Part shown: positions 1 through 64,000 of the stretch, piece by piece
How positions within the stretch are numbered: the first letter of the stretch is position 1
How the letters are laid out: each line of letters opens with the position of its first letter
NCBI GenBank assembly: GCA_017443065.1
Contig: JAFSPF010000096.1
Coordinates: 58,966 to 122,965, forward strand
DNA: 64,000 nt
Source: Lachnospiraceae bacterium
GTDB taxonomy: Bacteria > Bacillota > Clostridia > Lachnospirales > Lachnospiraceae
Direction of reading: 5' to 3'
The notes under the pieces: model-generated
Seen by the model: only the letters and a program-made list of their open reading frames with translations
What the model was told of the DNA's origin: nothing
The model's database searches: none
Made by a program: the position numbers and the translations under genes

Positions 1-1
1 G

Positions 2-820
2 ATGCTGCATGCGGAGGGCATTGCGATGGAGGCGAAGCCCTTTGCCGCCGGCTTTCGTATCGCGCATCCGCAACATCTGATCAACGAGGCCATGTACGGC
101 ATCGCGGACCCGAAGACCCTGTCTGCCGCACCGTATAAGCTGACATACCGGACAGCCTCCGGCAGAAGTGTTTACAGTTTTTGCATGTGTCCCGGCGGAT
201 ACATCATCAATGCTTCTTCCGAGGAGGGAAGGCTTTGCGTCAACGGCATGAGCTATGCCGACCGCGGCGGGAGATACGCCAACAGTGCGATCGTCGTGAA
301 TGTGACGCCGGAGGATGCCGGGCCGGAGCTTCTGTTGGGCATTGCCTTCCAGCGCCGCATGGAGGAGGCAGCCTTTCTTGCGGGGGTGGGTGCCGTGCCG
401 GTCTCGGATTTTGCCGCGTTCCGGAAAGGGGCATCCTGCGCGGAGCAGGGCCAGCCGCCGGAGGGCGGAGGGGCAGGAGGCGGCATGGAATTGTCCGGGG
501 AGGTCTTCCGCGGAAAGGCGGTTTCCGCCTCCCTGAACGGCATTCTGCCGCGCCCGCTCGAAGAGGCGCTGGTCGAAGGAATATTGCAGTTTGACCGCAC
601 GATTCCCGGCTTTGCCGGAGGAGACGCGCTGCTGGCCGCGGTGGAATCCCGCACCAGTGCGCCGCTGCGGATGGTGCGGGATGCGGCGGATCTGCAGTCC
701 GTTTCCCTTTCGGGGCTTTACCCCTGCGGCGAGGGGGCGGGCTATGCCGGCGGCATCATGAGCGCCGCGGCGGACGGCATCCGCTGCGCGAAGGCCTGCG
801 CGGCGTCCTTTGTTTCGTAA
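2..820 (+). CDS. FAD-dependent dehydrogenase, COG2509 type (5'-truncated by window edge)
   Basis: Only the C-terminal part (about 272 codons) lies in the window. The frame is already open at base 2, and the methionine there is probably internal because this family usually runs to about 500 residues. The end carries the motif LYPCGEGAGYAGGI, which closes the FAD-binding fold in NAD(P)/FAD-dependent oxidoreductases of the COG2509 group. The segment CPGGYIINASSEEG near residue 60 also fits that family. The likely role is a soluble flavin-dependent oxidoreductase; the substrate is unknown. The gene ends about 45 bases before the promoter of the tRNA pair. The family call is fairly secure; the physiological role is not known. 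Confidence 0.8.
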   Translation: MLHAEGIAMEAKPFAAGFRIAHPQHLINEAMYGIADPKTLSAAPYKLTYRTASGRSVYSFCMCPGGYIINASSEEGRLCVNGMSYADRGGRYANSAIVVNVTPEDAGPELLLGIAFQRRMEEAAFLAGVGAVPVSDFAAFRKGASCAEQGQPPEGGGAGGGMELSGEVFRGKAVSASLNGILPRPLEEALVEGILQFDRTIPGFAGGDALLAAVESRTSAPLRMVRDAADLQSVSLSGLYPCGEGAGYAGGIMSAAADGIRCAKACAASFVS

Positions 821-864
821 AAGAATGCCGGAATGCCCCGGTTCTGCGCTGTCTGAAAAAAGCA

Positions 865-893
865 TTGAAAAAAAAAGGCGACCGTGGTATGAT
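865..893 (+). promoter_or_regulatory. Sigma-A promoter of the tRNA-Ala/tRNA-Gly unit
   Basis: A -35 box TTGAAA (865-870) and a -10 box TATGAT (888-893) are separated by exactly 17 bases, with the tRNA starting 30 bases downstream of the -10. The placement and near-consensus boxes make this the likely promoter of the two tRNAs. Confidence 0.7.
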
Positions 894-922
894 ATCTTTT
901 GTTCGTCCGAGACGGACGTTCC

Positions 923-995
923 GGGCTCATAGCTCAGTTGGGAGAGCGCTGCGTTCGCAACGCAGAGGTCGAGGGTTCGAATCCCTTTGGGTCCA
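923..995 (+). tRNA. tRNA-Ala (anticodon CGC)
   Basis: A complete cloverleaf can be drawn. The acceptor strands 923-929 and 988-994 pair over seven base pairs. The anticodon stem CTGCG/CGCAG encloses a loop with anticodon CGC, which reads GCG. The T arm carries GTTCGAA. The third acceptor pair is G-T, the G3-U70 identity element of alanine tRNA, which confirms the assignment. The 3' CCA is not encoded. Confidence 0.95.
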
Positions 996-1026
996 TTCGT
1001 TGCACTCATGGACTGCGCCCATACAG

Positions 1027-1097
1027 GCATGTGTAGTTCATCGGTAGAACGCCAGCTTCCCAAGCTGGAGAGGTGGGTTCGACTCCCATCACGTGCT
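1027..1097 (+). tRNA. tRNA-Gly (anticodon CCC)
   Basis: The acceptor stem pairs 1027-1033 with 1090-1096. The anticodon stem CCAGC/GCTGG holds anticodon CCC, which reads the glycine codon GGG, and the T loop is GTTCGAC. The 3' CCA is not encoded. It lies 31 bases after tRNA-Ala and is followed by a strong terminator, so the two are probably one transcript. Confidence 0.95.
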
Positions 1098-1102
1098 CAT
1101 TG

Positions 1103-1128
1103 AAAAACCCGCCATGTGCGGGTTTTTT
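1103..1128 (+). terminator. Intrinsic terminator after the tRNA pair
   Basis: The arms AAAAACCCGC and GCGGGTTTTT form a perfect hairpin with a five-base loop, directly followed by a T run. Confidence 0.9.
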
Positions 1129-1228
1129 GCTGTCCGTTTTATCGTACCAAAAATCTGATACCCTTATCCTGTGAAAGGCCTGCGGAAGGCGTGAATTTAC
1201 AGAAAAAAGATTTCGGGAGGATCAAACC

Positions 1229-1672
1229 ATGGCGCTTGCATTGTTGATGATGTACTGTCTGCTCATGCTCCGGCTGATGCAGCAGATGCTGAAATTCGGC
1301 CGCGGCATTCTCGGGAAATATGCCGTCTTCATGATGGCGCCCGTCGTCGCCTGCGGTGCCGCGATCTGCATCCTGCTGACGATCAGCGGCGGCATTTTCA
1401 TGCTGCTGTTCGCGAGTCTCACGGTTGCCCTTGCGGGCTACGTTTTTGAGGAAGATGAAGAGGAGGCCGGCCTTACGCGTCTCCCGGTTCCGCGCCGGGG
1501 AAGCAGACGTCACAGGGATGGATGCCCTGCTTCAGCGCCTGCTGCAGGGTCACGCGGGAAGCTTGGTTCGGGTCCATGTGTCCGCAGCCGTTTTTCTCAT
1601 GAAAGAAGTCCTCGTCCGGAGATAACCAGACGTGGGCGGGAAAGTCATAGTTGTAGGGGGTTTGCATCGTAA
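1229..1672 (+). CDS. Small hydrophobic membrane protein, C-terminal part uncertain
   Basis: I do not recognise the product. The first 75 residues are strongly hydrophobic and rich in Met and Leu, with probable membrane segments around residues 1-17 and 33-70. They are followed by an acidic patch FEEDEEEAG. A good ribosome binding site (GGGAGG, eight bases before the ATG) supports the start. From about codon 82 onward the frame runs antisense to the convergent gene ending at 1473, and the residues become Arg/Pro/Ser-rich, which looks like shadow coding. Either the genes overlap by 200 bases at their 3' ends, or a stop has been lost here. The N-terminal part is plausible; the tail is doubtful. 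Confidence 0.4.
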   Translation: MALALLMMYCLLMLRLMQQMLKFGRGILGKYAVFMMAPVVACGAAICILLTISGGIFMLLFASLTVALAGYVFEEDEEEAGLTRLPVPRRGSRRHRDGCPASAPAAGSRGKLGSGPCVRSRFSHERSPRPEITRRGRESHSCRGFAS

Positions 1673-2537
1673 CGGCCTGCACGTTCACCGTGTTCTGCGT
1701 GTCGCCGCTGTTGGCGGAGCCCTGTGCCGGGGGAGCACTCTGCGTATCGCCGCTGTTGGCCGTGCCGGAGGGTGCCGTGCCAGAGCCGGAGGGCTGCTGC
1801 GAGCCGCCGCCGGTCGTTTTGTTATCATCCCCGAAATAGTCCGAAATCACCTGCCCGTTTTGGGAGGTGAGCAGGTTGCGGCCGTCGCTCGCCCTGTCCC
1901 AGAGCTGGACATAGGAGGCGGTATCGGTAAAGCCCCGCTCCTCCAGCCCCTTTTGCAGCGCGGAGGAGATCGCGTTGACCTCGGCGGTGATCCTTTCCCA
2001 GGTTTCCGCATCGATCCGGTCGCCGGTGAGCCTTTCCCTGGAATAGGTCTCAGAGCCGCTGTCCGTCGGAATCATGAACACGATCATATTGTCCCTGGTG
2101 TAGTTGTACGAAAGCTCAAAGCGGATGCCGTCCTCCTCAAAACCGGAGAGGATGTCGCTGAGGTCGGATAAGAGACGGTTCAGGGAGTCGGATTCTCCGG
2201 TCTGTGCCGCAGCATCCGTGTTGCCGGGAGCATCGGAGACAGGCTCCGTGCCCCGGGCGGTATCGTCCGCGGGTACATCTGCTTGCGTGGAAGGTGCTGT
2301 ATTCTGCGCCAAGGATACGAGATAGGAGGTGTTGGTATAGTAGGGGGCCGTGCCTGTGGCCTGCAGGGAGGTTCCCGCAGACGTCGAGGCGGAAGATGCC
2401 GCGCTTCCGCTTTGCTCCGTTTCGGTGCCTGCACCTTCAAGTGCAGACTTGAGATAGCCCGCGCCGATAATCACGCCGCCGGCAAAGATCGCGAGTGCGG
2501 CGATGATGCCGATCAGGCCGTTCAGTATATCCTTCAT
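1473..2537 (-). CDS. Membrane-anchored extracytoplasmic protein with C-terminal Cys motif
   Basis: This 354-residue protein has an N-terminal membrane anchor (residues 7-30, rich in Ile/Ala/Gly). A Ser/Thr/Ala-rich linker to about residue 120 follows, then a folded region with aromatic patches, and then a low-complexity Gly/Ser/Thr/Asn stretch (about 240-285). The C terminus ends in a spaced Cys/His motif (H..NGCGHM, then HPCDVC) like the putative metal-binding or disulfide motif seen at the ends of various Firmicutes surface proteins. The same kind of motif occurs near the N terminus of the protein at 11219-12028. The start has a clear GGAGG site. No enzymatic function can be assigned. Confidence 0.7.
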   Translation of the reverse strand: MKDILNGLIGIIAALAIFAGGVIIGAGYLKSALEGAGTETEQSGSAASSASTSAGTSLQATGTAPYYTNTSYLVSLAQNTAPSTQADVPADDTARGTEPVSDAPGNTDAAAQTGESDSLNRLLSDLSDILSGFEEDGIRFELSYNYTRDNMIVFMIPTDSGSETYSRERLTGDRIDAETWERITAEVNAISSALQKGLEERGFTDTASYVQLWDRASDGRNLLTSQNGQVISDYFGDDNKTTGGGSQQPSGSGTAPSGTANSGDTQSAPPAQGSANSGDTQNTVNVQAVTMQTPYNYDFPAHVWLSPDEDFFHEKNGCGHMDPNQASRVTLQQALKQGIHPCDVCFPGAEPGDA

Positions 2538-2681
2538 GTTTCCTTACCTCCGCATCCAGAAGGCACACAAGATGTTGCGTTGAAACCGGCCGGGGGCGTT
2601 ATTGCAACACAAGTACACCCGATCCGGGTCATCTCTATATCGGTGGCCCCGTGGGAAAATATTAGGGGAAAATTCTTATTC
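2538..2681. other. Intergenic region without a recognised gene
   Basis: This stretch lies between the start of the minus-strand gene at 2537 and the promoter of the scf operon. It holds the ribosome binding site of the minus gene and a short imperfect palindrome around ACCCGATCCGGGT. I see no gene in it and could not place a convincing minus-strand promoter. Confidence 0.5.
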
Positions 2682-2710
2682 TTTTTTTCATGTGCAAAGT
2701 GTGCTATACT
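2682..2710 (+). promoter_or_regulatory. Extended -10 promoter of the scfA-scfB-secDF-recJ operon
   Basis: The extended -10 TGCTATACT ends at 2710, with the -10 hexamer at 2705-2710. A T-rich -35 (TTTTTT, 2682-2687) lies 17 bases upstream. Transcription would start near 2717, giving a leader of about 150 bases before scfA. Confidence 0.6.
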
Positions 2711-2753
2711 CTATGAGTTGATGATTTGTCCCGTTGGGGGCAAAGATGGGTAG

Positions 2754-2836
2754 CATCCTGTCACTAGGCCCGAAAGGACCGGGCGAAGTGTCAGGATGTA
2801 CGTTCGCACATAAGCGGCCGGAGAACGTCCGCTAAG
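2754..2836 (+). ncRNA. Structured leader RNA upstream of scfA, class unidentified
   Basis: Two stem-loops can be drawn. In the first, 2754-2765 pairs with 2787-2798 over 12 positions with one mismatch, enclosing an inner hairpin 2768-2772/2780-2784 with the seven-base loop AAAGGAC. The second pairs AGCGG near 2813 with CCGCT near 2830. The elements lie between the promoter and the scfA ribosome binding site. I compared them by eye with SRP RNA and with the THF, ZTP, glycine, fluoride and manganese riboswitches, and none matched. It may be a regulatory leader or a processed small RNA. Confidence 0.5.
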
Positions 2837-2864
2837 TGCTCACAGCAAAAAGGGGGAAGGCTTC

Positions 2865-3014
2865 ATGACGAGAGTCAGGACGCTGACCGTCAGGAATCTG
2901 AAAGAGACGGTCAAAAACGGCGGCTGCGGCGAATGCCAAACATCCTGCCAGTCGGCCTGCAAGACCAGCTGCACCGTCGGCAACCAGAGCTGCGAGGCCG
3001 TTAAAAAGCAGTAA
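2865..3014 (+). CDS. scfA: SCIFF ribosomal peptide precursor (six cysteines in forty-five)
   Basis: This 49-residue peptide carries six cysteines in its C-terminal half (CGEC, QTSC, QSAC, KTSC, NQSC pattern). That is the signature of the SCIFF family, the near-universal Clostridia RiPP precursor. The start has an AGGGGGAAGG binding site, and the stop is three bases before its maturase gene. The family is known to receive thioether crosslinks from the partner radical SAM enzyme; the biological role of the mature product remains unclear. Family identity is very secure from the Cys pattern and the neighbour. The gene is short and easily missed. Confidence 0.95.
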   Translation: MTRVRTLTVRNLKETVKNGGCGECQTSCQSACKTSCTVGNQSCEAVKKQ

Positions 3015-3017
3015 GCT

Positions 3018-4502
3018 TTGGTACATCAGTTTTGCAATAACGGCTACAATATTGTCATGGACACCGGAAGCGGCGCCGTCCACGTCACGGACGACGTCGT
3101 CTTTGACGTGTTGCCCGTGGCGGAGCAGACACTGAAACGCCTTCAGGGAGAAAACGCCGGAGCGGACGGCACGGCGTTTTTTTCACCGGAAGATGCGCCC
3201 CTGCAGGGAAAAGCCGCAAGGGACGCGCTGCGGGAGGCGGTCTGCAGTGACCTTACGCTCCGCAGACGGTATGACAGGAAGACGCTGGACGAGGCGCTGG
3301 AGGACATCTTTACGCTGATCGAAACGGAGCAGCTGTTCACGGAGGATGTTTACGAAAGCGCGATTTCCGCATTTACCGCCCGCGAGACGGTGGTGAAGGC
3401 CCTCTGCCTCAATGTCGCCCATGACTGTAATCTGCGCTGCAGCTACTGCTTTGCGGACGAGGGCGAATACCGCGGCAGGCGCGGCATGATGAGCGCGGAG
3501 GTGGGAAAGGCGGCACTGGATTTCCTTGTGCGGTCCTCCGGGAATCGCAGGAACCTGGAGGTGGATTTCTTCGGCGGGGAACCGCTGATGAACTTCCCGG
3601 TCGTGAAGGAGCTGGTCGCCTACGGAAGGGAGCTGGAGCAAAAGCATGACAAGCGCTTCCGCTTCACCCTGACGACGAACGGCGTTTTGCTGACGGACGA
3701 AATCCTCGCCTTCTGTAACAGGGAGATGGGGAATCTTGTGCTCTCCATCGACGGACGCAGGGAGATCCACGACCGGATGCGTCCCTTTGCGGACGGCACG
3801 GGCTCCTATGACCGGATCGTGAAGAAGCTGCGGAAGGCGGCGGAGAGCCGCGGGCAGAAAAACTATTTCGTGCGCGGCACCTTCACGCGGCATAACTTAG
3901 ACTTTGCAAAGGACGTGCTGCATCTGGCGGACCTCGGCTTTGAACAGATTTCCGTGGAGCCCGTGGTGGCGCAGCCTTCGGATGATTACGCGCTGCGCAT
4001 GGAGGACGTGCCGCTGCTCTGCGAACAGTATGACCGTCTCGCACAGGAGATGTTAAAACGCCGGGCGGAGGGAAGGCCCTTCAACTTCTTCCATTTCAAT
4101 ATTGATCTGGAAGGAGGCCCTTGTGTGTATAAGCGTCTGTCCGGCTGCGGTGCCGGCTGCGAATACTTAGGCGTTACGCCCTGGGGCGAGCTCTATCCCT
4201 GCCACCAGTTTGTGGGAGACCCGGATTTCATCATCGGCGATGTCTGGAAGGGCGTGGACCAGGAGGACATCACGGGACAGTTCAAACAGTGCAACGTGTA
4301 TTCCAGAAAGGAATGCCGTGACTGCTTTGCGAAGCTTTACTGCTCCGGCGGATGCGCGGCGAACGCCTATCACTTCGACGGGAAGATCACGGGCGTTTAT
4401 GATGTGGGCTGCGCCCTGCAGAAAAAAAGGATTGAATGCGCGATCATGTTAAAGGCCGCGCTTTCGGAAGAAGAAGAGATACGAAAGGAAGAAGCAAGAT
4501 GA
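3018..4502 (+). CDS. scfB: SCIFF maturase, radical SAM/SPASM protein
   Basis: This 494-residue enzyme starts at a TTG three bases after scfA. Residues 1-110 form the precursor-binding N-terminal region typical of peptide maturases. The radical SAM [4Fe-4S] site CNLRCSYC lies near residue 136, with a GGEP-type motif (FFGGEP) about 50 residues later. The C terminus holds the SPASM auxiliary-cluster cysteines, including CRDCF and CSGGC. The expected reaction is SAM-dependent formation of Cys-to-alpha-carbon thioether bonds in ScfA. Its stop overlaps the secDF start in ATGA, so translation is probably coupled. Assignment rests on motifs and the adjacent SCIFF gene. Confidence 0.95.
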   Translation: MVHQFCNNGYNIVMDTGSGAVHVTDDVVFDVLPVAEQTLKRLQGENAGADGTAFFSPEDAPLQGKAARDALREAVCSDLTLRRRYDRKTLDEALEDIFTLIETEQLFTEDVYESAISAFTARETVVKALCLNVAHDCNLRCSYCFADEGEYRGRRGMMSAEVGKAALDFLVRSSGNRRNLEVDFFGGEPLMNFPVVKELVAYGRELEQKHDKRFRFTLTTNGVLLTDEILAFCNREMGNLVLSIDGRREIHDRMRPFADGTGSYDRIVKKLRKAAESRGQKNYFVRGTFTRHNLDFAKDVLHLADLGFEQISVEPVVAQPSDDYALRMEDVPLLCEQYDRLAQEMLKRRAEGRPFNFFHFNIDLEGGPCVYKRLSGCGAGCEYLGVTPWGELYPCHQFVGDPDFIIGDVWKGVDQEDITGQFKQCNVYSRKECRDCFAKLYCSGGCAANAYHFDGKITGVYDVGCALQKKRIECAIMLKAALSEEEEIRKEEAR

Positions 4503-6751
4503 AAAAGGGAAAGTGGTTTCTGGCGCTCGTCTGCGTGCTGGCGGCGCTTGCCGGGCTCGGGTATATTGCCTACAACGGCGTGAACGAGGCAAAGGACGGC
4601 TCACTGAGCAGCATTGATCTGGGTCTGGACCTTGCGGGCGGCGTGTCCATCACCTACGGCATTGTCGGAGAGGAGGAGCCGGACGCAACGGATGTGTCGG
4701 ATACCATCGTCAAGCTGCAAAGACGTCTGGAGGATTATTCGACGGAGGCGCAGGTGTACCGCGAGGGCTCCGACCGCCTGACGGTGGAGATCCCCGGCAA
4801 GACGGACGCGGGTGAGGTTTTGCGTGAGCTCGGACAGCCCGGTAATCTGTATTTCCTGAGGCAGAACGATCCGGAGGGCAATCCCAACTATATGCCTGTC
4901 GGCATCGATGAAACGGGCGAGCTGGTGTATGAAATGGCAAAGACGATCGAAGAGCTGACGGAAGAGGGCAGCGTTGTCCTGAGCGGTTCCGACATCGCCG
5001 GTGCCGATGTGACAACGGGACAGAATGATTACGGACGGAGCGAATTCCAGGTCCGCCTGATCTTAAATGAAGAAGGCAAGAGCAAGTTTGCGGAGGCCAC
5101 GCGGGAAGCCCTGGCCGCAGGGGAAAGGATCGGTATTTATTACGACGGAGAGATCATCAGTGATCCGGAGGTGAAGAACGTGATCTCGGACGGCATCGCC
5201 AGCATCACCGGCAACTTCACGGTGGAGAGCGCGCAAAACCTCGCGACCATCATCCGCATCGGCGGACTGAGGCTGCAGCTGGAGGAACTGCGTTCCAATG
5301 TCGTCGGCGCACAGCTCGGCCAGGACGCGATCCAGTCCGGCATGAAGGCCGCCGTTTACGGCTTTGCGGTGATCATCCTGTTCGTGCTGGTGATCTATCT
5401 GATCCTCGGTCTTTCCGCGTCGCTAGCCCTGGGCTTTTACGTGACGCTCATGATCATCCTCCTGGACGGCCTGGAGATCACGCTGACCCGGCCCGGTATC
5501 GCCGGTATCATCCTTTCGATCGGCATGGCGGTGGATGCGAACGTGCTGGTGTTCTCCCGCATCCGCGAGGAAATGGCGGGCGGCAAAAACGTGAAGGACG
5601 CGATGAAATCCGGTTACCAGCGGGCGCTTTCCGCCATCCTCGACGGCAACATCACGACGATGATTGCGGCCGTCGTGCTGATGATCTTAGGCTCCGGTCC
5701 GATCAAGGGCTTTGCCTACACGCTGGCGCTCGGTATCGTGCTGTCCATGATTACGGCGCTCTTTATCACGCGCATCATTTCCCTGATCCTGTATCACCTC
5801 GGTTTTTCAAATGAAAAGATCTACGGCAGGAGCCGTCAGATGAAGCGGCTGCCGGTGGTGGAGAAGCGCAAGATCTCTTACGCGATCGCCATCCTGCTGA
5901 TCTGCGCGGGCATTGCCGGCATGGTCATCAACGGCACCTCCGGCAAGGGTGCGCTGAACCTCAGCCTTGATTTTGCCGGCGGCACGTCCACGACCGTTGC
6001 CTTTAACGAAAGCTGGACGCTGGAGGAGCTGGACAGCGAGGTGGTACCGAAGATCCGTGAGCTCGCGGGCGTTTCCACCGTGCAGACGCAGACGGTGGCC
6101 GGCTCCAATGAGGTCATCTTCAAGACGCTGACCCTGAATGCGGACCAGCGCGCGGACATCGCGCTGATGCTGCAGGAGGATTATGCGGTGGATGCGAACA
6201 ACATCACGACGGAATCCATCTCCGCGACGATCAGCCGGGAGATGACGTCGAGCGCCATCCGCGCGATTCTGGTCGCCCTGGTGCTGATTCTGATTTACAT
6301 CCGCATCCGCTTCAAGGACATCCGCTTCGGTATTGCGGCGGTCATCGCGCTCTTACATGACGCGCTGATCGTTGTCACCTGCTATGTGCTGACGCGGATT
6401 GAGGTCGGAAGTACCTTTGTCGCGGTGGTGCTGACGATCATCGGTTATTCCATCAACGATACGATCGTCACCTTCGACCGCCTGCGGGAGAACAGAAAGA
6501 ACGCGGCCTCCAGAGAGTCCCTGGATGAGCTGATTGACAAGAGCGTGACGCAAACGCTGACACGCTCGCTCTTTACCTCGATCACGACCTTCATCATGGT
6601 GCTGGCGCTCTTTATCTTCGGTGTCAATGACATCCGGAACTTTGCGCTGCCGCTGATGGTGGGTGTCATCAGCGGTACCTTCTCCTCGGTCTTCATCGCG
6701 TCGCCGCTCTGGAGAGACATCCGGAACGCAACGCATAAAGAGAAAAAATGA
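4499..6751 (+). CDS. secDF: Protein translocase SecDF, fused
   Basis: The start is the ATG at 4499 in an ATGA overlap with scfB, giving about 750 residues; further upstream methionines lie inside scfB. The first half is SecD (N-terminal membrane segment, GLDLAGGV motif, periplasmic-type domain, five membrane segments near residues 285-440). The second half is SecF (LDFAGGTS motif, then a second transmembrane block with DALIVV and NDTIVTFDR). Such fusion is common in Firmicutes. The protein uses the ion gradient to assist late steps of Sec-dependent export at the membrane. It sits between the SCIFF genes and recJ, a neighbourhood conserved in many Clostridia. Confidence 0.95.
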   Translation: MKKGKWFLALVCVLAALAGLGYIAYNGVNEAKDGSLSSIDLGLDLAGGVSITYGIVGEEEPDATDVSDTIVKLQRRLEDYSTEAQVYREGSDRLTVEIPGKTDAGEVLRELGQPGNLYFLRQNDPEGNPNYMPVGIDETGELVYEMAKTIEELTEEGSVVLSGSDIAGADVTTGQNDYGRSEFQVRLILNEEGKSKFAEATREALAAGERIGIYYDGEIISDPEVKNVISDGIASITGNFTVESAQNLATIIRIGGLRLQLEELRSNVVGAQLGQDAIQSGMKAAVYGFAVIILFVLVIYLILGLSASLALGFYVTLMIILLDGLEITLTRPGIAGIILSIGMAVDANVLVFSRIREEMAGGKNVKDAMKSGYQRALSAILDGNITTMIAAVVLMILGSGPIKGFAYTLALGIVLSMITALFITRIISLILYHLGFSNEKIYGRSRQMKRLPVVEKRKISYAIAILLICAGIAGMVINGTSGKGALNLSLDFAGGTSTTVAFNESWTLEELDSEVVPKIRELAGVSTVQTQTVAGSNEVIFKTLTLNADQRADIALMLQEDYAVDANNITTESISATISREMTSSAIRAILVALVLILIYIRIRFKDIRFGIAAVIALLHDALIVVTCYVLTRIEVGSTFVAVVLTIIGYSINDTIVTFDRLRENRKNAASRESLDELIDKSVTQTLTRSLFTSITTFIMVLALFIFGVNDIRNFALPLMVGVISGTFSSVFIASPLWRDIRNATHKEKK

Positions 6752-8517
6752 GCACCTGGATGGTGGCTGCCAAACGGGCAGATTTTGATGCGATCGCCGC
6801 GCGGTACGGGATTTCTCCCGTTACCGCGCGTTTGCTTCGGAACAGGGAGCTGCGGACGGAGGAGGAGATCGGGCGCTTTCTCTCGACGGATCTTTCCGCC
6901 CTGCATGCGGCGCAGCTCCTGCCGGATGCGGAGCGCTGCGCGGGGATTCTTTCGGAACGCATCCGGGAAGGAAGGAAAATCCGTGTCGTCGGGGATTATG
7001 ACGTGGACGGGGTGACCGCCACCGCGCTGCTGCTCAGGGGTCTGCGCTTCCTCGGGGCGGACGCGGATTACCGCATCCCGCACCGCATCCGTGACGGCTA
7101 CGGCATCAATGACGCGATCATCGATGAGGCCGCTTCGGACGGCGTTCATGTGATCCTCACCTGCGACAACGGGATTTCGGCGGCCGCGCAGGCCCTACGC
7201 GCAAGGGAAAAGGGCATGACGATCCTGATCACGGATCATCATGACATTCCCTTTGATGAGGAGAGCGGAGAAGCGGTTTTGCCGGAAGCGGAGGCGGTGG
7301 TGAACCCGAAGAGAGCGGGAGACTATCCCTTCCCCGGCATCTGCGGGGCCTTTGTCGCGTACAAGGTGCTGACGCTTGTGTTTGAAGCCCTGGGGAGGAC
7401 GGAGGAGGAGGCGCAGAAGCTTCTGTATGAGCTGACGCTGCTTGCCGCCGTCGGTACGGTCTGCGACGTGATGGAGCTGAAGGACGAAAACCGCGTGCTG
7501 GTGAAGGACGCGCTGCCGCGCCTGAAGGACACGCAGATCCGGGGCTTAAAAGCGCTGATCGGGGTGACGGGGCTTTCGGGAAAGGACATCGGCACCTATC
7601 ACCTGGGCTTTGTTTTAGGCCCCTGCATCAACGCGACCGGGCGCCTGGATACGGCGGCACGCGGGGTGGAGCTTCTGCTCACGGAGGACGAGGGAGAGGC
7701 GCTGCGCCTTGCGACGGAATTAAAGGAGCTCAATGAGAGCCGCAAGAATATGACGGCCGTTCATGTGGAGGAAGCAAAGCGGATGATCGGAGATCATCCG
7801 GACAAGGTGCCGGTCGTGTACCTGCCGGAGGCGCATGAATCCGTTGCCGGCATTGTGGCGGGGCGGCTGAAGGAAGCCTGGCACCGCCCCGTGATCGTGA
7901 TGACGAGGAGTGAGGACGGCGTCAAGGGAAGCGGACGCTCCATTCCGGCCTATGACATGTTCCGCGCCTTAAGCGCCGTGGGAGATCTGTTTACGCGCTT
8001 CGGCGGACATCCCATGGCGGCGGGTCTGTCCATGCGGACGGAGGAGGACATCGGTCTGCTCCGCGCGCGTCTGAACGAAGCCTGCACGCTGACGGAGAAG
8101 GATTTCGAGGAGGTATTGCACCTGGACATGGAGCTGCCGCCGTCCTATGTGACGACGGAGCTGATCGAGGAGTGGAAGAAGGTGCTGGAGCCCTACGGCA
8201 ACGGAAACGAAAAGCCGCTCTTTGCCGCGCGTGACATCCGCCTTCTGCGTGCAAGGACGCTCGGGAAGGACGGAAAGGTCGGCAAATACACGGTGCAGGA
8301 CGCACAGGGCCGTTCCCATGAAATGATTCTGTTCCGGGAAAAGGAGGCCTTCGATGCCTTCCTTGCGGAACACTTCGGAAGGGAAGCGGCGGAGGCGCTT
8401 TATACGGGAACGGGAAATCCTCCCGACATGAAAATCAAGATTGCCTATTACCCCGATATCAACGAATACCGGGGACAGCGAAGCGTCCAGCTGGTTCTGG
8501 AGGATTACAGAATATGA
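6748..8517 (+). CDS. recJ: Single-stranded-DNA exonuclease RecJ
   Basis: The 589-residue product has the DHH phosphoesterase motifs in order: GDYDVDGVT (about residue 83), a CDN motif near 130, and the signature DHHDIP near 158. A DHHA1 domain with GGHPMAAGL lies near residue 415, and an OB-fold nucleic-acid-binding C terminus follows. The length matches the family. It degrades single-stranded DNA 5' to 3' in recombination and mismatch repair. The start overlaps the secDF stop (ATGA), indicating coupled translation. Confidence 0.95.
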   Translation: MSTWMVAAKRADFDAIAARYGISPVTARLLRNRELRTEEEIGRFLSTDLSALHAAQLLPDAERCAGILSERIREGRKIRVVGDYDVDGVTATALLLRGLRFLGADADYRIPHRIRDGYGINDAIIDEAASDGVHVILTCDNGISAAAQALRAREKGMTILITDHHDIPFDEESGEAVLPEAEAVVNPKRAGDYPFPGICGAFVAYKVLTLVFEALGRTEEEAQKLLYELTLLAAVGTVCDVMELKDENRVLVKDALPRLKDTQIRGLKALIGVTGLSGKDIGTYHLGFVLGPCINATGRLDTAARGVELLLTEDEGEALRLATELKELNESRKNMTAVHVEEAKRMIGDHPDKVPVVYLPEAHESVAGIVAGRLKEAWHRPVIVMTRSEDGVKGSGRSIPAYDMFRALSAVGDLFTRFGGHPMAAGLSMRTEEDIGLLRARLNEACTLTEKDFEEVLHLDMELPPSYVTTELIEEWKKVLEPYGNGNEKPLFAARDIRLLRARTLGKDGKVGKYTVQDAQGRSHEMILFREKEAFDAFLAEHFGREAAEALYTGTGNPPDMKIKIAYYPDINEYRGQRSVQLVLEDYRI

Positions 8518-8557
8518 GAGGATGTGCCGCGACGGGTTCCCGGGAGGGGAGTACGAC

Positions 8558-10159
8558 ATGAAGCAGAGAGAGCGGATCTTTACCATCATCAAGTATGCCT
8601 TTTCCGTGCTCTTCACGCTGCTTGCCTTTACGGAAGGGTTTCGCAAAAAGTATTTGCTGGCGCAGCTGACGGAGCTGGGCATCATTTTCCTGCTCTCCAA
8701 CTATCTTCTCCGGAAAAAGCGCATTGCGGGGCTGATTGTCAATGCCGTTCTGCTCATATTGTTTCACCTCCAGATCGCCTTCATGATGTTCGGGAACAGC
8801 TATCTGACAAATGCCATGATCACCAACGTACACGCGATCCGGATGCTGGGCGGCAAGGCCCTTCTCTATATCGCGGCCGCGGTGCTCCTGGTTGCGGCGT
8901 CCGTCCTCCCCGCGGGGGTGGTGAGCTTCCGGAAGCTGCGGGAGCCGGAGCTGCTGTCGGTTGTTCTTGCGCTGGAGCTGGCGTTCACCCTGGTGTTCGG
9001 CAATACCTATTCCCCGATGTATGCGTATGCGGACCTCGCGGGAAAGGCCTTCCGGACCGCGGCACAGCGGCGTCAGATTGCGTCCATTGAGGATGCGGGG
9101 GCTTCCTTTTACCGGGAGGAGGTTCCGGATGAGATTCCCGGACATCCGTCGCTTCCGGAGAAGCCCGATATTGCCCTGCTCTTTACGGAGGGCCTGTCGC
9201 AAAACATCATTGACGACGAACGCGACATCATGCCGCGCATCCGCGCGTACCAGGAACGCTCCGTCAATTTCATCAATTACTACAATCATACCTTTGCCAC
9301 CTATCGCGGACTGATCGGGCAGCTGTATTCCGGCTATCAGCTGGATGATTTCGATACCAATTCGCTGGTGTCCATGCAGCAGATTCTCGGGGACCTGGGC
9401 TATGAAACCGTGCTCATCAACACGGAGCCGCACAATGCGGGCTTTACCTCCTACCTGAATTCACTGGGCTTTGATACCGTCCTGGATGTGGAGGGAACGG
9501 AGGAAAAGAGAGTCAACGGAACCTGCTCGGACCGTGAGGCCTATGAGGCGCTGTACCGTCTGATGACGGAGCGGGAGCCGGACGCGCCGCCCTTATTTGC
9601 CGTCCTCTATACCGTGGGGACGCATGTCACCCTGTATTCCACGGATGAGGTGTACGAAGGGGGCACGGCAGGAGACTTTTTTGATAAGTTTTACAACCTG
9701 GATTACCAGTTTGCGTCCTTCGTGGAACAGATGGAGGCGTCCGAACGCTGGGAGGATACCGTTGTGGTGTTCACGGCGGACCATGCCACCTTTGCGGATG
9801 AGGACTTTACGCGGGCCTTTCCGGACTATCCGCGCAAACAGGGCATCCTGGATACCATTCCCTTTTTCATTTATCATGCGGGTGTCGAGGCAAAAACCGT
9901 GGATGCCGGCGGAAGAAACACGCTTTGTCTGGCGCCGACCGTGCTGGACTATCTGGATATCAACGCGCCGAATTATTTTCTGGGCAGCTCCCTCTTTGGC
10001 CCGATGTCTTCGGAGATCACGCCGGACACGATCTACCATGATCCGGACACCATCCTGTCCTCCAAATACGGCATCATCCGGCCGCTGATCGAGGCGGAAT
10101 CTGAGGTGTTCCAACCCCTCCTGGAATTATATCTTGCGGCGAAGCTGCACGAAAACTGA
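8558..10159 (+). CDS. LTA-synthase-like membrane sulfatase-fold transferase
   Basis: The start chosen is the ATG at 8558 behind GGGAGGGGAG; an earlier Met at 8441 lies inside recJ. The 533-residue protein begins with four or five membrane segments (to about residue 165), then an extracytoplasmic alkaline-phosphatase/sulfatase fold. Family features are LLFTEGLSQ at about residue 210, the likely threonine nucleophile in NHTFATYRG near residue 245, and VVFTADHATF near 410, which supplies metal ligands. Such enzymes move glycerol phosphate or other phospho-groups onto surface polymers. The residues around the nucleophile differ from classical LtaS, so the exact substrate is open. It lies 40 bases after recJ. 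Confidence 0.8.
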   Translation: MKQRERIFTIIKYAFSVLFTLLAFTEGFRKKYLLAQLTELGIIFLLSNYLLRKKRIAGLIVNAVLLILFHLQIAFMMFGNSYLTNAMITNVHAIRMLGGKALLYIAAAVLLVAASVLPAGVVSFRKLREPELLSVVLALELAFTLVFGNTYSPMYAYADLAGKAFRTAAQRRQIASIEDAGASFYREEVPDEIPGHPSLPEKPDIALLFTEGLSQNIIDDERDIMPRIRAYQERSVNFINYYNHTFATYRGLIGQLYSGYQLDDFDTNSLVSMQQILGDLGYETVLINTEPHNAGFTSYLNSLGFDTVLDVEGTEEKRVNGTCSDREAYEALYRLMTEREPDAPPLFAVLYTVGTHVTLYSTDEVYEGGTAGDFFDKFYNLDYQFASFVEQMEASERWEDTVVVFTADHATFADEDFTRAFPDYPRKQGILDTIPFFIYHAGVEAKTVDAGGRNTLCLAPTVLDYLDINAPNYFLGSSLFGPMSSEITPDTIYHDPDTILSSKYGIIRPLIEAESEVFQPLLELYLAAKLHEN

Positions 10160-10174
10160 ACATCGTCCGGATTG

Positions 10175-11020
10175 TTACACGGCGACGGGAATGTTTTTGA
10201 TCTGCTCCCCCGTCACGTAGTTTTCGACGATCAGGTCGTCTGTCGTGAAGGCGTAGAAGTCCTTCACCTCCGGATTCAGGGAGACGGCAGGCGCGGGGTG
10301 TTCCTCCCGCGTGAGCAGCTCCTCGATCATGGGGACATGACGGTCATAGATGTGACAGTCCGCGATCACGTGGATGAGCTGGCCGGGGATCATGTCATTC
10401 ACCTGCGCAATCATCATTAAGAGAATGGCGTACTGCGCCACGTTCCAGCCGTTCGCCGCCAGCATGTCCTGCGAGCGCTGGTTGACGATGGCGTTTAAGA
10501 CGTTTTTGCCCTCCTCCACGGTGACGTTGTAGGTCACGGAATAGCAGCAGGGATCCAGTGCGCCGGTTGCAAGGTTGGCGTACTGGTACATGTTCGTCAT
10601 GATGCGTCTGGAAAAAGGGGTCTCCTTCAGCTGCTTCAGCACATAATCCATCTGGTCGGTGTCTTCGCCCCTGTACTTGAATTTCTGGCCGATCGTATAG
10701 CCGTAGGCCGTGCCGATGGAGCCCGTTTCGTCCGCCCACTCATCCCAGATATGGGAATGCAGGTCATGGATGTTGTTCGATTTCTTCTGGTAGATCCACA
10801 GAACCTCGTCCATGGCGGATTTTAAGGCAATGCGCCGGAGCGTGATGGCGGGAAACTCCTCCCGGAGGTCATAGCGGTGGACGACACCGAACTGCTTGAT
10901 CGTGTATGCCTTCTCGCCGGTATCCGGCCACACGGGCCGGATTTCCTGATTCCTGGTATCGGTCCCGTTCTCCAGAATGTCGCGGCAGGTTTCCTTAAAC
11001 AGCTTGTCTGCGATGCTCAT
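10175..11020 (-). CDS. thyA: Thymidylate synthase (ThyA type, divergent)
   Basis: The 281-residue enzyme starts at the ATG at 11020 behind AAAGGAG; the longer frame to 11200 has no site and crosses its promoter. It converts dUMP to dTMP using methylene-tetrahydrofolate. Recognisable ThyA blocks are WDEWADETG-SIGTAYG, the arginine pair SRRI, the catalytic cysteine in DPCCYSV (Cys158 or Cys159), NQRSQD, and DCHIYDRH near residue 233. The blocks are spaced as in ThyA but are clearly divergent from the common bacterial sequence (usually PPCH). It converges with the LTA-synthase-like gene. Confidence 0.88.
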   Translation of the reverse strand: MSIADKLFKETCRDILENGTDTRNQEIRPVWPDTGEKAYTIKQFGVVHRYDLREEFPAITLRRIALKSAMDEVLWIYQKKSNNIHDLHSHIWDEWADETGSIGTAYGYTIGQKFKYRGEDTDQMDYVLKQLKETPFSRRIMTNMYQYANLATGALDPCCYSVTYNVTVEEGKNVLNAIVNQRSQDMLAANGWNVAQYAILLMMIAQVNDMIPGQLIHVIADCHIYDRHVPMIEELLTREEHPAPAVSLNPEVKDFYAFTTDDLIVENYVTGEQIKNIPVAV

Positions 11021-11072
11021 GTGAATCTCCTTTGACTGATGGCTCCGGACGGCCTCCCGCCGGGTTAAACTG

Positions 11073-11101
11073 ATTATAGTTTTGCGTGCTTTTTCTGTCA
11101 A
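11073..11101 (-). promoter_or_regulatory. Consensus sigma-A promoter of thyA
   Basis: Read on the minus strand, TTGACA (11101-11096) and TATAAT (11078-11073) are perfect consensus boxes with a 17-base spacer, 52 bases before the thyA ATG. Confidence 0.85.
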
Positions 11102-11160
11102 ACACCGGTGACGTGTTACTCCATCCGGGTTACAATTGGAAACACCGTCTGCTGTTCCCA

Positions 11161-11199
11161 AAAGAAGATGGCAGGCATGAGCCCGCCATCTCGTTTTCA
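11161..11199 (-). terminator. Terminator after the c-di-GMP-regulated gene
   Basis: On the minus strand the arms AGATGGCGGGC and GCCTGCCATCT pair around a TCAT loop and are followed by TCTTTT. An A-run on the other side makes it possibly bidirectional. Confidence 0.75.
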
Positions 11200-11218
11200 T
11201 TGTGTTTTAATTCGCCTA

Positions 11219-12028
11219 TTATTTTCCTGCCGTTGCCAGCAATGCGGGGAGATTTGCCTGTACTTGTTTAAATGCAGCATCCGGAGACATACCGCCCGAC
11301 ACCAATTCGGTAAATGCCTGTTGTATGATCTGCTCCGCTGTCAGGCCGGATGCTGTGCCCTTCGTTGCAGACGGCAGTGCTGTTTTTGCTCCTGCCAGAT
11401 CCGACTGTACAAAGCGGACAACCTCTTCCGCACTTTTACACTTCACAAGAGAAGCGGTGTTTTGTTGTGTCCTCGAAAATGCCGCGTCTGAAGCCAATCC
11501 GGCATTCATGTATGTCTGATATGCGGTTTGCACCGCAATTTCTGCGGTAAAGGCGCCTGTAACAGCGGGTTTCACTCCGCCGACAGGTGTTGCCGCAGGC
11601 GCCGCTCCTGACAAATCATTCTTCACATACAGGACAACCTCTGCCGAACTCTTGCACGCCGCAATACCGGCGACATTTTGCTGCGTCCGCAAAAATGCGG
11701 CATCGGATGCCAAACCGCTGCTCATATATGTTTGATAAGCGGTCTGCACTGCCATTTCGCCGGTAAAAGCAGAAGCAGGTGCCGGGGCGGATTTTACGGT
11801 CAGGCGATGCGCGTAGCATTTTGTGCAGGGAGTATGGCTTTTTTGCGCATTCGACAGGGAAATCGCTATTTTACTCTTTCTCAGGTAGGAACAACCGTCC
11901 AAATGGTACTTATCACCCGTCTTTGTAACATAAACAATCGGATCATTCTCCGCTGCCTTTACCTGTACGGGAAACGCCATCAAAAAAACAGACAAAATCA
12001 GTGGCATCAGTTTCATTAATCGTTTCAT
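11219..12028 (-). CDS. Secreted protein with a Cys-motif domain and three tandem repeats
   Basis: I recognise no named family. The start at 12028 follows GGAGG in the riboswitch leader; a longer frame would begin inside the riboswitch terminator. Residues 1-25 are a signal peptide ending near VKA-AE. A small domain follows with a YHLDGCSYL...TPCTKC motif, typical of Firmicutes surface proteins. Then come three copies of a repeat of about 55 residues, with cores AVQTAYQTYM..GLASDAAF, AVQTAYQTYM..GLASDAAF and IIQQAFTELV..GMSPDAAF. Copies 1 and 2 are nearly identical, while copy 3 has diverged. Control by a c-di-GMP riboswitch suggests a role in surface attachment or lifestyle switching. Confidence 0.75.
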   Translation of the reverse strand: MKRLMKLMPLILSVFLMAFPVQVKAAENDPIVYVTKTGDKYHLDGCSYLRKSKIAISLSNAQKSHTPCTKCYAHRLTVKSAPAPASAFTGEMAVQTAYQTYMSSGLASDAAFLRTQQNVAGIAACKSSAEVVLYVKNDLSGAAPAATPVGGVKPAVTGAFTAEIAVQTAYQTYMNAGLASDAAFSRTQQNTASLVKCKSAEEVVRFVQSDLAGAKTALPSATKGTASGLTAEQIIQQAFTELVSGGMSPDAAFKQVQANLPALLATAGK

Positions 12029-12043
12029 GATAAACCTCCTTCG

Positions 12044-12074
12044 AAAAAAAAAACATCGCAGGAACCGCGATGTC
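12044..12074 (-). terminator. Riboswitch expression-platform terminator
   Basis: On the minus strand ACATCGC (12072-12066) pairs with GCGATGT (12059-12053), followed by about nine U residues. It lies between the c-di-GMP aptamer and the ribosome binding site of the gene, as expected for transcriptional control. Confidence 0.85.
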
Positions 12075-12078
12075 ATTC

Positions 12079-12150
12079 GTTGTAGCTGGCTGACTTTTCG
12101 GTCCCTTTAGCTTTGCGTCGCCGGGTTTCCCCGGTTTTGCCCTGAAACAA
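12079..12150 (-). promoter_or_regulatory. Class I cyclic-di-GMP riboswitch aptamer (GEMM-I)
   Basis: On the minus strand the conserved GEMM blocks appear in order: AGGGCAAAACC, a P2 hairpin capped by a GAAA tetraloop (CCGGG-GAAA-CCCGG), GACGCAAAGCUAAAGGG, then AGUCAGCCAGCUAC. These match the class I c-di-GMP aptamer closely, including the tetraloop and its expected docking region. An intrinsic terminator follows at once, so ligand binding should alter transcription into the secreted repeat protein. Many clostridial class I switches with terminators turn the gene off at high c-di-GMP. The direction here cannot be read with certainty, because overlap between the P1 strand and the terminator is short. 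Confidence 0.9.
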
Positions 12151-12163
12151 TATGTGTAAAATC

Positions 12164-12192
12164 ATATTACCTGCTTTCTCATAAAACTTCAA
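12164..12192 (-). promoter_or_regulatory. Promoter of the riboswitch-controlled gene
   Basis: On the minus strand TTGAAG (12192-12187) and TAATAT (12169-12164) are separated by 17 bases. Transcription would begin close to 12157, just before the aptamer. Confidence 0.65.
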
Positions 12193-12348
12193 TGCCTTTT
12201 CCGCGCTTTTATCCTTTTTTCATACCTGTCAAATTTGAAAATCGCCCCGGTAGATTCGGGTTGATTCATCAAGGCACAATCAAACTGGTACTTCCCCCAA
12301 TCTCATGATAGAATTTGAGTGTATTATTGTGGAGGGTGACGATTCGTA
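12193..12348. other. AT-rich intergenic region
   Basis: This divergent intergenic stretch lies between the riboswitch promoter and the plus-strand island genes. A TTGACA near 12230 on the minus strand lacks a well-placed partner. No gene is seen. Confidence 0.4.
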
Positions 12349-12438
12349 ATGCAAACCTCACATCATTTGGAAAAAAAGATATGTAACGCAATAGTTGTTG
12401 AATACGAATACCACTCAAAGGGCGGTACACTCAACTAA
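12349..12438 (+). CDS. Possible 29-residue peptide
   Basis: A short frame opens with ATG 12 bases after GGAGGG and ends directly before the ribosome binding site of the next gene. Its last third is the first copy of a 39-bp repeat found again at 12875. It may equally be the degraded end of a larger gene. I do not recognise it. Confidence 0.2.
   Translation: MQTSHHLEKKICNAIVVEYEYHSKGGTLN
12397..12435 (+). repeat. 39-bp imperfect direct repeat, copy 1
   Basis: The sequence matches 12875-12913 at 28 of 39 positions. The outer blocks TGAATACGAA and CGGTACA are fully shared, and the middle is variable. The two copies lie upstream of consecutive genes in the accessory island. Confidence 0.6.
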
Positions 12439-12451
12439 AGGAGGTGTAGTT

Positions 12452-12844
12452 ATGGCTATCAATTTTAACTCAAACGCTGGCGCATGGAACCTTACGGGGA
12501 TGAGCATTGACAATGTTCGGGATGAGGTTACCGGATTATTGATTGAAGGCGAAGAAATGGTATCCGCATTCAAGACAGGGCGCGATCAACTTGTATTCAC
12601 AAACAAGCGCATTATTTCTGTCGATGTGCAAGGGCTTACAGGGAAAAAGAAGTCGTTTTCTTCGCTTCCATACTCCAAGGTTCAGTTTTTTACAATTCAA
12701 ACGCCTGGCTTCGCAGAGCTTTATCCCGATTCTGAATTATTCATGACCTTCGCAAATGGTTTTACGGCAAAGTTTGAATTTAACGGAACCGTTGATATCG
12801 GTAAGATCGGACGCTTTCTGTCCGAATATGTTTTAACAGCATAA
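12452..12844 (+). CDS. PH-like domain protein
   Basis: The 130-residue protein starts at the ATG at 12452 behind AAAGGAGGTG, a near-perfect site. The sequence pattern EEMVSAFKTGRDQLVFTNKR is typical of bacterial pleckstrin-homology-like domains, in which a strand run ends in (F/V)TNKRI. The pattern continues with strands to the C terminus (IGKIGRFLSEYV). There is no signal peptide or membrane segment, so it should be cytosolic. Bacterial PH-like proteins of this size have no settled function. It sits in an AT-richer island between two copies of a 39-bp repeat, suggesting acquired DNA. Confidence 0.7.
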   Translation: MAINFNSNAGAWNLTGMSIDNVRDEVTGLLIEGEEMVSAFKTGRDQLVFTNKRIISVDVQGLTGKKKSFSSLPYSKVQFFTIQTPGFAELYPDSELFMTFANGFTAKFEFNGTVDIGKIGRFLSEYVLTA

Positions 12845-12874
12845 TGGCATCCCGCAAGCACAAAATACAAGTGC

Positions 12875-12913
12875 GGTGAATACGAAGCCCGTATATAGGA
12901 CGGTACATACAAC
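12875..12913 (+). repeat. 39-bp imperfect direct repeat, copy 2
   Basis: This is the second copy of the repeat at 12397 (28 of 39 identical). It lies between the PH-like gene and the zincin gene. Confidence 0.6.
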
Positions 12914-12918
12914 CCTGA

Positions 12919-13482
12919 TTGTTCCGTGTGAAGGGAGAAAGTGAATGCAAAGTGTCCCCCACTGATTATGGGACATGTATTGATAATATGGAAATACAAT
13001 GCCAAAACAACGCTGCCGATGCCAGAACCATGGCGAACGGACAGCGAACATCACCATATCATATACTCTCCGAGGACGAAATCAACAGCCTGATGGAGGA
13101 TATAAAAGCGATAGGCGCAGATCCGTCGGTGTTTTCGTTTAATACCGGCGTGCGAACCGGTTACATTGATGAACTTGACATCATAAATGTAAGAGGAGAT
13201 GTCCTGCCGGATTTGTCTTCTGCGAACGCGAGGGACAGAATGAGTCCGAGAGCCGTGCTCGCGCACGAATACTATGGACATCGTGCAAACAGGGGGACGA
13301 CGCTCGCCAAAGGGAGTTGGAATGATGAATTCAGAGCGAGTTATCTGGCGGCAAGGAATTGTCCAGACCTGTCAAAAGAGGACTGTACTTTTTTGATCAG
13401 GGACGCTATAATGAGAGCACAGGAAGCGGGTGTAAAAATAACAAACAACGCATTCATGAAAGAGGTGCTGTATGGTCGCTGA
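12919..13482 (+). CDS. Zincin-like metalloprotease domain protein, probably a detached C-terminal domain
   Basis: The 187-codon frame opens right after an in-frame stop. Its start is unclear: TTG at 12919, GTG at 12928 and ATG at 12988 are candidates, none with a strong site. The core is PRAVLAHEYYGHRAN, a zinc-binding HExxH motif, followed by WNDEFRASYLAARNCP, whose glutamate could be the third ligand. Similar domains occur at the C-terminal end of larger phage-linked or polymorphic toxin proteins, so this may be an orphan toxin tip (family recall, not checked). The next gene overlaps its last 11 bases. Substrate and activity are unknown. Confidence 0.6.
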   Translation: MFRVKGESECKVSPTDYGTCIDNMEIQCQNNAADARTMANGQRTSPYHILSEDEINSLMEDIKAIGADPSVFSFNTGVRTGYIDELDIINVRGDVLPDLSSANARDRMSPRAVLAHEYYGHRANRGTTLAKGSWNDEFRASYLAARNCPDLSKEDCTFLIRDAIMRAQEAGVKITNNAFMKEVLYGR

Positions 13483-13672
13483 AAAGAGAATTCTTTCCAG
13501 AAAAGACGGGGTGATACTCCTGAAAGCCGCGGAAGAGATTGACAGATATGGCCACACGGAAATCACCTGTCCTCTGTGCGGTGGAGAGTTGCAACTGGAT
13601 ATGCTTGGCACAAGCTATACCATCCGCTGCGAACGTGAAGGGTGTGCGGAATTGACGTCCCGTGGGATTTAA
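13472..13672 (+). CDS. Small zinc-ribbon protein, putative partner of the zincin domain
   Basis: The 66-residue protein has a ribbon of two Cys pairs: CPLCGG near residue 33 and CEREGC near residue 53. Its ATG overlaps the end of the zincin gene by 11 bases, with AGAGGTG upstream, so the two are translationally coupled. Tight coupling of a small protein to a toxin-like domain is typical of immunity proteins, but no immunity family is recognised. The pairing is inferred from position alone. Confidence 0.6.
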   Translation: MVAEKRILSRKDGVILLKAAEEIDRYGHTEITCPLCGGELQLDMLGTSYTIRCEREGCAELTSRGI

Positions 13673-13733
13673 GAAGAGTTTTCGGAAAAGATCCACGCGT
13701 AAATAACGATCAGACTGAATAATATCGACAAAG

Positions 13734-13770
13734 AACAGCCGCTCTGTTTTTAAAACGGGGTGGCTGTTTT
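13734..13770 (+). terminator. Terminator closing the accessory island
   Basis: AACAGCC (13734-13740) pairs with GGCTGTT (13762-13768), with an inner TCTGTTTT/AAAACGGGG pairing, followed by TTTT. Confidence 0.7.
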
Positions 13771-13861
13771 CGTGTTGCCGGTGGCGGGAGCGGGTGCTGG
13801 CGGGTATTTGTGCGGATATAGTATAATAAGAGGTACGATTTTTTACGGGGGAGTACACGGA

Positions 13862-15370
13862 ATGAAACTATCCACATTGTTAGAAGGACTGGAATATGAC
13901 TTCGTGGCCGGCGGAACGTCAGCGGGCGGTACGGCAGCGGCGGACGCAGGCGCGATCGAGGTGACGGCGGTTGTCAATGACACGCGCAAGGTCGTGCCGG
14001 GCTGTCTTTTCATCTGCATCACGGGCGCGCGGTTTGACGCGCATGAGAAGGCGGGGGAGGCCGCCGGAAAAGGCGCGCGGGTGATCGTGACGGAAAAGGC
14101 GGTCACGCTGCCTGCGGATACGGAGGCGGTCGAGCTGCGCGTAAAGGATACGCGTTACGCGATGGCGCTGATCAGCGCGGCCTGGTTTGATTATCCGGCG
14201 AAGAAGCTGAAGACGGTCGGCATCACCGGCACCAAGGGAAAGACCACGACGACCTGGCTCATCCGTGACATGCTGACGAGGGCAGGAAGGAAATGCGGCC
14301 TGATCGGCACGATCGAATACATCATCGGGGAAGAGCACATCCATGCCACGAACACCACGCCGGAATCCTATGACCTGCAGGAGATGCTGGCGAGGATGGT
14401 CGGGGCGGGCTGCGACAGCGTGGTGATGGAGGTGAGTTCCCAGGCGCTGATGCTGCACCGCACGGCGGGCATTCAATTCGATATCGGCATCTTCACGAAT
14501 CTGGAGGCGGATCATATCGGCGAGCATGAGCACAAGGATTTTGCGGATTACATGCACTGCAAATCCCTGCTGTTTACGCAGTGTGATCTCGGCATTGTCA
14601 ATATGGACGATGCGCACTGCGAGGGCGTGACGAAGGGACATACCTGCAAATTGCTGACCTACGGCTTTTCGGAACAAGCGGACCTTCGCGTCGTGAACCT
14701 CGCCTACATCCGCAAGCCCGGCGCACTCGGCGCCTTCTTTGACACGGAGGGGGAGCTGCGTCTGCATGCGGAAATCTGCAATCCGGGGAAATTCTCCGTT
14801 TACAACGCGCTCAGCGCGATCGCGGTCGCGCACGCCCTGGGCTGCGAAGAGGAGGCGATCCGCGCGGCCTTAAAGGAAGCAAAGGTGAAGGGCCGCATCG
14901 AGATGATCCCCGTGTCCGAAAAATACACGCTGATGATCGATTACGCGCACAACGCGATGGCCTTAAAGAGCCTTTTGACGACGCTTCGGGATTACCGGCC
15001 GGGGCGGCTGGTCTGCCTCTTCGGCTGCGGCGGCAACCGCGCCAGGGACCGCCGCTTTGAGATGGGAGAGGTTTCCGGCAGATACGCGGACCTCACGATC
15101 ATCACCTCGGACAACCCGCGGGACGAGGACCCGCAGGCGATCATTGATGACATCAAGACGGGGATGGCGAAGACGGACGGCGAATACATCGAAATCATCG
15201 ACCGCAGGGAGGCAATCCGTTACGTGATGGCGCATGCCGAGGACGGCGACATCATCGTGCTGGCCGGAAAGGGGCATGAGGACTATCAGGAAATCAATGG
15301 CGTCAAATACCCGATGGATGAACGCGACATCGTGAGAGAGATCGCAGAAGAGTTACGGAATGCACAGTAG
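13862..15370 (+). CDS. murE: UDP-MurNAc-tripeptide synthetase (meso-DAP adding)
   Basis: The start at 13862 has GGGGGAG upstream; the in-frame extension runs into the terminator. The 502-residue ligase adds meso-diaminopimelate to UDP-MurNAc-L-Ala-D-Glu in the cytosol. The ATP site GTKGKTTTTW lies near residue 123, and NTTPES near 160. The motif DNPR (in SDNPRDEDP, near residue 419) is the recognised selector for meso-DAP over lysine. The gene heads a nine-gene operon to rsgA and is separate from the mur genes at 49-52 kb. Confidence 0.95.
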   Translation: MKLSTLLEGLEYDFVAGGTSAGGTAAADAGAIEVTAVVNDTRKVVPGCLFICITGARFDAHEKAGEAAGKGARVIVTEKAVTLPADTEAVELRVKDTRYAMALISAAWFDYPAKKLKTVGITGTKGKTTTTWLIRDMLTRAGRKCGLIGTIEYIIGEEHIHATNTTPESYDLQEMLARMVGAGCDSVVMEVSSQALMLHRTAGIQFDIGIFTNLEADHIGEHEHKDFADYMHCKSLLFTQCDLGIVNMDDAHCEGVTKGHTCKLLTYGFSEQADLRVVNLAYIRKPGALGAFFDTEGELRLHAEICNPGKFSVYNALSAIAVAHALGCEEEAIRAALKEAKVKGRIEMIPVSEKYTLMIDYAHNAMALKSLLTTLRDYRPGRLVCLFGCGGNRARDRRFEMGEVSGRYADLTIITSDNPRDEDPQAIIDDIKTGMAKTDGEYIEIIDRREAIRYVMAHAEDGDIIVLAGKGHEDYQEINGVKYPMDERDIVREIAEELRNAQ

Positions 15371-17657
15371 CAATCAGCAGACGTGCACGCCGCTGCACGA
15401 GGGCGCAGCTTTTGCCGACATCATCATAGACATTTCGCATGAGAAGGTTGACCGCCCCTTCCAGTACCGGATCCCGGAGGCATTGCGGGAAGCGGTCACG
15501 ATCGGCTGCTGCGTGTCCGTGCCCTTCGGCCGCGGCAACACGCCGCGCAAGGGCTATGTGACCGGCATCTCCGACAGGGCGCAGATTGAAGAAGATCGCA
15601 TCAAGGACATCACGGGTCCGGCGGAAGAGGAGGAGAGCGTCGAGCACGCCATGATCCGCCTGGCCGCCTGGATGCGGGAGTGCTACGGCGGCACGATGAT
15701 CCAGGCCTTAAAGACCGTGCTGCCCGCCCATAAAAAGATGAAATCCCTGGAGCAGCGGGCCGTGCGGCTGACACTGCCCCGCGAGGAGGCGCAGGCGCTG
15801 CTTGCGGAATACATCAGGAAGCATCACCTTGCAAGGGCAAGACTGATCGAGGCCCTGCTGCAGACGGCGGACGGCGTGCTGCCCTACCCCCTGGTGACGG
15901 GGAAGCTGCATATCGCAGCCGCGAACATCCGCGCCCTGAAGGAAAAGGGGATTCTTGCCGTCGATACAACAAGCGTTTACCGCAATCCGGTGACGGAGCG
16001 GGTGCGGAATGCGGCGGAGGAGGAGCGGAAGCGCTTAAGCGATGAACAGTCACATGTCGTAAAGGACATGATGGCGCGTTTTGCGAAGGGCGACCTGCGT
16101 CCTTCGCTTGTGCACGGCATCACCGGCAGCGGCAAGACGGAGGTTTATATCTGCCTGATCGAGGAGATGGTGCAAAGGGGCAGACAGGCGATCGTGCTAA
16201 TCCCGGAGATTGCCCTGACCTACCAGACGCTTTTGCGCTTTTACCGTCACTTCGGCGACCGCGTCTCCGTGATGAACTCGACGCTTTCGCCCGGCGAAAA
16301 ATACGACCAGTTCCGGCGGGCCAGGGAGGGCGAGATCGACGTGATGATCGGACCCCGGAGCGCCCTGTTCACGCCGTTTCAAAACCTCGGGCTCATCATC
16401 ATCGACGAGGAGCACGAGCTGACCTATAAAAGCGAAACCGCGCCGCGCTACCACGCCAGGGAGACCGCGATCGAGCGGGCACGCCTGACGGAGGGGAAGG
16501 CCATGGTGCTGTTGGGCTCGGCGACCCCTTCGCTCGAAGCGTATACTGCTGCAAAGAAGGGCGCATATCAGCTCTATACGCTGACGAAGCGCCTGACCGG
16601 CGGCACCCTTGCCCGGGTCCGCATCGCGGACCTGCGCGCGGAGCTGAAGGCGGGAAACCGTTCCCCCTTCTCCCGCGACCTGACGCTGCTTTTGGACGAC
16701 AGGCTTACGCGCGGGGAGCAGGCGATGCTGTTCCTCAACCGTCGCGGTCTGCATTCCTTTCTGTCCTGCCGCTCCTGCGGGCATGTGTTCCGCTGTCCGC
16801 ACTGCGACGTGTCTCTGACGGAGCACCGGGGCGGGAGGCTGGTCTGTCATTACTGCGGCCATACGGAGGCGTCCGTCAGAAGCTGCCCCTCCTGCGGGTC
16901 ACACTATGTTTCGGCCTTCAAGGCCGGGACGCAGCAGATGGAGGAGCAGCTCAAAAAACAGTTTCCGGGCGCGCGTGTGCTCCGGATGGACGCGGACACG
17001 ACGCGCACGAAAAACAGCTATGAGGAGATCCTGTCCGCCTTTGCGGATTACAAGGCCGATGTCCTCGTCGGCACGCAGATGATCGTGAAGGGGCATGACT
17101 TCCCGCTGGTGACGCTGGTGGGCGTGCTGGCGGCGGACCTTTCCCTCCATGACCAGGACTTCCGCGCGGCGGAGCGCACCTTTCAGCTGCTGACGCAGGC
17201 GGCGGGCCGTGCGGGACGCGGGGAGCGGCCCGGCGAGGTGGTGATCCAGACCTACGAACCGGAGCATTACGCCATCCTTGCCGCCGCGGCACAGGACTAT
17301 GACCGGTTTTACGAGGAGGAGATGTTGTACCGCTCGCTCTTAAAATATCCGCCGGCCGCGCACATGCTGGCGGTCTTCCTCTTTTCCCCATCGGAGGAGG
17401 CGGCGCTGACCTTTGCGGGGAAGCTGCGGATGCGCCTGGAGGAGGCGGAACGGGAGGAGGCGGAGGAGAAGCGGGCGCTGCTGATCGGGCCGACACCGGC
17501 CAGGATCAGCTTTGTGGAGGATGTATATCGCTTTGCGCTGTATCTGAAGCATGCGGACATGGAACAACTGGTGCGGCTGCGCACAATCCTCGAAGCGGAG
17601 GAGGTGCCGGCGAATGTGAGCATCCAGTTTGACTCTGACCCCATGCGCACATTATAG
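15360..17657 (+). CDS. priA: Primosomal replication helicase PriA
   Basis: The ATG at 15360 overlaps the end of murE by 11 bases, giving 765 residues. The DNA-binding N-terminal domain is followed by a helicase core with Walker A GITGSGKTE (about residue 255) and the DEAH-like box IIIDEEHE near 346. The zinc-binding insertion is a series of Cys pairs beginning CRSCGHVFRCPHC (near 470). The motif TQAAGRAGR closes the helicase domain. It restarts stalled forks by loading the replicative helicase. Confidence 0.95.
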   Translation: MHSSNQQTCTPLHEGAAFADIIIDISHEKVDRPFQYRIPEALREAVTIGCCVSVPFGRGNTPRKGYVTGISDRAQIEEDRIKDITGPAEEEESVEHAMIRLAAWMRECYGGTMIQALKTVLPAHKKMKSLEQRAVRLTLPREEAQALLAEYIRKHHLARARLIEALLQTADGVLPYPLVTGKLHIAAANIRALKEKGILAVDTTSVYRNPVTERVRNAAEEERKRLSDEQSHVVKDMMARFAKGDLRPSLVHGITGSGKTEVYICLIEEMVQRGRQAIVLIPEIALTYQTLLRFYRHFGDRVSVMNSTLSPGEKYDQFRRAREGEIDVMIGPRSALFTPFQNLGLIIIDEEHELTYKSETAPRYHARETAIERARLTEGKAMVLLGSATPSLEAYTAAKKGAYQLYTLTKRLTGGTLARVRIADLRAELKAGNRSPFSRDLTLLLDDRLTRGEQAMLFLNRRGLHSFLSCRSCGHVFRCPHCDVSLTEHRGGRLVCHYCGHTEASVRSCPSCGSHYVSAFKAGTQQMEEQLKKQFPGARVLRMDADTTRTKNSYEEILSAFADYKADVLVGTQMIVKGHDFPLVTLVGVLAADLSLHDQDFRAAERTFQLLTQAAGRAGRGERPGEVVIQTYEPEHYAILAAAAQDYDRFYEEEMLYRSLLKYPPAAHMLAVFLFSPSEEAALTFAGKLRMRLEEAEREEAEEKRALLIGPTPARISFVEDVYRFALYLKHADMEQLVRLRTILEAEEVPANVSIQFDSDPMRTL

Positions 17658-17678
17658 AAAGCAGGAGGAAACAACCAC

Positions 17679-18176
17679 ATGGCAATCAGAACGGTCCGGC
17701 AGGAGCCGGATGACGCGCTGCACAAGCGCTGCAAGGAAGTCAAGGAAGTCACGGGAAGGATCAAAGAACTCGTAGCGGACATGATCGAGACGATGCACGA
17801 GGCCGGCGGTGTGGGACTTGCCGCGCCGCAGGTCGGCATCTTAAAGCGCGTCTTCGTCGTGGATACCACGGGGGAGGAGCCTTTTTGCTGCATCAACCCG
17901 GAGATTCTCTCCGAGGAGGGGGAGCAGACGGGCTACGAGGGCTGCTTAAGCCTCCCCGGTTATTCCGGCAAGGTCACGCGTGCGAAGAAGGTAAAGATCC
18001 GCGCGCTGAACGCGGAGGGGGAGAGCTTTGAGATGGAGGCGGAGGACCTCGTCGCCAGGGCGATCCTGCATGAATACGATCACCTCGAGGGCATCATGTA
18101 CACGGAGAAGATGATCGGGGAGCTCGTGCGCAACGAGGACCTGACGGAAGAGGATTTTGAGGAAGAGGAAGCCTGA
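17679..18176 (+). CDS. def: Peptide deformylase
   Basis: The 165-residue metalloenzyme removes the formyl group from nascent N-terminal methionine. All three family motifs are present: GVGLAAPQVG (near residue 45), EGCLSLP (near 88) with the cysteine ligand, and HEYDH (near 131) with the two histidine ligands and catalytic glutamate. The start ATG follows AGGAGGAAACAACC. It is paired with fmt 30 bases downstream, the enzyme that adds the formyl group. Confidence 0.97.
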   Translation: MAIRTVRQEPDDALHKRCKEVKEVTGRIKELVADMIETMHEAGGVGLAAPQVGILKRVFVVDTTGEEPFCCINPEILSEEGEQTGYEGCLSLPGYSGKVTRAKKVKIRALNAEGESFEMEAEDLVARAILHEYDHLEGIMYTEKMIGELVRNEDLTEEDFEEEEA

Positions 18177-18206
18177 GACCCGCGGACAGAGTCGGAGGTG
18201 GCATCT

Positions 18207-19175
18207 GTGAAACTGGTATTTTTCGGAACACCGGATTTTGCCGTTTCGGCGCTTGCGGCGCTGCATGATGCGGGACATACGATTGTCTCGGTCGTGACAC
18301 AGCCGGATAAGCCGAAGGGCAGGAGCGGTAAATTACAGGCATCGCCGGTGAAGGAATTTGCGCTTGCCCATGACATTCCCGTGCTGCAGCCTGTGCGCGT
18401 GCGGGAGGAGGCGGCGGTGGAGGAACTGCGCGCCACGGGCGCAGAGGTCTTTGTCGTTGCGGCCTTCGGGCAGATTCTGCCAAAGACGGTGCTGGAGATC
18501 CCGCCGCTTGGCTGCATCAACATCCATGCCTCCCTTCTGCCGAAGCTGCGCGGCGCTTCCCCCATCCAGACGGCCATCCTCACGGGAGAGGAGAAGACCG
18601 GCATCACGATCATGCAGATGGATGAGGGCTGTGACACCGGCGACATCCTCTTGCAGGAGGAGCTGCCCATTGCCCCGGACGACACGGGGGGCAGCCTGTT
18701 TGACAAGCTTGCGGCCCTCGGCGCGGAGGCCGTCGTGAAGGCCCTGCCGCTCCTTGCGGAGGGGAAGCTTCCCCCAAAGAAGCAGGAGGAGGAGAAGGTA
18801 ACGCTGTCCGCGAAATTCACGAAGGAAAGCGGAAAGATCGACTGGCAAAAGGACGCGGCGTACCTGTCGCGCCTCGTCCGCGCGGTGAATCCCTGGCCCT
18901 GTGCCTATACGACCCTCGGCGGTAAGACGTTAAAGATCTGGGAGGCCTTTCCCCTGCAATCGGGAGAGGAGGTTCCGGTGACGGCGGACGGGAAGGCAGG
19001 AGCAGACCGGGCGCCCGGCAGCGTGCTTTACGCTGCGGCGGAGGGCATCCTCGTACAGACGGGGGACGGCATTCTGAGGATTACGGAGCTGCAGCCGGAG
19101 AGTAAGAAGAGAATGCGGGCCGCGGACTTCCTGAACGGAACGCGGCTGACTGCGGGAGAATTGCTGGGAAGGTGA
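18207..19175 (+). CDS. fmt: Methionyl-tRNA formyltransferase
   Basis: Two GTG codons compete. The one at 18207 is chosen because GGAGG (18194-18198) lies eight bases upstream and the product then begins directly with the family start KLVFFGTPDFAV. The GTG at 18198 overlaps the binding site. The 322-residue enzyme transfers formyl from 10-formyl-THF to initiator Met-tRNA. The motif HASLLPKLRG near residue 106 contains the catalytic histidine region, and a C-terminal OB-like tRNA-binding domain follows residue 205. Its stop overlaps the rsmB start in GTGA. Confidence 0.95.
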   Translation: MKLVFFGTPDFAVSALAALHDAGHTIVSVVTQPDKPKGRSGKLQASPVKEFALAHDIPVLQPVRVREEAAVEELRATGAEVFVVAAFGQILPKTVLEIPPLGCINIHASLLPKLRGASPIQTAILTGEEKTGITIMQMDEGCDTGDILLQEELPIAPDDTGGSLFDKLAALGAEAVVKALPLLAEGKLPPKKQEEEKVTLSAKFTKESGKIDWQKDAAYLSRLVRAVNPWPCAYTTLGGKTLKIWEAFPLQSGEEVPVTADGKAGADRAPGSVLYAAAEGILVQTGDGILRITELQPESKKRMRAADFLNGTRLTAGELLGR

Positions 19176-20539
19176 AGACGGAAAAGGATAAAGCGCGGGC
19201 AACGGTCCTGCGCGTCTTATGTGAAGGAGAACAGGAGGGGGCGCATGTGTACGCCCTCTTACAGCGTGCGCTCGAAGACCATGCCCTGAACGCAAAGGAC
19301 AGGGCCTTTGTGCGGATGCTCGCGGGGGAATGCGTGAAGCGCCGCATGTCGCTGGATGACGTGATCGACCGCTACGCCCGGACAAAGAAGCCCCTGAAGC
19401 CCGTGATCCGCAACATCCTGCGGATGGGGGCCTGCCAGATCCTGTTTCTGGACCGCGTCCCGGATGCGGCGGCCGTCTCCTCCTCCGTGGAGCTCACGCG
19501 GGGCAGGGGCTTTCGTCAGCTGACGGGCTTTGTGAACGGGGTGCTCAGGAGGATTTCCACAGAAAAAGAACATATCGAATATTCGTCTATATATACACGG
19601 TATTCCGTGCCACAGTGGATGTATGACAAACTGGAGGAGACCTACGGACCGCAGGAAACGCAGCGGATGGCGGAGGCCTTTCTGCGGACGCCCGCGCTCA
19701 CCCTCCGCCTGGATACGCGTCTTTCGGAGGAGGAGCGGGAGGCGCTTTGCGAACGGATCCTCCGGGAAGCAGCCGGCGCACATCCGGACTGCGAGGCAGG
19801 GAAGCATCCCTTTTTCCCCTACGCACTGCAGCTGCGCCGGGCGGGGGATGTGACGAAGCTGTACGGTTATAAAGAAGGCCGTTTCATGGTGCAGGACGCG
19901 GCGGCGATGCTGGCAGCGGCATGTGCCGGAATCCGCGCGGGAGACACGGTGATCGATGTCTGCGCCGCGCCGGGCGGCAAGGCCCTGCATGCGGCGGAGC
20001 TGGGCGCGAAGGTGTATGCCTTTGACCTGACGAAGGACAAATGCGATAAGCTCCGGGAGAATCTGCGCAGGATGCGCCTGGACAAGGTGGAGGTCCGGCA
20101 GCAGGACGCCCGGGAAAGCGTTGCGGCGCTGGAGGGATGCGCGGATGTCGTCATCTGCGACCTGCCCTGCTCCGGTCTCGGGGTGCTGGCCCACAAGGCG
20201 GACATCAAATACCGCCTGAAGTCTTCGGACATTACGGAGCTTTCTGCCCTGCAGAAGGAGATTCTGACCGCCGCCGTCCGTTATCTGAAAGAGGGCGGGA
20301 CGCTGCTCTACAGCACCTGCACGCTCACAAGGGAAGAAAATGATGAGATCGCGGACTGGATCCGGGAGACGCTGCCACTGACACCGGAGGACCTGAGGCC
20401 GTATCTTCCGGATGTGCTGCGGGGAGATGTCAGCGAAGCGCATCCGGAGCGCGTGACAATCCTCCCCGGGCGGTACGATACGGACGGATTCTTTATCGCG
20501 CGTTTCGTGAAAGGAAGGGCAGCAGGAGAGGCAATATGA
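19172..20539 (+). CDS. rsmB: 16S rRNA (cytosine-967-C5) methyltransferase
   Basis: The 455-residue protein starts at GTG in a GTGA overlap with fmt. Residues 1-140 form the NusB-like RNA-binding domain. The methyltransferase domain carries the SAM site DVCAAPGGKALHAAE (near residue 270), the first catalytic cysteine in CDLPCSG (near 330) and the second in STCTLTREEN (near 380). Order and length match RsmB. It modifies C967 of 16S rRNA using SAM. The stop overlaps the rlmN start. Confidence 0.95.
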   Translation: MKTEKDKARATVLRVLCEGEQEGAHVYALLQRALEDHALNAKDRAFVRMLAGECVKRRMSLDDVIDRYARTKKPLKPVIRNILRMGACQILFLDRVPDAAAVSSSVELTRGRGFRQLTGFVNGVLRRISTEKEHIEYSSIYTRYSVPQWMYDKLEETYGPQETQRMAEAFLRTPALTLRLDTRLSEEEREALCERILREAAGAHPDCEAGKHPFFPYALQLRRAGDVTKLYGYKEGRFMVQDAAAMLAAACAGIRAGDTVIDVCAAPGGKALHAAELGAKVYAFDLTKDKCDKLRENLRRMRLDKVEVRQQDARESVAALEGCADVVICDLPCSGLGVLAHKADIKYRLKSSDITELSALQKEILTAAVRYLKEGGTLLYSTCTLTREENDEIADWIRETLPLTPEDLRPYLPDVLRGDVSEAHPERVTILPGRYDTDGFFIARFVKGRAAGEAI

Positions 20540-21579
20540 CGGATGTCAAATCCATGACAAAAGCGGAGCTTGCGGCATACCTCGGCGGCATGGGAGAAAA
20601 GCCCTTCCGCGCAAAGCAGCTCTATGAATGGCTGCAGGTGCACCGCATCCGCTCCTATGAGGAGGCGACGAACCTGCCGGCTGCGCTTAGGAAGCGCCTT
20701 TCGGAGGAAGCGCCGCTCACGGTCCTTGCGCCCCTTGCGGTGCAGCGCTCCCGGATCGACAACACGGCGAAGACCCTCTTTGCCCTGCCGGACGGTGAGG
20801 CGATCGAGAGCGTGGCCATGCATTACCGCTTCGGCTTGAGCGTTTGCGTGTCCTCGCAGGCCGGCTGCGACCGGGGCTGTATCTTCTGCGCCTCCGGCAT
20901 CGGCGGGCTGTCCCGGAACCTGACGGCTTCGGAAATGCTGGAGCAGGTGTATGCCGTTTCCGCACAGGAGGGGGAGGCGGTCAAAAGGGTGGTCGTCATG
21001 GGGAGCGGCGAGCCCTTCCTGAATTATGAGAACCTGCACCGCTTCCTCACGATCCTCACGGACAAGGAGGGCTTTGGCCTCGGCACGCGGCATGTGACGG
21101 TCTCCACCTGCGGGATCGTGCCGCGCATCCTGGACTTCGCAAGGGACTTCCCCCAGGCGGGACTGGCCGTTTCCCTTCATGCGCCGACGCAGGAGAAGCG
21201 GGAGAGGATCATGCCGCGGGCAGCGGGAGACTATGGCCTGAAGGAACTGATCGGGGCGGCAAGGACGGTCACGGAACAAACCGGGCGGAAGATCACCTTC
21301 GAATACGCGCTGATCGGGGGCCTCAACGACGGGGAGGAGGACGCACGGGCACTGGCGGCGCTGCTGAAGGGGATGCTCTGCGTCGTGAACCTCATTCCGG
21401 TGAATCCCGTGACGGAAAGGAGGCTCCGGGAGCCAAACAAAACAGATGTTCGAGAATTTAAAAAAAACCTTGAAACATCAGGTATAAATGTTACAATTAG
21501 AAGGGAAATGGGAAGAGACATTGACGGCGCATGCGGACAACTTCGTCATCGCAACAGCCGGGGGGAGAGGACTTGCTGA
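20536..21579 (+). CDS. rlmN: Dual-specificity RNA methyltransferase RlmN
   Basis: The 347-residue radical SAM enzyme starts in an ATGA overlap with rsmB. It has an N-terminal helical RNA-binding region (FRAKQLYEWL) and the cluster motif CDRGCIFC (about residues 111-118). The methyl-accepting C-terminal cysteine lies in DIDGACGQL near residue 332. It places the C2 methyl on A2503 of 23S rRNA and on A37 of some tRNAs. Its last seven bases overlap the TTG start of stp. Confidence 0.95.
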   Translation: MTDVKSMTKAELAAYLGGMGEKPFRAKQLYEWLQVHRIRSYEEATNLPAALRKRLSEEAPLTVLAPLAVQRSRIDNTAKTLFALPDGEAIESVAMHYRFGLSVCVSSQAGCDRGCIFCASGIGGLSRNLTASEMLEQVYAVSAQEGEAVKRVVVMGSGEPFLNYENLHRFLTILTDKEGFGLGTRHVTVSTCGIVPRILDFARDFPQAGLAVSLHAPTQEKRERIMPRAAGDYGLKELIGAARTVTEQTGRKITFEYALIGGLNDGEEDARALAALLKGMLCVVNLIPVNPVTERRLREPNKTDVREFKKNLETSGINVTIRREMGRDIDGACGQLRHRNSRGERTC

Positions 21580-22328
21580 AGAGTTTTTCCGTTACCGACA
21601 TCGGCAAGAAGAGAAAACTGAATCAGGACTACGTGTATTCCTCGGATACACCGGTGGGGAATCTTCCGAACGTCTTTATCGTGGCGGACGGCATGGGGGG
21701 ACATGCCGGCGGCGGCTTTGCCTCGCGCTTTACGGTGGAGACGATGATGGAGGAGATCAGCGCGGACGAGCATACGAAGGACCCGAAGAAGATTCTGCGC
21801 CATGCCATCGAAAGTGCCAATGAAAAGCTGCGCGCCAGGGCCGCCGAGGACAAGAAACTCTTCGGGATGGGGACGACGATCGTCGCCGCCACATTTCAGG
21901 AGGACCAGCTCCTCGTCGCCAATGTCGGAGATTCCAGACTCTACATCATCGGCAAAAAGAAGATCCGCCAGATCACGAAGGATCATTCCCTCGTGGAGGA
22001 GATGGTGCGCGCCGGCGGGATCGATGAGGAGACCGCAAGGCACCGTCCGGACAAAAACATCATCACCCGTGCGGTGGGTGCCATGGAGGACGTGGAGGTT
22101 GATTTTTTCCAGGTGAAGTTAAAGCCCGGGGACATCATTCTGATGTGCTCCGACGGGCTGACGAATATGCTCGAGGACGAAGAGATCCGCATGATCGTGG
22201 ACGGTCAGCGGGATATTATCGAAAAGACGGAAAAGCTGGTGGAGGCGGCCAACAACGAGGGCGGCAAGGATAACATCGCCGTGATTTTGGTGGAGCCTTT
22301 TGCCGGCGCTGAGGATTATGATGATTAA
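21573..22328 (+). CDS. stp: PP2C-type serine/threonine phosphatase Stp
   Basis: I place the start at the TTG at 21573, directly after GGGGGAGAGG; the ATG at 21531 lies deep in rlmN without a site. The 251-residue phosphatase has the PP2C metal motifs: QDYVY near the N terminus, VADGMGGHAGG near 40, NVGDSR near 115, SDGLTNM near 190 and KDNIAVI near 233. It dephosphorylates proteins modified by the kinase encoded next. The final codons overlap the prkC start, so the two are made together. Confidence 0.95.
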   Translation: MLKSFSVTDIGKKRKLNQDYVYSSDTPVGNLPNVFIVADGMGGHAGGGFASRFTVETMMEEISADEHTKDPKKILRHAIESANEKLRARAAEDKKLFGMGTTIVAATFQEDQLLVANVGDSRLYIIGKKKIRQITKDHSLVEEMVRAGGIDEETARHRPDKNIITRAVGAMEDVEVDFFQVKLKPGDIILMCSDGLTNMLEDEEIRMIVDGQRDIIEKTEKLVEAANNEGGKDNIAVILVEPFAGAEDYDD

Positions 22329-24321
22329 GATGGGCGTAATCATAGGCGACCGCTATGAGGTGCTGGAGAAGATCGGCACCGGCGGGATGAGTGACGTCTA
22401 CAGAGCCAAGGACGAAAAGCTCTCCCGTATGGTTGCCGTGAAAATCTTAAAGCAGGAGTTCTCCGAGAACGACAACTTCGTTCAGAAGTTCCGTACGGAG
22501 GCGCAGGCTGCCGCGGGGCTCATGCACCCGAACATCGTCAACGTCTATGACGTCGGCGATGAAAAGGGGATTTATTACATCGTCATGGAGCTCGTGGACG
22601 GCATCACCTTAAAGCGCTACATTGAGGAGAAGAACCGCCTGACGGTCAAGGAGGCGGTGAGCATTTCCATCCAGGTCGCGATGGGCCTGGAGGCCGCGCA
22701 TGCCGGCGGCATCATCCACCGCGACATCAAGCCGCAGAACATTATCATCTCCAAGGACGGCAAGGTCAAGGTCACGGACTTCGGCATCGCGAAGGCCGCC
22801 ACCTCCAATACCATCACCTCAAATGTCATGGGCAGCGTCCATTACACCTCCCCGGAACAGGCCAGGGGCGGGTATTCCGACGCCATGAGCGATATCTATT
22901 CCCTCGGCATCACGATGTTTGAGATGCTGACGGGGCGCGTGCCCTTCAACGGGGACACGACGGTCGCGATCGCGATCAAGCACATCCAGGAGCCGATCGT
23001 CTCTCCCGCGCAGTATGTGCCGGACATCCCGGTGAGCGTGGAGAAGATCGTCTTAAAATGCTGTCAGAAATCCCCGGACCGCCGTTACCAGACGGCATCG
23101 GACCTGATCGCGGACTTAAAGCGTTCGCTGATCACGCCGGATGAGGACTTTGTGCTCCTCGCGGATTTGGATGAGGAGCGGGCGACCCGTGTCGTATCGG
23201 AGGAAGAGGAACGGGAGCTGCGGGAGAATCTCCAGCAGGAGAAACGCAGGCCGCAGGGGACGACGGTGCCGCCCAAGGCTTCCTCCGGCAGCAGGAACCA
23301 GACACAGCCGCCGCGCAAAAAGAGCGGCGCCTCCTCCGCACAGTCAAAGAAAAAGTCGCGGCGGGAGGAGGAAGAGGATACGAGCGGCATCGAGCGCGTG
23401 ACGATGATCACGGCGGTGGCGATCGCGGTTCTCGTGCTGGCCATTCTCGTTTTTGCCGTCGGCAATGCGCTCGGCATCTTCAGCTCCTCCGGGAATATCG
23501 CGGCTTCGGATGAGGTGAGCACCGCATCGACCGCGAACAGTGCCGCAACGGAGGTCACACAGGAGGCGGGGATTGAGATCCCCGGCGTCGTGGGGGCGTC
23601 CTTTGCGGAGGCCAAGGCCACTCTGGAGGCCAAGGGCTTTACCGTACTCAGGGAGAATGATACAAGCAATACTGCGGCCCGCAATACCGTGACGGGCCAG
23701 ATTCCGGAGGGCGGCGGCCACGCACCGAGCGGCACGCAGATTTCCCTCTTTGTCAGTGACGGCTCTAATGCATCGACTGCCGTGAGCACGCCGGAACAGA
23801 CGGAGGATCCCGGCACGACGGATGCGGCCGGCGGGGAAGAGACCACGGGGCCGCAGATGGTGGAGGTGCCGAACGTCGTCGGACAGGATGAGCAGACCGC
23901 CGCACAGATGCTGGTGGCCGCGGGACTGCGCGTGGCTTATGTGCAGGATGTGTATCATGACGACGCAGCGCTCACGGGAAAAATCTGCAGACAGTCGCCG
24001 GCGGCGGGGACGCAGGCGGAAAGCGGCTCCGGCGTGAATCTGGAAAAGAGCAAGGGGCCGGAGACCGTCACCTATTATTACGTCGGTCAGATCGAGGCGC
24101 CGACGGAGAGCGAGCTGTATATGGCGGGGGTGGAGGTCCATGTCCGCTTTGAGATTGCGAATGACCAGTCCATCATGGACACGAAGACGACAACCTTCCC
24201 GCTGGATGTGGAGGCGCGCGGCCTCACCAGAGGCTCCGGCACGATCTTCCTGACCTTTACCGCGCCGGAGACGAGCGAGCAGGTGACGATCACCAGAACC
24301 GTCCAGTTCACGACGGAATGA
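22318..24321 (+). CDS. prkC: Serine/threonine protein kinase with PASTA domains
   Basis: The start is ambiguous among ATGs at 22318, 22321 and 22330; weak GAGG spacing favours 22321, and 22318 gives the longest product of 667 residues. The kinase domain (about 10-270) shows GTGGMSDVY, the catalytic loop HRDIKPQN and DFGIAKA. A basic juxtamembrane linker leads to one membrane segment (about 361-385). Two extracellular PASTA domains (about 418-480 and 513-580) bind muropeptides in this family, and a beta-rich C-terminal domain follows. Having only two PASTA units is at the short end. It links cell-wall state to phosphorylation. Confidence 0.95.
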   Translation: MMIKMGVIIGDRYEVLEKIGTGGMSDVYRAKDEKLSRMVAVKILKQEFSENDNFVQKFRTEAQAAAGLMHPNIVNVYDVGDEKGIYYIVMELVDGITLKRYIEEKNRLTVKEAVSISIQVAMGLEAAHAGGIIHRDIKPQNIIISKDGKVKVTDFGIAKAATSNTITSNVMGSVHYTSPEQARGGYSDAMSDIYSLGITMFEMLTGRVPFNGDTTVAIAIKHIQEPIVSPAQYVPDIPVSVEKIVLKCCQKSPDRRYQTASDLIADLKRSLITPDEDFVLLADLDEERATRVVSEEEERELRENLQQEKRRPQGTTVPPKASSGSRNQTQPPRKKSGASSAQSKKKSRREEEEDTSGIERVTMITAVAIAVLVLAILVFAVGNALGIFSSSGNIAASDEVSTASTANSAATEVTQEAGIEIPGVVGASFAEAKATLEAKGFTVLRENDTSNTAARNTVTGQIPEGGGHAPSGTQISLFVSDGSNASTAVSTPEQTEDPGTTDAAGGEETTGPQMVEVPNVVGQDEQTAAQMLVAAGLRVAYVQDVYHDDAALTGKICRQSPAAGTQAESGSGVNLEKSKGPETVTYYYVGQIEAPTESELYMAGVEVHVRFEIANDQSIMDTKTTTFPLDVEARGLTRGSGTIFLTFTAPETSEQVTITRTVQFTTE

Positions 24322-25250
24322 CGGGCGGGGAGCTGTTGGAAGGCAAAATCATCCGCGCGGTCGCCGGATTCTTCTACGTCAGAAGCGCCGACGGCACGGT
24401 CTATCAGTGCAAGGCGAAAGGCACCTTCCGCCGCGAGGGCATTCGTCCGCTTGCGGGAGACAACGTTTCCTTCGAGGTCACGCATGAGGGTGACCGGGAA
24501 GGAAACATCGAAGAGATTCACCAGAGAAAAAACGAACTGATCCGTCCGCCGGTCGTCAACATCGACCAGGTGCTTCTGGTCTTTGCCTGCGCATCCCCTG
24601 CGGTCAATCATCATCTGCTCGGACGCTTCCTTGTCATGATGCGGCAGAAGGACCTGTCGGTGGTGCTTTGCTTTAACAAAAAGGACCTGTCGGAGGATGC
24701 GGCGGAGGAGCTTTCGGCGGATTACGCGGGGAGCGGCTGCGCACTGCATGCCGTGAGCGTGCAGACGGGCGAGGGAATCGAAGCGCTGGCTGCGCAGCTG
24801 AAGGGAAGGACCAGCGTCCTTGCCGGCCCCTCCGGTGTGGGCAAATCCTCCCTCATCAACGCGCTCTGCGAAGAGGCCGTGATGGAGACGGGGGACGTCT
24901 CCTGGAAAACGGGCCACGGCAAAAACACGACGAGGCACAGCGAGCTCTTTGCGCTTTCGGAGGAATACGCCGGGGACGTTCCATCCTATCTCTGTGACAC
25001 GCCGGGCTTTATGTCCTTAAAAACGGAAAACATCGAGCCGCGTGATCTGCACGCGTATATTGCGGAGTTTGCGCCCTATGAGGAACGCTGCCGCTTTGAT
25101 AACTGCACGCATTTGACGGAACCGGACTGCGCGGTCAAGGAAGCGCTTGCCGCGGGGGAGATCGCAGGAATCCGCTATGAGGATTATAAGCTGCTGTATG
25201 AGGAGCTGAAGGGCGAACGCCCGGTATATGTGAAGAAGGCAAAGAAGTAA
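24318..25250 (+). CDS. rsgA: Ribosome small subunit-dependent GTPase RsgA
   Basis: The 310-residue protein starts in an ATGA overlap with prkC. The order is that of a circularly permuted GTPase: an N-terminal OB fold, G4 NKKDL near 117, then G1 GPSGVGKSS near 172, and G3 DTPG near 230. The C-terminal zinc motif CRFDNCTHLTEPDC is typical. It assists late maturation of the 30S subunit. It is the last gene of the murE operon; a prkC-rsgA junction is common in Firmicutes. Confidence 0.95.
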   Translation: MTGGELLEGKIIRAVAGFFYVRSADGTVYQCKAKGTFRREGIRPLAGDNVSFEVTHEGDREGNIEEIHQRKNELIRPPVVNIDQVLLVFACASPAVNHHLLGRFLVMMRQKDLSVVLCFNKKDLSEDAAEELSADYAGSGCALHAVSVQTGEGIEALAAQLKGRTSVLAGPSGVGKSSLINALCEEAVMETGDVSWKTGHGKNTTRHSELFALSEEYAGDVPSYLCDTPGFMSLKTENIEPRDLHAYIAEFAPYEERCRFDNCTHLTEPDCAVKEALAAGEIAGIRYEDYKLLYEELKGERPVYVKKAKK

Positions 25251-25277
25251 CTCTTTTGCTGAGCCTCCGCCCCCTGT

Positions 25278-25293
25278 TTTGACAATGGTCAAA
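25278..25293. promoter_or_regulatory. 16-bp perfect palindrome upstream of the iteron promoter
   Basis: TTTGAC and GTCAAA flank a four-base centre AATG. It sits 15 bases before the -35 box of the ATPase promoter and could be an operator. Confidence 0.4.
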
Positions 25294-25307
25294 CACGATG
25301 TCACTGA

Positions 25308-25336
25308 TTGACAGAAGATATACAAAGATATATAAT
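25308..25336 (+). promoter_or_regulatory. Consensus promoter of the iteron-linked ATPase
   Basis: TTGACA (25308-25313) and TATAAT (25331-25336) are perfect and 17 bases apart. The first two iteron units overlap the spacer and the -10 box, so a protein bound to them would block RNA polymerase. Confidence 0.85.
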
Positions 25337-25412
25337 ATTTTCATTGATATATAGAGATATATAAGAATTCAGAACATATATAAGGATATATAACATTCAG
25401 AAAGATATATAA
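25317..25412 (+). repeat. 29-bp iteron array built from paired GATATATAA units
   Basis: Seven copies of a GATATATAA-like 9-mer begin at 25317, 25327, 25346, 25356, 25375, 25385 and 25404. The steps alternate exactly 10, 19, 10, 19, 10, 19. This gives three full 29-bp units, each a pair of 9-mers one helical turn apart, plus a final single copy next to the ATG at 25415. The first unit overlaps a consensus promoter. The array looks like a phased binding site for an autoregulator. Confidence 0.85.
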
Positions 25413-25414
25413 AA

Positions 25415-26452
25415 ATGAAGCATAACCCGTATACGATGATATTTGGGAAGGAGCCTTCCCAATCCATAACAAGGCTGATGCAGACGGATGAAATTATCAC
25501 GCAGTTCCTGTCCGAGCCGCCGGCACAGCAGATCTATATGATTACCGGTGTGCGCGGCAGCGGAAAAACCGTTTTTCTGACGGAAATTGCAAAGAAAATC
25601 GGGGCGGAAAAGAACTGGATTGTCACAGAGTGTAATGCGGCGAAAGATCTGCTTACCGGTCTTGCATCCGGCCTGTATCACGATAATCGTCTGACGTCAT
25701 ATTTCAAATCCGCAAAAATCAACCTTTCTGTTTTTGGCATAGGCATTGAGATCAGCAGGGCCGAACCGATCACGGACATTGAAATCGCTGTGAGACGTAT
25801 GCTGGAAACCGTCCGGGATAAGAAAAAGAAAGTACTTGTCACGATTGACGAGGTGACAAATACAAAGCAGATGCGGGAATTTGCGAGTGCCTTTCAGATT
25901 ATGGTCAGGCAGGATCTTCCGATTTTTCTGCTGATGACGGGATTGTATGAAAACATTGATGTTCTGCAAAACAATAAGGCGATGACCTTTTTACATCGTG
26001 CGCCCAAGATTCATCTGAAGCCGCTGAATATCGGCTCTATTGCATCAAACTACCGTAAGGTTCTTTCCGTCAACGAGGCGGATGCTTTGCAGATGGCAAG
26101 AATGACGCGCGGCTATCCGTTCGCGTTTCAGGTTCTGGGATACTATACATTTGAACATAACGGACACTATGAGGAAGCGTTGCCTCTGTGTAAACAATAT
26201 CTGGAAGAATATGCTTACGATAAAATCTGGTCGGAACTGTCCCGTTTGGACAAGCGTATATTAAAAGCGCTTGCCGCCTCAAAGACCGGAAGTGTCAGTG
26301 AAATCCGGGAAGACCTTGGGATGACACCGAATCAGTTCGGCTCCTACCGGAACAGGTTGCTCAAACGCGGCCTGGTGAACGGGGACGAATACGGTTATTT
26401 ATCACTGTCGTTACCGTTCTTTGAATCCTATATCGAAACCCATCAGACATGA
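25415..26452 (+). CDS. Orphan P-loop ATPase with C-terminal winged helix
   Basis: The 345-residue protein has Walker A GVRGSGKTVF (near residue 48) and Walker B VLVTIDEV (near 143), and resembles the archaeal-type/STAND-like ATPases seen in many Firmicutes. Its last 60 residues (ILKALAAS...SEIREDLGMTPNQF..RNRLLKRGLV) read as a winged helix-turn-helix, a possible DNA-binding part. It follows a 29-bp iteron array that reaches the start codon, and no spaced ribosome binding site is evident there. Base composition is more AT-rich than in rsgA, suggesting acquisition. Autoregulation through the iterons is an inference; the cellular role is unknown. Confidence 0.75.
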   Translation: MKHNPYTMIFGKEPSQSITRLMQTDEIITQFLSEPPAQQIYMITGVRGSGKTVFLTEIAKKIGAEKNWIVTECNAAKDLLTGLASGLYHDNRLTSYFKSAKINLSVFGIGIEISRAEPITDIEIAVRRMLETVRDKKKKVLVTIDEVTNTKQMREFASAFQIMVRQDLPIFLLMTGLYENIDVLQNNKAMTFLHRAPKIHLKPLNIGSIASNYRKVLSVNEADALQMARMTRGYPFAFQVLGYYTFEHNGHYEEALPLCKQYLEEYAYDKIWSELSRLDKRILKALAASKTGSVSEIREDLGMTPNQFGSYRNRLLKRGLVNGDEYGYLSLSLPFFESYIETHQT

Positions 26453-26508
26453 GTGATAACTGCAGCGTCGCAGGGATATCCGGTTTGCGAGATAAGGGAT
26501 CAACGCCT

Positions 26509-29034
26509 ATGCGTGCATGCAAACAAATCATAGTGATTATACTTCTGTGCTTCCTGCCGGCCGGCTGCGGAGGCGGCACGGAGGTCACGCCGCCCGTGAT
26601 ATCGGCGGATGCGGTGCAGGCGGCCGCTTCCTCTTCCGGGGTGACGGAGGAGGTGACGGCGGAGGCGCCGGAAGAGAGCGGCATCCCGGTGGAGAGGCTC
26701 GCGCTCCTTGAGCGCATGGTCGAAAGGGATGTGGCGCAGGGCTTTCCGGGCGCGCAGCTTGCCGTCATGAAGGACGGGGTGCTGGTGTATGAGAAGGCCT
26801 GGGGAACGACCTGTATCGAGCACCCTCTTGTGAACGGGGAGGTTGCGCAGGTACCGGTTACATCCGACACGCTCTTTGATCTGGCCTCAGTCACAAAAAT
26901 GTTCGGCGTCAATTACGCCCTGCAGAAGCTCGTGACGGACGGCGTCATTTCCTTTGACGATACCGTAGCCTCCTTCCTCGGGGAATCCTTTCTGGATCAC
27001 ACGGAGGAGCGCAGGGAAACGGACGCGGAGACGATGCGCAAATGGAAGGAAGAGATCACGCTCCGCGATCTCATGCATCACAGCGCGGGCTGTCCGGCGG
27101 ATCCGCGCAGCTTCGGTTTTTACCTCGATACGATTCTGCATTCCGCGGACCGGGAAGAGATTCTGCAGGCGCTCTACCGGGTGCCGCTCGTCTATGCGCC
27201 GGGCACGGACGCGGTGTATTCCGACATGGATTACATGCTGCTGGGACTGGTCGTGGAGCAGGTCACGGGAAAGGATCTCGATACCTATCTGAAGGAAAGC
27301 TTCTGTACGCCCCTCGGGCTTTCGCATATCACTTACACCCCCCTGGAACACGGATTCTCCAAAGAACAGATCGCGGCCACGGCCCTCACGGGAAACACCC
27401 TGGACGGACGCGTGCGCCTGCAGGGGCTTCGCGCGCACACCCTGCAGGGGGAGGTGCATGACGAAAACGCCTGGTATGCCATGGGCGGTGTCTCCGGCCA
27501 TGCGGGGCTCTTCGGGAATGCGACGGATCTTGCGAAGCTGGCCTCGCTGATGCTGGACGGCGAATATGAGGGGCAGCGCTTTTTCTCCGAAGAGGTGATC
27601 CGCGCCGTCACGGCGAAGGGGCTTATGCCGGAGGCAGGCTGGGGGCTCGGCTGGTGGTATATGGAGGACGGCGGACGCGGTGCTTCCACGGCCTTCGGGC
27701 ATAACGGCTTCACGGGCACCATTGTCCGGATCGATCCGGAGGAGAAGCTCGTGATCGTCTATCTGACGAACAGGATCAATTCGCCCGTCGTGCAGGACCC
27801 GGGAAGCGAGTATCTTTTTACCGGCAGCCGCTATACCTCCGCTTCGCTGAATACCGTATTAAATATTCTGGTGACGGGGACGATGCCGGCGGACGTCCTC
27901 AGCGCGGACGCGCGCTTTTCGGAATACCTTCCGCTGCTCGAAGGAAAGCGCGTGGCGCTTTACGCGAACCATACGGCGGTGGTGAAGGACGCGGGGGAGA
28001 AGAAGCATCTGGCGGACGCGCTGCTGGAACGGGAGGTGCGGCTGGTGCAGGTCTTTGCGCCGGAGCACGGCTTCCGCGGGGAGCGACAAGCCGGGGAAGC
28101 GGTCGCCGACGGGACGGACGCGCAGACCGGGCTTCCCGTGATTTCCCTGTACGGCGGTGCGCAGAACGCGCCGACAGAGGAGCAGATGGCTGCCTTCGAT
28201 GTGCTGCTCGTGGACATCCAGGATGTCGGTTGCCGCTTTTACACGTATTACATCACGATGCTGCGCCTGCTGGAGGCCTGTGCCGCTTACGGCAAGGAGG
28301 TGATCCTTCTGGACCGCCCCAATCCGAACGGACACTTTGTGGACGGACCGCTGCTGCAGGATGGATTTGCCTCCGGGGTCGGCGTGATTCCGATTCCCGT
28401 CGTGCACGGCATGACGCTGGGGGAGATGGCGCAGATGATCAAAGGGGAGGGCTGGATGGAGCATGCGGATGCGCTGAAATTGACGGTCATTCCCTGTCAG
28501 GGCTATACGCATGATACGCCTGTGGACATCACGACCGCACCATCGCCCGCACTGCAGGACACGCGGGCCGTGCTCTTATATCCCTCGCTCTGCTTCTTTG
28601 AAAACTCTGCGGTTTCCGTGGGGCGCGGCACGGACATGGCCTTCACCGTGTACGGCTCGCCTTACCTTGCGGGCGCGGGGGGCTTTGACTTCTCCTTTAC
28701 GCCGGAGGCTTCCTCCGGACAGCCCTTTGCGGGAGAGGCCTGCGCGGGAAGAGACCTGCGGTCGCTCCCGATGACGGAGCTTCGTGCGAAGGGCGCGATC
28801 GACCTGTCGTATCTCCTGGAAGCATACCGTGCGATGAAAGCGGCGCATCCGGAGATTTCCTTCTTCGGGCAGGCGGACGCGAAGGGACGAACCATGGCGG
28901 ATTACCTCTTCGGGACGGATGAGGTGCGCCGGCTGATCGAAGAAGGTGCGGAGGAAAGCGCCATCCGTGCCTCCTGGGAAGACGATGTCGCTTCCTTCCT
29001 GACGCTGCGCGCGCTGTATCTGCTCTATCCCTGA
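26509..29034 (+). CDS. Lipoprotein fusion: serine beta-lactamase domain plus NamZ (DUF1343) muramidase domain
   Basis: The start at 26509 follows AAGGGAT and opens a lipoprotein signal with lipobox LPAGC. The 841-residue protein has two enzyme domains. Residues 60-460 form a class C beta-lactamase/serine hydrolase fold with SVTK (near 126), YSD (near 240) and HNG (near 403). Residues 468-841 form a DUF1343 domain with ANHTAV, APEHGFRG, VDIQDVGCRFYTY, LDRPNP and VGRGTD blocks. In that family NamZ is an exo-N-acetylmuramidase. The pair would recycle wall fragments outside the membrane. Fusions of this kind are known in other bacteria; the substrate of the first domain is uncertain. Confidence 0.85.
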   Translation: MRACKQIIVIILLCFLPAGCGGGTEVTPPVISADAVQAAASSSGVTEEVTAEAPEESGIPVERLALLERMVERDVAQGFPGAQLAVMKDGVLVYEKAWGTTCIEHPLVNGEVAQVPVTSDTLFDLASVTKMFGVNYALQKLVTDGVISFDDTVASFLGESFLDHTEERRETDAETMRKWKEEITLRDLMHHSAGCPADPRSFGFYLDTILHSADREEILQALYRVPLVYAPGTDAVYSDMDYMLLGLVVEQVTGKDLDTYLKESFCTPLGLSHITYTPLEHGFSKEQIAATALTGNTLDGRVRLQGLRAHTLQGEVHDENAWYAMGGVSGHAGLFGNATDLAKLASLMLDGEYEGQRFFSEEVIRAVTAKGLMPEAGWGLGWWYMEDGGRGASTAFGHNGFTGTIVRIDPEEKLVIVYLTNRINSPVVQDPGSEYLFTGSRYTSASLNTVLNILVTGTMPADVLSADARFSEYLPLLEGKRVALYANHTAVVKDAGEKKHLADALLEREVRLVQVFAPEHGFRGERQAGEAVADGTDAQTGLPVISLYGGAQNAPTEEQMAAFDVLLVDIQDVGCRFYTYYITMLRLLEACAAYGKEVILLDRPNPNGHFVDGPLLQDGFASGVGVIPIPVVHGMTLGEMAQMIKGEGWMEHADALKLTVIPCQGYTHDTPVDITTAPSPALQDTRAVLLYPSLCFFENSAVSVGRGTDMAFTVYGSPYLAGAGGFDFSFTPEASSGQPFAGEACAGRDLRSLPMTELRAKGAIDLSYLLEAYRAMKAAHPEISFFGQADAKGRTMADYLFGTDEVRRLIEEGAEESAIRASWEDDVASFLTLRALYLLYP

Positions 29035-29059
29035 GTTGCAGGCGCGTTCCTTTTCACGC

Positions 29060-30790
29060 TCACTCTCTTGCGAAGCGGATGACCCTGCCGACTTCACTTA
29101 ACCGGAGGAACTCCTCCTCCGTGATTTCCCGTTCCGCGAGGTTGGGATCAGAGAAATCAAGCAGGGTGTACCGGTATTCTCCCTCGGGCAGCGGCACCCG
29201 TTTCGGATTGTTTTCCGGACCCTCCACGGTATATTCGTATCGGACCAGAACTTTTCCCAGACGGAAGAAGCCATCCTCCAGTTCCGCGAATAGATACATC
29301 ATTGCACCGTCGATTTCATGATACTCCGTTGTGTACATCATCCCCTGCCGGGGAGAGAAATAATTAACGGAACCTGGATAGACCACATATCCGTTTGCAA
29401 AGTAGGTGACGGGTCCGTGGCCCTCCAGATATTCGTTAAAGGTGTAAGGTCCTGCCAGTGTCGGATCCTGCGGATTCTTCGCCATCAGATGCTCTGCGGA
29501 ATCGCCGTGGTAGAGATGGAAGGTGGTCACACCGGGGCGCGGGACATTGTCCGCATCCGCAATGACCAGATCGGGAAAGGCATCGTCGTCAAACCAGATC
29601 CACTCGTAATAGGAATTATCGCCGACGGAGGCGAGGAGTTCTTCGAAGCGGTCGAGCACTTCCTGATCCAGCATGGCATGCGCCGCGAGAACTTCCTCCT
29701 CCGTCGCAAAGGCGTCTTCCAGTCCTTCGTGTTCCTCTTCATTCGTTTCCTGCGGGGTCAGTGTGACGGCCGCCACACTTTCGTCCGTTGACGAAGTCTG
29801 CGCCAAAGCGCTGTCCGTGGCATCGGAGGTCACAGACGCAGCACTGTCATCGGCACCCGTTCCGCCGGACGCGTCCGCGGTACCGGTGGAGACGGTCACC
29901 TCCTCAGAGGCGGAGACGGCAGGCGTACCCGCGGCATCCTGTGGGATGGAAGAGCCGCCGCGTGTCAGGGCATAGCCTCCCGCGCCGATCACCGCAATTC
30001 CGATGACGGCAGCGGCGATTTTCACTTTCATTCCCGATGCGGCGGCAGTAGCGGAAGCGGAGGTTGCGGAAAGTACCGTTTCCGAAACATGCGAAAGTGC
30101 GTTGGCCGTATCCGCCGCTTCCTTTGTCACGGATGCGCGCTGCAGCAGGTGGTACAGCAGTGCCACGCCGGTAAGACCGAGCAGATTGTAGCCCTTCTGC
30201 TCCAACTCCGCCGCTTTTGCACGCAGATTCTTACGTCCGTAGCTGAGGCGGGAGAGCACCGTACCCCTGGAGCAGCCAGCCGCATCCGCGATTTCCTGCA
30301 CCGGGATCTCCTCCACATAATGCATCAGCACGCACATGCGCTGTTCGTCGGAGAGGGAGTCGATCATTTCCTTCAGAAGGAAGGAGGTCTCCTGATCCGT
30401 GAAAGCTTTCTCCGGCTGGTATTCCGCACGGAGATCCATCTCCTCGTATTCAAAGGTTTCGCCTTCCCCGCCTTCTTTTGACAGGTCTGAGAACAGCACG
30501 GGCTGCTTCTTTTTCAGTGCGTCCAGCGCCGTACGCGCGACGATGGAAGAAAGCCACTGGGGAAACTTCTCCGCATCCGTCAAAGTGGGCAGCCGCTGCC
30601 AGGCCTTCAGATAGGATTCCTGCAGCACATCCGCTGCATCCTCATCGTTTTTCATATACTGCCGTGCCATGTAGAACTTGTCGCGGCAGGTGCTTTCATA
30701 CAGAAAGCGAAAGGCGTTCTGGTCACCTTTCAGCGCATTTCCGACTGCTTCTGCATAGGTCATACCGCTCATTTTCTGTGTGTATTCCAT
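29060..30790 (-). CDS. ECF sigma factor fused to a membrane anchor and extracellular domain
   Basis: The start at 30790 follows AAAGGA; a longer frame to 31045 is discarded because it has no site. Residues 1-185 are a complete ECF sigma factor: region 2 has DEDAADVLQESYLKAW, and region 4 has SLSDEQRMCVLMHYVEE followed by a helix-turn-helix. A membrane segment follows near 254-276 (KIAAAVIGIAVIGAGGYAL). A Ser/Thr/Ala-rich linker of about 70 residues leads to a folded C-terminal domain of about 200 residues that should face outside. No separate anti-sigma gene is adjacent. The sensor and sigma factor appear joined in a single 576-residue chain. Confidence 0.85.
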   Translation of the reverse strand: MEYTQKMSGMTYAEAVGNALKGDQNAFRFLYESTCRDKFYMARQYMKNDEDAADVLQESYLKAWQRLPTLTDAEKFPQWLSSIVARTALDALKKKQPVLFSDLSKEGGEGETFEYEEMDLRAEYQPEKAFTDQETSFLLKEMIDSLSDEQRMCVLMHYVEEIPVQEIADAAGCSRGTVLSRLSYGRKNLRAKAAELEQKGYNLLGLTGVALLYHLLQRASVTKEAADTANALSHVSETVLSATSASATAAASGMKVKIAAAVIGIAVIGAGGYALTRGGSSIPQDAAGTPAVSASEEVTVSTGTADASGGTGADDSAASVTSDATDSALAQTSSTDESVAAVTLTPQETNEEEHEGLEDAFATEEEVLAAHAMLDQEVLDRFEELLASVGDNSYYEWIWFDDDAFPDLVIADADNVPRPGVTTFHLYHGDSAEHLMAKNPQDPTLAGPYTFNEYLEGHGPVTYFANGYVVYPGSVNYFSPRQGMMYTTEYHEIDGAMMYLFAELEDGFFRLGKVLVRYEYTVEGPENNPKRVPLPEGEYRYTLLDFSDPNLAEREITEEEFLRLSEVGRVIRFARE

Positions 30791-30979
30791 ACGAGTATCC
30801 TTTCCTGACACATGCGATCCATATCCTTCCCGGCGACAGGGAAAGCGTAACATACGGGGAAGGGTTTGGCAAATCCTTGTGTGACCGTCCTTACAAAGAT
30901 CCCCCTGCAGGGAAGATGACAAGGAGATGCCGTTAATTTCCAGTAGATAAAAATAAGATAAACATAACATAAAGAAATA
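30791..30979. other. Intergenic region between the sigma factor and Rpn genes
   Basis: This divergent spacer contains a short palindrome CCCTGCAGGG near 30901 and AT-rich sequence. I found no convincing self-recognised ECF promoter on the minus strand and no gene. Confidence 0.4.
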
Positions 30980-31009
30980 TTGACAAATAATATCAGGCCA
31001 TGCTATGAT
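30980..31009 (+). promoter_or_regulatory. Strong promoter upstream of the Rpn-type gene
   Basis: TTGACA (30980-30985) and TATGAT (31004-31009) are 18 bases apart, with a TGC extension before the -10. A second extended -10 (TGGTATACT, ending 31146) lies closer to the gene. The first promoter gives a leader of about 185 bases. Confidence 0.65.
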
Positions 31010-31201
31010 TATCACGACAGAAAGATTCTTTTTCATCGCATGCAAAGAAGTTTCGCGTACTGTTCAGTACAGGATCCACAGAAACTGCACCATGTATTGC
31101 AAAGGGAGTAATCGTATCAACAGGAAAACACTATTTGTGGTATACTATACGGAGACAGGTGCGCTTTCTCCCGGTATACCAAAAGCCGGAGGAGGTGGCA
31201 T

Positions 31202-32209
31202 TTGGAAAATCAACAAAGAATTCAACTTTCTGAGGAGGAAGTAAAACGAAGAGTACGTGAGATGAACCTGATCGACGGCTTTTTATTCGATCAGGTTGCC
31301 ACGAAAGAGGATACGGCAGAGGAGTTCAGCAGATTATTACTCAGACCGATTCTGGGAAGAGAGCCCGGCAGGCTGAGGGTGCATGTACAGAAGCATCTGC
31401 CGAATTCTTATCCGGAGAAACACGGATCTCGACTGGACTTCCTCGTGGAGGAGTATTTGGAAGAAACTTCGGAAATACAACTGCCGACGGATATCTATGA
31501 TTATGAGCCGGAAAAGAAGGCATACGAAAAGCCGTTCCTGCCAAAAAGAGTGCGCTTCTACCGGTCGATGATTGATCATCTGCAGTTACGTTCCGGTGTA
31601 TCATATGAGAAACTGCCGCGGGTCTATATCATTTTTATTACGGATTTTGACCCCTTCGACTTAAACCGGATGGTATACACGGTCAGAAACAGATGTGTCG
31701 AAGCGCCGGATATGCCCTATGAAGACGGTGCGGAAAACCTGTTCCTGTACTGCGAAGGAGAAGCCGGAGACTGTTCGGAAGAACTGAGAGATCTGTTGCG
31801 GTATATTGTTTCGTCAAGGAAGGAAAACGCAGTCAGCGATGCACTGCAGCGTCTGCATACGATCGTGGAGGATGTCAAAAACAGCACGGAGGTGACAAAA
31901 ACAGCCATGTGGAATGAATACGTACAGAAAATGCATGACGATGATCTGATCCGTGTCACACGGGAAGCGGCAATCGAAGAAGGCAGGGAAGAAGGCAGAG
32001 AAGAAGGCAGAGAAGAAGGAAGAGATCTCCGCCTGATCATTCAAGTGCAGAAAAAACTGTCCAGGGGAAAGGAGATTGATCGGATCGCGGACGAACTTGA
32101 GGAAGAACGCGGAAGGATAGAGGAGATCGTCCGTGCGATTCATGATGCCGGTGAAGACAGCGAGCCGGAGGCAGTTTACGGGAGAATGCGTGAAACCGTG
32201 ACGGTGTGA
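31202..32209 (+). CDS. Rpn-family recombination-promoting nuclease (PD-(D/E)XK transposase-like)
   Basis: The TTG start at 31202 follows GGAGGAGGTGG. The 335-residue protein shows the Rpn/PDDEXK_2 pattern: DGFLFDQV at the N terminus, RLDFLVEEY with the catalytic Asp, TSEIQ as the E-x-Q motif, KRVRFYRSMID, and RVYIIFITDFDPF. A run of four GREE units near residue 260 is encoded by 12-base DNA repeats, and a Leu/Glu/Arg-rich C-terminal helical region follows. Family members promote RecA-independent recombination and have been tied to phage defence in some hosts. It is a lone gene behind its own promoters. Confidence 0.85.
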   Translation: MENQQRIQLSEEEVKRRVREMNLIDGFLFDQVATKEDTAEEFSRLLLRPILGREPGRLRVHVQKHLPNSYPEKHGSRLDFLVEEYLEETSEIQLPTDIYDYEPEKKAYEKPFLPKRVRFYRSMIDHLQLRSGVSYEKLPRVYIIFITDFDPFDLNRMVYTVRNRCVEAPDMPYEDGAENLFLYCEGEAGDCSEELRDLLRYIVSSRKENAVSDALQRLHTIVEDVKNSTEVTKTAMWNEYVQKMHDDDLIRVTREAAIEEGREEGREEGREEGRDLRLIIQVQKKLSRGKEIDRIADELEEERGRIEEIVRAIHDAGEDSEPEAVYGRMRETVTV

Positions 32210-32226
32210 ATGATAAAGCTGGAAAT

Positions 32227-32263
32227 GACAGGGGCTGTGCTTCGCACAGCCCCTGTCGTTTTT
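32227..32263 (+). terminator. Terminator after the Rpn-type gene
   Basis: A perfect 14-bp stem (GACAGGGGCTGTGC and its complement) with a TTC loop is followed by GTTTTT. Confidence 0.9.
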
Positions 32264-32277
32264 GCGCAGGAGGACCG

Positions 32278-33462
32278 TTATCTGGTGAACAGGGTCAGTG
32301 CACCGCCTTCGAAGGAGGGACCGAGCAATTGGATTTCCAGGGGTTCGTTTGGTCCGATCTCCATGCTTTTGCGCAGTTCGTCTTCCGTTTTGGCACAGCG
32401 CAGGATCGTGCCGCCTGTCGGATAGAAGATCTGCTGGTATGCAAGTGTTGTGTTCTGATACGTCTGATCATTCATGGCATTAGACATCTGCTTGCCGTTT
32501 GCACCCAGGTTTACCGTCATCAGCGGCTGGAAGTGTTTTTCAGAACCCTCCGCCGGAAGCAGGATAACGGTCGTGCCGAGATCATCCAGACGTGCATAGA
32601 TGTCCAGTGTGTACGCTTCGCCGGTTGTGATGTATGTTCCGTCGAAGGAGGCGACAGGATCGCCGAAGTATTTGCGGTAGCTCTTTCCGTTGTAATCCGC
32701 AGTTTCAAGTGTCACATAGTGCCATTCCTCCTCGCTGTCGGAACCGATCTGAACTTTGAAGGCGAAACCGATTGTTTCAATCGGGAATTCCTCCGGACTT
32801 ACACCAAGCGCGGACAGGATGGAGTGATCATATCTGCCCGTTTCATACCCGTTTTGCGTGGACACACTCCTTGTTTCCCCGGCCTCCACGCGGCTCCATT
32901 CGCCGAGCGGATCGAAAATATACATGATCCCTTCCGGCTCCAGTTCGTTGAAACAGATGGACTGCATTTCGACTGTCGCGATTTTGTTGTCCGGATGATT
33001 GTTCTCCAGCGTGAAATCAAAGTAGGCCACCATGAGGCCTTCGTCCACAACACGAATACCGTCGAAAACAAAGCGCACACCGTCCCGCTCAAAGAGTAAG
33101 CTGTCCCTCGTGCGGATGCTGGCTAAGCTTTTGTCGTAGCCGCTTTCAGGCATTCCTGCCTCGGGTGCTTCCGGAGCCATTTCTGCCTCAGGCGCTTCCG
33201 GAGCCATTTCCGCCTCCATGACTTCTGCTTCTTCCGCGGCGTTGGATTCCGCTGTTACAGGCAGCGCGGCCGGTGATGGTGCGGTTGGCTTTGGTGAAAA
33301 CTCGTTGATTAATGAGGAAAGCGCTGCCTCCGCATTGTTTGTTTCCTTTCCACCGCAGCTTGTCAGTGTCGTCAGCACAAGTGCCATGACGCATAGTATC
33401 GCCGTGATCCGGATGGTGTATGGGTTCCGTTCCTTCAAGAGTGTCTTTGTGATGTGTTTCAT
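32278..33462 (-). CDS. Lipoprotein with Ala/Glu/Met/Pro-rich linker
   Basis: The start at 33462 follows GGAGGGAG. The 394-residue protein has a lipoprotein signal with TSCGG near residue 28, so it should be anchored outside the membrane. A low-complexity linker between residues 60 and 100 contains repeated EAPEAEMAP units. The remainder is a beta-rich domain with two similar-looking halves (FELEPE..., YDF.LENN patterns). That layout resembles DUF5067/immunoglobulin-like lipoproteins of Clostridia, but I do not recognise a family with certainty. It is the downstream partner of another lipoprotein gene. Confidence 0.7.
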   Translation of the reverse strand: MKHITKTLLKERNPYTIRITAILCVMALVLTTLTSCGGKETNNAEAALSSLINEFSPKPTAPSPAALPVTAESNAAEEAEVMEAEMAPEAPEAEMAPEAPEAGMPESGYDKSLASIRTRDSLLFERDGVRFVFDGIRVVDEGLMVAYFDFTLENNHPDNKIATVEMQSICFNELEPEGIMYIFDPLGEWSRVEAGETRSVSTQNGYETGRYDHSILSALGVSPEEFPIETIGFAFKVQIGSDSEEEWHYVTLETADYNGKSYRKYFGDPVASFDGTYITTGEAYTLDIYARLDDLGTTVILLPAEGSEKHFQPLMTVNLGANGKQMSNAMNDQTYQNTTLAYQQIFYPTGGTILRCAKTEDELRKSMEIGPNEPLEIQLLGPSFEGGALTLFTR

Positions 33463-33529
33463 GATGTACTCCCTCCAGTCAATGTAGTGTGATGATTTGG
33501 TTGATATCGTGATGGCCCGGGAATTTCCC

Positions 33530-34075
33530 TTATTGCGTGCGTTCCTCATAGGTCACCCAGTTTTTGCCGTCATAGGATACGATTTTGTTATAACTGGCTT
33601 TATTGATGAATTCTACAAAGGTCTGTTCGTCAACGACATCAAAACTGTCTGTCATCCAGTCCGGGTGTGCAGAGGAAAGAAGGGCGGATTTCCCTCCGTC
33701 GGTGAGCTTCAGTGTTAACGGGCAGTATTGGGCATAGGAAGAGGCCGATTCGCCGCCACGATCATACGCTTTTGTCAGATAGATGTGCGCTTCGCCGTCC
33801 TCGATCTCCAGTGTCCCGCGGTGGCTGCCATTGAGTTCGCTCATATAGACTGCAGTCCCGTCCGGAAAGATCTGCAGTCCGATGTAATTGTGGCTGTATT
33901 GGTCACTCCATTTGAAATCATCCCACAGGTAGGTATAATACCCGACATATTCTTTCCCCTTTGATCCGCCCCCGCAGCCGGAAAGCGTTACGGCAAGCAG
34001 TGCGCACAGAAGCGCAAGGAGCGCCACAGTGCGTTTCCTAAGGTTCCGTAAGGTGCGTGTTGTTTTTTGTTTCAT
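33530..34075 (-). CDS. Small lipoprotein
   Basis: The 181-residue protein starts behind GGGAGGAGAACATC. Its basic N terminus and hydrophobic stretch end in LSGCGGG, a lipobox. The mature part is rich in Tyr and Trp (VGYYTYLWDDFKW) and short strands, suggesting a compact beta domain. I do not recognise a family. The first 38 bases overlap the end of the small basic peptide gene upstream, and a second lipoprotein gene lies downstream on the same strand, so the three are likely one transcript. Confidence 0.7.
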   Translation of the reverse strand: MKQKTTRTLRNLRKRTVALLALLCALLAVTLSGCGGGSKGKEYVGYYTYLWDDFKWSDQYSHNYIGLQIFPDGTAVYMSELNGSHRGTLEIEDGEAHIYLTKAYDRGGESASSYAQYCPLTLKLTDGGKSALLSSAHPDWMTDSFDVVDEQTFVEFINKASYNKIVSYDGKNWVTYEERTQ

Positions 34076-34238
34076 GATGTTCTCCTCCCTTCGTTTGTTT
34101 GTTTTTCTGTTTCACGCGTACAGCAGCCTTCCGCGCGGCACGGGTATTTCCTTTCTTTCTGATTTCCTCCGGCATCTCGTATGCATTCCTGTCACGATGT
34201 ATCAGATACCGCAGGAGCAATACCGCCTTGTCCTTCAT
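34038..34238 (-). CDS. Small basic peptide, family shared with 63710-63832
   Basis: The ATG at 34238 follows GGGAGGTGG with four bases between. The 66-residue peptide begins MKDKAVLLLRYLIHRDRNAY, matching the peptide at 63710 at 9 of the first 20 positions with several conservative changes. Its tail is rich in Lys, Arg and Glu. A short amphipathic or membrane-surface helix (VLLLRYLIHR) with a basic tail is likely. The product has no known function. It overlaps the next gene by 38 bases. Confidence 0.55.
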   Translation of the reverse strand: MKDKAVLLLRYLIHRDRNAYEMPEEIRKKGNTRAARKAAVRVKQKNKQTKGGEHHETKNNTHLTEP

Positions 34239-34341
34239 CGCCACCTCCCTGCGCTGCCCTTGCCGGCGAATCCCAAAGCGTTTCCATATTGTTAGACGAC
34301 GATGAAGTGCATTTGATTTTGTGTTTTTACAAAAAACGTAA

Positions 34342-34363
34342 ATTCGTTTATATAATAACGAAT
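34342..34363. promoter_or_regulatory. Operator-like palindrome over a TATAAT box
   Basis: ATTCGTT and AACGAAT are perfect inverted arms around TATATAAT. On the plus strand TTTACA lies 17 bases before TATATA, so the site may overlap a promoter in the 34239-34495 gap before ychF. No other gene was seen in that gap. Confidence 0.45.
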
Positions 34364-34495
34364 AAACGTCCAATACCGGGTTTCCTGCATAGGTGACGGA
34401 AATGCAAGATTTAGATGCACTTCATTGTAAATAACCACATTCTGTGGTAAAATCAGCTGTTGAGACTTTTTGACACAGGGGAGTGAGACAGCTGC

Positions 34496-35593
34496 ATGAA
34501 ATTGGGCATTGTGGGTCTGCCGAATGTCGGCAAGAGTACCTTATTTAATTCCTTAACGAAGGCGGGGGCGGAGGCGGCCAATTACCCCTTCTGCACGATC
34601 GAGCCCAACAAGGGCATCGTTATCGTGCCGGATGAGCGGGTGGACAGGCTTTCTTCGCTCTTTCATTCCAAAAAGACGATCTACGCGACCATCGAATTCG
34701 TGGATATCGCGGGGCTGGTGGCCGGGGCTTCCAAGGGCGAGGGCCTGGGGAACCAGTTTCTTGCGCACATCCGTGAGGTGGACGCGATCGTCCATGTCGT
34801 GCGCTGCTTTGAAGATACAAATGTGACGCATGTGGATGGTACAATCGATGCGGTGCGCGATGTCGGGACGATCGACATCGAGCTGATCTTTGCGGACCTG
34901 GAGGTGCTGGAGCGCCGCATCGCAAAGATCGCAAAGACCGCCCGGATGGACAAGACGGCCGGAAAGGAGCATGCCTTTCTGCTGCGCATCAAGGAGCGCC
35001 TCGAGGGGAATCTTCCCGTGCGCGGCATCGAATGCGCGGATGAGGAGGAGAGTGCCTGGCTTTCCGGCTATCAGTTACTGACCAATAAGCCCGTGATCTT
35101 TGCGGCCAATGTGGAGGACGCGGATCTTGCGGATGACGCTCAGTCCAACGCACAGGTGCAGGCACTGCGCGCACATGCAAAGGAAACGGACGCGCAGGTC
35201 TTTGTCGTCTGCGCCAAGGTGGAGCAGGAGCTCTCCGAGCTGGAGGAGGAGGAAAAACAGGAATTTCTGCAGGAGCTTGGCATGAGCAGCTCCGGTCTGG
35301 ATAAGCTGATCGCCGCAAGCTATGAGACGCTGGGCCTCATGAGCTTCCTGACGACCGGTGAGGATGAGACAAGGGCCTGGACGATCCCCGTCGGCACAAA
35401 GGCGCCGAAGGCCGCCGGCAAAATCCACACGGATTTCGAGCGCGGCTTCATCAAGGCGGAGGTCATTTCGTATGAGGACCTGGTGCGCGAGGGAAGCGTT
35501 GCCGCCGCGCGGGAAAAGGGCCTGATGCGCATGGAGGGGAAGGAATACATCGTCAAAGACGGCGACGTGATTACCTTCCGGTTCAACGTATGA
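34496..35593 (+). CDS. ychF: Redox-regulated ATPase YchF/OLA1
   Basis: The 365-residue Obg-related P-loop ATPase has G1 GLPNVGKSTLFN near residue 7, the G3-equivalent DIAGLVAGASKGEG near 68, and the family's altered NKPV-type G4. The C-terminal TGS domain ends KDGDVITFRFNV. Length and motifs fit the family, which hydrolyses ATP and associates with ribosomes and stress response. Its stop overlaps the lgt start in ATGA, indicating one operon. Confidence 0.95.
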   Translation: MKLGIVGLPNVGKSTLFNSLTKAGAEAANYPFCTIEPNKGIVIVPDERVDRLSSLFHSKKTIYATIEFVDIAGLVAGASKGEGLGNQFLAHIREVDAIVHVVRCFEDTNVTHVDGTIDAVRDVGTIDIELIFADLEVLERRIAKIAKTARMDKTAGKEHAFLLRIKERLEGNLPVRGIECADEEESAWLSGYQLLTNKPVIFAANVEDADLADDAQSNAQVQALRAHAKETDAQVFVVCAKVEQELSELEEEEKQEFLQELGMSSSGLDKLIAASYETLGLMSFLTTGEDETRAWTIPVGTKAPKAAGKIHTDFERGFIKAEVISYEDLVREGSVAAAREKGLMRMEGKEYIVKDGDVITFRFNV

Positions 35594-36552
35594 CGGAAAC
35601 AGAGATCGCCTTCCCGCATCTGGGCATCGGCTTTTCCAATGTGCCGCGGAGCTTTACCGTCTTCGGCGTGGAGATCGCGCTCTACGGCATCATCATCACC
35701 TGCGGGATGCTGCTGGCGGTGGTGATTTGCTCGAAGATGGCGGAGAGGGAAGGTCTGAAGGGGGAAGAGGTCTGGAATTCCGCGATCTGGTGCATCGTGT
35801 TCTGCATCATCGGCGCAAGGATTTATTACGTGATCTTCTCCTGGGATGCGTACAAGGACAACCTCCTGCAGATTTTCAACCTGCGCGCGGGGGGACTGGC
35901 CTTTTACGGCGGACTGATCGCCGCCGTCGTGACACTTGTCGTGTATATGCGGCGCAAATCATTGCCCTTCCTGCGCTACGCGGACGTGATGGTGCACGGT
36001 GTCCTGATCGGACAGATCCTCGGGCGCTGGGGCAATTTCACCAACCGCGAGGCCTTCGGCGGTTATACGGACAGCCTCTTTGCGATGCGCCTGCCGTTGG
36101 CCGCGGTCCGCGCTTCGGACATCACGCCGGACATTGCGGCGCATGTGGAGGCCGGCACCAACTACATTCAGGTGCATCCGACCTTTCTGTATGAAAGCGC
36201 ATGGAACCTCTGCCTGCTGGTGCTGATGCTGCTGTTTACAAAAAAGAAGATGAGCCGCTTTGACGGCGAGCGCATGTGGATCTATCTCGGGGGCTACGGC
36301 CTCGGGCGTTGCCTGATCGAGGGCTTAAGGACAGACCAGCTGCGCTTCCCGGGGACGGAAATCGCGGTATCGCAGGTGCTGGGCGGCGCGCTTTTCCTTG
36401 CGGCCTGCGCGGTGATCCTGACCTTCCGCAGAAGGGCTTCGGCCGTGCGGACAGCGGAAGCGGAGAATACAGAGAATACAGAAGAAAAAGAAGAGGAGGC
36501 CGTGAACGCGGCAGCAGAGGCGGAAACGCCGGAACAAGAGGAAAACACATGA
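35590..36552 (+). CDS. lgt: Prolipoprotein diacylglyceryl transferase
   Basis: The 320-residue integral membrane enzyme transfers diacylglycerol from phosphatidylglycerol to the lipobox cysteine of prolipoproteins. The signature GRWGNFTNREAFG, with invariant residues, lies near position 139. The motifs GGLAFYGGL and HPTFLYES are also present, with about seven membrane segments. The acidic C-terminal tail (about 40 residues, rich in Glu and Ala) is unusual. Start and stop overlap the genes on both sides. The window encodes several lipoproteins that need this enzyme. Confidence 0.95.
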   Translation: MTETEIAFPHLGIGFSNVPRSFTVFGVEIALYGIIITCGMLLAVVICSKMAEREGLKGEEVWNSAIWCIVFCIIGARIYYVIFSWDAYKDNLLQIFNLRAGGLAFYGGLIAAVVTLVVYMRRKSLPFLRYADVMVHGVLIGQILGRWGNFTNREAFGGYTDSLFAMRLPLAAVRASDITPDIAAHVEAGTNYIQVHPTFLYESAWNLCLLVLMLLFTKKKMSRFDGERMWIYLGGYGLGRCLIEGLRTDQLRFPGTEIAVSQVLGGALFLAACAVILTFRRRASAVRTAEAENTENTEEKEEEAVNAAAEAETPEQEENT

Positions 36553-37607
36553 ACAAAGCCGTAAAGTACATTCTGCGCACACTGCTCGTCCTTCTGACCA
36601 TTGTACTCTGGGCGGTGCTGGTCGTCTTTCTTTCCATCCGGATCATCGTGAAGGGACCGAGCGTGGAGGCAAGGGATCTCTTTGTGACGAGCATGCTGGA
36701 GACCGGACAGATGAAATGGGTTGTCGGCATGGTGCTGGAAAATGAGGTGATCCAGGAAATCGTGAACAAGAATTCCATGGTGGCCATGGAGCAGGATTCC
36801 GATGCCTCGCTCATCCAGATCGCACAGGAGGATCCGGAGACGGCGGAGGAGCAGACGGAGCCGATCGTCGTGGAGAAGGTCGCCGGGGATAATTACACCG
36901 GCACGATGATGATCGTGAAGGATCCCTCCCGCGTCTTTGTCGGCACGACCTATCCCTGGGGCGAATACGGCAAGGAGCTGCATACGATCGTGAATGAACA
37001 GGGCGCGGTCGCGGGCATCAACGGGGGCTTATATGAATCCTCCGGCAACAAGGGCGGACACCCTTACGGACCGGTGGTGGTGCACGGCGAGATCCAGAAC
37101 ATGACGGGGCTTGCCCACCAGGGTCTTGTGCTGATCGGCTTTAATGAGGACAACATCCTCAACATCATTGACATCAACGGCATGGGGGAGGCGCAGGTAC
37201 GCCAGATCATCGAGCAGGAGCGCATCCGCGATGCGGTGGCCTTTCAGGAAGAGGCGACGGACGCCAACAACCATTTCGTGAAGCTCATCATCAACGGCGA
37301 GCGCCGCGAGATGAACGGCATGGGCTCCGGCGCGAATCCCCGCACGGCCATCGGGCAGACGGCGGACGGCAGGGTGCTGCTCTTTGTGACGGACGGCAGG
37401 GGTGCGAACGGACATCTGGGCGCGACGGCCTCCGATCTGATCGACGTGATGGAGCGCTACGGTGCGGTGAACGCGGCCAACCTCGACGGCGGCTCCTCCA
37501 CCAGCATGTATTATAACGGCGAATACTTACAGACCAGCGTGACACTGTATTATGCGAACTCCTCCTGGAACATTCCGACCTCGTTCCTGGTGGCACCCGA
37601 ACAGTAA
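36549..37607 (+). CDS. Membrane-anchored phosphodiester glycosidase (NAGPA family)
   Basis: The ATG at 36549 overlaps the lgt stop; an earlier Met lies within lgt. The 352-residue protein has one N-terminal membrane segment (residues 5-33) and an extracellular NAGPA/DUF2233 domain. Family marks are GPVVVHGEI near 177, NPRTAIGQ near 263, FVTDGRG near 277 and the NLDGGSSTSMYYNG block near 313. The human relative removes GlcNAc from mannose-6-phosphate tags. Bacterial members cleave related phosphodiesters, possibly of wall polymers; the substrate here is unknown. Confidence 0.88.
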   Translation: MNKAVKYILRTLLVLLTIVLWAVLVVFLSIRIIVKGPSVEARDLFVTSMLETGQMKWVVGMVLENEVIQEIVNKNSMVAMEQDSDASLIQIAQEDPETAEEQTEPIVVEKVAGDNYTGTMMIVKDPSRVFVGTTYPWGEYGKELHTIVNEQGAVAGINGGLYESSGNKGGHPYGPVVVHGEIQNMTGLAHQGLVLIGFNEDNILNIIDINGMGEAQVRQIIEQERIRDAVAFQEEATDANNHFVKLIINGERREMNGMGSGANPRTAIGQTADGRVLLFVTDGRGANGHLGATASDLIDVMERYGAVNAANLDGGSSTSMYYNGEYLQTSVTLYYANSSWNIPTSFLVAPEQ

Positions 37608-37626
37608 AAGACAGGAGAGAAGGATT

Positions 37627-39090
37627 TTGGATCAGAACTGGGAATGGGATGAATTTCTGGAGGACCGCTCCGTGCAGGCGCGGAAGGACTCGGCAGCCGC
37701 AGGCATAAAAAAAGAGACCACCGGCACGAGAAACGCTGCCGGAGCAAAGCCTTCCTCCGGCACAAGGCCGGCGGCTTCCGCTAAGACTGCGGGCGGCAAA
37801 AAGCCCGTCAGCGGAACGAAGAGCGCAGCGGCCGCAAGGAGCACCGGCGGAACGAAGAGTGCTTCCGGCACGAAGAAGCCGTCCGCCGGAAGGACCGCGT
37901 CTTCTGGAACGAAAAGACGTGCGGAGGGCTTCTCCAACGTTACCTCCCATAAGAAAAAGAGAAAGAAAAAGAAGAGCAAGGCCTTCTGGATCGGCTACGG
38001 CATCCTTGTGGCCGTCCTGCTTATCGCGCTCATCATCATCGTGAGAAGCGTCCGCGGGACCATGGAGGATTACCGCGACAATGTTCCGGAAACCGTGATC
38101 CGCGCACACCTTGCGGATTTGAGCGAAGCGGACATTCAGTCCATGTTTGTGAGCAACCCCGTCTATGAAACGCCGGAGGAGGCCGCGACCAACATCCGCG
38201 CCTTCCTTGCGGACGGCTCCGATCTCGTGATCCGCCGCGCGGATTACGCGGACCGGGGAGACGAAAAGGCCTACAGCGTTCACAAGGACGGTCGCAAGCT
38301 CTTCACCACCTATCTGAAGAGCCTGGAGCAGAAGAGCTGGATGGATCTCTTAAGCTATGACATCCTGGAATTCGCGGGCTACGAAGCGGAGCCGGATGTG
38401 GAGTTTTTCCGTTATGAGATCAAGGCACCCTCCGTTTTTGAGGTGACGGTGAACGGACGCCCGCTGCAGGATCCGGTCAGCACGGAGTCCTTCCAGGGCT
38501 TTGCCGACGGCGCGGAGCATGTGGCGGTGCCGGCCATCCACACCTATGTCGTGGATCACCTGACAAAGGAGGCGGCCATCGTTGCATCGGAGAACGGCGT
38601 GCAGTTCCCGGTGACGGTGCAGGAAAACATCGATCTCACGGAAACCTATGAGGCCTCCCATACCTTTGCCTCCACGGAGGAAGCGGGGATTGATTTTGAC
38701 GCGATTCAGTTTGCGAAGCAGTGGTCGATGTTCTTAAGGGATGATCTCGGCGGCAACCTCCACGGCTACGGCCAGCTGGAGCCCTACTTCATCCCCGGCA
38801 CCAGCATGCAGGAAAAGGCAAAGCAGTGGGGTTCCTCCATTGACATCACCTTCACCTCGGCGCACACGCTGAACAATCCGCCCTTCACAAACGAGGCGGT
38901 GACACGCGTCGTCAAGTATGACGAGAATACGGCCGCGGTGGATGTTTACCTGGAAATGCACATGACCCTGACGAAGACCGGGGAAGCCCGGACGGATGTC
39001 TTTAATTCCACGATCTATCTGGTGCGGACCGGAGACGGTGTCTGGAAGGTGGCGAACATCCGCGAGAATACGGAAGAAGAAAACCTCTGA
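37627..39090 (+). CDS. Membrane protein with a low-complexity cytoplasmic tail and extracellular domain
   Basis: The TTG start at 37627 follows AGGAGAGAAGGA; ATG candidates upstream lie in the previous gene. Residues 20-100 are low complexity (Lys, Ala, Gly, Ser, Thr, with repeated GTK and SGT units), strongly basic and disordered. A KKKRKKKKS patch precedes a membrane segment near 120-145. About 340 extracytoplasmic residues follow, with some repeated patterns. No family is recognised. It lies 19 bases after the phosphodiester glycosidase and is the last gene of the ychF-lgt group, so a role at the envelope is likely. Confidence 0.75.
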   Translation: MDQNWEWDEFLEDRSVQARKDSAAAGIKKETTGTRNAAGAKPSSGTRPAASAKTAGGKKPVSGTKSAAAARSTGGTKSASGTKKPSAGRTASSGTKRRAEGFSNVTSHKKKRKKKKSKAFWIGYGILVAVLLIALIIIVRSVRGTMEDYRDNVPETVIRAHLADLSEADIQSMFVSNPVYETPEEAATNIRAFLADGSDLVIRRADYADRGDEKAYSVHKDGRKLFTTYLKSLEQKSWMDLLSYDILEFAGYEAEPDVEFFRYEIKAPSVFEVTVNGRPLQDPVSTESFQGFADGAEHVAVPAIHTYVVDHLTKEAAIVASENGVQFPVTVQENIDLTETYEASHTFASTEEAGIDFDAIQFAKQWSMFLRDDLGGNLHGYGQLEPYFIPGTSMQEKAKQWGSSIDITFTSAHTLNNPPFTNEAVTRVVKYDENTAAVDVYLEMHMTLTKTGEARTDVFNSTIYLVRTGDGVWKVANIRENTEEENL

Positions 39091-39114
39091 TCCCTTGCCG
39101 GAAAGAGACGATGC

Positions 39115-40644
39115 TCAGCGGTGCCTGCGGTTTCTCCGTGAGCGCCGCTTTTTTGCGTCCGTCCAGCGCACGGTATTGGAGATGACGAGCGGAATGATCA
39201 GCACAAGGACGCCGACGGTCACGCCGATGATGAGACCCGTGCGGCCGGAGTCCTGCCGCAGCTCCTCCTCCTCGCGGATGGCGTTTTCGGCCTCTTCCTT
39301 TTCCAGGGCGTGCTGCGCGGCCTCGGCCTCCGCCTTTGCCGCCTCTTCCTCCTGACGGCGCTGCTCCTCCTCGCGGGCCTGCGCCTCCTCCAGCGCGATC
39401 CGCTCCTGCTCCGCGTAGGTGGTGATGTGCTCCGTCATGTCGGGCGTGGTATCCGTGCCGACGAGCGTGCGGTAGAGACCGAAGTCCGCGATGTTGCGGT
39501 GTTCCTGTGCGGTCTCGTCCGAAACGTAGAATCTGGTGTAGGTCTGTGAGACATGCTTCCCAAAGGCCTCGGTCACGATCTCCAGGGCATTCTTTCCGCC
39601 CGCAAAGGAGAGGGGTGCGCGCATGTCCAGATAGATCTTGTTTTCCTCATACAAATGAAAATAGGCCTTCGGGACATCATAGACCCCGTACTGTGCGGCG
39701 GATTCCGGACGCTTCGTCGCATCCGGCGCCTCCTCCAGCGCGTCCGCGACCGCGGCCGCCAGCAGCATATGCGCGCCGTGCCCGTATTCGCCGTTGAAGG
39801 CCTGGGTCACGACGATGAGCGGCTGGAAGCGGCGGATGATCTCCGTCACGTGTCCCGTCACGGCATCCCTGTCGTATTGCCGCTCGGCCTGTGCGATGGA
39901 TTCGCTGTAATCATCGTTTTCGATCGGGAAGGTGACGGGGTAGGCGCGCACGCCGACCGTCCAGAGACCGTCCAGCTTTTCGTGCTCGCGGATGGGCTCC
40001 GCGATCCGGAAATTGACCATGTGCGCCACCTGCACGCGCAGCTTCTGCTCGCCGGCATAGGTGGCCAGTACGCCGCCGAGGTAAAGCAGTTCGTCATCCG
40101 CGTGCGTGGCAATGGCGAGGATGTCCGCCCTGGCGAGCGCAGGCTCCCAGACCTGCACGTCCGCAGGCAGCTCCCCCGCGGAATAGGCGTGGATGTTGCA
40201 GATGATGCGGTCCTCCTCCAGCGTGATCTGACACTCCGGAGCGCTCCCGCCGGGCATCACGGCGTATTCGTGCAGAAAATCATTGCTGCCGCCCGTATAG
40301 CTCTCGCCGTTCGCCTCAAGCGTCCAGAGCGTATGCTCCTTCGGGTCCGCCCATTCGATGTAAATCCCCGCCATCGGTTCCTCCGCCGTGAGCGTCAGCG
40401 TCTGCCCCGCCGGCACGTTCACAAAGGTGAGGTAATCGTCGTCCGTCAGCTGCGGGACGTTGTTATCTCCGGCCTGCACGTTGAGCGCAAGCTCCGTTGC
40501 CGTATCCTGTTGTCCGGCCCGCGACGTAAGCGTGGCGGGCGGGGCGGCCACGGTGAAAAGCGCACACAGCAGGGCCGCCGCAAGGAGCGGCAGCAGCAGC
40601 GCACGGGACATGACGGAAATAAAACTGTCGGAATGCTTTCGCAT
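39115..40644 (-). CDS. Exported PIG-L type deacetylase with C-terminal membrane anchor
   Basis: The ATG at 40644 follows GGAGGAGATCG. The 509-residue protein has an N-terminal signal or anchor (residues 12-35) and a beta domain. A PIG-L/LmbE deacetylase domain follows, with the zinc motif HADDELLYLG near 178 (usually HPDDE) and GEYGHGAH near 288. Residues 400-465 are a long Glu/Ala/Arg coiled coil with many EE pairs. A membrane segment (about 468-488) and an Arg/Lys-rich tail follow. Known members deacetylate GlcNAc-containing glycolipids or sugars. A wall or teichoic-type substrate would fit the location, but is not shown. Confidence 0.8.
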   Translation of the reverse strand: MRKHSDSFISVMSRALLLPLLAAALLCALFTVAAPPATLTSRAGQQDTATELALNVQAGDNNVPQLTDDDYLTFVNVPAGQTLTLTAEEPMAGIYIEWADPKEHTLWTLEANGESYTGGSNDFLHEYAVMPGGSAPECQITLEEDRIICNIHAYSAGELPADVQVWEPALARADILAIATHADDELLYLGGVLATYAGEQKLRVQVAHMVNFRIAEPIREHEKLDGLWTVGVRAYPVTFPIENDDYSESIAQAERQYDRDAVTGHVTEIIRRFQPLIVVTQAFNGEYGHGAHMLLAAAVADALEEAPDATKRPESAAQYGVYDVPKAYFHLYEENKIYLDMRAPLSFAGGKNALEIVTEAFGKHVSQTYTRFYVSDETAQEHRNIADFGLYRTLVGTDTTPDMTEHITTYAEQERIALEEAQAREEEQRRQEEEAAKAEAEAAQHALEKEEAENAIREEEELRQDSGRTGLIIGVTVGVLVLIIPLVISNTVRWTDAKKRRSRRNRRHR

Positions 40645-40798
40645 GAAACGATCTCCTCCCAAACGCATAGTATACCACAAAGCAACCCTGCCCCGCCATC
40701 CATGGCGACGCAGACAAAAATCGCAAAAAAAACATCAAATTATGAGCGGTTTTATGATAGACGTTTTAGTATAATTGCATTGCGGAGGAACGCGTTCC

Positions 40799-42445
40799 AT
40801 GGAAAAGAAGGAAAAATCATTTTTAGAGGAACTCATGCCATCCCTGCTGTTCGGGATCATACTTCTGGCCGTGGTGCTGTTCTTTGTCATGAGAAACAGG
40901 GCGGAGAACCGGGAGCTGCAGGAAAGAAGGGAGACGGAACGGGAACAGATCCTTTCCGGCCGGCTGAGACCGTATGATGAAGAGGGCAACTATTTAACCG
41001 AAAAAAATCTGAGGTTAAAGGATCGGTGGGAGGAATACGGGATCGGTTTTGTTGTGCTGAAGGCGGGATACCGGGGCAGAATCAGGTCCGGTGAGGGAGA
41101 CTTCAATGATATCAGTCCGATGGTTCCCTTTCTGAAGAAAAACGATCTGGCGTATGAATTCTATGACAACGGAGCGCTGAAGGCCTTATTTGACGAACGT
41201 CCGGTGATCCGTCAGATCAACCGCGCCGTGCTGGATCATCTGGCGGAAAATTACGATTTCATCAGCAGGAACGACGGTCACTATGTGCTGTCAAATGACC
41301 GCGCTCGTATGTGTGTCTATCTGATACTCGGCAAAAGCGTGGAAGAACCGGAATATGTCTTTTATGACGAGGCCGGTCGCGTGATTGAGAACAAGGACCT
41401 CGTATTCGGCTCTCTGCTGGAGGTGGATGCGGGGCAGTTTATCAACGCGGTGGAAGAGGTGGAGGATGCGATTCTCGATGCGGCGTATGCGCAGGAGATT
41501 CCGCTTTTGGATTACACGGGTTACCACCTCGATACGATAAAGGGTCTGATCAACGGAGCGGAGTTATCGGGTGAAGTGATCACGGATGACAGGGAGGAAG
41601 ATTATTTTCAAAGGATTGGTAAACTAAAACCAACCGGTGGCCTTAAGGAAGGTACATTGCTCCGGGGATTGTATGTGCTCAGGCAGACTGCGGGAGGCCC
41701 GCTCCGGAAGTATTATATTGATCTTGAGAATCATCTGTTTTACGAACAGGATCTTGTTCCGCATGCGCTGGCGGAAGGAACAGAGGAGGGGCTTCGCGCA
41801 ATGACGGATACCTACCGGATTCATCTTTGGGACGCAGTGTACGACGGAGAAGAGAAGATGTCGATCAATAAGCCGTATGTTTGGATGTATGTGTTTGAAG
41901 CAACGGACGGTTCAATGTACGCGTATCAGGGGGAAACATTTGAGTACACAAATGTTCCGCCGACATTCAGGGCGGTTGAAGCAGTTGTCAGTGAGGCATT
42001 GGGGGTACTTGACAGCGATGCCGCCGATGCTTTTTATAGTGATCTTTTGAAGATGAAACCGAACGGCGGTCTGAAAGCGGGGACACGTCTGAGTGGTATG
42101 TATGTTTATCGTCATTCCGGAGGATTGCCGGCAAAACTGAACTATTTTGATATGGATCATCTTCTGTTTTACGGAAATGATATGATCCCTCACGATCTGC
42201 GCGAGGCGTCTGCCGAAAAATTGCGTTCCATTGCGGATCTGTGCAGAACAGACTTATGGGAAGCAGATATCAGCGACAGGGACGAAGAACAGTATACCAA
42301 CGGCAGCTTTGTTTGGAAAATTGTCTTTGTGGACGAAAACGGAGGCCAATACGTTTACGACGGGGAGAGCTATCATTTTAACAACTTCCCGGCAGGTTTT
42401 GAGGAGTTCCGTGAGATTGTTGAAGAAGCAGAACGAAAGGAGTAG
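40799..42445 (+). CDS. Membrane-anchored protein with two 130-residue repeats
   Basis: The start at 40799 follows GGAGGAAC. The 548-residue protein has one membrane segment (about 13-32), then a charged helix and an extracytoplasmic part. Two homologous units lie in the C-terminal half: KPTGGLKEGTLLRGLYV (about residue 280) and KPNGGLKAGTRLSGMYV (about 420). Both continue with LFY...VPH/IPHDL and TDLWEA-type blocks. The N-terminal third may be a third, decayed copy. I do not recognise the family. It is the first gene of a three-gene operon (six bases to the next). Confidence 0.7.
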   Translation: MEKKEKSFLEELMPSLLFGIILLAVVLFFVMRNRAENRELQERRETEREQILSGRLRPYDEEGNYLTEKNLRLKDRWEEYGIGFVVLKAGYRGRIRSGEGDFNDISPMVPFLKKNDLAYEFYDNGALKALFDERPVIRQINRAVLDHLAENYDFISRNDGHYVLSNDRARMCVYLILGKSVEEPEYVFYDEAGRVIENKDLVFGSLLEVDAGQFINAVEEVEDAILDAAYAQEIPLLDYTGYHLDTIKGLINGAELSGEVITDDREEDYFQRIGKLKPTGGLKEGTLLRGLYVLRQTAGGPLRKYYIDLENHLFYEQDLVPHALAEGTEEGLRAMTDTYRIHLWDAVYDGEEKMSINKPYVWMYVFEATDGSMYAYQGETFEYTNVPPTFRAVEAVVSEALGVLDSDAADAFYSDLLKMKPNGGLKAGTRLSGMYVYRHSGGLPAKLNYFDMDHLLFYGNDMIPHDLREASAEKLRSIADLCRTDLWEADISDRDEEQYTNGSFVWKIVFVDENGGQYVYDGESYHFNNFPAGFEEFREIVEEAERKE

Positions 42446-42451
42446 CGGTAA

Positions 42452-43528
42452 ATGACGGAAACAAATCAGCTGATCGGTGAGGTAAGGTATGCCCCGACGT
42501 TTTGGGAAGGCTTTCTGGGAACGATACATCTGCACATGATGCTCAGGCCCAGGCGCATTGCGGCGTTTGCGGGTATCTGGCTTTGCGCCGCGGTCGCGCT
42601 GACCGCCTTTTTCTTCCGGGGCGTGAAGATCCCGCTTACGGCGGTGCTGCTTCTTTGCCTGCCGCTTCTTATGGTGCTGATGCTTCTGCTGCGTGTAAGA
42701 CATATTTACCGGACAGGGCAAACGCTGGAGGAAAGAACGGGGAAAAAGGGCGCACTTTTTCGTTTTTATGCGGATCACTTTGAAAAGGAATCCGCGGTGT
42801 CTTCCGTGACGCTTCCTTATGACGGGCTGGACGCGATTGACGAAAGCCGCAAATGCTTTGTGCTGTCCGTGGTGCGGGGGGAGAACGTGCTCTATGTTCC
42901 GAAAAAGATCATGGATGCCGCAACGATATCCTTTCTGCACGAAAAAAGCAGAAAGACACACCGGGTCCGCGACGCGGTGATCACGGCGCTTGTTGCCGCC
43001 GCGCTGTTTATCTGCGTCGTCCTCGGGCTGACCTGGATGACCGGCGGCGCCAGCCGTATCTATGCTGTCAAGCCGTTTTTCTTTAGGGAATCCGAGATGA
43101 AAAAAACGTTTGCGACAACACAGTTCTGCGAGGCCGTAGGCCTTGCCGAAGACGGGACGATGATGTTTACGGTGAACCGCACGCAAAGAAGAGAATGGCT
43201 TTCCTACGCGGACCGTCTGATCGAAAGCGCGGAGGAAAGAAAGAAGGAATACAATTACGAGGGATGGGAAGTGGATATCAGCAGGGACCGTAAGACGATG
43301 AATGTTTACGGGAGCGCGGTGGAAGAGAGACATGCCGCGGATTTGTCGATGGATACCTCCCTGATACTGAAATGGTACGGCATGGCCATGCAGATCACAC
43401 AGATTTTTTCGGGAGAAGAGAACTGGCAGATCGATGTGATCGTGTATGACGCCCGGACCGATGCGGAGGTGATGCGCCTGAAACTGCCCGATGAGGAACT
43501 GCGCATCCCTTATTCCCTTTTTGAGTAA
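42452..43528 (+). CDS. Membrane protein with YcxB-like cytoplasmic domain
   Basis: The 358-residue protein has two membrane helices (about 33-75). A cytoplasmic PH-like domain of the YcxB type follows (KGALFRFYADHFEKES... SVTLPYDGLDAIDES). A third helix (about 174-198) leads to an extracellular domain of about 150 residues. It is the middle gene of the operon. The YcxB assignment rests on the pattern 'F..D...........PY..L..I.E'. Its function is unknown. Confidence 0.6.
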   Translation: MTETNQLIGEVRYAPTFWEGFLGTIHLHMMLRPRRIAAFAGIWLCAAVALTAFFFRGVKIPLTAVLLLCLPLLMVLMLLLRVRHIYRTGQTLEERTGKKGALFRFYADHFEKESAVSSVTLPYDGLDAIDESRKCFVLSVVRGENVLYVPKKIMDAATISFLHEKSRKTHRVRDAVITALVAAALFICVVLGLTWMTGGASRIYAVKPFFFRESEMKKTFATTQFCEAVGLAEDGTMMFTVNRTQRREWLSYADRLIESAEERKKEYNYEGWEVDISRDRKTMNVYGSAVEERHAADLSMDTSLILKWYGMAMQITQIFSGEENWQIDVIVYDARTDAEVMRLKLPDEELRIPYSLFE

Positions 43529-43551
43529 GAAGCAGGGAGGAATAACAGAAG

Positions 43552-45324
43552 ATGAATCTCATGAAATCAGGAAAGAGAGCAAACATCATACTTACGGTGT
43601 TTATGCTTGTTTTGTGTGCGGGACTGATGTTACAGGGCTGTGCGCAGGTGGAGATTCCGGAAGGCAACTATATCATCACGGAGGGGCGCTTTGAGGTGCT
43701 CAGAACGGGTGACCTCAGTCTTGTGATTACCCCGGAGAATCAAAAGGTAATCCTTCCGGGCAGGCCCGGAGTAGTTACCTTCGATGACAGACATGACGCC
43801 ATGGCGTTGGCGACATATGATTATGACGGGGATATTGCTGCCTATGAGGAAGCGGTGCGGCAGACCGCCGCCCATGGAATCGATAGGGATGACGCTGACA
43901 ATCATGACGGATCACTCTGGCTGATCCGCCGTGACGGAAGCCATGAGCATATCGCAAAAAACACGCTGGGTGCCCGGATCAGCGCGGACGGCAGCACGCT
44001 CCTGTGGGCTTCGGCACCGGACAGCGATGAAAACGGACCGTTTCAACTGCATGCCATAAGGAACGGCCGTGTTTCCGTGCTCTCGGAACATCCGGCGAAT
44101 CTGGGTGTGCTGTCACCGGACGGAAGCAGGGTGCTCTATGCGGAAATCACCGGAGAGGGAGAGGACGTCAATCACGTACTCCTTACCCGCGAAACGGGCA
44201 GGGAGGAAACGGAGATCATTACGGAAGAAAAGGGGGACATACGGCCCATAGTGATCACCGATGATGGCAGTGAAATCTGGTACGCCGTCATTCACGGGGA
44301 CGGCAAATCGGTGTTGTATCATTGTGCCGGCGGCACGCCGGAACATGTTTTGTCGTATGAAGATCTGTATCTGCTTTTTAACAGCGACGGAACACAGCTC
44401 ATCTGCGATAACGGTACGGTTCTCAGGATCTATGAGAGAGGCAGGTTTGAGGGCGTGCTGTACGGTTACACAAACGAGAGGCATTACCGGGCGGGACTGG
44501 TGACACCGCGCGGGATTTCCCGGCCGGGGATACTGCAGCCGCAGCGTGGTCTGGGCAGCATGGGACGCTGGGAAGCAACTCGTTTTCACGCAACGATACG
44601 GGATTTTCGGCATTGCCTGTTCTTTGACGGTACGGGCGACGGGAGGGAGCATTACGCCACATGGCACGGAGATCTGTTTTGGATTGATGCGTTCCTGCGC
44701 CCGCGAAGATTCGGAGCTTCCGGTGTGCGGGAGGCGATCCTGAGCGGTAACGGCAGGTATGCGGTGTATGAGGATTTCGATCACGGCAACCTGTATCTTG
44801 CGGACCAACAGTCCGGCGGAAGAGGCAGACTGATACATGATAACAGTTATTCCGATTTTTACAACCCCTGCCAAATCTCCCGTGACGGCAGTGTGTTATG
44901 CCGTTCAAGTGTTAACAGCCTGTATTTGCAACACGGAGATGAAAGCATAAAGGTGACGGACGGGCTGGCGGAAGACCTGGCGGCGGGCGTAAGATATGGG
45001 GATGCCTATACGCTCTTTGATAAGGAAGAACTGTTGCTGTATGCCGAGTCGGACGGCGTGTATGCCATGCCGTATCATGGCGGGGAGGCAAAGAAGGTGC
45101 TGGAGTGGGTAGAAGGAGATGGCGCAGGGGAGGACTCATGGCGCGCATCATCATGGCTCGAAGAACTTTCTTCCGATGGTGCCGTGGTCTATTGCCGGTT
45201 TCAGGTTGCAAAGGGTACAGGGGAGGACCGGGAGATGCGTCATGTGTGTTACCGGAGCACGGACGGGGAGCATTTCACGGAGTTGTACCGGACGTGGGAA
45301 ATTCTCCCTGCGGATGAGGAGTAG
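43552..45324 (+). CDS. Lipoprotein with beta-propeller-like repeats
   Basis: The 590-residue protein begins with a lipoprotein signal and lipobox LQGC (near residue 30). The mature part holds many repeated patterns of the TolB/WD40-like kind, such as RISADGSTLLWAS, VLSPDGSRVLYAE, VITDDGSEIWYAV and LFNSDGTQLICD, which suggests a six- to eight-bladed propeller. It should be anchored outside the cell and bind a ligand or protein. GGGAGG lies 11 bases before the ATG; a second Met at 43561 is possible. It is the last gene of the operon and is followed by a strong terminator. Confidence 0.7.
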   Translation: MNLMKSGKRANIILTVFMLVLCAGLMLQGCAQVEIPEGNYIITEGRFEVLRTGDLSLVITPENQKVILPGRPGVVTFDDRHDAMALATYDYDGDIAAYEEAVRQTAAHGIDRDDADNHDGSLWLIRRDGSHEHIAKNTLGARISADGSTLLWASAPDSDENGPFQLHAIRNGRVSVLSEHPANLGVLSPDGSRVLYAEITGEGEDVNHVLLTRETGREETEIITEEKGDIRPIVITDDGSEIWYAVIHGDGKSVLYHCAGGTPEHVLSYEDLYLLFNSDGTQLICDNGTVLRIYERGRFEGVLYGYTNERHYRAGLVTPRGISRPGILQPQRGLGSMGRWEATRFHATIRDFRHCLFFDGTGDGREHYATWHGDLFWIDAFLRPRRFGASGVREAILSGNGRYAVYEDFDHGNLYLADQQSGGRGRLIHDNSYSDFYNPCQISRDGSVLCRSSVNSLYLQHGDESIKVTDGLAEDLAAGVRYGDAYTLFDKEELLLYAESDGVYAMPYHGGEAKKVLEWVEGDGAGEDSWRASSWLEELSSDGAVVYCRFQVAKGTGEDREMRHVCYRSTDGEHFTELYRTWEILPADEE

Positions 45325-45360
45325 TTCTTCGCAAGAGCGGTTTGCGGAAAGGGAGTAAAG

Positions 45361-45398
45361 GACGGGTGTCGCGTCAGGCGGCATCCGTTCTTTTTTTT
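45361..45398 (+). terminator. Terminator after the surface-protein operon
   Basis: ACGGGTGTCGC pairs with GCGGCATCCGT over 11 positions with two G-T pairs, followed by TTC and eight T residues. Confidence 0.85.
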
Positions 45399-45468
45399 GC
45401 GTGATTTATGGCGAAACAATTCGATCATATGTTCATCCCTATTTTTTAAAAAAAACTAAAAAAAGTGA

Positions 45469-45497
45469 TTGTTTTTTCCGATAAAGTGTATTAGAAT
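45469..45497 (+). promoter_or_regulatory. Promoter of the division and cell-wall cluster
   Basis: TTGTTT (45469-45474) and TAGAAT (45492-45497) are 17 bases apart. The expected start near 45504 sits directly before the MraZ boxes. Confidence 0.7.
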
Positions 45498-45505
45498 GGG
45501 TTTAA

Positions 45506-45541
45506 GTGGTGAATCATGTCATTTTGTGGTGATTCGTGGTG
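45506..45541 (+). promoter_or_regulatory. MraZ-box array, four slots at 10-bp spacing
   Basis: GTGGTG occurs at 45506, 45526 and 45536. The slot at 45516 holds the degenerate ATGTCA. The strict 10-bp period with four-base spacers fits the MraZ operator known in other bacteria (repeated GTGG-type boxes before mraZ), here overlapping the transcription start. Repression of the cluster by MraZ is inferred. Confidence 0.7.
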
Positions 45542-45561
45542 GATGCAAAGGAAAAGAGATT

Positions 45562-46002
45562 TTGAGCACAACCTTCCGTGGGAACTACAGCCATAATATC
45601 GACGCCAAGGGGCGCATCTGCATTCCCGTCAGGTTCCGTGAGGCACTGACGGAGAGCTTTGTCGTGACGAAGGGCTTTGACGGATGCCTTTATGCCTTTG
45701 CGCCGGAGGAATGGGACATCTTTGACGAAAAGCTGCGGCAGCTTCCGCTGGACAATGCGGACGCCCGCAAGCTTTCGCGTTTCTTCCTGGGCGGCGCCGT
45801 GGACGCGGAGCCGGACAAACAGGGACGCATCCTGTTGCCGCAGAATCTTCTGGACCATGCGGACATCAAAAAGGAAGCGGTGGTCGTGGGCGTGGGGCCG
45901 AGACTGGAAATCTGGAGCCGCGAACGCTGGGACGGCGCTTCCACCTTTGAGGACATTGAGGACATCGCAGCGACCATGAGCACCTACGGGCTCAGGATAT
46001 GA
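45562..46002 (+). CDS. mraZ: Transcriptional regulator MraZ
   Basis: The start chosen is TTG at 45562 with GGAAAAGAGA upstream, giving 146 residues and placing FRGNYSHNIDAKGRICIP at the N terminus, as in the family. Earlier Met codons would pull in the operator. The protein has two SpoVT/AbrB-like half-domains with DAKGR and DKQGR motifs and forms a ring that binds repeated boxes. It regulates its own operon; boxes are present just upstream. The stop overlaps rsmH. Confidence 0.95.
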   Translation: MSTTFRGNYSHNIDAKGRICIPVRFREALTESFVVTKGFDGCLYAFAPEEWDIFDEKLRQLPLDNADARKLSRFFLGGAVDAEPDKQGRILLPQNLLDHADIKKEAVVVGVGPRLEIWSRERWDGASTFEDIEDIAATMSTYGLRI

Positions 46003-46961
46003 GCGCAGGCGGCGCGGGAGCGTTCGGACACGTCTCCGTCCTGTTAAAGGAAGCGACGGATGCGCTTGCGATCAAGGCGGACGGAAGCTATCTCGACGGG
46101 ACGCTCGGCGGCGCGGGACATGCGGAGGAAATCGCGGGGCAGCTCGGAGAAAACGGAAGGCTCTACGGCTTCGATCTCGATGCCGATGCGATCGCGGAAG
46201 CGGAACGGAAGCTTTCCGGATACGGAGACAAGGTCAGACTCTTCCGGGACAATTTCAAGAACGCCGTCACCGTGTTGAAGGAAGAGGGCGTGGAAGGACT
46301 GGACGGCATCCTCCTGGACCTCGGGGTGTCCAGCCACCAGATTGACGATCCCGCCCGCGGCTTTTCCTACATGCAGGACGCGCCGCTCGATATGCGGATG
46401 GCGCAGGACAAGGGCAGGAGCGCCGCGGACCTCTTAAAGGAAGAAACGGAAGAGGAGCTTGCGCGGATCTTCCGGGAGTACGGCGAGGAACGTTTTGCGA
46501 AACAGATCGCACACCGGATTGTTCTGCAGCGGGAAGCTCATCCCCTCGAAACGACGGAGGAACTGAACGAAATCGTTTACATGACCGTCCCGAAGGCGGC
46601 GAGGAAAAAGGGCTCCCATCCGTCCAAGCGCATTTTCCAGGCGCTTCGGATTGCGGTAAACGGGGAGCTGACGGGACTGACGGAATGCCTGGATGAGATG
46701 ATTTCCTTTTTACATCCCGGCGGAAGACTGGCGGTGATCACCTTTCACTCGCTGGAGGACAGGATCGTCAAGCAGTGCTTTCAGAGGAACGAAAAGCCCT
46801 GCATCTGTCCCCCGCAGTTTCCGGTCTGCGCCTGCGGAAGAGTATCGGCGGGACGGATTGTGACAAGAAAAGCGATCGTGCCCTCGGAAGAGGAGAGCGG
46901 GAAGAATACACGCGCGAGAAGCGCAAAGCTCCGCGTCTTTGAGCGGACAGGGAGGAATTGA
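45999..46961 (+). CDS. rsmH: 16S rRNA (cytosine-1402-N4) methyltransferase
   Basis: The 320-residue SAM methyltransferase starts in an ATGA overlap with mraZ. The family motifs are present: SYLDGTLGGAGHAE near residue 29, DLGVSSHQIDDPARGFSY near 107 and FHSLEDRIVK near 250. It methylates N4 of C1402 in 16S rRNA. The gene is part of the conserved mraZ-rsmH-ftsL start of the division cluster. Confidence 0.95.
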   Translation: MSAGGAGAFGHVSVLLKEATDALAIKADGSYLDGTLGGAGHAEEIAGQLGENGRLYGFDLDADAIAEAERKLSGYGDKVRLFRDNFKNAVTVLKEEGVEGLDGILLDLGVSSHQIDDPARGFSYMQDAPLDMRMAQDKGRSAADLLKEETEEELARIFREYGEERFAKQIAHRIVLQREAHPLETTEELNEIVYMTVPKAARKKGSHPSKRIFQALRIAVNGELTGLTECLDEMISFLHPGGRLAVITFHSLEDRIVKQCFQRNEKPCICPPQFPVCACGRVSAGRIVTRKAIVPSEEESGKNTRARSAKLRVFERTGRN

Positions 46962-46963
46962 AC

Positions 46964-47413
46964 ATGGCAAGATCACAGACGGCATATTACACGGACGGCA
47001 CCGCGGCGAGAAAGATCGTCCGCAAAGAGCAGACGGGCACGGCGCGTGTGGCGCAGGCGCGGATGCAGGCCAAAAAGAAACACCGTGCAAACCGCGTTTA
47101 CATGCTCTTTCTCACGCTGTCCCTGGCGGCGGCGGGCGCCGTGCTCTTTGCCTATATCATGCTGCAGTCCAGCATTTCCGAAAGCGCCACCCGCATCCGG
47201 GAGATGGAGCAGCAGCTCAATCTGCTCACCAAGGAAAACGATGAGAACTTTAACCGGATCAACGGCAACATTGATCTGGAGGAGATCAGGCGCATCGCCA
47301 TCACGGAATACGGGATGCGCTACGTGGAGGAGGGACAGATCATCACCTACTCCGACGGCGGCGGGATGGATTTTGTCAGACAGACATCGGAGATTCCCGA
47401 GGCCGGAAGATAA
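46964..47413 (+). CDS. ftsL: Cell division protein FtsL-like
   Basis: The ATG at 46964 is eight bases after GGGAGG; the TTG at 46958 is too close to that site. The 149-residue protein has a basic cytoplasmic region, one membrane segment near 44-66 and an extracellular coiled coil (IREMEQQLNLLTKEND) ending in a short tail. Size, topology and position before a division PBP match FtsL, a poorly conserved divisome protein. Sequence alone would not name it. Confidence 0.8.
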   Translation: MARSQTAYYTDGTAARKIVRKEQTGTARVAQARMQAKKKHRANRVYMLFLTLSLAAAGAVLFAYIMLQSSISESATRIREMEQQLNLLTKENDENFNRINGNIDLEEIRRIAITEYGMRYVEEGQIITYSDGGGMDFVRQTSEIPEAGR

Positions 47414-47422
47414 GGACGGTTC

Positions 47423-49525
47423 ATGGAAGAGGTACGCAGGGGGAAAACGAAAACGGGTGTCGCGTCATGGATGAGAAGGAAGCTGGCCATGGTCTTCCTG
47501 CTCGTCCTTGCGGCTTTTGTGGTGCTGGGCGTAAGGCTTTATCTGATTGTCCGTGACAACAGCGAGACCTACAAGCGCCAAGTGCTTTCCCAACAGCAGT
47601 ATGATTCCAGGGCGCTGCCGGCGCGCCGCGGCAGGATCGTGGATGCGAACGGCACGGTCTTTGCGCTTTCGGAGCGCGTCTATAACATCATTCTGGACAC
47701 GAAGGCGCTTCTGGAAAAGGACAGCTACTTAGGGCCGACGATGGCGGCGCTCGTATCCAAATTCGGGATCGACGAGGAGACGGTGCTTACGTATATTAAT
47801 ACGCATCCGGGCTCCCGCTATTATGTGCTGAAGCGGACCGTTCCCTTCGAACAGATCACGGCCTTCCGCGATCTGATGGACGAGGAGAGCGAAAACTATA
47901 ACGAAAACATTCACGGCGTCTGGTTCGAGGAGGGCTACCGCCGCTCCTATCCGAACGGCGCGCTGGCGGGGAATGTCATCGGCTTTACGACCAGCGACGG
48001 CAACGGCCTCTACGGCGTGGAGGAATATTATAACGATGTGCTGAGCGGCACGCCGGGACGCGAATACGGTTATCTCGGCGATGACGCGAATCCGCAGTAC
48101 ACCGTGATCCCGGCCAGCGCAGGCAACACCGTGGTGCTCACGATCGATTCCAACATCCAGGCGATGGTGGAGCGCAATCTCCGTGAGTTTGCGGAGGCGC
48201 ATGAAAACACGGCCCGCATGGCGGACGGCGCGCACAACATCGGCTGCATCATCCAGAACGTCAACACGGGAGAGATCCTCGCGATGGCGGGGTATCCGGC
48301 CTTTAACCCGGCCGACACGCAGAACAGGGAGCCGCTGCTCGGCCGCCCCATGGTGGACGAGCAGGGCAACTACGTGAGGGATGACGCGAGCGAATATACC
48401 TATCTGACCAACGAGCTTCTGGATGGCATGGAATACGATCATCTGATGCAGCAGTACAATGCCCTCTGGCGCAACTTCTGCATCAGCGATACCTATGAGC
48501 CGGGGAGTGTCGTGAAGCCCTTCACGGTGGCGGCGGCCCTCGAAAACGGCACGATCACCGGAAACGAGTGGTACCAGTGCAACGGGCAGCTTCATGTCGG
48601 TGATTATGACATTGCCTGCCACAACAAGGCGGGACACGGCGCGGTCTCCGTATCGCGCGGGATCGAGGTGTCCTGCAACGTCGCCATGATGCACATCGGC
48701 GCAAGCATGGGGATTCCGGAGTTTGCGAAGTTTCAGAACGTGTTCAACTTCGGCCTGAAAACCGGCGTGGACTTAGCGGGTGAGGCAAGGACACAGGACC
48801 TCGTCTTCGGGGCGGATCAGATGGGCGAAACGGAGCTTGCGACCTACAGCTTCGGACAGGGCTTCAATGTGACGATGATCGAGACGATCTCCGCCTTCTC
48901 CTCCCTTGTGAACGGCGGGTATTATTACGAGCCACATGTGGTGAAGCGCATCGTTTCCGACAGCGGCGCGACCGTGAAAAACATCGAACCGCGCGTGTTA
49001 AAGCAGACGGTGTCCGCGACGACCTCCGACATCATCCGGAATTACTGCAACCAGGTGGTGAGCGGACAGGAGGGATCCGGCAAGAGCGCGAGGCCGGCCG
49101 GCTATCGCATCGGCGGCAAGACCGGCACGGCGGAAACGCTGCCGCGTACGCAGAAGAAGTGGTTCGTGGTTTCCTTTATGGGCTATGCCCCGGCGGACAA
49201 TCCGCAGATCGCAATTTATGTGGTGGTGGACAGACCCAATGCCGCGGAACAGGACAGCTCCCGTTACGCGACGACAATCGTGAAGGGCATCCTGACAGAG
49301 GTGCTGCCGTACCTCGGCATCCCGATGACGGAAGCGCTGACACCGGAGGAACAAGAGGAGCTGCACCGGATGCGGGAACGCACCTATCTGCTGTACGATC
49401 TTCCCGAGGAGGAAGGGGAGGAAGGCACGGAAGAAAACGGCGAAGAGACGCCGGAGGAAACACCGCAGGAACCCGGCATGACCACCGCGCAGGCGGAGAA
49501 TACGGAAGCGCAGCAGACGCCGTAA
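47423..49525 (+). CDS. Class B penicillin-binding protein of the division/sporulation type
   Basis: The 700-residue transpeptidase has a membrane segment near 19-41, a dimerisation domain with LPARRGRIVDANG near 63, and the catalytic motifs SVVK (near 361), SCN (near 418) and KTG (near 564). It crosslinks septal or spore-cortex peptidoglycan with FtsW. The position in the cluster fits FtsI or SpoVD. It carries no PASTA domain; instead the C terminus is a Glu/Pro/Thr-rich tail of about 50 residues. Whether it serves vegetative division or sporulation cannot be told from this sequence. Confidence 0.92.
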   Translation: MEEVRRGKTKTGVASWMRRKLAMVFLLVLAAFVVLGVRLYLIVRDNSETYKRQVLSQQQYDSRALPARRGRIVDANGTVFALSERVYNIILDTKALLEKDSYLGPTMAALVSKFGIDEETVLTYINTHPGSRYYVLKRTVPFEQITAFRDLMDEESENYNENIHGVWFEEGYRRSYPNGALAGNVIGFTTSDGNGLYGVEEYYNDVLSGTPGREYGYLGDDANPQYTVIPASAGNTVVLTIDSNIQAMVERNLREFAEAHENTARMADGAHNIGCIIQNVNTGEILAMAGYPAFNPADTQNREPLLGRPMVDEQGNYVRDDASEYTYLTNELLDGMEYDHLMQQYNALWRNFCISDTYEPGSVVKPFTVAAALENGTITGNEWYQCNGQLHVGDYDIACHNKAGHGAVSVSRGIEVSCNVAMMHIGASMGIPEFAKFQNVFNFGLKTGVDLAGEARTQDLVFGADQMGETELATYSFGQGFNVTMIETISAFSSLVNGGYYYEPHVVKRIVSDSGATVKNIEPRVLKQTVSATTSDIIRNYCNQVVSGQEGSGKSARPAGYRIGGKTGTAETLPRTQKKWFVVSFMGYAPADNPQIAIYVVVDRPNAAEQDSSRYATTIVKGILTEVLPYLGIPMTEALTPEEQEELHRMRERTYLLYDLPEEEGEEGTEENGEETPEETPQEPGMTTAQAENTEAQQTP

Positions 49526-49546
49526 GGACGGCGGAAAGAGAAGCAG

Positions 49547-50563
49547 ATGTTTCAATACTATCAGTGGAATGTCATCATCGGTATCATGATCCCCTTCTTT
49601 GCGGCCTTTGCGGCCGCGATGGTGCTGGGGCCCTTCGTGATCCGGATGCTGAAAAGGGAAAAGGCGGCGCAGACCGAGCGCGAGGAAGGACCGGAGTCGC
49701 ATAAGAAAAAAGGCGGCACGCCGACGATGGGCGGCTTCATCTTCCTCATCCCGACCCTTGTCATTACCTTCGCCTGGATGTTCGGCTTCGGCAAAAGCTT
49801 CGGGGACCTCGAAGAGAATGTCGCCATCCTGATCATGACGGCGGGGTTCGGACTGATCGGGTTTTTAGATGACTACATCAAGGTGATCAAACACCGGAAC
49901 CTTGGCCTGACGGTAGTGCAGAAGCTTCTTTTGCAGTTTGCCGTGACGGCGTTTTTTGCGTTTTACATGGAACGCTTCACGGATGCCGGTCTTGCCATGC
50001 GCATTCCCTTTATGCGGGGCGCGGAGGGGCCGCTGATCGTGGAACTGGGGTGGCTGCAGTATCCGCTGCTCTTCATCGTGACGCTCGGCACCGTGAACGG
50101 CACGAACTTCACGGACGGTGTGGACGGACTCTGCGGACAGGTGACGGCGGTGGTGGCGGCTTTCCTCACCGTCGCGGCATTCCTCTTCCGCGGCGGCGTG
50201 ACGCCGGCCCCCGCGGCCATGTGCGGGGCGCTTCTGGGATATCTCTTTTACAACGTTTATCCCGGGCGCGTCATGATGGGAGACACGGGCTCGCTTGCGA
50301 TCGGCGGATTCATTGTGGGAGCGGCCTATGTGCTGCGCATTCCGCTGTTCATCCCGCTGTTCGGCATTATCTACCTGGTGGAGGTACTCTCCGTCGTGCT
50401 GCAGGTGGGATACTTCAAGCTGACACACGGAAAGCGGATTTTCCGGATGGCGCCGATCCATCATCACTATGAGCTCGGCGGCTGGTCGGAAACCCGCGTG
50501 GTATATATGTTTACGCTGGTGACGATCTTCGGATGCATTGCGGCCTTCGGCGGATTCCGCTGA
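49547..50563 (+). CDS. mraY: Phospho-N-acetylmuramoyl-pentapeptide transferase
   Basis: The 338-residue integral membrane enzyme makes lipid I from UDP-MurNAc-pentapeptide and undecaprenyl phosphate. The motifs are in place: KKKGGTPTMGG near residue 52, FLDDYIK near 105, NGTNFTDGVDGL near 184, GDTGS near 245 and MAPIHHHYELGGW near 303. About ten membrane segments are present. The gene follows the PBP and precedes murD, as in many clusters. Confidence 0.96.
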   Translation: MFQYYQWNVIIGIMIPFFAAFAAAMVLGPFVIRMLKREKAAQTEREEGPESHKKKGGTPTMGGFIFLIPTLVITFAWMFGFGKSFGDLEENVAILIMTAGFGLIGFLDDYIKVIKHRNLGLTVVQKLLLQFAVTAFFAFYMERFTDAGLAMRIPFMRGAEGPLIVELGWLQYPLLFIVTLGTVNGTNFTDGVDGLCGQVTAVVAAFLTVAAFLFRGGVTPAPAAMCGALLGYLFYNVYPGRVMMGDTGSLAIGGFIVGAAYVLRIPLFIPLFGIIYLVEVLSVVLQVGYFKLTHGKRIFRMAPIHHHYELGGWSETRVVYMFTLVTIFGCIAAFGGFR

Positions 50564-50579
50564 CAGGGGAACAGGAATT

Positions 50580-52007
50580 ATGGCAACGGAAACAGGCAGA
50601 AAAGAACAGAAGGAGCGTTTTGCCGGGACACGCGCACTCGTGATCGGTGCGGGGCTTTCCGGCGTCGCCGCCGTCCGCCTCCTGCACAGGGTGGGCGCGG
50701 AGGCGCTGCTGCTGGAGCAGAACGAAAGCCGCACGGAGGAGGAAATCCGCGCAAAGCTCATGGACGCAGACCGGACGAAGACAAAGATCTTCATCGGGAC
50801 GCTGCCGAAGAAGGAGATGAAAAAGCTTGATTTCTGCGTGCCCTCCCCGGCGGTGCCGATGGATTCGCCCCTGATGGAGGAGCTTGCGGAAAAAGGCATT
50901 CCCGTTCTCAGCGAGATCGAGCTCGCCTACCGCCTCATGCAGGGGACGCTGGTGGCGATCACCGGAACGAACGGAAAGACGACGACGACCACGCTCACCG
51001 GAGAGCTTCTTGCCGCAAGACCGGCCTACCGCTACGGTGAGGAGGTCTTTGTGGTGGGCAACATCGGTGACGCCTTTGCGCTGCATACGCTGGACACGAA
51101 GAAATCCAGCGTGACCGTCGCGGAGATTTCCAGCTTCCAGCTGGAGGCGGTGGAGGAATTTCACGCCGACGTGTCCTGCATCATGAACATCACGCCGGAT
51201 CACCTGGACCGCCATCACACGATGAAGGCTTATCGGGAGGCGAAGGAGAGGATCGCCAATCTGCAGCAGAAGGAAAGAGGAGATTTCTGCGTGCTGAATT
51301 ATATGGACCCGCTGCTCCGGGAATTCGGGAAAAAACGCTGTCAGGCCGAGGTGCTGTGGTTTTCCTCGGGGGAGCGTCCTCCGCGGGGGCTCTGGCTGAA
51401 CGGCGATGATATCACGGTGACGGGCCTCGGGGAGGCGGATTACGTGCTGATGCATTTTTCCGAATGCCGCCTCGTCGGCAATGCCGGCGCGGAGGACGTG
51501 ATGGCGGCACTGGCCATCATGATCGCGCTCGGGCATGAGCCCTTTTCCTCCGTGGAGGTGATTAAGAATTTCAAGCCGGTGCCGCACCGCATCGAATATA
51601 TTGCGACGAAGCGAGGCATCGATTTTTACAATGATTCCAAGGCCACCAATCCCGATGCGGCCGTCCAGGGGCTTAAGGCAATGTCAAAGCCCGTGGTGCT
51701 GATCGGCGGGGGCTATGACAAGGGAAGCGATTACGACAGCTGGACGGCGCTTTTTCCGGGCCGCGTCAAAAAGCTTGTGCTGATCGGCGATACGGCGGAG
51801 AAGATCGCGGAAAGCGCCAGGGCGCAGGGCTTTACGAAAACGGTCTTTGCAAAGAATTTTGACGAGGCCTTCGAAAAGGCGCTCGATGCGGCAAAGGAGG
51901 GCAATGCGGTACTGCTTTCGCCCGCCTGCGCCAGCTGGGGCATGTTTGTGAATTACGAGGAGCGCGGCGAAAAGTTCCGCGCCTGCGTGGAAAACTTAGA
52001 GGAATAG
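50580..52007 (+). CDS. murD: UDP-MurNAc-L-alanine:D-glutamate ligase
   Basis: The ATG at 50580 follows AGGGGAACAGG; the longer frame from 50538 overlaps mraY. The 475-residue ligase adds D-glutamate. It has an N-terminal Rossmann part (VIGAGLSGVAAV), the ATP site GTNGKTTTTTL near residue 130, and the Mur-ligase motifs ITPDHLDRH and NDSKATNPDA. It is one gene upstream of ftsW. Confidence 0.95.
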   Translation: MATETGRKEQKERFAGTRALVIGAGLSGVAAVRLLHRVGAEALLLEQNESRTEEEIRAKLMDADRTKTKIFIGTLPKKEMKKLDFCVPSPAVPMDSPLMEELAEKGIPVLSEIELAYRLMQGTLVAITGTNGKTTTTTLTGELLAARPAYRYGEEVFVVGNIGDAFALHTLDTKKSSVTVAEISSFQLEAVEEFHADVSCIMNITPDHLDRHHTMKAYREAKERIANLQQKERGDFCVLNYMDPLLREFGKKRCQAEVLWFSSGERPPRGLWLNGDDITVTGLGEADYVLMHFSECRLVGNAGAEDVMAALAIMIALGHEPFSSVEVIKNFKPVPHRIEYIATKRGIDFYNDSKATNPDAAVQGLKAMSKPVVLIGGGYDKGSDYDSWTALFPGRVKKLVLIGDTAEKIAESARAQGFTKTVFAKNFDEAFEKALDAAKEGNAVLLSPACASWGMFVNYEERGEKFRACVENLEE

Positions 52008-52008
52008 G

Positions 52009-53244
52009 ATGGCAACAAGCGCGGCAAGAAAACTCGCGGAGGTGAAGCCCCGCGAAAGGGCGGTGATCCGGCGGATGCCGAAACGGCCGCAGATCACGGA
52101 GAAGACGGTGCAGTCCTCCGCAGAAAAAACGGCGGGATATGTGGATTATTCCCTCATCCTGATCGTCTTTTTCCTGTGCATCTTCGGCCTGATCATGCTG
52201 TTTTCGACCAGCTCCTTTGAGGCGGGCATGAAATTCGGGGATACCGCGTATTACCTGAAGCGGCAGGCGGCGGCGACGATGCTCGGCATCGGCGTGATGT
52301 TCCTGCTTTCCGTTTTCCCGCATTACCGTATTTTAAAGCATCTGGCGATGCCGGCCTACCTGTTTTCCGCGGGACTGATCGCCCTTGTCATGACGGACCT
52401 GGGCTATGAGGCGAACGGTGCCAGACGCTGGCTGCAGATCGGCCCTGTTTCCGTACAGCCGGCGGAGGTGGCAAAGTTTGCGATGATCGTGTTCCTGGCG
52501 GCGCTGATCACCGTCATGCGGGGCAAGGCAAGCTCCTGGAAGGGCTTCCTGTTCTGCTTCCTGATGACGCTGCCGATCGTGCTGATGATCTACAGGATCA
52601 CGGAAAACCTCTCCAGTGCCATCATCGTCCTCGGGATTGCCATGATCATGCTCTTTGTGGCGACCCCGGGCTACAGGCGTTTTGTCCTGATCGCGGCGAT
52701 CGGATGCACCGCGGTTGCCGCAATTATCTACGGCATTTTACATTATGCGGATCCCTCGCAGTCGGTCCGCTTTGCGCGCATCTTTGCCTGGAATGACTTG
52801 GAGGCCTATGCCTCCGGCAAGGGCTACCAGCCGCTGCAGGCGCTGTATGCGATCGGCTCCGGCGGGATCTTCGGCAAGGGCCTCGGGCAAAGCATCCAAA
52901 AGACGGGCTTTATTCCCGAGGTGCAGAATGACATGATCTTTTCGATCATTTGTGAGGAGCTCGGGCTCTTCGGCGGCATCGCGGTGCTCATGATGTTTTT
53001 CCTCTTGCTGTGGCGCCTCGTGATCATCGCGTCCAATACGGAGGATCTCTTCGGCTCGCTCCTCGTGATCGGCGTCATGGGGCATATCGCGATCCAGGTG
53101 ATTTTAAACATCGCCGTCGTCACGAGCCTGATCCCGAACACCGGCATCACGCTGCCCTTCATCAGCTACGGCGGCAGCGCCATCGTGATGCAGCTTGCGG
53201 AGATCGGCGTGGTGATGAATGTCGCAAGAAGAATCCGCGCATAG
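52009..53244 (+). CDS. ftsW: Peptidoglycan glycosyltransferase FtsW
   Basis: The start lies one base after the murD stop. The 411-residue SEDS protein has a basic N-terminal tail of about 45 residues and ten membrane segments. Family motifs are GARRWLQIG near residue 138, VQPAEVAK near 150 and the C-terminal TGITLPFISYGGSA near 379. It polymerises septal glycan from lipid II with the class B PBP encoded upstream. Confidence 0.93.
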   Translation: MATSAARKLAEVKPRERAVIRRMPKRPQITEKTVQSSAEKTAGYVDYSLILIVFFLCIFGLIMLFSTSSFEAGMKFGDTAYYLKRQAAATMLGIGVMFLLSVFPHYRILKHLAMPAYLFSAGLIALVMTDLGYEANGARRWLQIGPVSVQPAEVAKFAMIVFLAALITVMRGKASSWKGFLFCFLMTLPIVLMIYRITENLSSAIIVLGIAMIMLFVATPGYRRFVLIAAIGCTAVAAIIYGILHYADPSQSVRFARIFAWNDLEAYASGKGYQPLQALYAIGSGGIFGKGLGQSIQKTGFIPEVQNDMIFSIICEELGLFGGIAVLMMFFLLLWRLVIIASNTEDLFGSLLVIGVMGHIAIQVILNIAVVTSLIPNTGITLPFISYGGSAIVMQLAEIGVVMNVARRIRA

Positions 53245-53253
53245 GAGGATTAT

Positions 53254-54042
53254 TTGACAGCAGCGGTAAAGACGCTTCCGAAGAGAGGTGGGAAAATCAC
53301 ATACATCAAGCCGAAGGCGCAGGGCATGCAAAAGGGCATGAAGGCGGCGCTTGTCGTCAGCATCCTTCTGCTGTTCCTTGCGGCGCTTCTGTCCTTTGTG
53401 CTGCTGCACTTCCGCGTGGAGACGGTACGCGTGGACGGCAACCTGCGTTATACGGACGAGGAGATCCGGGAGATGGTGGTGAAGGACTATCTGTCGGAGA
53501 ACACCCTGTTCCTCCGGATGAAGTACGGAAACCGGCCGATCGAAAACGTGCCTTATCTGGAACGCATCGACGTCACCTTTCCGGATTCCCACACGGTGCG
53601 TCTTGTCGTTTACGAAAAGGCTCTGGCAGGGTATATCGAATACCTCGGGCAGTATATGTATTTTGACCGGCAGGGAATCGTCGTGGCCTCCGGAACGGAG
53701 CTGATCCCCGGCGTCCCGCAGGTGCTCGGCCTGAACTATGATTATTTCGTGATGCATGAACCCCTGCCGATCGCCAATGAGCAGGTCTTCCAGCAGGTGC
53801 TGAACATCACGCAGCTTTTGGAAAAATACCGCCTTTCGGCGGATAAGATATTCTTTGACAAAAACTACAACATTTACCTTTATTTCGGCGGTGTGGAGGC
53901 GGAGCTCGGCGAGGCCGTCCACATCGACGAGAAGCTGGCGCAGCTGGTGAACATCCTTCCGGAGCTGGAAGGAGAGCGCGGGATCCTCAGGATGAAGGAC
54001 TATACCCCCACCTCCCTCGGGATCACGTATGAAGGACGGTAG
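53254..54042 (+). CDS. ftsQ: Cell division protein FtsQ/DivIB
   Basis: The TTG start at 53254 follows AGGAGG. The 262-residue protein has a basic cytoplasmic part, one membrane segment near 28-51, then a POTRA-type domain (VETVRVDGNLRYTDEEI) and a FtsQ/DivIB beta domain. It links early and late divisome proteins. The usual neighbour murG is absent between ftsW and this gene. Confidence 0.9.
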   Translation: MTAAVKTLPKRGGKITYIKPKAQGMQKGMKAALVVSILLLFLAALLSFVLLHFRVETVRVDGNLRYTDEEIREMVVKDYLSENTLFLRMKYGNRPIENVPYLERIDVTFPDSHTVRLVVYEKALAGYIEYLGQYMYFDRQGIVVASGTELIPGVPQVLGLNYDYFVMHEPLPIANEQVFQQVLNITQLLEKYRLSADKIFFDKNYNIYLYFGGVEAELGEAVHIDEKLAQLVNILPELEGERGILRMKDYTPTSLGITYEGR

Positions 54043-54082
54043 CGGCCGATTTACATTTTTTCATGTTTTTTCACAAAAAAGG

Positions 54083-54111
54083 TTGCGAAATTCCGAAAAT
54101 AATTATATGAT
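54083..54111 (+). promoter_or_regulatory. Promoter of ftsZ-nrdR
   Basis: TTGCGA (54083-54088) and TATGAT (54106-54111) are 17 bases apart in the 111-base gap after ftsQ, so ftsZ has its own promoter in addition to read-through. Confidence 0.7.
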
Positions 54112-54153
54112 AACATAGTAGATTCAGGGGGAATCAGTGAAGGAGGAATCGCC

Positions 54154-55554
54154 TTGCTTGAAATCAGATCAAATGATGCGGAAAACGGCGCACGCATTAT
54201 CGTCATTGGCGTAGGGGGCGCCGGCAATAACGCGGTCAACCGGATGGTTGACGAGGACATTATCGGCGTGGAGTTCATCGGCGTCAACACCGATGAAATG
54301 GACTTGCAGCGCTGTAAGGCGGCCACGCTCTTACAGATCGGCGAGAAACTGACGAAAGGCCTCGGGGCAGGCGCCAAGCCGGAGGTCGGTCAGAAGGCGG
54401 CCGAGGAGAGCACGGAAGAGATCAAGTCCGCCGTGGAAAATGCGGATATGGTCTTTGTCACCTGCGGCATGGGCGGCGGCACCGGAACGGGTGCGGCACC
54501 GGTCATTGCCGGCATTGCCAAGGAGATGGGCATCCTCACCGTCGGCATCGTGACAAAGCCCTTTACCTTTGAAGCGCGCACGCGCATGCAGAACGCACTC
54601 ATCGGCATTGACAACCTCAAGGCCAATGTGGATGCGCTCATTGTCATTCCGAATGATAAGCTTCTGGAGATCGTGGATCGGCGCACCTCCATGCCGGATG
54701 CCTTAAAGAAGGCGGACGAGGTCTTGCAGCAGTCCGTACAGGGCATCACGGACCTGATCAACAAGCCCGGTCTGATCAACCTTGACTTCGCGGATGTCCA
54801 GACCGCCATGAAAGGCAAGGGCATCGCGCACATCGGTATCGGCGTGGGCAGAGGAGACACCAAGGCGATCGACGCGGTCAAGCTGGCCGTGGAAAGCCCG
54901 CTGCTTGACACCACGATCGCGGGCGCTTCGGATGTCATCATCAACGTTTCCGGTGACACGACGCTTGCGGATGTCAGCGAAGCAACGCGTTATGTTCAGG
55001 AGCTGGCCGGTGACAAGACGAATGTCATCTTCGGTTCCGTTTATGAGGATGATGATGCCGTCAAGGATACCTGCTACATCACGGTTATCGCAACCGGCAT
55101 CGAGGATAAGGGCGGCGCACAGACGCGCATGCGCCAGCAGATCCAGCAGCAGGCGGGACACCAGCAGCCGATGGGCGGCGCGCAACAGCCGATCCGTCAG
55201 CCGATCCCGGGCGTACCGTCCTCCGCCGCATACGCACCCGCGACTTCACAGCCGGGCTTCGTGCCCTCCGGCAGTCCCATCATGCCGCGGCAGACACCGG
55301 TTTCCTCCATCCCCTCGCCCTCGATCAACGTCCAGGGCGCAGGGATCGCTCCGGCACCCGCACCCGTGGCGCCGGTACAGGTACAGTCACCTGTCGCGCC
55401 CGTGCGCACGGAGAGCGTGGCGGAACCGGATGAGACGCCGGTGCAGACGCCTCCGCCGAGACCGGCGACAAGCGTCTTAAACCGCCCGGCCGAGGTGAAG
55501 AGCAAGGTCGAACCGAAGAATCTGAAGATACCGGATTTCTTACAGAAACGCTGA
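54154..55554 (+). CDS. ftsZ: Cell division GTPase FtsZ
   Basis: The TTG start at 54154 follows AAGGAGGAATC. The 466-residue tubulin homologue shows [13 protein letters not shown] near residue 20 and the signature [10 protein letters not shown] near 108, followed by a GTPase and T7-loop pattern. A Pro/Ala/Gln-rich linker of about 120 residues separates the core from a conserved tail [10 protein letters not shown] that binds partners. FtsZ forms the division ring. No ftsA or sepF lies in this window. Confidence 0.97.
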
Positions 55555-55574
55555 GCGGGAAGGAGATTTAGAAT

Positions 55575-56036
55575 ATGAAGTGTCCTTTCTGCGGCAAAGA
55601 CGATACCAGGGTCATTGATTCCCGCCCGGCGGACGAGAATACCTCCATCCGCCGCAGACGTATCTGTGACTCCTGTAAGAAACGCTTTACCACCTATGAG
55701 ACGGTGGAGGCCATCCCTCTCATCGTCATTAAGAAAGACAACACGAGAGAGCCCTATGCCCGCTCCAAGATCGAGACGAGCGTCCTGCGCGCCTGCCACA
55801 AACGGCCGGTCAGCGCGGAGCAGATGTCAAAGGTCGTGGATGAGGTGGAGGCGGAGGTCTTCAACAAGGGCGAAAAGGAAATCCCCTCTCATGTGATCGG
55901 CGAGATGGTGATCGGCCACATCAAGGACCTGGATCAGGTTGCCTATGTGCGCTTCGCCTCCGTCTACAGGGAATTCAAGGACGTGCACACCTTTATGGAC
56001 GAGCTGAAGACCCTGATGAACAGCAAGGAAAAGTAA
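55575..56036 (+). CDS. nrdR: Transcriptional repressor NrdR
   Basis: The 153-residue repressor has the N-terminal zinc ribbon CPFCG...CDSCKKRFTTYE and an ATP-cone domain starting near residue 46 (VIKKDNTREPYARSKI). It senses ATP/dATP and represses ribonucleotide reductase genes through NrdR boxes. The start has GGGAAGGAG upstream. It is linked to ftsZ by 20 bases. Confidence 0.97.
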   Translation: MKCPFCGKDDTRVIDSRPADENTSIRRRRICDSCKKRFTTYETVEAIPLIVIKKDNTREPYARSKIETSVLRACHKRPVSAEQMSKVVDEVEAEVFNKGEKEIPSHVIGEMVIGHIKDLDQVAYVRFASVYREFKDVHTFMDELKTLMNSKEK

Positions 56037-56094
56037 CATCCGATACGGAACTTTTACAACTTCATAATTCTTTCTATGTAAGGAGGAGAGCAAG

Positions 56095-57714
56095 ATGACA
56101 GCAGGAAGGAGGGCAGCAGCCGTCTGCGTCATGCTTGCGATGCTGACGGTTGCACTGAGCGCATGCGCAGGTGACAACCAGGGGAGTTCCTCCGGAGGTA
56201 CGTCTGCTTCCACGGTGCAGGACACCGGCACCGGAACCGCATCGACTTCGGGCGATGACGGGGAAGGCGGAAGCGGGACGCAGACTTCGGAAAGAAGCAG
56301 TATTACCATTGCGATACCACAGGATATCGACAGCATGGATCCGCATACGGCGGTGGCTGCGGGCACCCGTGAGGTATTGTTCAATGTCTTTGAAGGGCTG
56401 GTCAAGCCCGACGAGAACGGTAATATTCTCCCGGCAATTGCAAGCGAATACAGTGTCAATGAAGACGGAACGGTCTACACGTTCACGTTGCGTGAGGGTG
56501 TGTTGTTCCATGACGGCACGACGATCACGGCGGAGGATGTGAAGTATTCCCTGGAGCGTTGCATGCAGGAGGACTCCGCGGCCTTTCAGTCGACGCTCGC
56601 CCCGGTGACGGAGGTGAACATCGTGGACGAGCACACGGTGGAGGTGGTTCTGGAGACCGGCGATACGGACTTTTTGCCGATCCTGACCACGGCCATCATC
56701 CCCGCGGCCAACGAGGATACGGAGGGAAACCCCGTCGGTACGGGTCCCTATCGTTTTGTGTCAAGGCAGGCGATGCAGAATGTCGTGCTGGAAAAGTTTG
56801 AGGATTACTGGAATCCGGAGCGTGCGGCGCAGATTGAGGAAGTGACCTTCAAGGTGGAGGCGGATGTCAACACGCTGACGATGGGTCTGCAGAACGGCAC
56901 GATCGACATGTTCTGCCGCCTGACGACGGAACAGTACGAACAGCTTGCATCGAGCGAAGAAATTGAGATTTATGAGGGCGCGATGAACCTCGTCGTTGCC
57001 GTGTATCTGAACAATGCGGAGGCGCCGTTCAATGACGTACGCGTCCGGCAGGCCTTAAGCCTTGCGACCGACGCGCAGGAGCTGATGGATTTTGTTCTGG
57101 ACGGCAAGGGGACCAAGGTCGGCAGCAGCATGTTCCCCTCCTTCGGCAAATACTTTGACGCTTCCCTCGCGGATACCTATGCCCTGGATACGGAACGTGC
57201 AAAGGCCCTGCTCACGGAGGCGGGCTTCCCGAACGGCTTTACCTTTACGCTGACGGTGCCCTCCAACTATGACCAGTACATGGAGATGGCGCCGGTGCTC
57301 CGGGAGCAGTACGCGCGCATCGGCGTCACGATGGAGATCCAGCCCGTCGAGTGGAACAGCTGGCGTGATGACGTTTACGGCGGACGCAACTTCCAAGCGA
57401 CGATCGTGGGCGTGGATGCGAGCACGCTGACCGCAGCGGCAATGCTGTCCCGTTTCCGCTCGAACGCGCACAACAACTTTGTCAATTACAATTCGCAGGC
57501 CTATGACGCCGCGTATGCGCAGGCGCTGGCCGCCACGGATGATGCGGAAAAGACCGCGGCCTACAAGGAATGCCTGCGGATCTTAAATGAGGATGCGGCC
57601 AATGTCTATCTGATGGATATGCCCTCCTTTGTGGCTTTGAACAAACGCTTCACGGGCTATGCCTTTTATCCGCTGTATGTGCAGGACATTGCACTCTTGA
57701 AGCCCGCCCAATGA
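56095..57714 (+). CDS. Peptide/nickel-type ABC transporter substrate-binding lipoprotein
   Basis: The 539-residue protein starts behind AGGAGG and carries a lipoprotein signal with lipobox LSAC near residue 22, followed by a Gly/Ser-rich linker. The mature part is a family 5 solute-binding protein: DSMDPHTA near 78, LVKPDENG near 103, and the VRQALSLATD block near 318. It should capture oligopeptides or a related ligand outside the membrane and pass it to the permeases encoded next. It is the first gene of a five-gene importer operon. Confidence 0.93.
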   Translation: MTAGRRAAAVCVMLAMLTVALSACAGDNQGSSSGGTSASTVQDTGTGTASTSGDDGEGGSGTQTSERSSITIAIPQDIDSMDPHTAVAAGTREVLFNVFEGLVKPDENGNILPAIASEYSVNEDGTVYTFTLREGVLFHDGTTITAEDVKYSLERCMQEDSAAFQSTLAPVTEVNIVDEHTVEVVLETGDTDFLPILTTAIIPAANEDTEGNPVGTGPYRFVSRQAMQNVVLEKFEDYWNPERAAQIEEVTFKVEADVNTLTMGLQNGTIDMFCRLTTEQYEQLASSEEIEIYEGAMNLVVAVYLNNAEAPFNDVRVRQALSLATDAQELMDFVLDGKGTKVGSSMFPSFGKYFDASLADTYALDTERAKALLTEAGFPNGFTFTLTVPSNYDQYMEMAPVLREQYARIGVTMEIQPVEWNSWRDDVYGGRNFQATIVGVDASTLTAAAMLSRFRSNAHNNFVNYNSQAYDAAYAQALAATDDAEKTAAYKECLRILNEDAANVYLMDMPSFVALNKRFTGYAFYPLYVQDIALLKPAQ

Positions 57715-58649
57715 AGTATGTACTGAAGAAAACGGCGTCGATGCTGATCACGCTGCTCGTGGTGTCCTTCCTGGTATTTGCGGCCTTTGCCCTGATACCG
57801 GGGGACCCCGCGACGCGGCTGGCCGGCATGGAGGGGACGCCGGAGCAGATCGAAGCGATCCGTGCGCGCTTAGGGCTGGATGCGCCCTTAGTCGTGCGCT
57901 ACGGGCGCTGGATCGCGGGGCTTTTACGCGGTGATCTCGGCAGCTCCTATATTTATCCCGACAGTGTCTGGTCGTTGCTGAAGGGAACCGTTCCCGTGAC
58001 CGCGGCGCTCGCCCTGATCGCTTTTTTCTTTACGATGCTGATTGCCTTTCCGCTCGGCGTCTATACCGCAAAATACGAGAATACGATCCCGGACCGCATC
58101 GTGACGGTGCTGAACCAGGTGATCATGGCGGTGCCGCCCTTTCTGACGGGCGTTGTTTTTTCCGCGCTCTTCGGCATGGTGTTGAAATGGTTTACGCCGG
58201 GGGCCTACGTGCCCTTTTCCAGGAGCGCCAGCGGCTTCTTTGCCTATCTGCTGCTGCCGGCCTTCTGCATCGCGCTGCCCAAGGCCTGTATGGCGACAAA
58301 GATGCTGCGGGCCTCGATGCTGGAGGAATCGGTGAGCGATTACGCGCGCACGGCCTACAGCAGGGGCAACACGGTGGACGGTGTCATGTACCGGCATCTG
58401 TTGAAGAACGCCTCGCTTCCGGTCGTGACCTTCCTCGGCATGGCGCTGACGGACATGCTCGTCGGCTCCATTGTGGTGGAAAAGATTTTTGACATTCCGG
58501 GCCTGTCCAGCATCCTGATCAACTCGATTTCCAACCGGGATTATCCCGTGGTGCAGGCCGCGATTTTGCTCATCGCGATCATCATCATGGTGGTGAATCT
58601 GGCAACGGACCTGCTGTACCGGCTGCTGGATCCCAGGATAGAGACATAA
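57711..58649 (+). CDS. ABC transporter permease, OppB/DppB type
   Basis: The 312-residue membrane protein overlaps the binding-protein gene in ATGA. It has six membrane segments and the EAA-type loop (DYARTAYSRGNTVDGVMYRH, near residue 205-225) that contacts the ATPase. The N-terminal motif LIPGDPATRLAG is typical of OppB/DppB. It forms the channel with the second permease. Confidence 0.93.
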   Translation: MKYVLKKTASMLITLLVVSFLVFAAFALIPGDPATRLAGMEGTPEQIEAIRARLGLDAPLVVRYGRWIAGLLRGDLGSSYIYPDSVWSLLKGTVPVTAALALIAFFFTMLIAFPLGVYTAKYENTIPDRIVTVLNQVIMAVPPFLTGVVFSALFGMVLKWFTPGAYVPFSRSASGFFAYLLLPAFCIALPKACMATKMLRASMLEESVSDYARTAYSRGNTVDGVMYRHLLKNASLPVVTFLGMALTDMLVGSIVVEKIFDIPGLSSILINSISNRDYPVVQAAILLIAIIIMVVNLATDLLYRLLDPRIET

Positions 58650-58661
58650 GGAGGAGCTTGC

Positions 58662-59474
58662 TTGGCGGTGATCCGGTATTTAAAACGGCATGACAATGCC
58701 TATCTCAGGGCGGGGCTCATCATCACCCTGGGTCTGCTCCTGCTTGTCCTGCTGAACCGTTTGTTTGCGGGCGATGTCAACGCGATGGATGCCTCCTCGA
58801 AGAATCTGGGCATTTCCCTCGCGCATCCGATGGGAACGGACAAGTTCGGCCGGGACATCTTCGGGCGCGTGATGTACGGCACGCGCGTCTCCCTGATGAT
58901 CGCCGCGGGGACGGTGGCGATCGGCGTGATTTCCGGCATCGTGATCGGCGCCTTTGCCGGTTATTTCGGCGGGATTCTCGATACGGTGATTTCCCGCATC
59001 GTGGACGCGCTCTTTGCCTTTCCCTCGATTTTACTGGCGCTGGTCTTTGTCTCGCTCCTGGGGACGGGGACCTGGCAGCTGGTGCTTTCGCTCGGCATCG
59101 CCTTTATTCCGAGCTTTGCGCGTATCGTGCGGGCGGAGTACCTGCGCGCCTCCGCGAGGGATTATGTGGCAAGCGCGAGGCTCCAGGGGGCGTCCCACCT
59201 GCGCGTGATGTTTGTGCACATCCTGCCGAACGTGAAGAGCGTGCTGCTCTCGAGCATCATGATCGGCTTTAATAACGCGGTGCTGGCGGAGGCGGGCTTA
59301 AGCTTCCTCGGCATCGGCACAAAGCCGCCCTTTGACAGCCTCGGGCAGATGCTGAATGATGCCAGGGGGCAGATACTGCTCCGGCCCTTGCTGGTGCTTG
59401 GCCCGGGCATCACGATCATCCTGCTCGTGCTCGGCTTTTCCCTGATCGGCGAGGGCTTACGGAAAGAGGTATGA
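58662..59474 (+). CDS. ABC transporter permease, OppC/DppC type
   Basis: The TTG start at 58662 follows AAGGAGGAGC. The 270-residue permease has an N-terminal helix and the motif HPMGTDKFGRDIFGRVMYG near residue 45, typical of OppC/DppC. An EAA loop (RDYVASARLQGAS) lies near 165. Its stop overlaps the first ATPase gene. Confidence 0.93.
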   Translation: MAVIRYLKRHDNAYLRAGLIITLGLLLLVLLNRLFAGDVNAMDASSKNLGISLAHPMGTDKFGRDIFGRVMYGTRVSLMIAAGTVAIGVISGIVIGAFAGYFGGILDTVISRIVDALFAFPSILLALVFVSLLGTGTWQLVLSLGIAFIPSFARIVRAEYLRASARDYVASARLQGASHLRVMFVHILPNVKSVLLSSIMIGFNNAVLAEAGLSFLGIGTKPPFDSLGQMLNDARGQILLRPLLVLGPGITIILLVLGFSLIGEGLRKEV

Positions 59475-60295
59475 AGGAAAACGAGGTCATCTTAACGGTC
59501 AAGGACCTGCATATCGAGTTTCATGACCACGGGCAGCCGGAGACGGCGGTGGAGGATTTCGACCTGACGCTCCGTGCGGGAGAGATCGTCGGCATTGTCG
59601 GGGAATCCGGCTCCGGAAAAAGTATGTCCGCGCTGGCGATCGCGGGGCTTTTACGCCGCCGTGCCATGATGACGAGGACGGGAGAGATTCTCTTTGAGGG
59701 AAATGATCTGCTTTCCTGCGACCGCGCGACCCTGCGCAGCGTCCAGGGCGCGAAGATCGCGATGATCTTCCAGGAACCGATGACCTCGCTCAACCCCGTG
59801 ATGCGCATCGGCAGACAGGTCGGGGAGATTTTGAAAATCCATTATCCGGAGATTTCGAAGGAGGAGCGCAAAAAGCAGGTCTTAAAGACGATGTCGCAGG
59901 TGGGCCTCCGGGACTGCGAGACGCTCTACGATATGTATCCGCATGAGCTTTCCGGCGGCATGCGGCAGCGCATCATGATCGCCGCGGCCATGATCGGCAA
60001 CCCGCAGATTCTGATCGCGGACGAGCCGACGACCGCCCTCGACATCACGACACAGGCGAAGATCGTGAAGCTCCTGAGGAAGATCAACGAGGTCCGGCAC
60101 ACGGCCATCCTCTTTATCTCACATGACCTTTCCCTGGTCTCCCAGCTCTGCCACCGCGTGATCGTGATGCAGAAGGGAAGGATTGTGGAAGAGGGAAGTG
60201 CAGCAGAGATTTTTGAACATCCGAAGGATGCCTATACAAAGGAACTGATTGCGGCGATCCCGAAGGTCGATCTTTCCGAAGGGGAGGAAGCGTAA
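59471..60295 (+). CDS. ABC transporter ATP-binding protein, OppD/DppD type
   Basis: The 274-residue ATPase starts in an ATGA overlap with the permease. Walker A GESGSGKSMS lies near 43, the signature LSGGMRQR near 159 and Walker B ILIADEPTTALD near 178. The C-terminal extension typical of OppD is short, stopping soon after the DAYTKELIAAIPK segment. It energises uptake together with the next gene product. Confidence 0.94.
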   Translation: MKENEVILTVKDLHIEFHDHGQPETAVEDFDLTLRAGEIVGIVGESGSGKSMSALAIAGLLRRRAMMTRTGEILFEGNDLLSCDRATLRSVQGAKIAMIFQEPMTSLNPVMRIGRQVGEILKIHYPEISKEERKKQVLKTMSQVGLRDCETLYDMYPHELSGGMRQRIMIAAAMIGNPQILIADEPTTALDITTQAKIVKLLRKINEVRHTAILFISHDLSLVSQLCHRVIVMQKGRIVEEGSAAEIFEHPKDAYTKELIAAIPKVDLSEGEEA

Positions 60296-60301
60296 GAACA
60301 G

Positions 60302-61033
60302 ATGGAAGCGGTACAGGCAAAGGACAATATCCTGACCATCGAAGGACTGAATGTGTTCTACGGCAAAAAGCAGGCGCTCTTTGACGTCTCTTTGTCCGTG
60401 GAAAAGGGAGAGATCCTCGGCATTGCGGGAGAGTCCGGCTGCGGGAAATCGACGCTGGCCAAAACGATTGTCGGAATGAACAAAAACTACAGCGGGAAAA
60501 TGGAGCTGCAGACTTTGGACCCGCAGATGATTTTCCAGGATCCCTACGCTTCCCTGAACCCCGCCAAGCGGATCGGCTGGCAGCTGAAGGAGCCGCTGCG
60601 CTTAGACCGGCGCAGGAAGTGGAGCGTCGCGGAGCAGGAGGAACGGATCCGTGCGGTCTTGCAACAGGTGGAGCTTCCGGAGACACTTCTGGACCGCTTC
60701 CCCTCCCAGCTTTCCGGCGGACAGCGCCAGCGCGTCGCGATCGGCATCGCGCTCATGCGTTCGCCCTCCCTTGTCATCGCGGATGAGCCGGTCTCGGCCC
60801 TGGACGTGACGATCCAGGCTCAGGTCCTGAAGCTCTTACAGCACCTGCATGACAGCCTCGGTCTGTCCCTGCTCTTTATTTCCCATGATCTGCGCGTGAT
60901 CTGGCAGCTCTGCGACCGCGTGATTGTGATGAAGGAGGGAAAGGTGCTCGAAGAGGGTACGGTCGGTGAGGTCTACCGCCACCCGCGGCATGAGTACACG
61001 AAAACACTGCTTTCCGCGGCGGGAATTATATAA
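60302..61033 (+). CDS. ABC transporter ATP-binding protein, OppF/DppF type
   Basis: The 243-residue ATPase has Walker A GESGCGKSTL near 44, the FQDPYASLNP Q-loop near 80, LSGGQRQR near 138 and LVIADEPVSALD near 157. It is shorter than many OppF proteins (usually 300 or more) because the C-terminal oligopeptide extension is nearly absent. It lies six bases after its partner and ends the operon. Confidence 0.94.
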   Translation: MEAVQAKDNILTIEGLNVFYGKKQALFDVSLSVEKGEILGIAGESGCGKSTLAKTIVGMNKNYSGKMELQTLDPQMIFQDPYASLNPAKRIGWQLKEPLRLDRRRKWSVAEQEERIRAVLQQVELPETLLDRFPSQLSGGQRQRVAIGIALMRSPSLVIADEPVSALDVTIQAQVLKLLQHLHDSLGLSLLFISHDLRVIWQLCDRVIVMKEGKVLEEGTVGEVYRHPRHEYTKTLLSAAGII

Positions 61034-61078
61034 TAATCATACATCAGAGACCAAAATACAAAATTTCGTGGTTTTCTA

Positions 61079-61105
61079 TAAAGTTTCGTGTTAAAATACC
61101 GATAT
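61079..61105 (+). promoter_or_regulatory. Sigma-D (FliA/sigma-28) type promoter
   Basis: TAAA (61079-61082), a 15-base spacer and ACCGATAT (61098-61105) match the motility sigma-factor consensus TAAA-N15-GCCGATAT at all but one base. A TATAAT (61103-61108) overlaps, so a sigma-A contribution is possible. Confidence 0.65.
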
Positions 61106-61151
61106 AATGTGTGGAACGGTAAACCACAGCATGTGAGACAGGAGAGAAACA

Positions 61152-61601
61152 GTGAGAGTTGACAACGGCGTAAACTATTCCAGTTTTATGCAGCACTTCA
61201 ATCCGCTGGAGATCAAGACGGTTGATGCGTCCGAGATCGCCAGGCAGGATCAGCCGAAGCGCGCGGAAAAACAGGAAGCGACGGAAGAGGTCGCATCGGT
61301 TAACGCCGTATCCGCAAAGCAGCAACCGGAAGTCGTCTCCGCCTCCGAAAGCGTCCTCTCCAAGGTGCGCAGCGCGGCTCAGCCCTCCGCACTCGAAGAC
61401 ATCAAGGTGGACTTAAGCACCGGTGCCAAGGTCGAGGATCTCCCCTTCACGGGCTTCGGCGACGGCTCCATCCGCGAGGCGATCTCCGCGATGGAAAAGG
61501 ACAGCGTTCTGCATGAGTACCAGTACTTCGTCGGCAACCACAGGCCGGAAACCCTGGTCGATAACGCGGACGGCTCGGTCGTCAGACTGGCCAGCGCCTG
61601 A
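61152..61601 (+). CDS. Protein of unknown function behind a sigma-D promoter
   Basis: The start is GTG at 61152 after AGGAGAGAAACA. The 149-residue protein is hydrophilic, with no signal peptide or membrane segment. The N terminus MRVDNGVNYSSFMQHFNP is followed by a Lys/Glu/Ala/Ser/Val-rich disordered middle (to about residue 85). A more ordered end contains EAISAMEKDSVLHEYQYFVG. I do not recognise the family. The sigma-D-like promoter suggests expression with flagellar genes, and an N-terminal order/disorder layout is common among flagellum-associated proteins. The gene stands alone between the ABC importer and a terminator. Confidence 0.65.
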   Translation: MRVDNGVNYSSFMQHFNPLEIKTVDASEIARQDQPKRAEKQEATEEVASVNAVSAKQQPEVVSASESVLSKVRSAAQPSALEDIKVDLSTGAKVEDLPFTGFGDGSIREAISAMEKDSVLHEYQYFVGNHRPETLVDNADGSVVRLASA

Positions 61602-61616
61602 TCATACGAAAACGAT

Positions 61617-61644
61617 GCGCCTCCCTTCGGGGAGGCGCTTTTTT
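61617..61644 (+). terminator. Terminator after the sigma-D-linked gene
   Basis: A perfect 9-bp stem GCGCCTCCC/GGGAGGCGC with a TTCG loop is followed by six T residues. Confidence 0.95.
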
Positions 61645-61657
61645 ACTTCTGTAACCG

Positions 61658-61686
61658 TTGCGCGGCAGGTGTAAATGGTGTATAAT
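61658..61686 (+). promoter_or_regulatory. Promoter of the DUF4143 ATPase gene
   Basis: TTGCGC (61658-61663) and TATAAT (61681-61686) are 17 bases apart. Transcription would start near 61693, at the beginning of the first 34-bp repeat. Confidence 0.7.
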
Positions 61687-61689
61687 TAG

Positions 61690-61757
61690 TTTGCGCACAG
61701 AGGTATATTTAAATAAATGATACTTTGCGCATAGAGGCATGTTTTATCAATTGATAC
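61690..61757 (+). repeat. Two tandem 34-bp repeats in the leader of the DUF4143 ATPase gene
   Basis: Units 61690-61723 and 61724-61757 agree at 27 of 34 positions. Both begin TTTGCGCA-AGAGG and end TGATAC, and a partial third start (TTCGCG) follows. They lie just downstream of the -10 box, within the expected leader. Confidence 0.8.
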
Positions 61758-61786
61758 TTCGCGTGTTGCGGAAAGAAGGGTGTTTC

Positions 61787-63148
61787 ATGGAGATACGGCG
61801 GGATATCTATCAGAAGATTGTTGACTGGAAGAACGGGACGAAGGGAACGAGGGCACTTCTTGTCGAGGGCGCCAGAAGAATCGGAAAATCGACGGTGGTG
61901 GAGGAAATCGGACGGAAGGAGTACAAATCATATATTGTCATTGATTTCAATACTGCCGGCAAGAGAGTAAAAGATGCATTTGAGGAACTGAACCAGCCGG
62001 ATGTCTTTTTTCAGACGCTGATGCTGGAATATAATACGAAGCTGTTCAGGCGCGAGTCCCTGATTGTTTTTGATGAGGTTCAAAAGTTTCCGCGCGCAAG
62101 AGAAGCAATCAAGTATCTTGTAGCTGACGGAAGATATGATTATATTGAGACAGGGTCCCTGATTTCAATAAAGGAAAATGTTGATCGAATTACGGTTCCG
62201 TCAGAAGAAAGAAAAATAAAAATGTATCCCCTGAGCTTTGAGGAGTTTATGGGATATATGGGCGAAGAATTGCTGATGGAATATATCGCGGAATGCTGGG
62301 AGAAGAAAACGCAACCTGATCAGAGAATGCATAAGAAGGCCATGCGTCTGTTTCAGGAATACATCCTGGTGGGCGGTATGCCGCAGGCGGTACTTGCGTT
62401 TGCATTAAACGACAGGGATTTTGCTGCTGCGGACGTTGAGAAAAGAGACATTCTGGAATTGTATCGGGATGACATCAGAAAATCGGCAAAAAGATATCAA
62501 TCCAGGGTTTCCGCAGTCTTTGAAAACATTCCGGGATACCTTTCAAAACATGAGAAGCGGATCGTATTAAGTGAGATCGATAAAAACGGAAGCTTCGACA
62601 GATATGACGAGCCGCTGTTCTGGCTGGGCGATTCCATGATATGCAACATTTGTTATAAATGCAATGATCCGAATGTCGGACTGGCGCTGAACCAAAATGA
62701 TTCCGGTGTCAAATGCTACATGGGAGACACCGGCCTCCTGGTCAGTCTTGCCTTCAGTGAGAATGAGATATCGGATCAGAATTTGTACCTGCAGATTATG
62801 AAGGGAAAGCTTTCCCTGAACAAGGGAATGATTTATGAAAACGCCATCTCGCAGATGCTCGCGTCAAAAGGGAAAAAACTTTTTTTCTATACGCGATATC
62901 ATCATGAGCAGCATCGAAATGATATTGAAATTGATTTTTTGCTGTCAAACGAGAGCAAAACGAATTTCAAAGTGAATCCGATCGAAGTGAAATCCGCCAA
63001 AAACTATACAACGACTTCTCTGGATAGATTCAAAGAGGTATTCGGGAAGAGGGTCGGAGACCGCATGATCATTCATCCGAAGATGCTGAACGTATCGGAC
63101 GGGATTATCAGGATACCGCCGTATATGCTCTGGTGTGCCGTCAGGTAG
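61787..63148 (+). CDS. P-loop ATPase with DUF4143 domain
   Basis: The ATG at 61787 follows GAAAGAAGGG; the earlier Met at 61739 lies in the repeat. The 453-residue protein has Walker A GARRIGKST near residue 28 and Walker B LIVFDEVQK near 91. A DUF4143 C-terminal domain contains IEIDFLL...NPIEVKSAK (about 382-408), an Asp-Glu-x-Lys pattern like PD-(D/E)XK nucleases. This AAA/DUF4143 family is common and uncharacterised in anaerobes and human-gut bacteria. It may bind DNA. Two 34-bp repeats precede it, and a fragment of a related gene follows. Confidence 0.85.
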   Translation: MEIRRDIYQKIVDWKNGTKGTRALLVEGARRIGKSTVVEEIGRKEYKSYIVIDFNTAGKRVKDAFEELNQPDVFFQTLMLEYNTKLFRRESLIVFDEVQKFPRAREAIKYLVADGRYDYIETGSLISIKENVDRITVPSEERKIKMYPLSFEEFMGYMGEELLMEYIAECWEKKTQPDQRMHKKAMRLFQEYILVGGMPQAVLAFALNDRDFAAADVEKRDILELYRDDIRKSAKRYQSRVSAVFENIPGYLSKHEKRIVLSEIDKNGSFDRYDEPLFWLGDSMICNICYKCNDPNVGLALNQNDSGVKCYMGDTGLLVSLAFSENEISDQNLYLQIMKGKLSLNKGMIYENAISQMLASKGKKLFFYTRYHHEQHRNDIEIDFLLSNESKTNFKVNPIEVKSAKNYTTTSLDRFKEVFGKRVGDRMIIHPKMLNVSDGIIRIPPYMLWCAVR

Positions 63149-63242
63149 TGTGGTTTTTTTGTCATAATCCGACATAAACCACATGCGAAAATTTGTAAAA
63201 AACAGCGTGTAGCCACATCTGGTTTTTTGTATCATCAGAGCA

Positions 63243-63548
63243 ATGATGACAGAAAACCTGGTGGCACAAATGCTTGTGGCTGGCAGACATCCGCTGCATT
63301 TTTATGAAAAACGCACGATGACGAAAGCGGGAGATAAAAAATATGAAGTGGATTTTCTTCTCGCGGACGGGGAGAGGACGATCCCGATCGAGGTCAAGAG
63401 CGGGAACAGCAGAAACCATCCTTCACTGGATTTTTTTCGCAAAACGTACGGGAAAAGAGCATCTAAGGGAATCCTTCTAACCAAAGGGGATCTGCGGGAG
63501 ACGGAAGAATACAGATATCTGCCCCTGCCGATGGCGATGTTTTTATAA
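63243..63548 (+). pseudogene. Remnant of a second DUF4143 ATPase (C-terminal end only)
   Basis: The 101-codon frame aligns with the last quarter of the neighbour at 61787. MTENLVAQML matches the YENAISQML region, and YEVDFLLADG...IPIEVKSG matches IEIDFLL...PIEVKSA. The ATPase half is missing and there is no ribosome binding site, so this is a truncated relic. It differs enough from its neighbour to be an older paralogue rather than a recent copy. Confidence 0.75.
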
Positions 63549-63557
63549 ATCAAAGAT

Positions 63558-63587
63558 GCGCCTCCCTGAGCGGCGCCTCCCTGAGCG
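63558..63587 (+). repeat. 15-bp direct duplication in a terminator arm
   Basis: GCGCCTCCCTGAGCG is present twice in perfect tandem (63558-63572 and 63573-63587). Only the second copy is adjacent to the complementary GGGGGGCG arm. Confidence 0.9.
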
Positions 63588-63602
63588 GGGGGCGTTTTTT
63601 TT
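63573..63602 (+). terminator. Terminator after the DUF4143 remnant
   Basis: CGCCTCCC pairs with GGGGGGCG (one G-T pair) and is followed by eight T residues. Confidence 0.8.
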
Positions 63603-63709
63603 GTGAAAAAAATTCAAAAATCATAAAACCGGACTGCCGCCTCCTTCGTCATATAAAGTGAAGGCACCAAAAGAAGGGTCAATGCAACCGGGAAAAGGAG
63701 GTGGTGCAT

Positions 63710-63832
63710 ATGGCTGACAGAATTATCGGGTTCCTCAGGTATCTTGTTTTTCGGGAGCGGAGCAGTTATCATGTGAAGGAAGCGGAAAAGAAGCGCATCC
63801 GCGAAAACATAAAAAAAGAAGAGAAACGCTAA
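63710..63832 (+). CDS. Small basic peptide, family shared with 34038-34238
   Basis: The ATG at 63710 follows AAAAGGAGGTGG. The 40-residue peptide begins MADRIIGFLRYLVFRERSSY and ends in a Lys/Glu/Arg-rich helix (EAEKKRIRENIKKEEKR). Its first 20 residues match those of the 66-residue peptide at 34238 at nine positions, with conservative changes at several others. Both have the same GGAGGTGG binding site. No function is known. A short amphipathic helix with a charged tail suggests a membrane-surface or RNA/protein-binding peptide. Confidence 0.6.
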   Translation: MADRIIGFLRYLVFRERSSYHVKEAEKKRIRENIKKEEKR

Positions 63833-64000
63833 CGGCGTAAAACACGACAGAAAGCGGTTTAATGTGTACCCCGTGTCAAGGACACATTTCAAAAGCAGAA
63901 CAGTTCCTTTTAAGGGTCATGAATCATCCTTGACCGGAACGGGATAAAAGACCGGAAGCGGGTATATTCCGGTCAGACAATAGGAGTAAAACTCATTGGG
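63833..64000. other. Right-edge intergenic region with two hairpins
   Basis: No gene is complete here. Inverted arms GTGTC/GACAC (near 63871-63883, extended by AATGTGT/ACACATT) form one hairpin. GACCGGAA (63950-63957) and TTCCGGTC (63967-63974) form a second perfect one, not followed by a T run. AGGAG near the end may belong to a gene that starts beyond the window. Confidence 0.4.

Follow-up and report, generated by a model that had tools for sequence, protein, structure and literature searches.

A candidate private operator of phased boxes over the promoter of a P-loop ATPase gene found at many sites in Lachnospiraceae and other bacteria

We analysed a 64,000-nucleotide stretch of DNA from a Lachnospiraceae bacterium (the window), in which seven 9-mer boxes run in strict phase from the promoter of a P-loop ATPase gene to its start codon. 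The reading that we favour, to which we give a probability of roughly 70%, is that this array acts as a private operator within a movable and self-contained cassette of one gene; its ATPase would bind its own array and repress itself. A limited literature search, which is weak evidence of novelty, found no description of this ATPase-array pairing. The features of the locus, with positions counted from the first letter of the window, are as follows.

25308..25336, forward strand: sigma-70-type promoter, TTGACA, a 17-nt spacer and TATAAT, 12 of 12 consensus positions
25317..25325, forward strand: iteron 1, GATATACAA, within the -35/-10 spacer
25327..25335, forward strand: iteron 2, GATATATAA, overlapping the -10 hexamer
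25346..25354, forward strand: iteron 3, GATATATAG
25356..25364, forward strand: iteron 4, GATATATAA
25375..25383, forward strand: iteron 5, CATATATAA
25385..25393, forward strand: iteron 6, GATATATAA
25404..25412, forward strand: iteron 7, GATATATAA, adjoining the start codon
25415..26452, forward strand: ATPase gene, 345 aa, PF01637-type P-loop NTPase with a probable C-terminal winged helix
26449..29034, forward strand: next ORF, beta-lactamase-fold and NamZ (exo-muramidase) protein, overlapping the ATPase stop by ATGA

The array proper occupies 25317-25412. Its GATATATAA-like boxes start at intervals of 10, 19, 10, 19, 10 and 19 nt, with 2 nt between the last of them and the ATG at 25415; no clear Shine-Dalgarno sequence was seen by eye at iteron 7 and the start codon. 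When 9-mer pairs with at most one mismatch were counted at lags of 10, 19, 29, 39, 48 and 58 in the 105 nt 5' of the ATG, 64 were found, against a mean of 1.3 (s.d. 2.0) and a maximum of 15 in 2000 dinucleotide shuffles. A preliminary description of this DNA had reported the seven boxes and their 10/19 alternation between promoter spacer and start codon, and these counts confirm it. The perfect promoter that it placed beneath the array is likewise present (-35 TTGACA at 25308-25313, -10 TATAAT at 25331-25336). The range then given to the feature, 25278..25415, holds for the array and starts too early: positions 25278-25293 are a separate perfect inverted repeat, TTTGAC-AATG-GTCAAA, just 5' of the promoter and outside the array.

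Among homologues, the same pair-lag peaks (10, 19, 29, 39, 48 and 58) recur and are absent from controls. A step of 9.71 bp fits best over 151 loci, and 90% of the 9-mer pairs in these loci fall within 1 bp of the resulting lattice, where 30% would be expected under uniformity. Spacings of 10 account for 351 of 671 and spacings of 19 for 176, the commonest block pattern is 2-2-2, and arrays with at least four phased boxes hold 4-10 of them (median 6). It was correct to say earlier that paired boxes sit one helical turn apart, and the fuller rule is a lattice of about 9.7 bp (29/3) whose slots are often empty. An ordered filament on the array would fit such a lattice. Two arrays (L054 and L114) have 11/19 spacing in place of 10/19, with a 30-bp period. 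Since the boxes are AT-rich and tandem, one might suppose that they arose by expansion of simple sequence and have no function, which we consider barely credible. Boxes within an array are 88% alike, a figure partly built in because boxes were chosen by likeness, whereas the gaps between doublets are 43% alike (35% if shuffled). Spacing that stays constant while gap sequence drifts indicates that recent slippage is not the source, and the family-wide lattice and its register with the promoter also argue against expansion.

The array belongs to a gene family rather than to one gene. The preliminary description called the ATPase an orphan, which stands for the locus and fails for the gene: the genome of origin carries 8 copies, the other 7 being 24-51% identical to the window protein, and relatives occur on 41 plasmid records. 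An array was scored as present when at most one of 200 shuffles equalled it, and all 8 own-genome copies pass. By eye, their boxes differ: GATATATAA, CCTATAA/GATATAA, ATTATATAG, ATTATAGTG, AATAGATAA, GTTCTAAAA, TGCCTAAAA and GACAGATTT. We gathered 120 loci, one with too little upstream DNA, which left 119; five of the loci are second fetches of identical sequence and L038-L117 are the best 80 of 516, so that close relatives are over-represented. Homologues lacking repeats had been named beforehand as the outcome that would speak against the pairing. The outcome was the opposite: arrays precede 111 of the 119 (the exceptions are L045, L053, L070, L075, L098 and three viral contigs). Arrays also stand before 38 of 40 additional copies from the genus, and even the two that do not pass retain spaced boxes. 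The 40 come from a genus search with 97 matches, of which 37 were in the main set; from the other 60 we excluded 15 that were fragments or lay at contig ends, and 5 more contained in other loci. Neighbouring ORFs, serving as controls, pass in 16 of 229 cases, at least one of which (L076) reads by eye as the array of a sister copy. In the same genome, three longer proteins with a PF01637 match share the P-loop NTPase domain of PF01637/STAND archaeal-type ATPases and, unlike the cassette, have no array within 200 nt (0 of 3). We here define an array-bearing ATPase cassette family by a 10/19-lattice array upstream of the gene, and the window copy belongs to it.

As far as sequence records go, the spread of this family is patchy. 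The genus search found homologues in 41 of 61 genomes, own included, yet an even sample of the phylum, with at most 10 candidates scored per genome, gave matches at 1e-20 in just 2 of 199 genomes, namely the genome of origin and one other member of its genus. Passing homologues come from records of Lachnospiraceae, Coriobacteriales, Treponema, Acholeplasmatales, Streptococcus, Limosilactobacillus and Alloscardovia. Many of these records are MAGs. A homologue from Streptococcus and another from Atopobiaceae do not pass. Six of the 10 plasmid relatives examined have significant repeats, clearly on the lattice in L173, L174 and L177, weakly so in L176, and with other spacing in L178 and L180. A few units in L175 and L179 are suggestive but fall short of significance, and no repeat units were seen in L181 and L182. 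In L178, a Rhodococcus plasmid, two long repeats lie 53 bp apart upstream of position 2986, off the 9.7-bp lattice. Phages contributed one weak phage record and three weak viral contigs, none of which passes the array test.

The window protein belongs to PF01637 (ATPase_2), which it matches with 36.0 bits against a curated cut-off of 33.2, and all 83 aligned homologues match the family at E 1e-3. Walker A (GVRGSGKT) lies at residues 45-52 and Walker B reads VTIDEV; G45, R47, G48, G50, K51 and T52 of the former and D145 and E146 of the latter are invariant in the 83. A C-terminal winged helix at about residues 267-340 is probable: HTH_24 matches residues 275-321 of the window protein under its cut-off (E 0.021) and 7 of the 83 homologues at E 1e-3. 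The architecture proposed at the outset, a P-loop ATPase ending in a winged helix, is thus upheld for the first domain and probable for the second. Sequence searches against the PDB gave no convincing solved relative. dN/dS is 0.03-0.14 in nine of ten pairs (the tenth is not computable, and dS exceeds 1 in several), values that show strong purifying selection. Profile searches also brought up nSTAND similarity alongside PF01637, and on this ground a selfish or defence-type single-gene element might be imagined, in which the STAND-like ATPase acts as a sensor and the array is merely a throttle on its expression. The patchy spread and the presence of copies at different sites would suit such an element, as would the matches in PADLOC. 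The latter are all weak and of P-loop or HTH type (best E 1.7e-5), and no well-fitting NCBIfam, PHROGs or defence family was found for the window protein. The protein moreover ends soon after the winged helix, with no further domain seen in the Pfam search, and its neighbours read by eye as mostly ordinary genes; we regard a sensor of this kind as unlikely.

The position of the boxes speaks for an operator. Four or more phased boxes are present in 111 arrays, and 90 of these begin close to a promoter match of 9/12 or better, against a shuffle expectation of 26. In 58 of these 90 the -10 starts 13-17 nt past the start of box 1, and the commonest -35 start is 8 nt 5' of box 1 (27 of 90), offsets which are blurred by a few bases through the choice of 9-mer frame. 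In this register box 1 lies within the promoter spacer and box 2 over the -10, which is a repressor-like layout; the array has the operator-like overlap with its own promoter expected of an autorepressor. That box 2 covers the -10 would also explain why many boxes have a TATAA-like core. Activation of the promoter by ATPase on the array, in place of repression, would also be compatible with the sequence. The position of box 1, ahead of the predicted transcription start, suggests that the target is DNA; an RNA element was considered and rejected for the same reason, and there was no Rfam match at E 0.1.

Does each ATPase recognise its own boxes? We scanned 335 sliding ten-residue windows of the protein for how well each predicts likeness between boxes once the remainder of the protein is allowed for. 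The leading window is 305-314 (partial r 0.28) in 79 of the 83 aligned homologues, 304-313 (r 0.29) in 106 homologues and 302-311 (r 0.22) in 146 pooled, and the residual permutation p is 0.0005 in both the 106 and the 146 sets, by statistics that ignore phylogeny. These windows fall where the recognition helix of the winged helix is expected; by eye we had assigned a putative one to about 302-316. The 40 added copies alone, a set dominated by a few clades, give a partial r of 0.06 (p 0.16), with windows near 152 and 36 on top, and in a residue ranking F335, Y88, K260 and Y326 stand above the best helix residue, S310. We take the covariation as moderate support for self-binding, and rate as likely the earlier suggestion that the ATPase binds its own iterons. 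With up to two mismatches, the box pair of the window occurs at 5 places in its own genome, 3 in its own array and 2 weak; the reversed control pattern occurs at 3. Mutual exclusion of equal boxes within a genome was also considered and dropped: none of 7 within-genome pairs above 50% identity shares a motif, and overall just 162 of 963 pairs (50-63% identity) do, so that the absence among the 7 carries no weight; one MAG, moreover, holds two copies 94% alike (L078 and L083).

Under the operator reading, the winged helix at the C terminus would carry the ATPase onto its boxes, with each step of about 9.7 bp taken by a single subunit, and neighbouring subunits would line up from the -35/-10 spacer across the -10 box into the leader. 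Such an assembly would shut off the ATPase's own promoter together with whatever gene is transcribed from it by read-through. Assembly or release would probably be set by the binding or hydrolysis of ATP, giving a self-limiting switch.

Array and gene together (about 1.15 kb) occur as one unit, found in near-identical copies at unrelated sites. One genome (G008) shares 1,120-1,121 bp with four others at 97.6-97.9% with no match in the flanks, and two copies in one MAG (L078 and L083) are 94% identical over 1,177 bp between flanks without similarity. Two genomes (G035 and G047) have the cassette at two different places of one syntenic region, which contains transketolase-like, nitrogenase-like and tpiA-like genes (all names but nitrogenase were read by eye), and G047 retains 56 nt (87.5%) matching the sequence just past the cassette stop at the other site. 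At the window locus, the first ORF after rsgA reads by eye as an ATPase in 0 of 29 relatives and as a histidine phosphatase in 19. No transposase or terminal repeat was seen within the unit, so host recombination is as likely as self-movement. Some apparent relocations were set aside: L024, L025 and L026, taken at first as the cassette in three contexts, proved in a genus-wide DNA search to be one locus with indels beside the cassette, and L040/L042 and L059/L061 share some flanking DNA.

The surroundings of the unit bear on a further explanation, that ATPase and array form a portable regulatory module placing the next operon under ATP-gated control. In the window, the ATPase stop overlaps the start of the beta-lactamase-fold/NamZ ORF, a possible read-through target though not a conserved partner, and in 35 of 117 loci mechanical ORF calls put the start of the next ORF on the same strand no more than 33 nt away. 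At seven loci (L010, L011, L013, L014, L015, L018 and L019) the next gene reads by eye as a sugar transferase. Arrays also occur without the ATPase: AAGTATATA arrays precede an IspD and zinc-dehydrogenase operon in three genomes and a Uma2-family gene in two. Downstream genes are otherwise diverse over the 117 loci, with no recurrent partner except in one clade, and the longest following ORF is on the opposite strand in 38 of 117; we think it improbable that control of the next operon is the general role. In the ATPase-less loci, boxes spaced at about 10/19 lie near 1470-1630 before the IspD-like gene (L231, L232 and L236, with the zinc dehydrogenase next in L231), and near 1485-1670 before the Uma2-family gene in genomes G028 and G027 (L233 and L234), of which G028 yielded no ATPase homologue in the genus search. 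ORFs and families were searched in one genome per kind, the others being judged from the gene start. L235 (about 1390-1510) looks like a decayed cassette, an array followed by the apparent last ATPase codons, and G048 has an intact copy beside the same gene; a seventh region fetched for its AAGTATATA array is part of an intact cassette. The IspD and Uma2 arrays suggest that arrays can outlive, or act without, a linked ATPase.

Could the array instead be a replication origin, which the ATPase opens at its AT-rich boxes and onto which it loads helicase, the chromosomal copies being integrated or degenerate replicons? In iteron-Rep plasmid modules, the adjacent gene encodes a protein that binds tandem direct repeats and represses its own synthesis. 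The cassette differs in having its boxes inside promoter and leader, and no plasmid Rep family was found among the Pfam (25 of 28 listed), NCBIfam and PHROGs matches of the window protein. A closer parallel comes from haloarchaea, where, in the passages of the two papers that we draw on, genomes carry several Orc1/Cdc6 paralogues, origins depend specifically on the co-located gene and origins lie at distinct places in related chromosomes (PMC3528665, PMC3936714). As far as those passages go, multiple paralogues with gene-adjacent, copy-specific AT-rich boxes at different sites resemble these orc/cdc6-ORB pairs, and Orc1/Cdc6 with its gene-adjacent cognate boxes may be the nearest evolutionary analogy; the same passages have ORBs marking replication origins, whereas the boxes of the cassette form a tandem lattice over a promoter. 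TIGR02928 (orc1/cdc6) is matched weakly by 7 of the 83 homologues (best E 9.1e-5); the window protein itself has no NCBIfam match at E 1e-3. Some weight might be given to the plasmid relatives, and in particular to pNP95 (NZ_CP043029.1; L249 and L250), where the cassette lies among polysaccharide genes with no annotated Rep in PLSDB's incomplete table. The boxes, however, are direct repeats in register with the ATPase's own promoter and run toward its start codon, a single genome assembly holds eight copies, the window contains no GC-skew switch, and no replication gene recurs downstream. On these grounds we depart from the preliminary description, which had likened the geometry to partition or replication-initiator sites, and hold an origin to be a poor bet.

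For partition systems, the instructive comparison is with the type Ia ParA proteins of F, P1 and P7, which, in the part of the review cited here, are winged-helix ATPases that bind cooperatively to repeated boxes around the -35/-10 of their own operon, with paired boxes 26-29 bp apart (PMC8465637). The same part gives ParA a deviant Walker A motif, a wHTH at the N terminus, boxes in inverted pairs and ParB/parS as partners. On that account the cassette is alike in combining a winged-helix ATPase with phased boxes across its own promoter, to which we infer that it binds, and differs in its GVRGSGKT motif, its C-terminal wHTH, its direct repeats on a 9.7-bp lattice, and in being a single gene at varied sites with no recurrent downstream partner found. 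No ParA family is among the Pfam matches of the window protein (25 of 28 listed). Within the limits of that partial account, we would treat type Ia ParA as the nearest working analogy.

We see the cassette as a new form of self-regulating DNA-binding ATPase; there is a real chance that it represents a new class of element. In a more ambitious version, which we put forward tentatively and would not yet bet on, the class would be one of mobile single-gene elements, new to description and present in several bacterial phyla. In it a STAND/AAA-type ATPase would polymerise on a private 9.7-bp box lattice that is also its own promoter; box and recognition helix would change in step, and many mutually independent copies could thereby coexist in one genome. 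An uncharacterised ATPase family, often multicopy per genome, in any case gains a precise candidate DNA target for each of its members, which makes its biochemistry directly testable, and with it comes a natural library of ATPase-operator pairs of changing specificity. The question that this raises is what leads bacteria to retain several such self-targeted switches, which occur as one unit at many sites and perhaps control little else.
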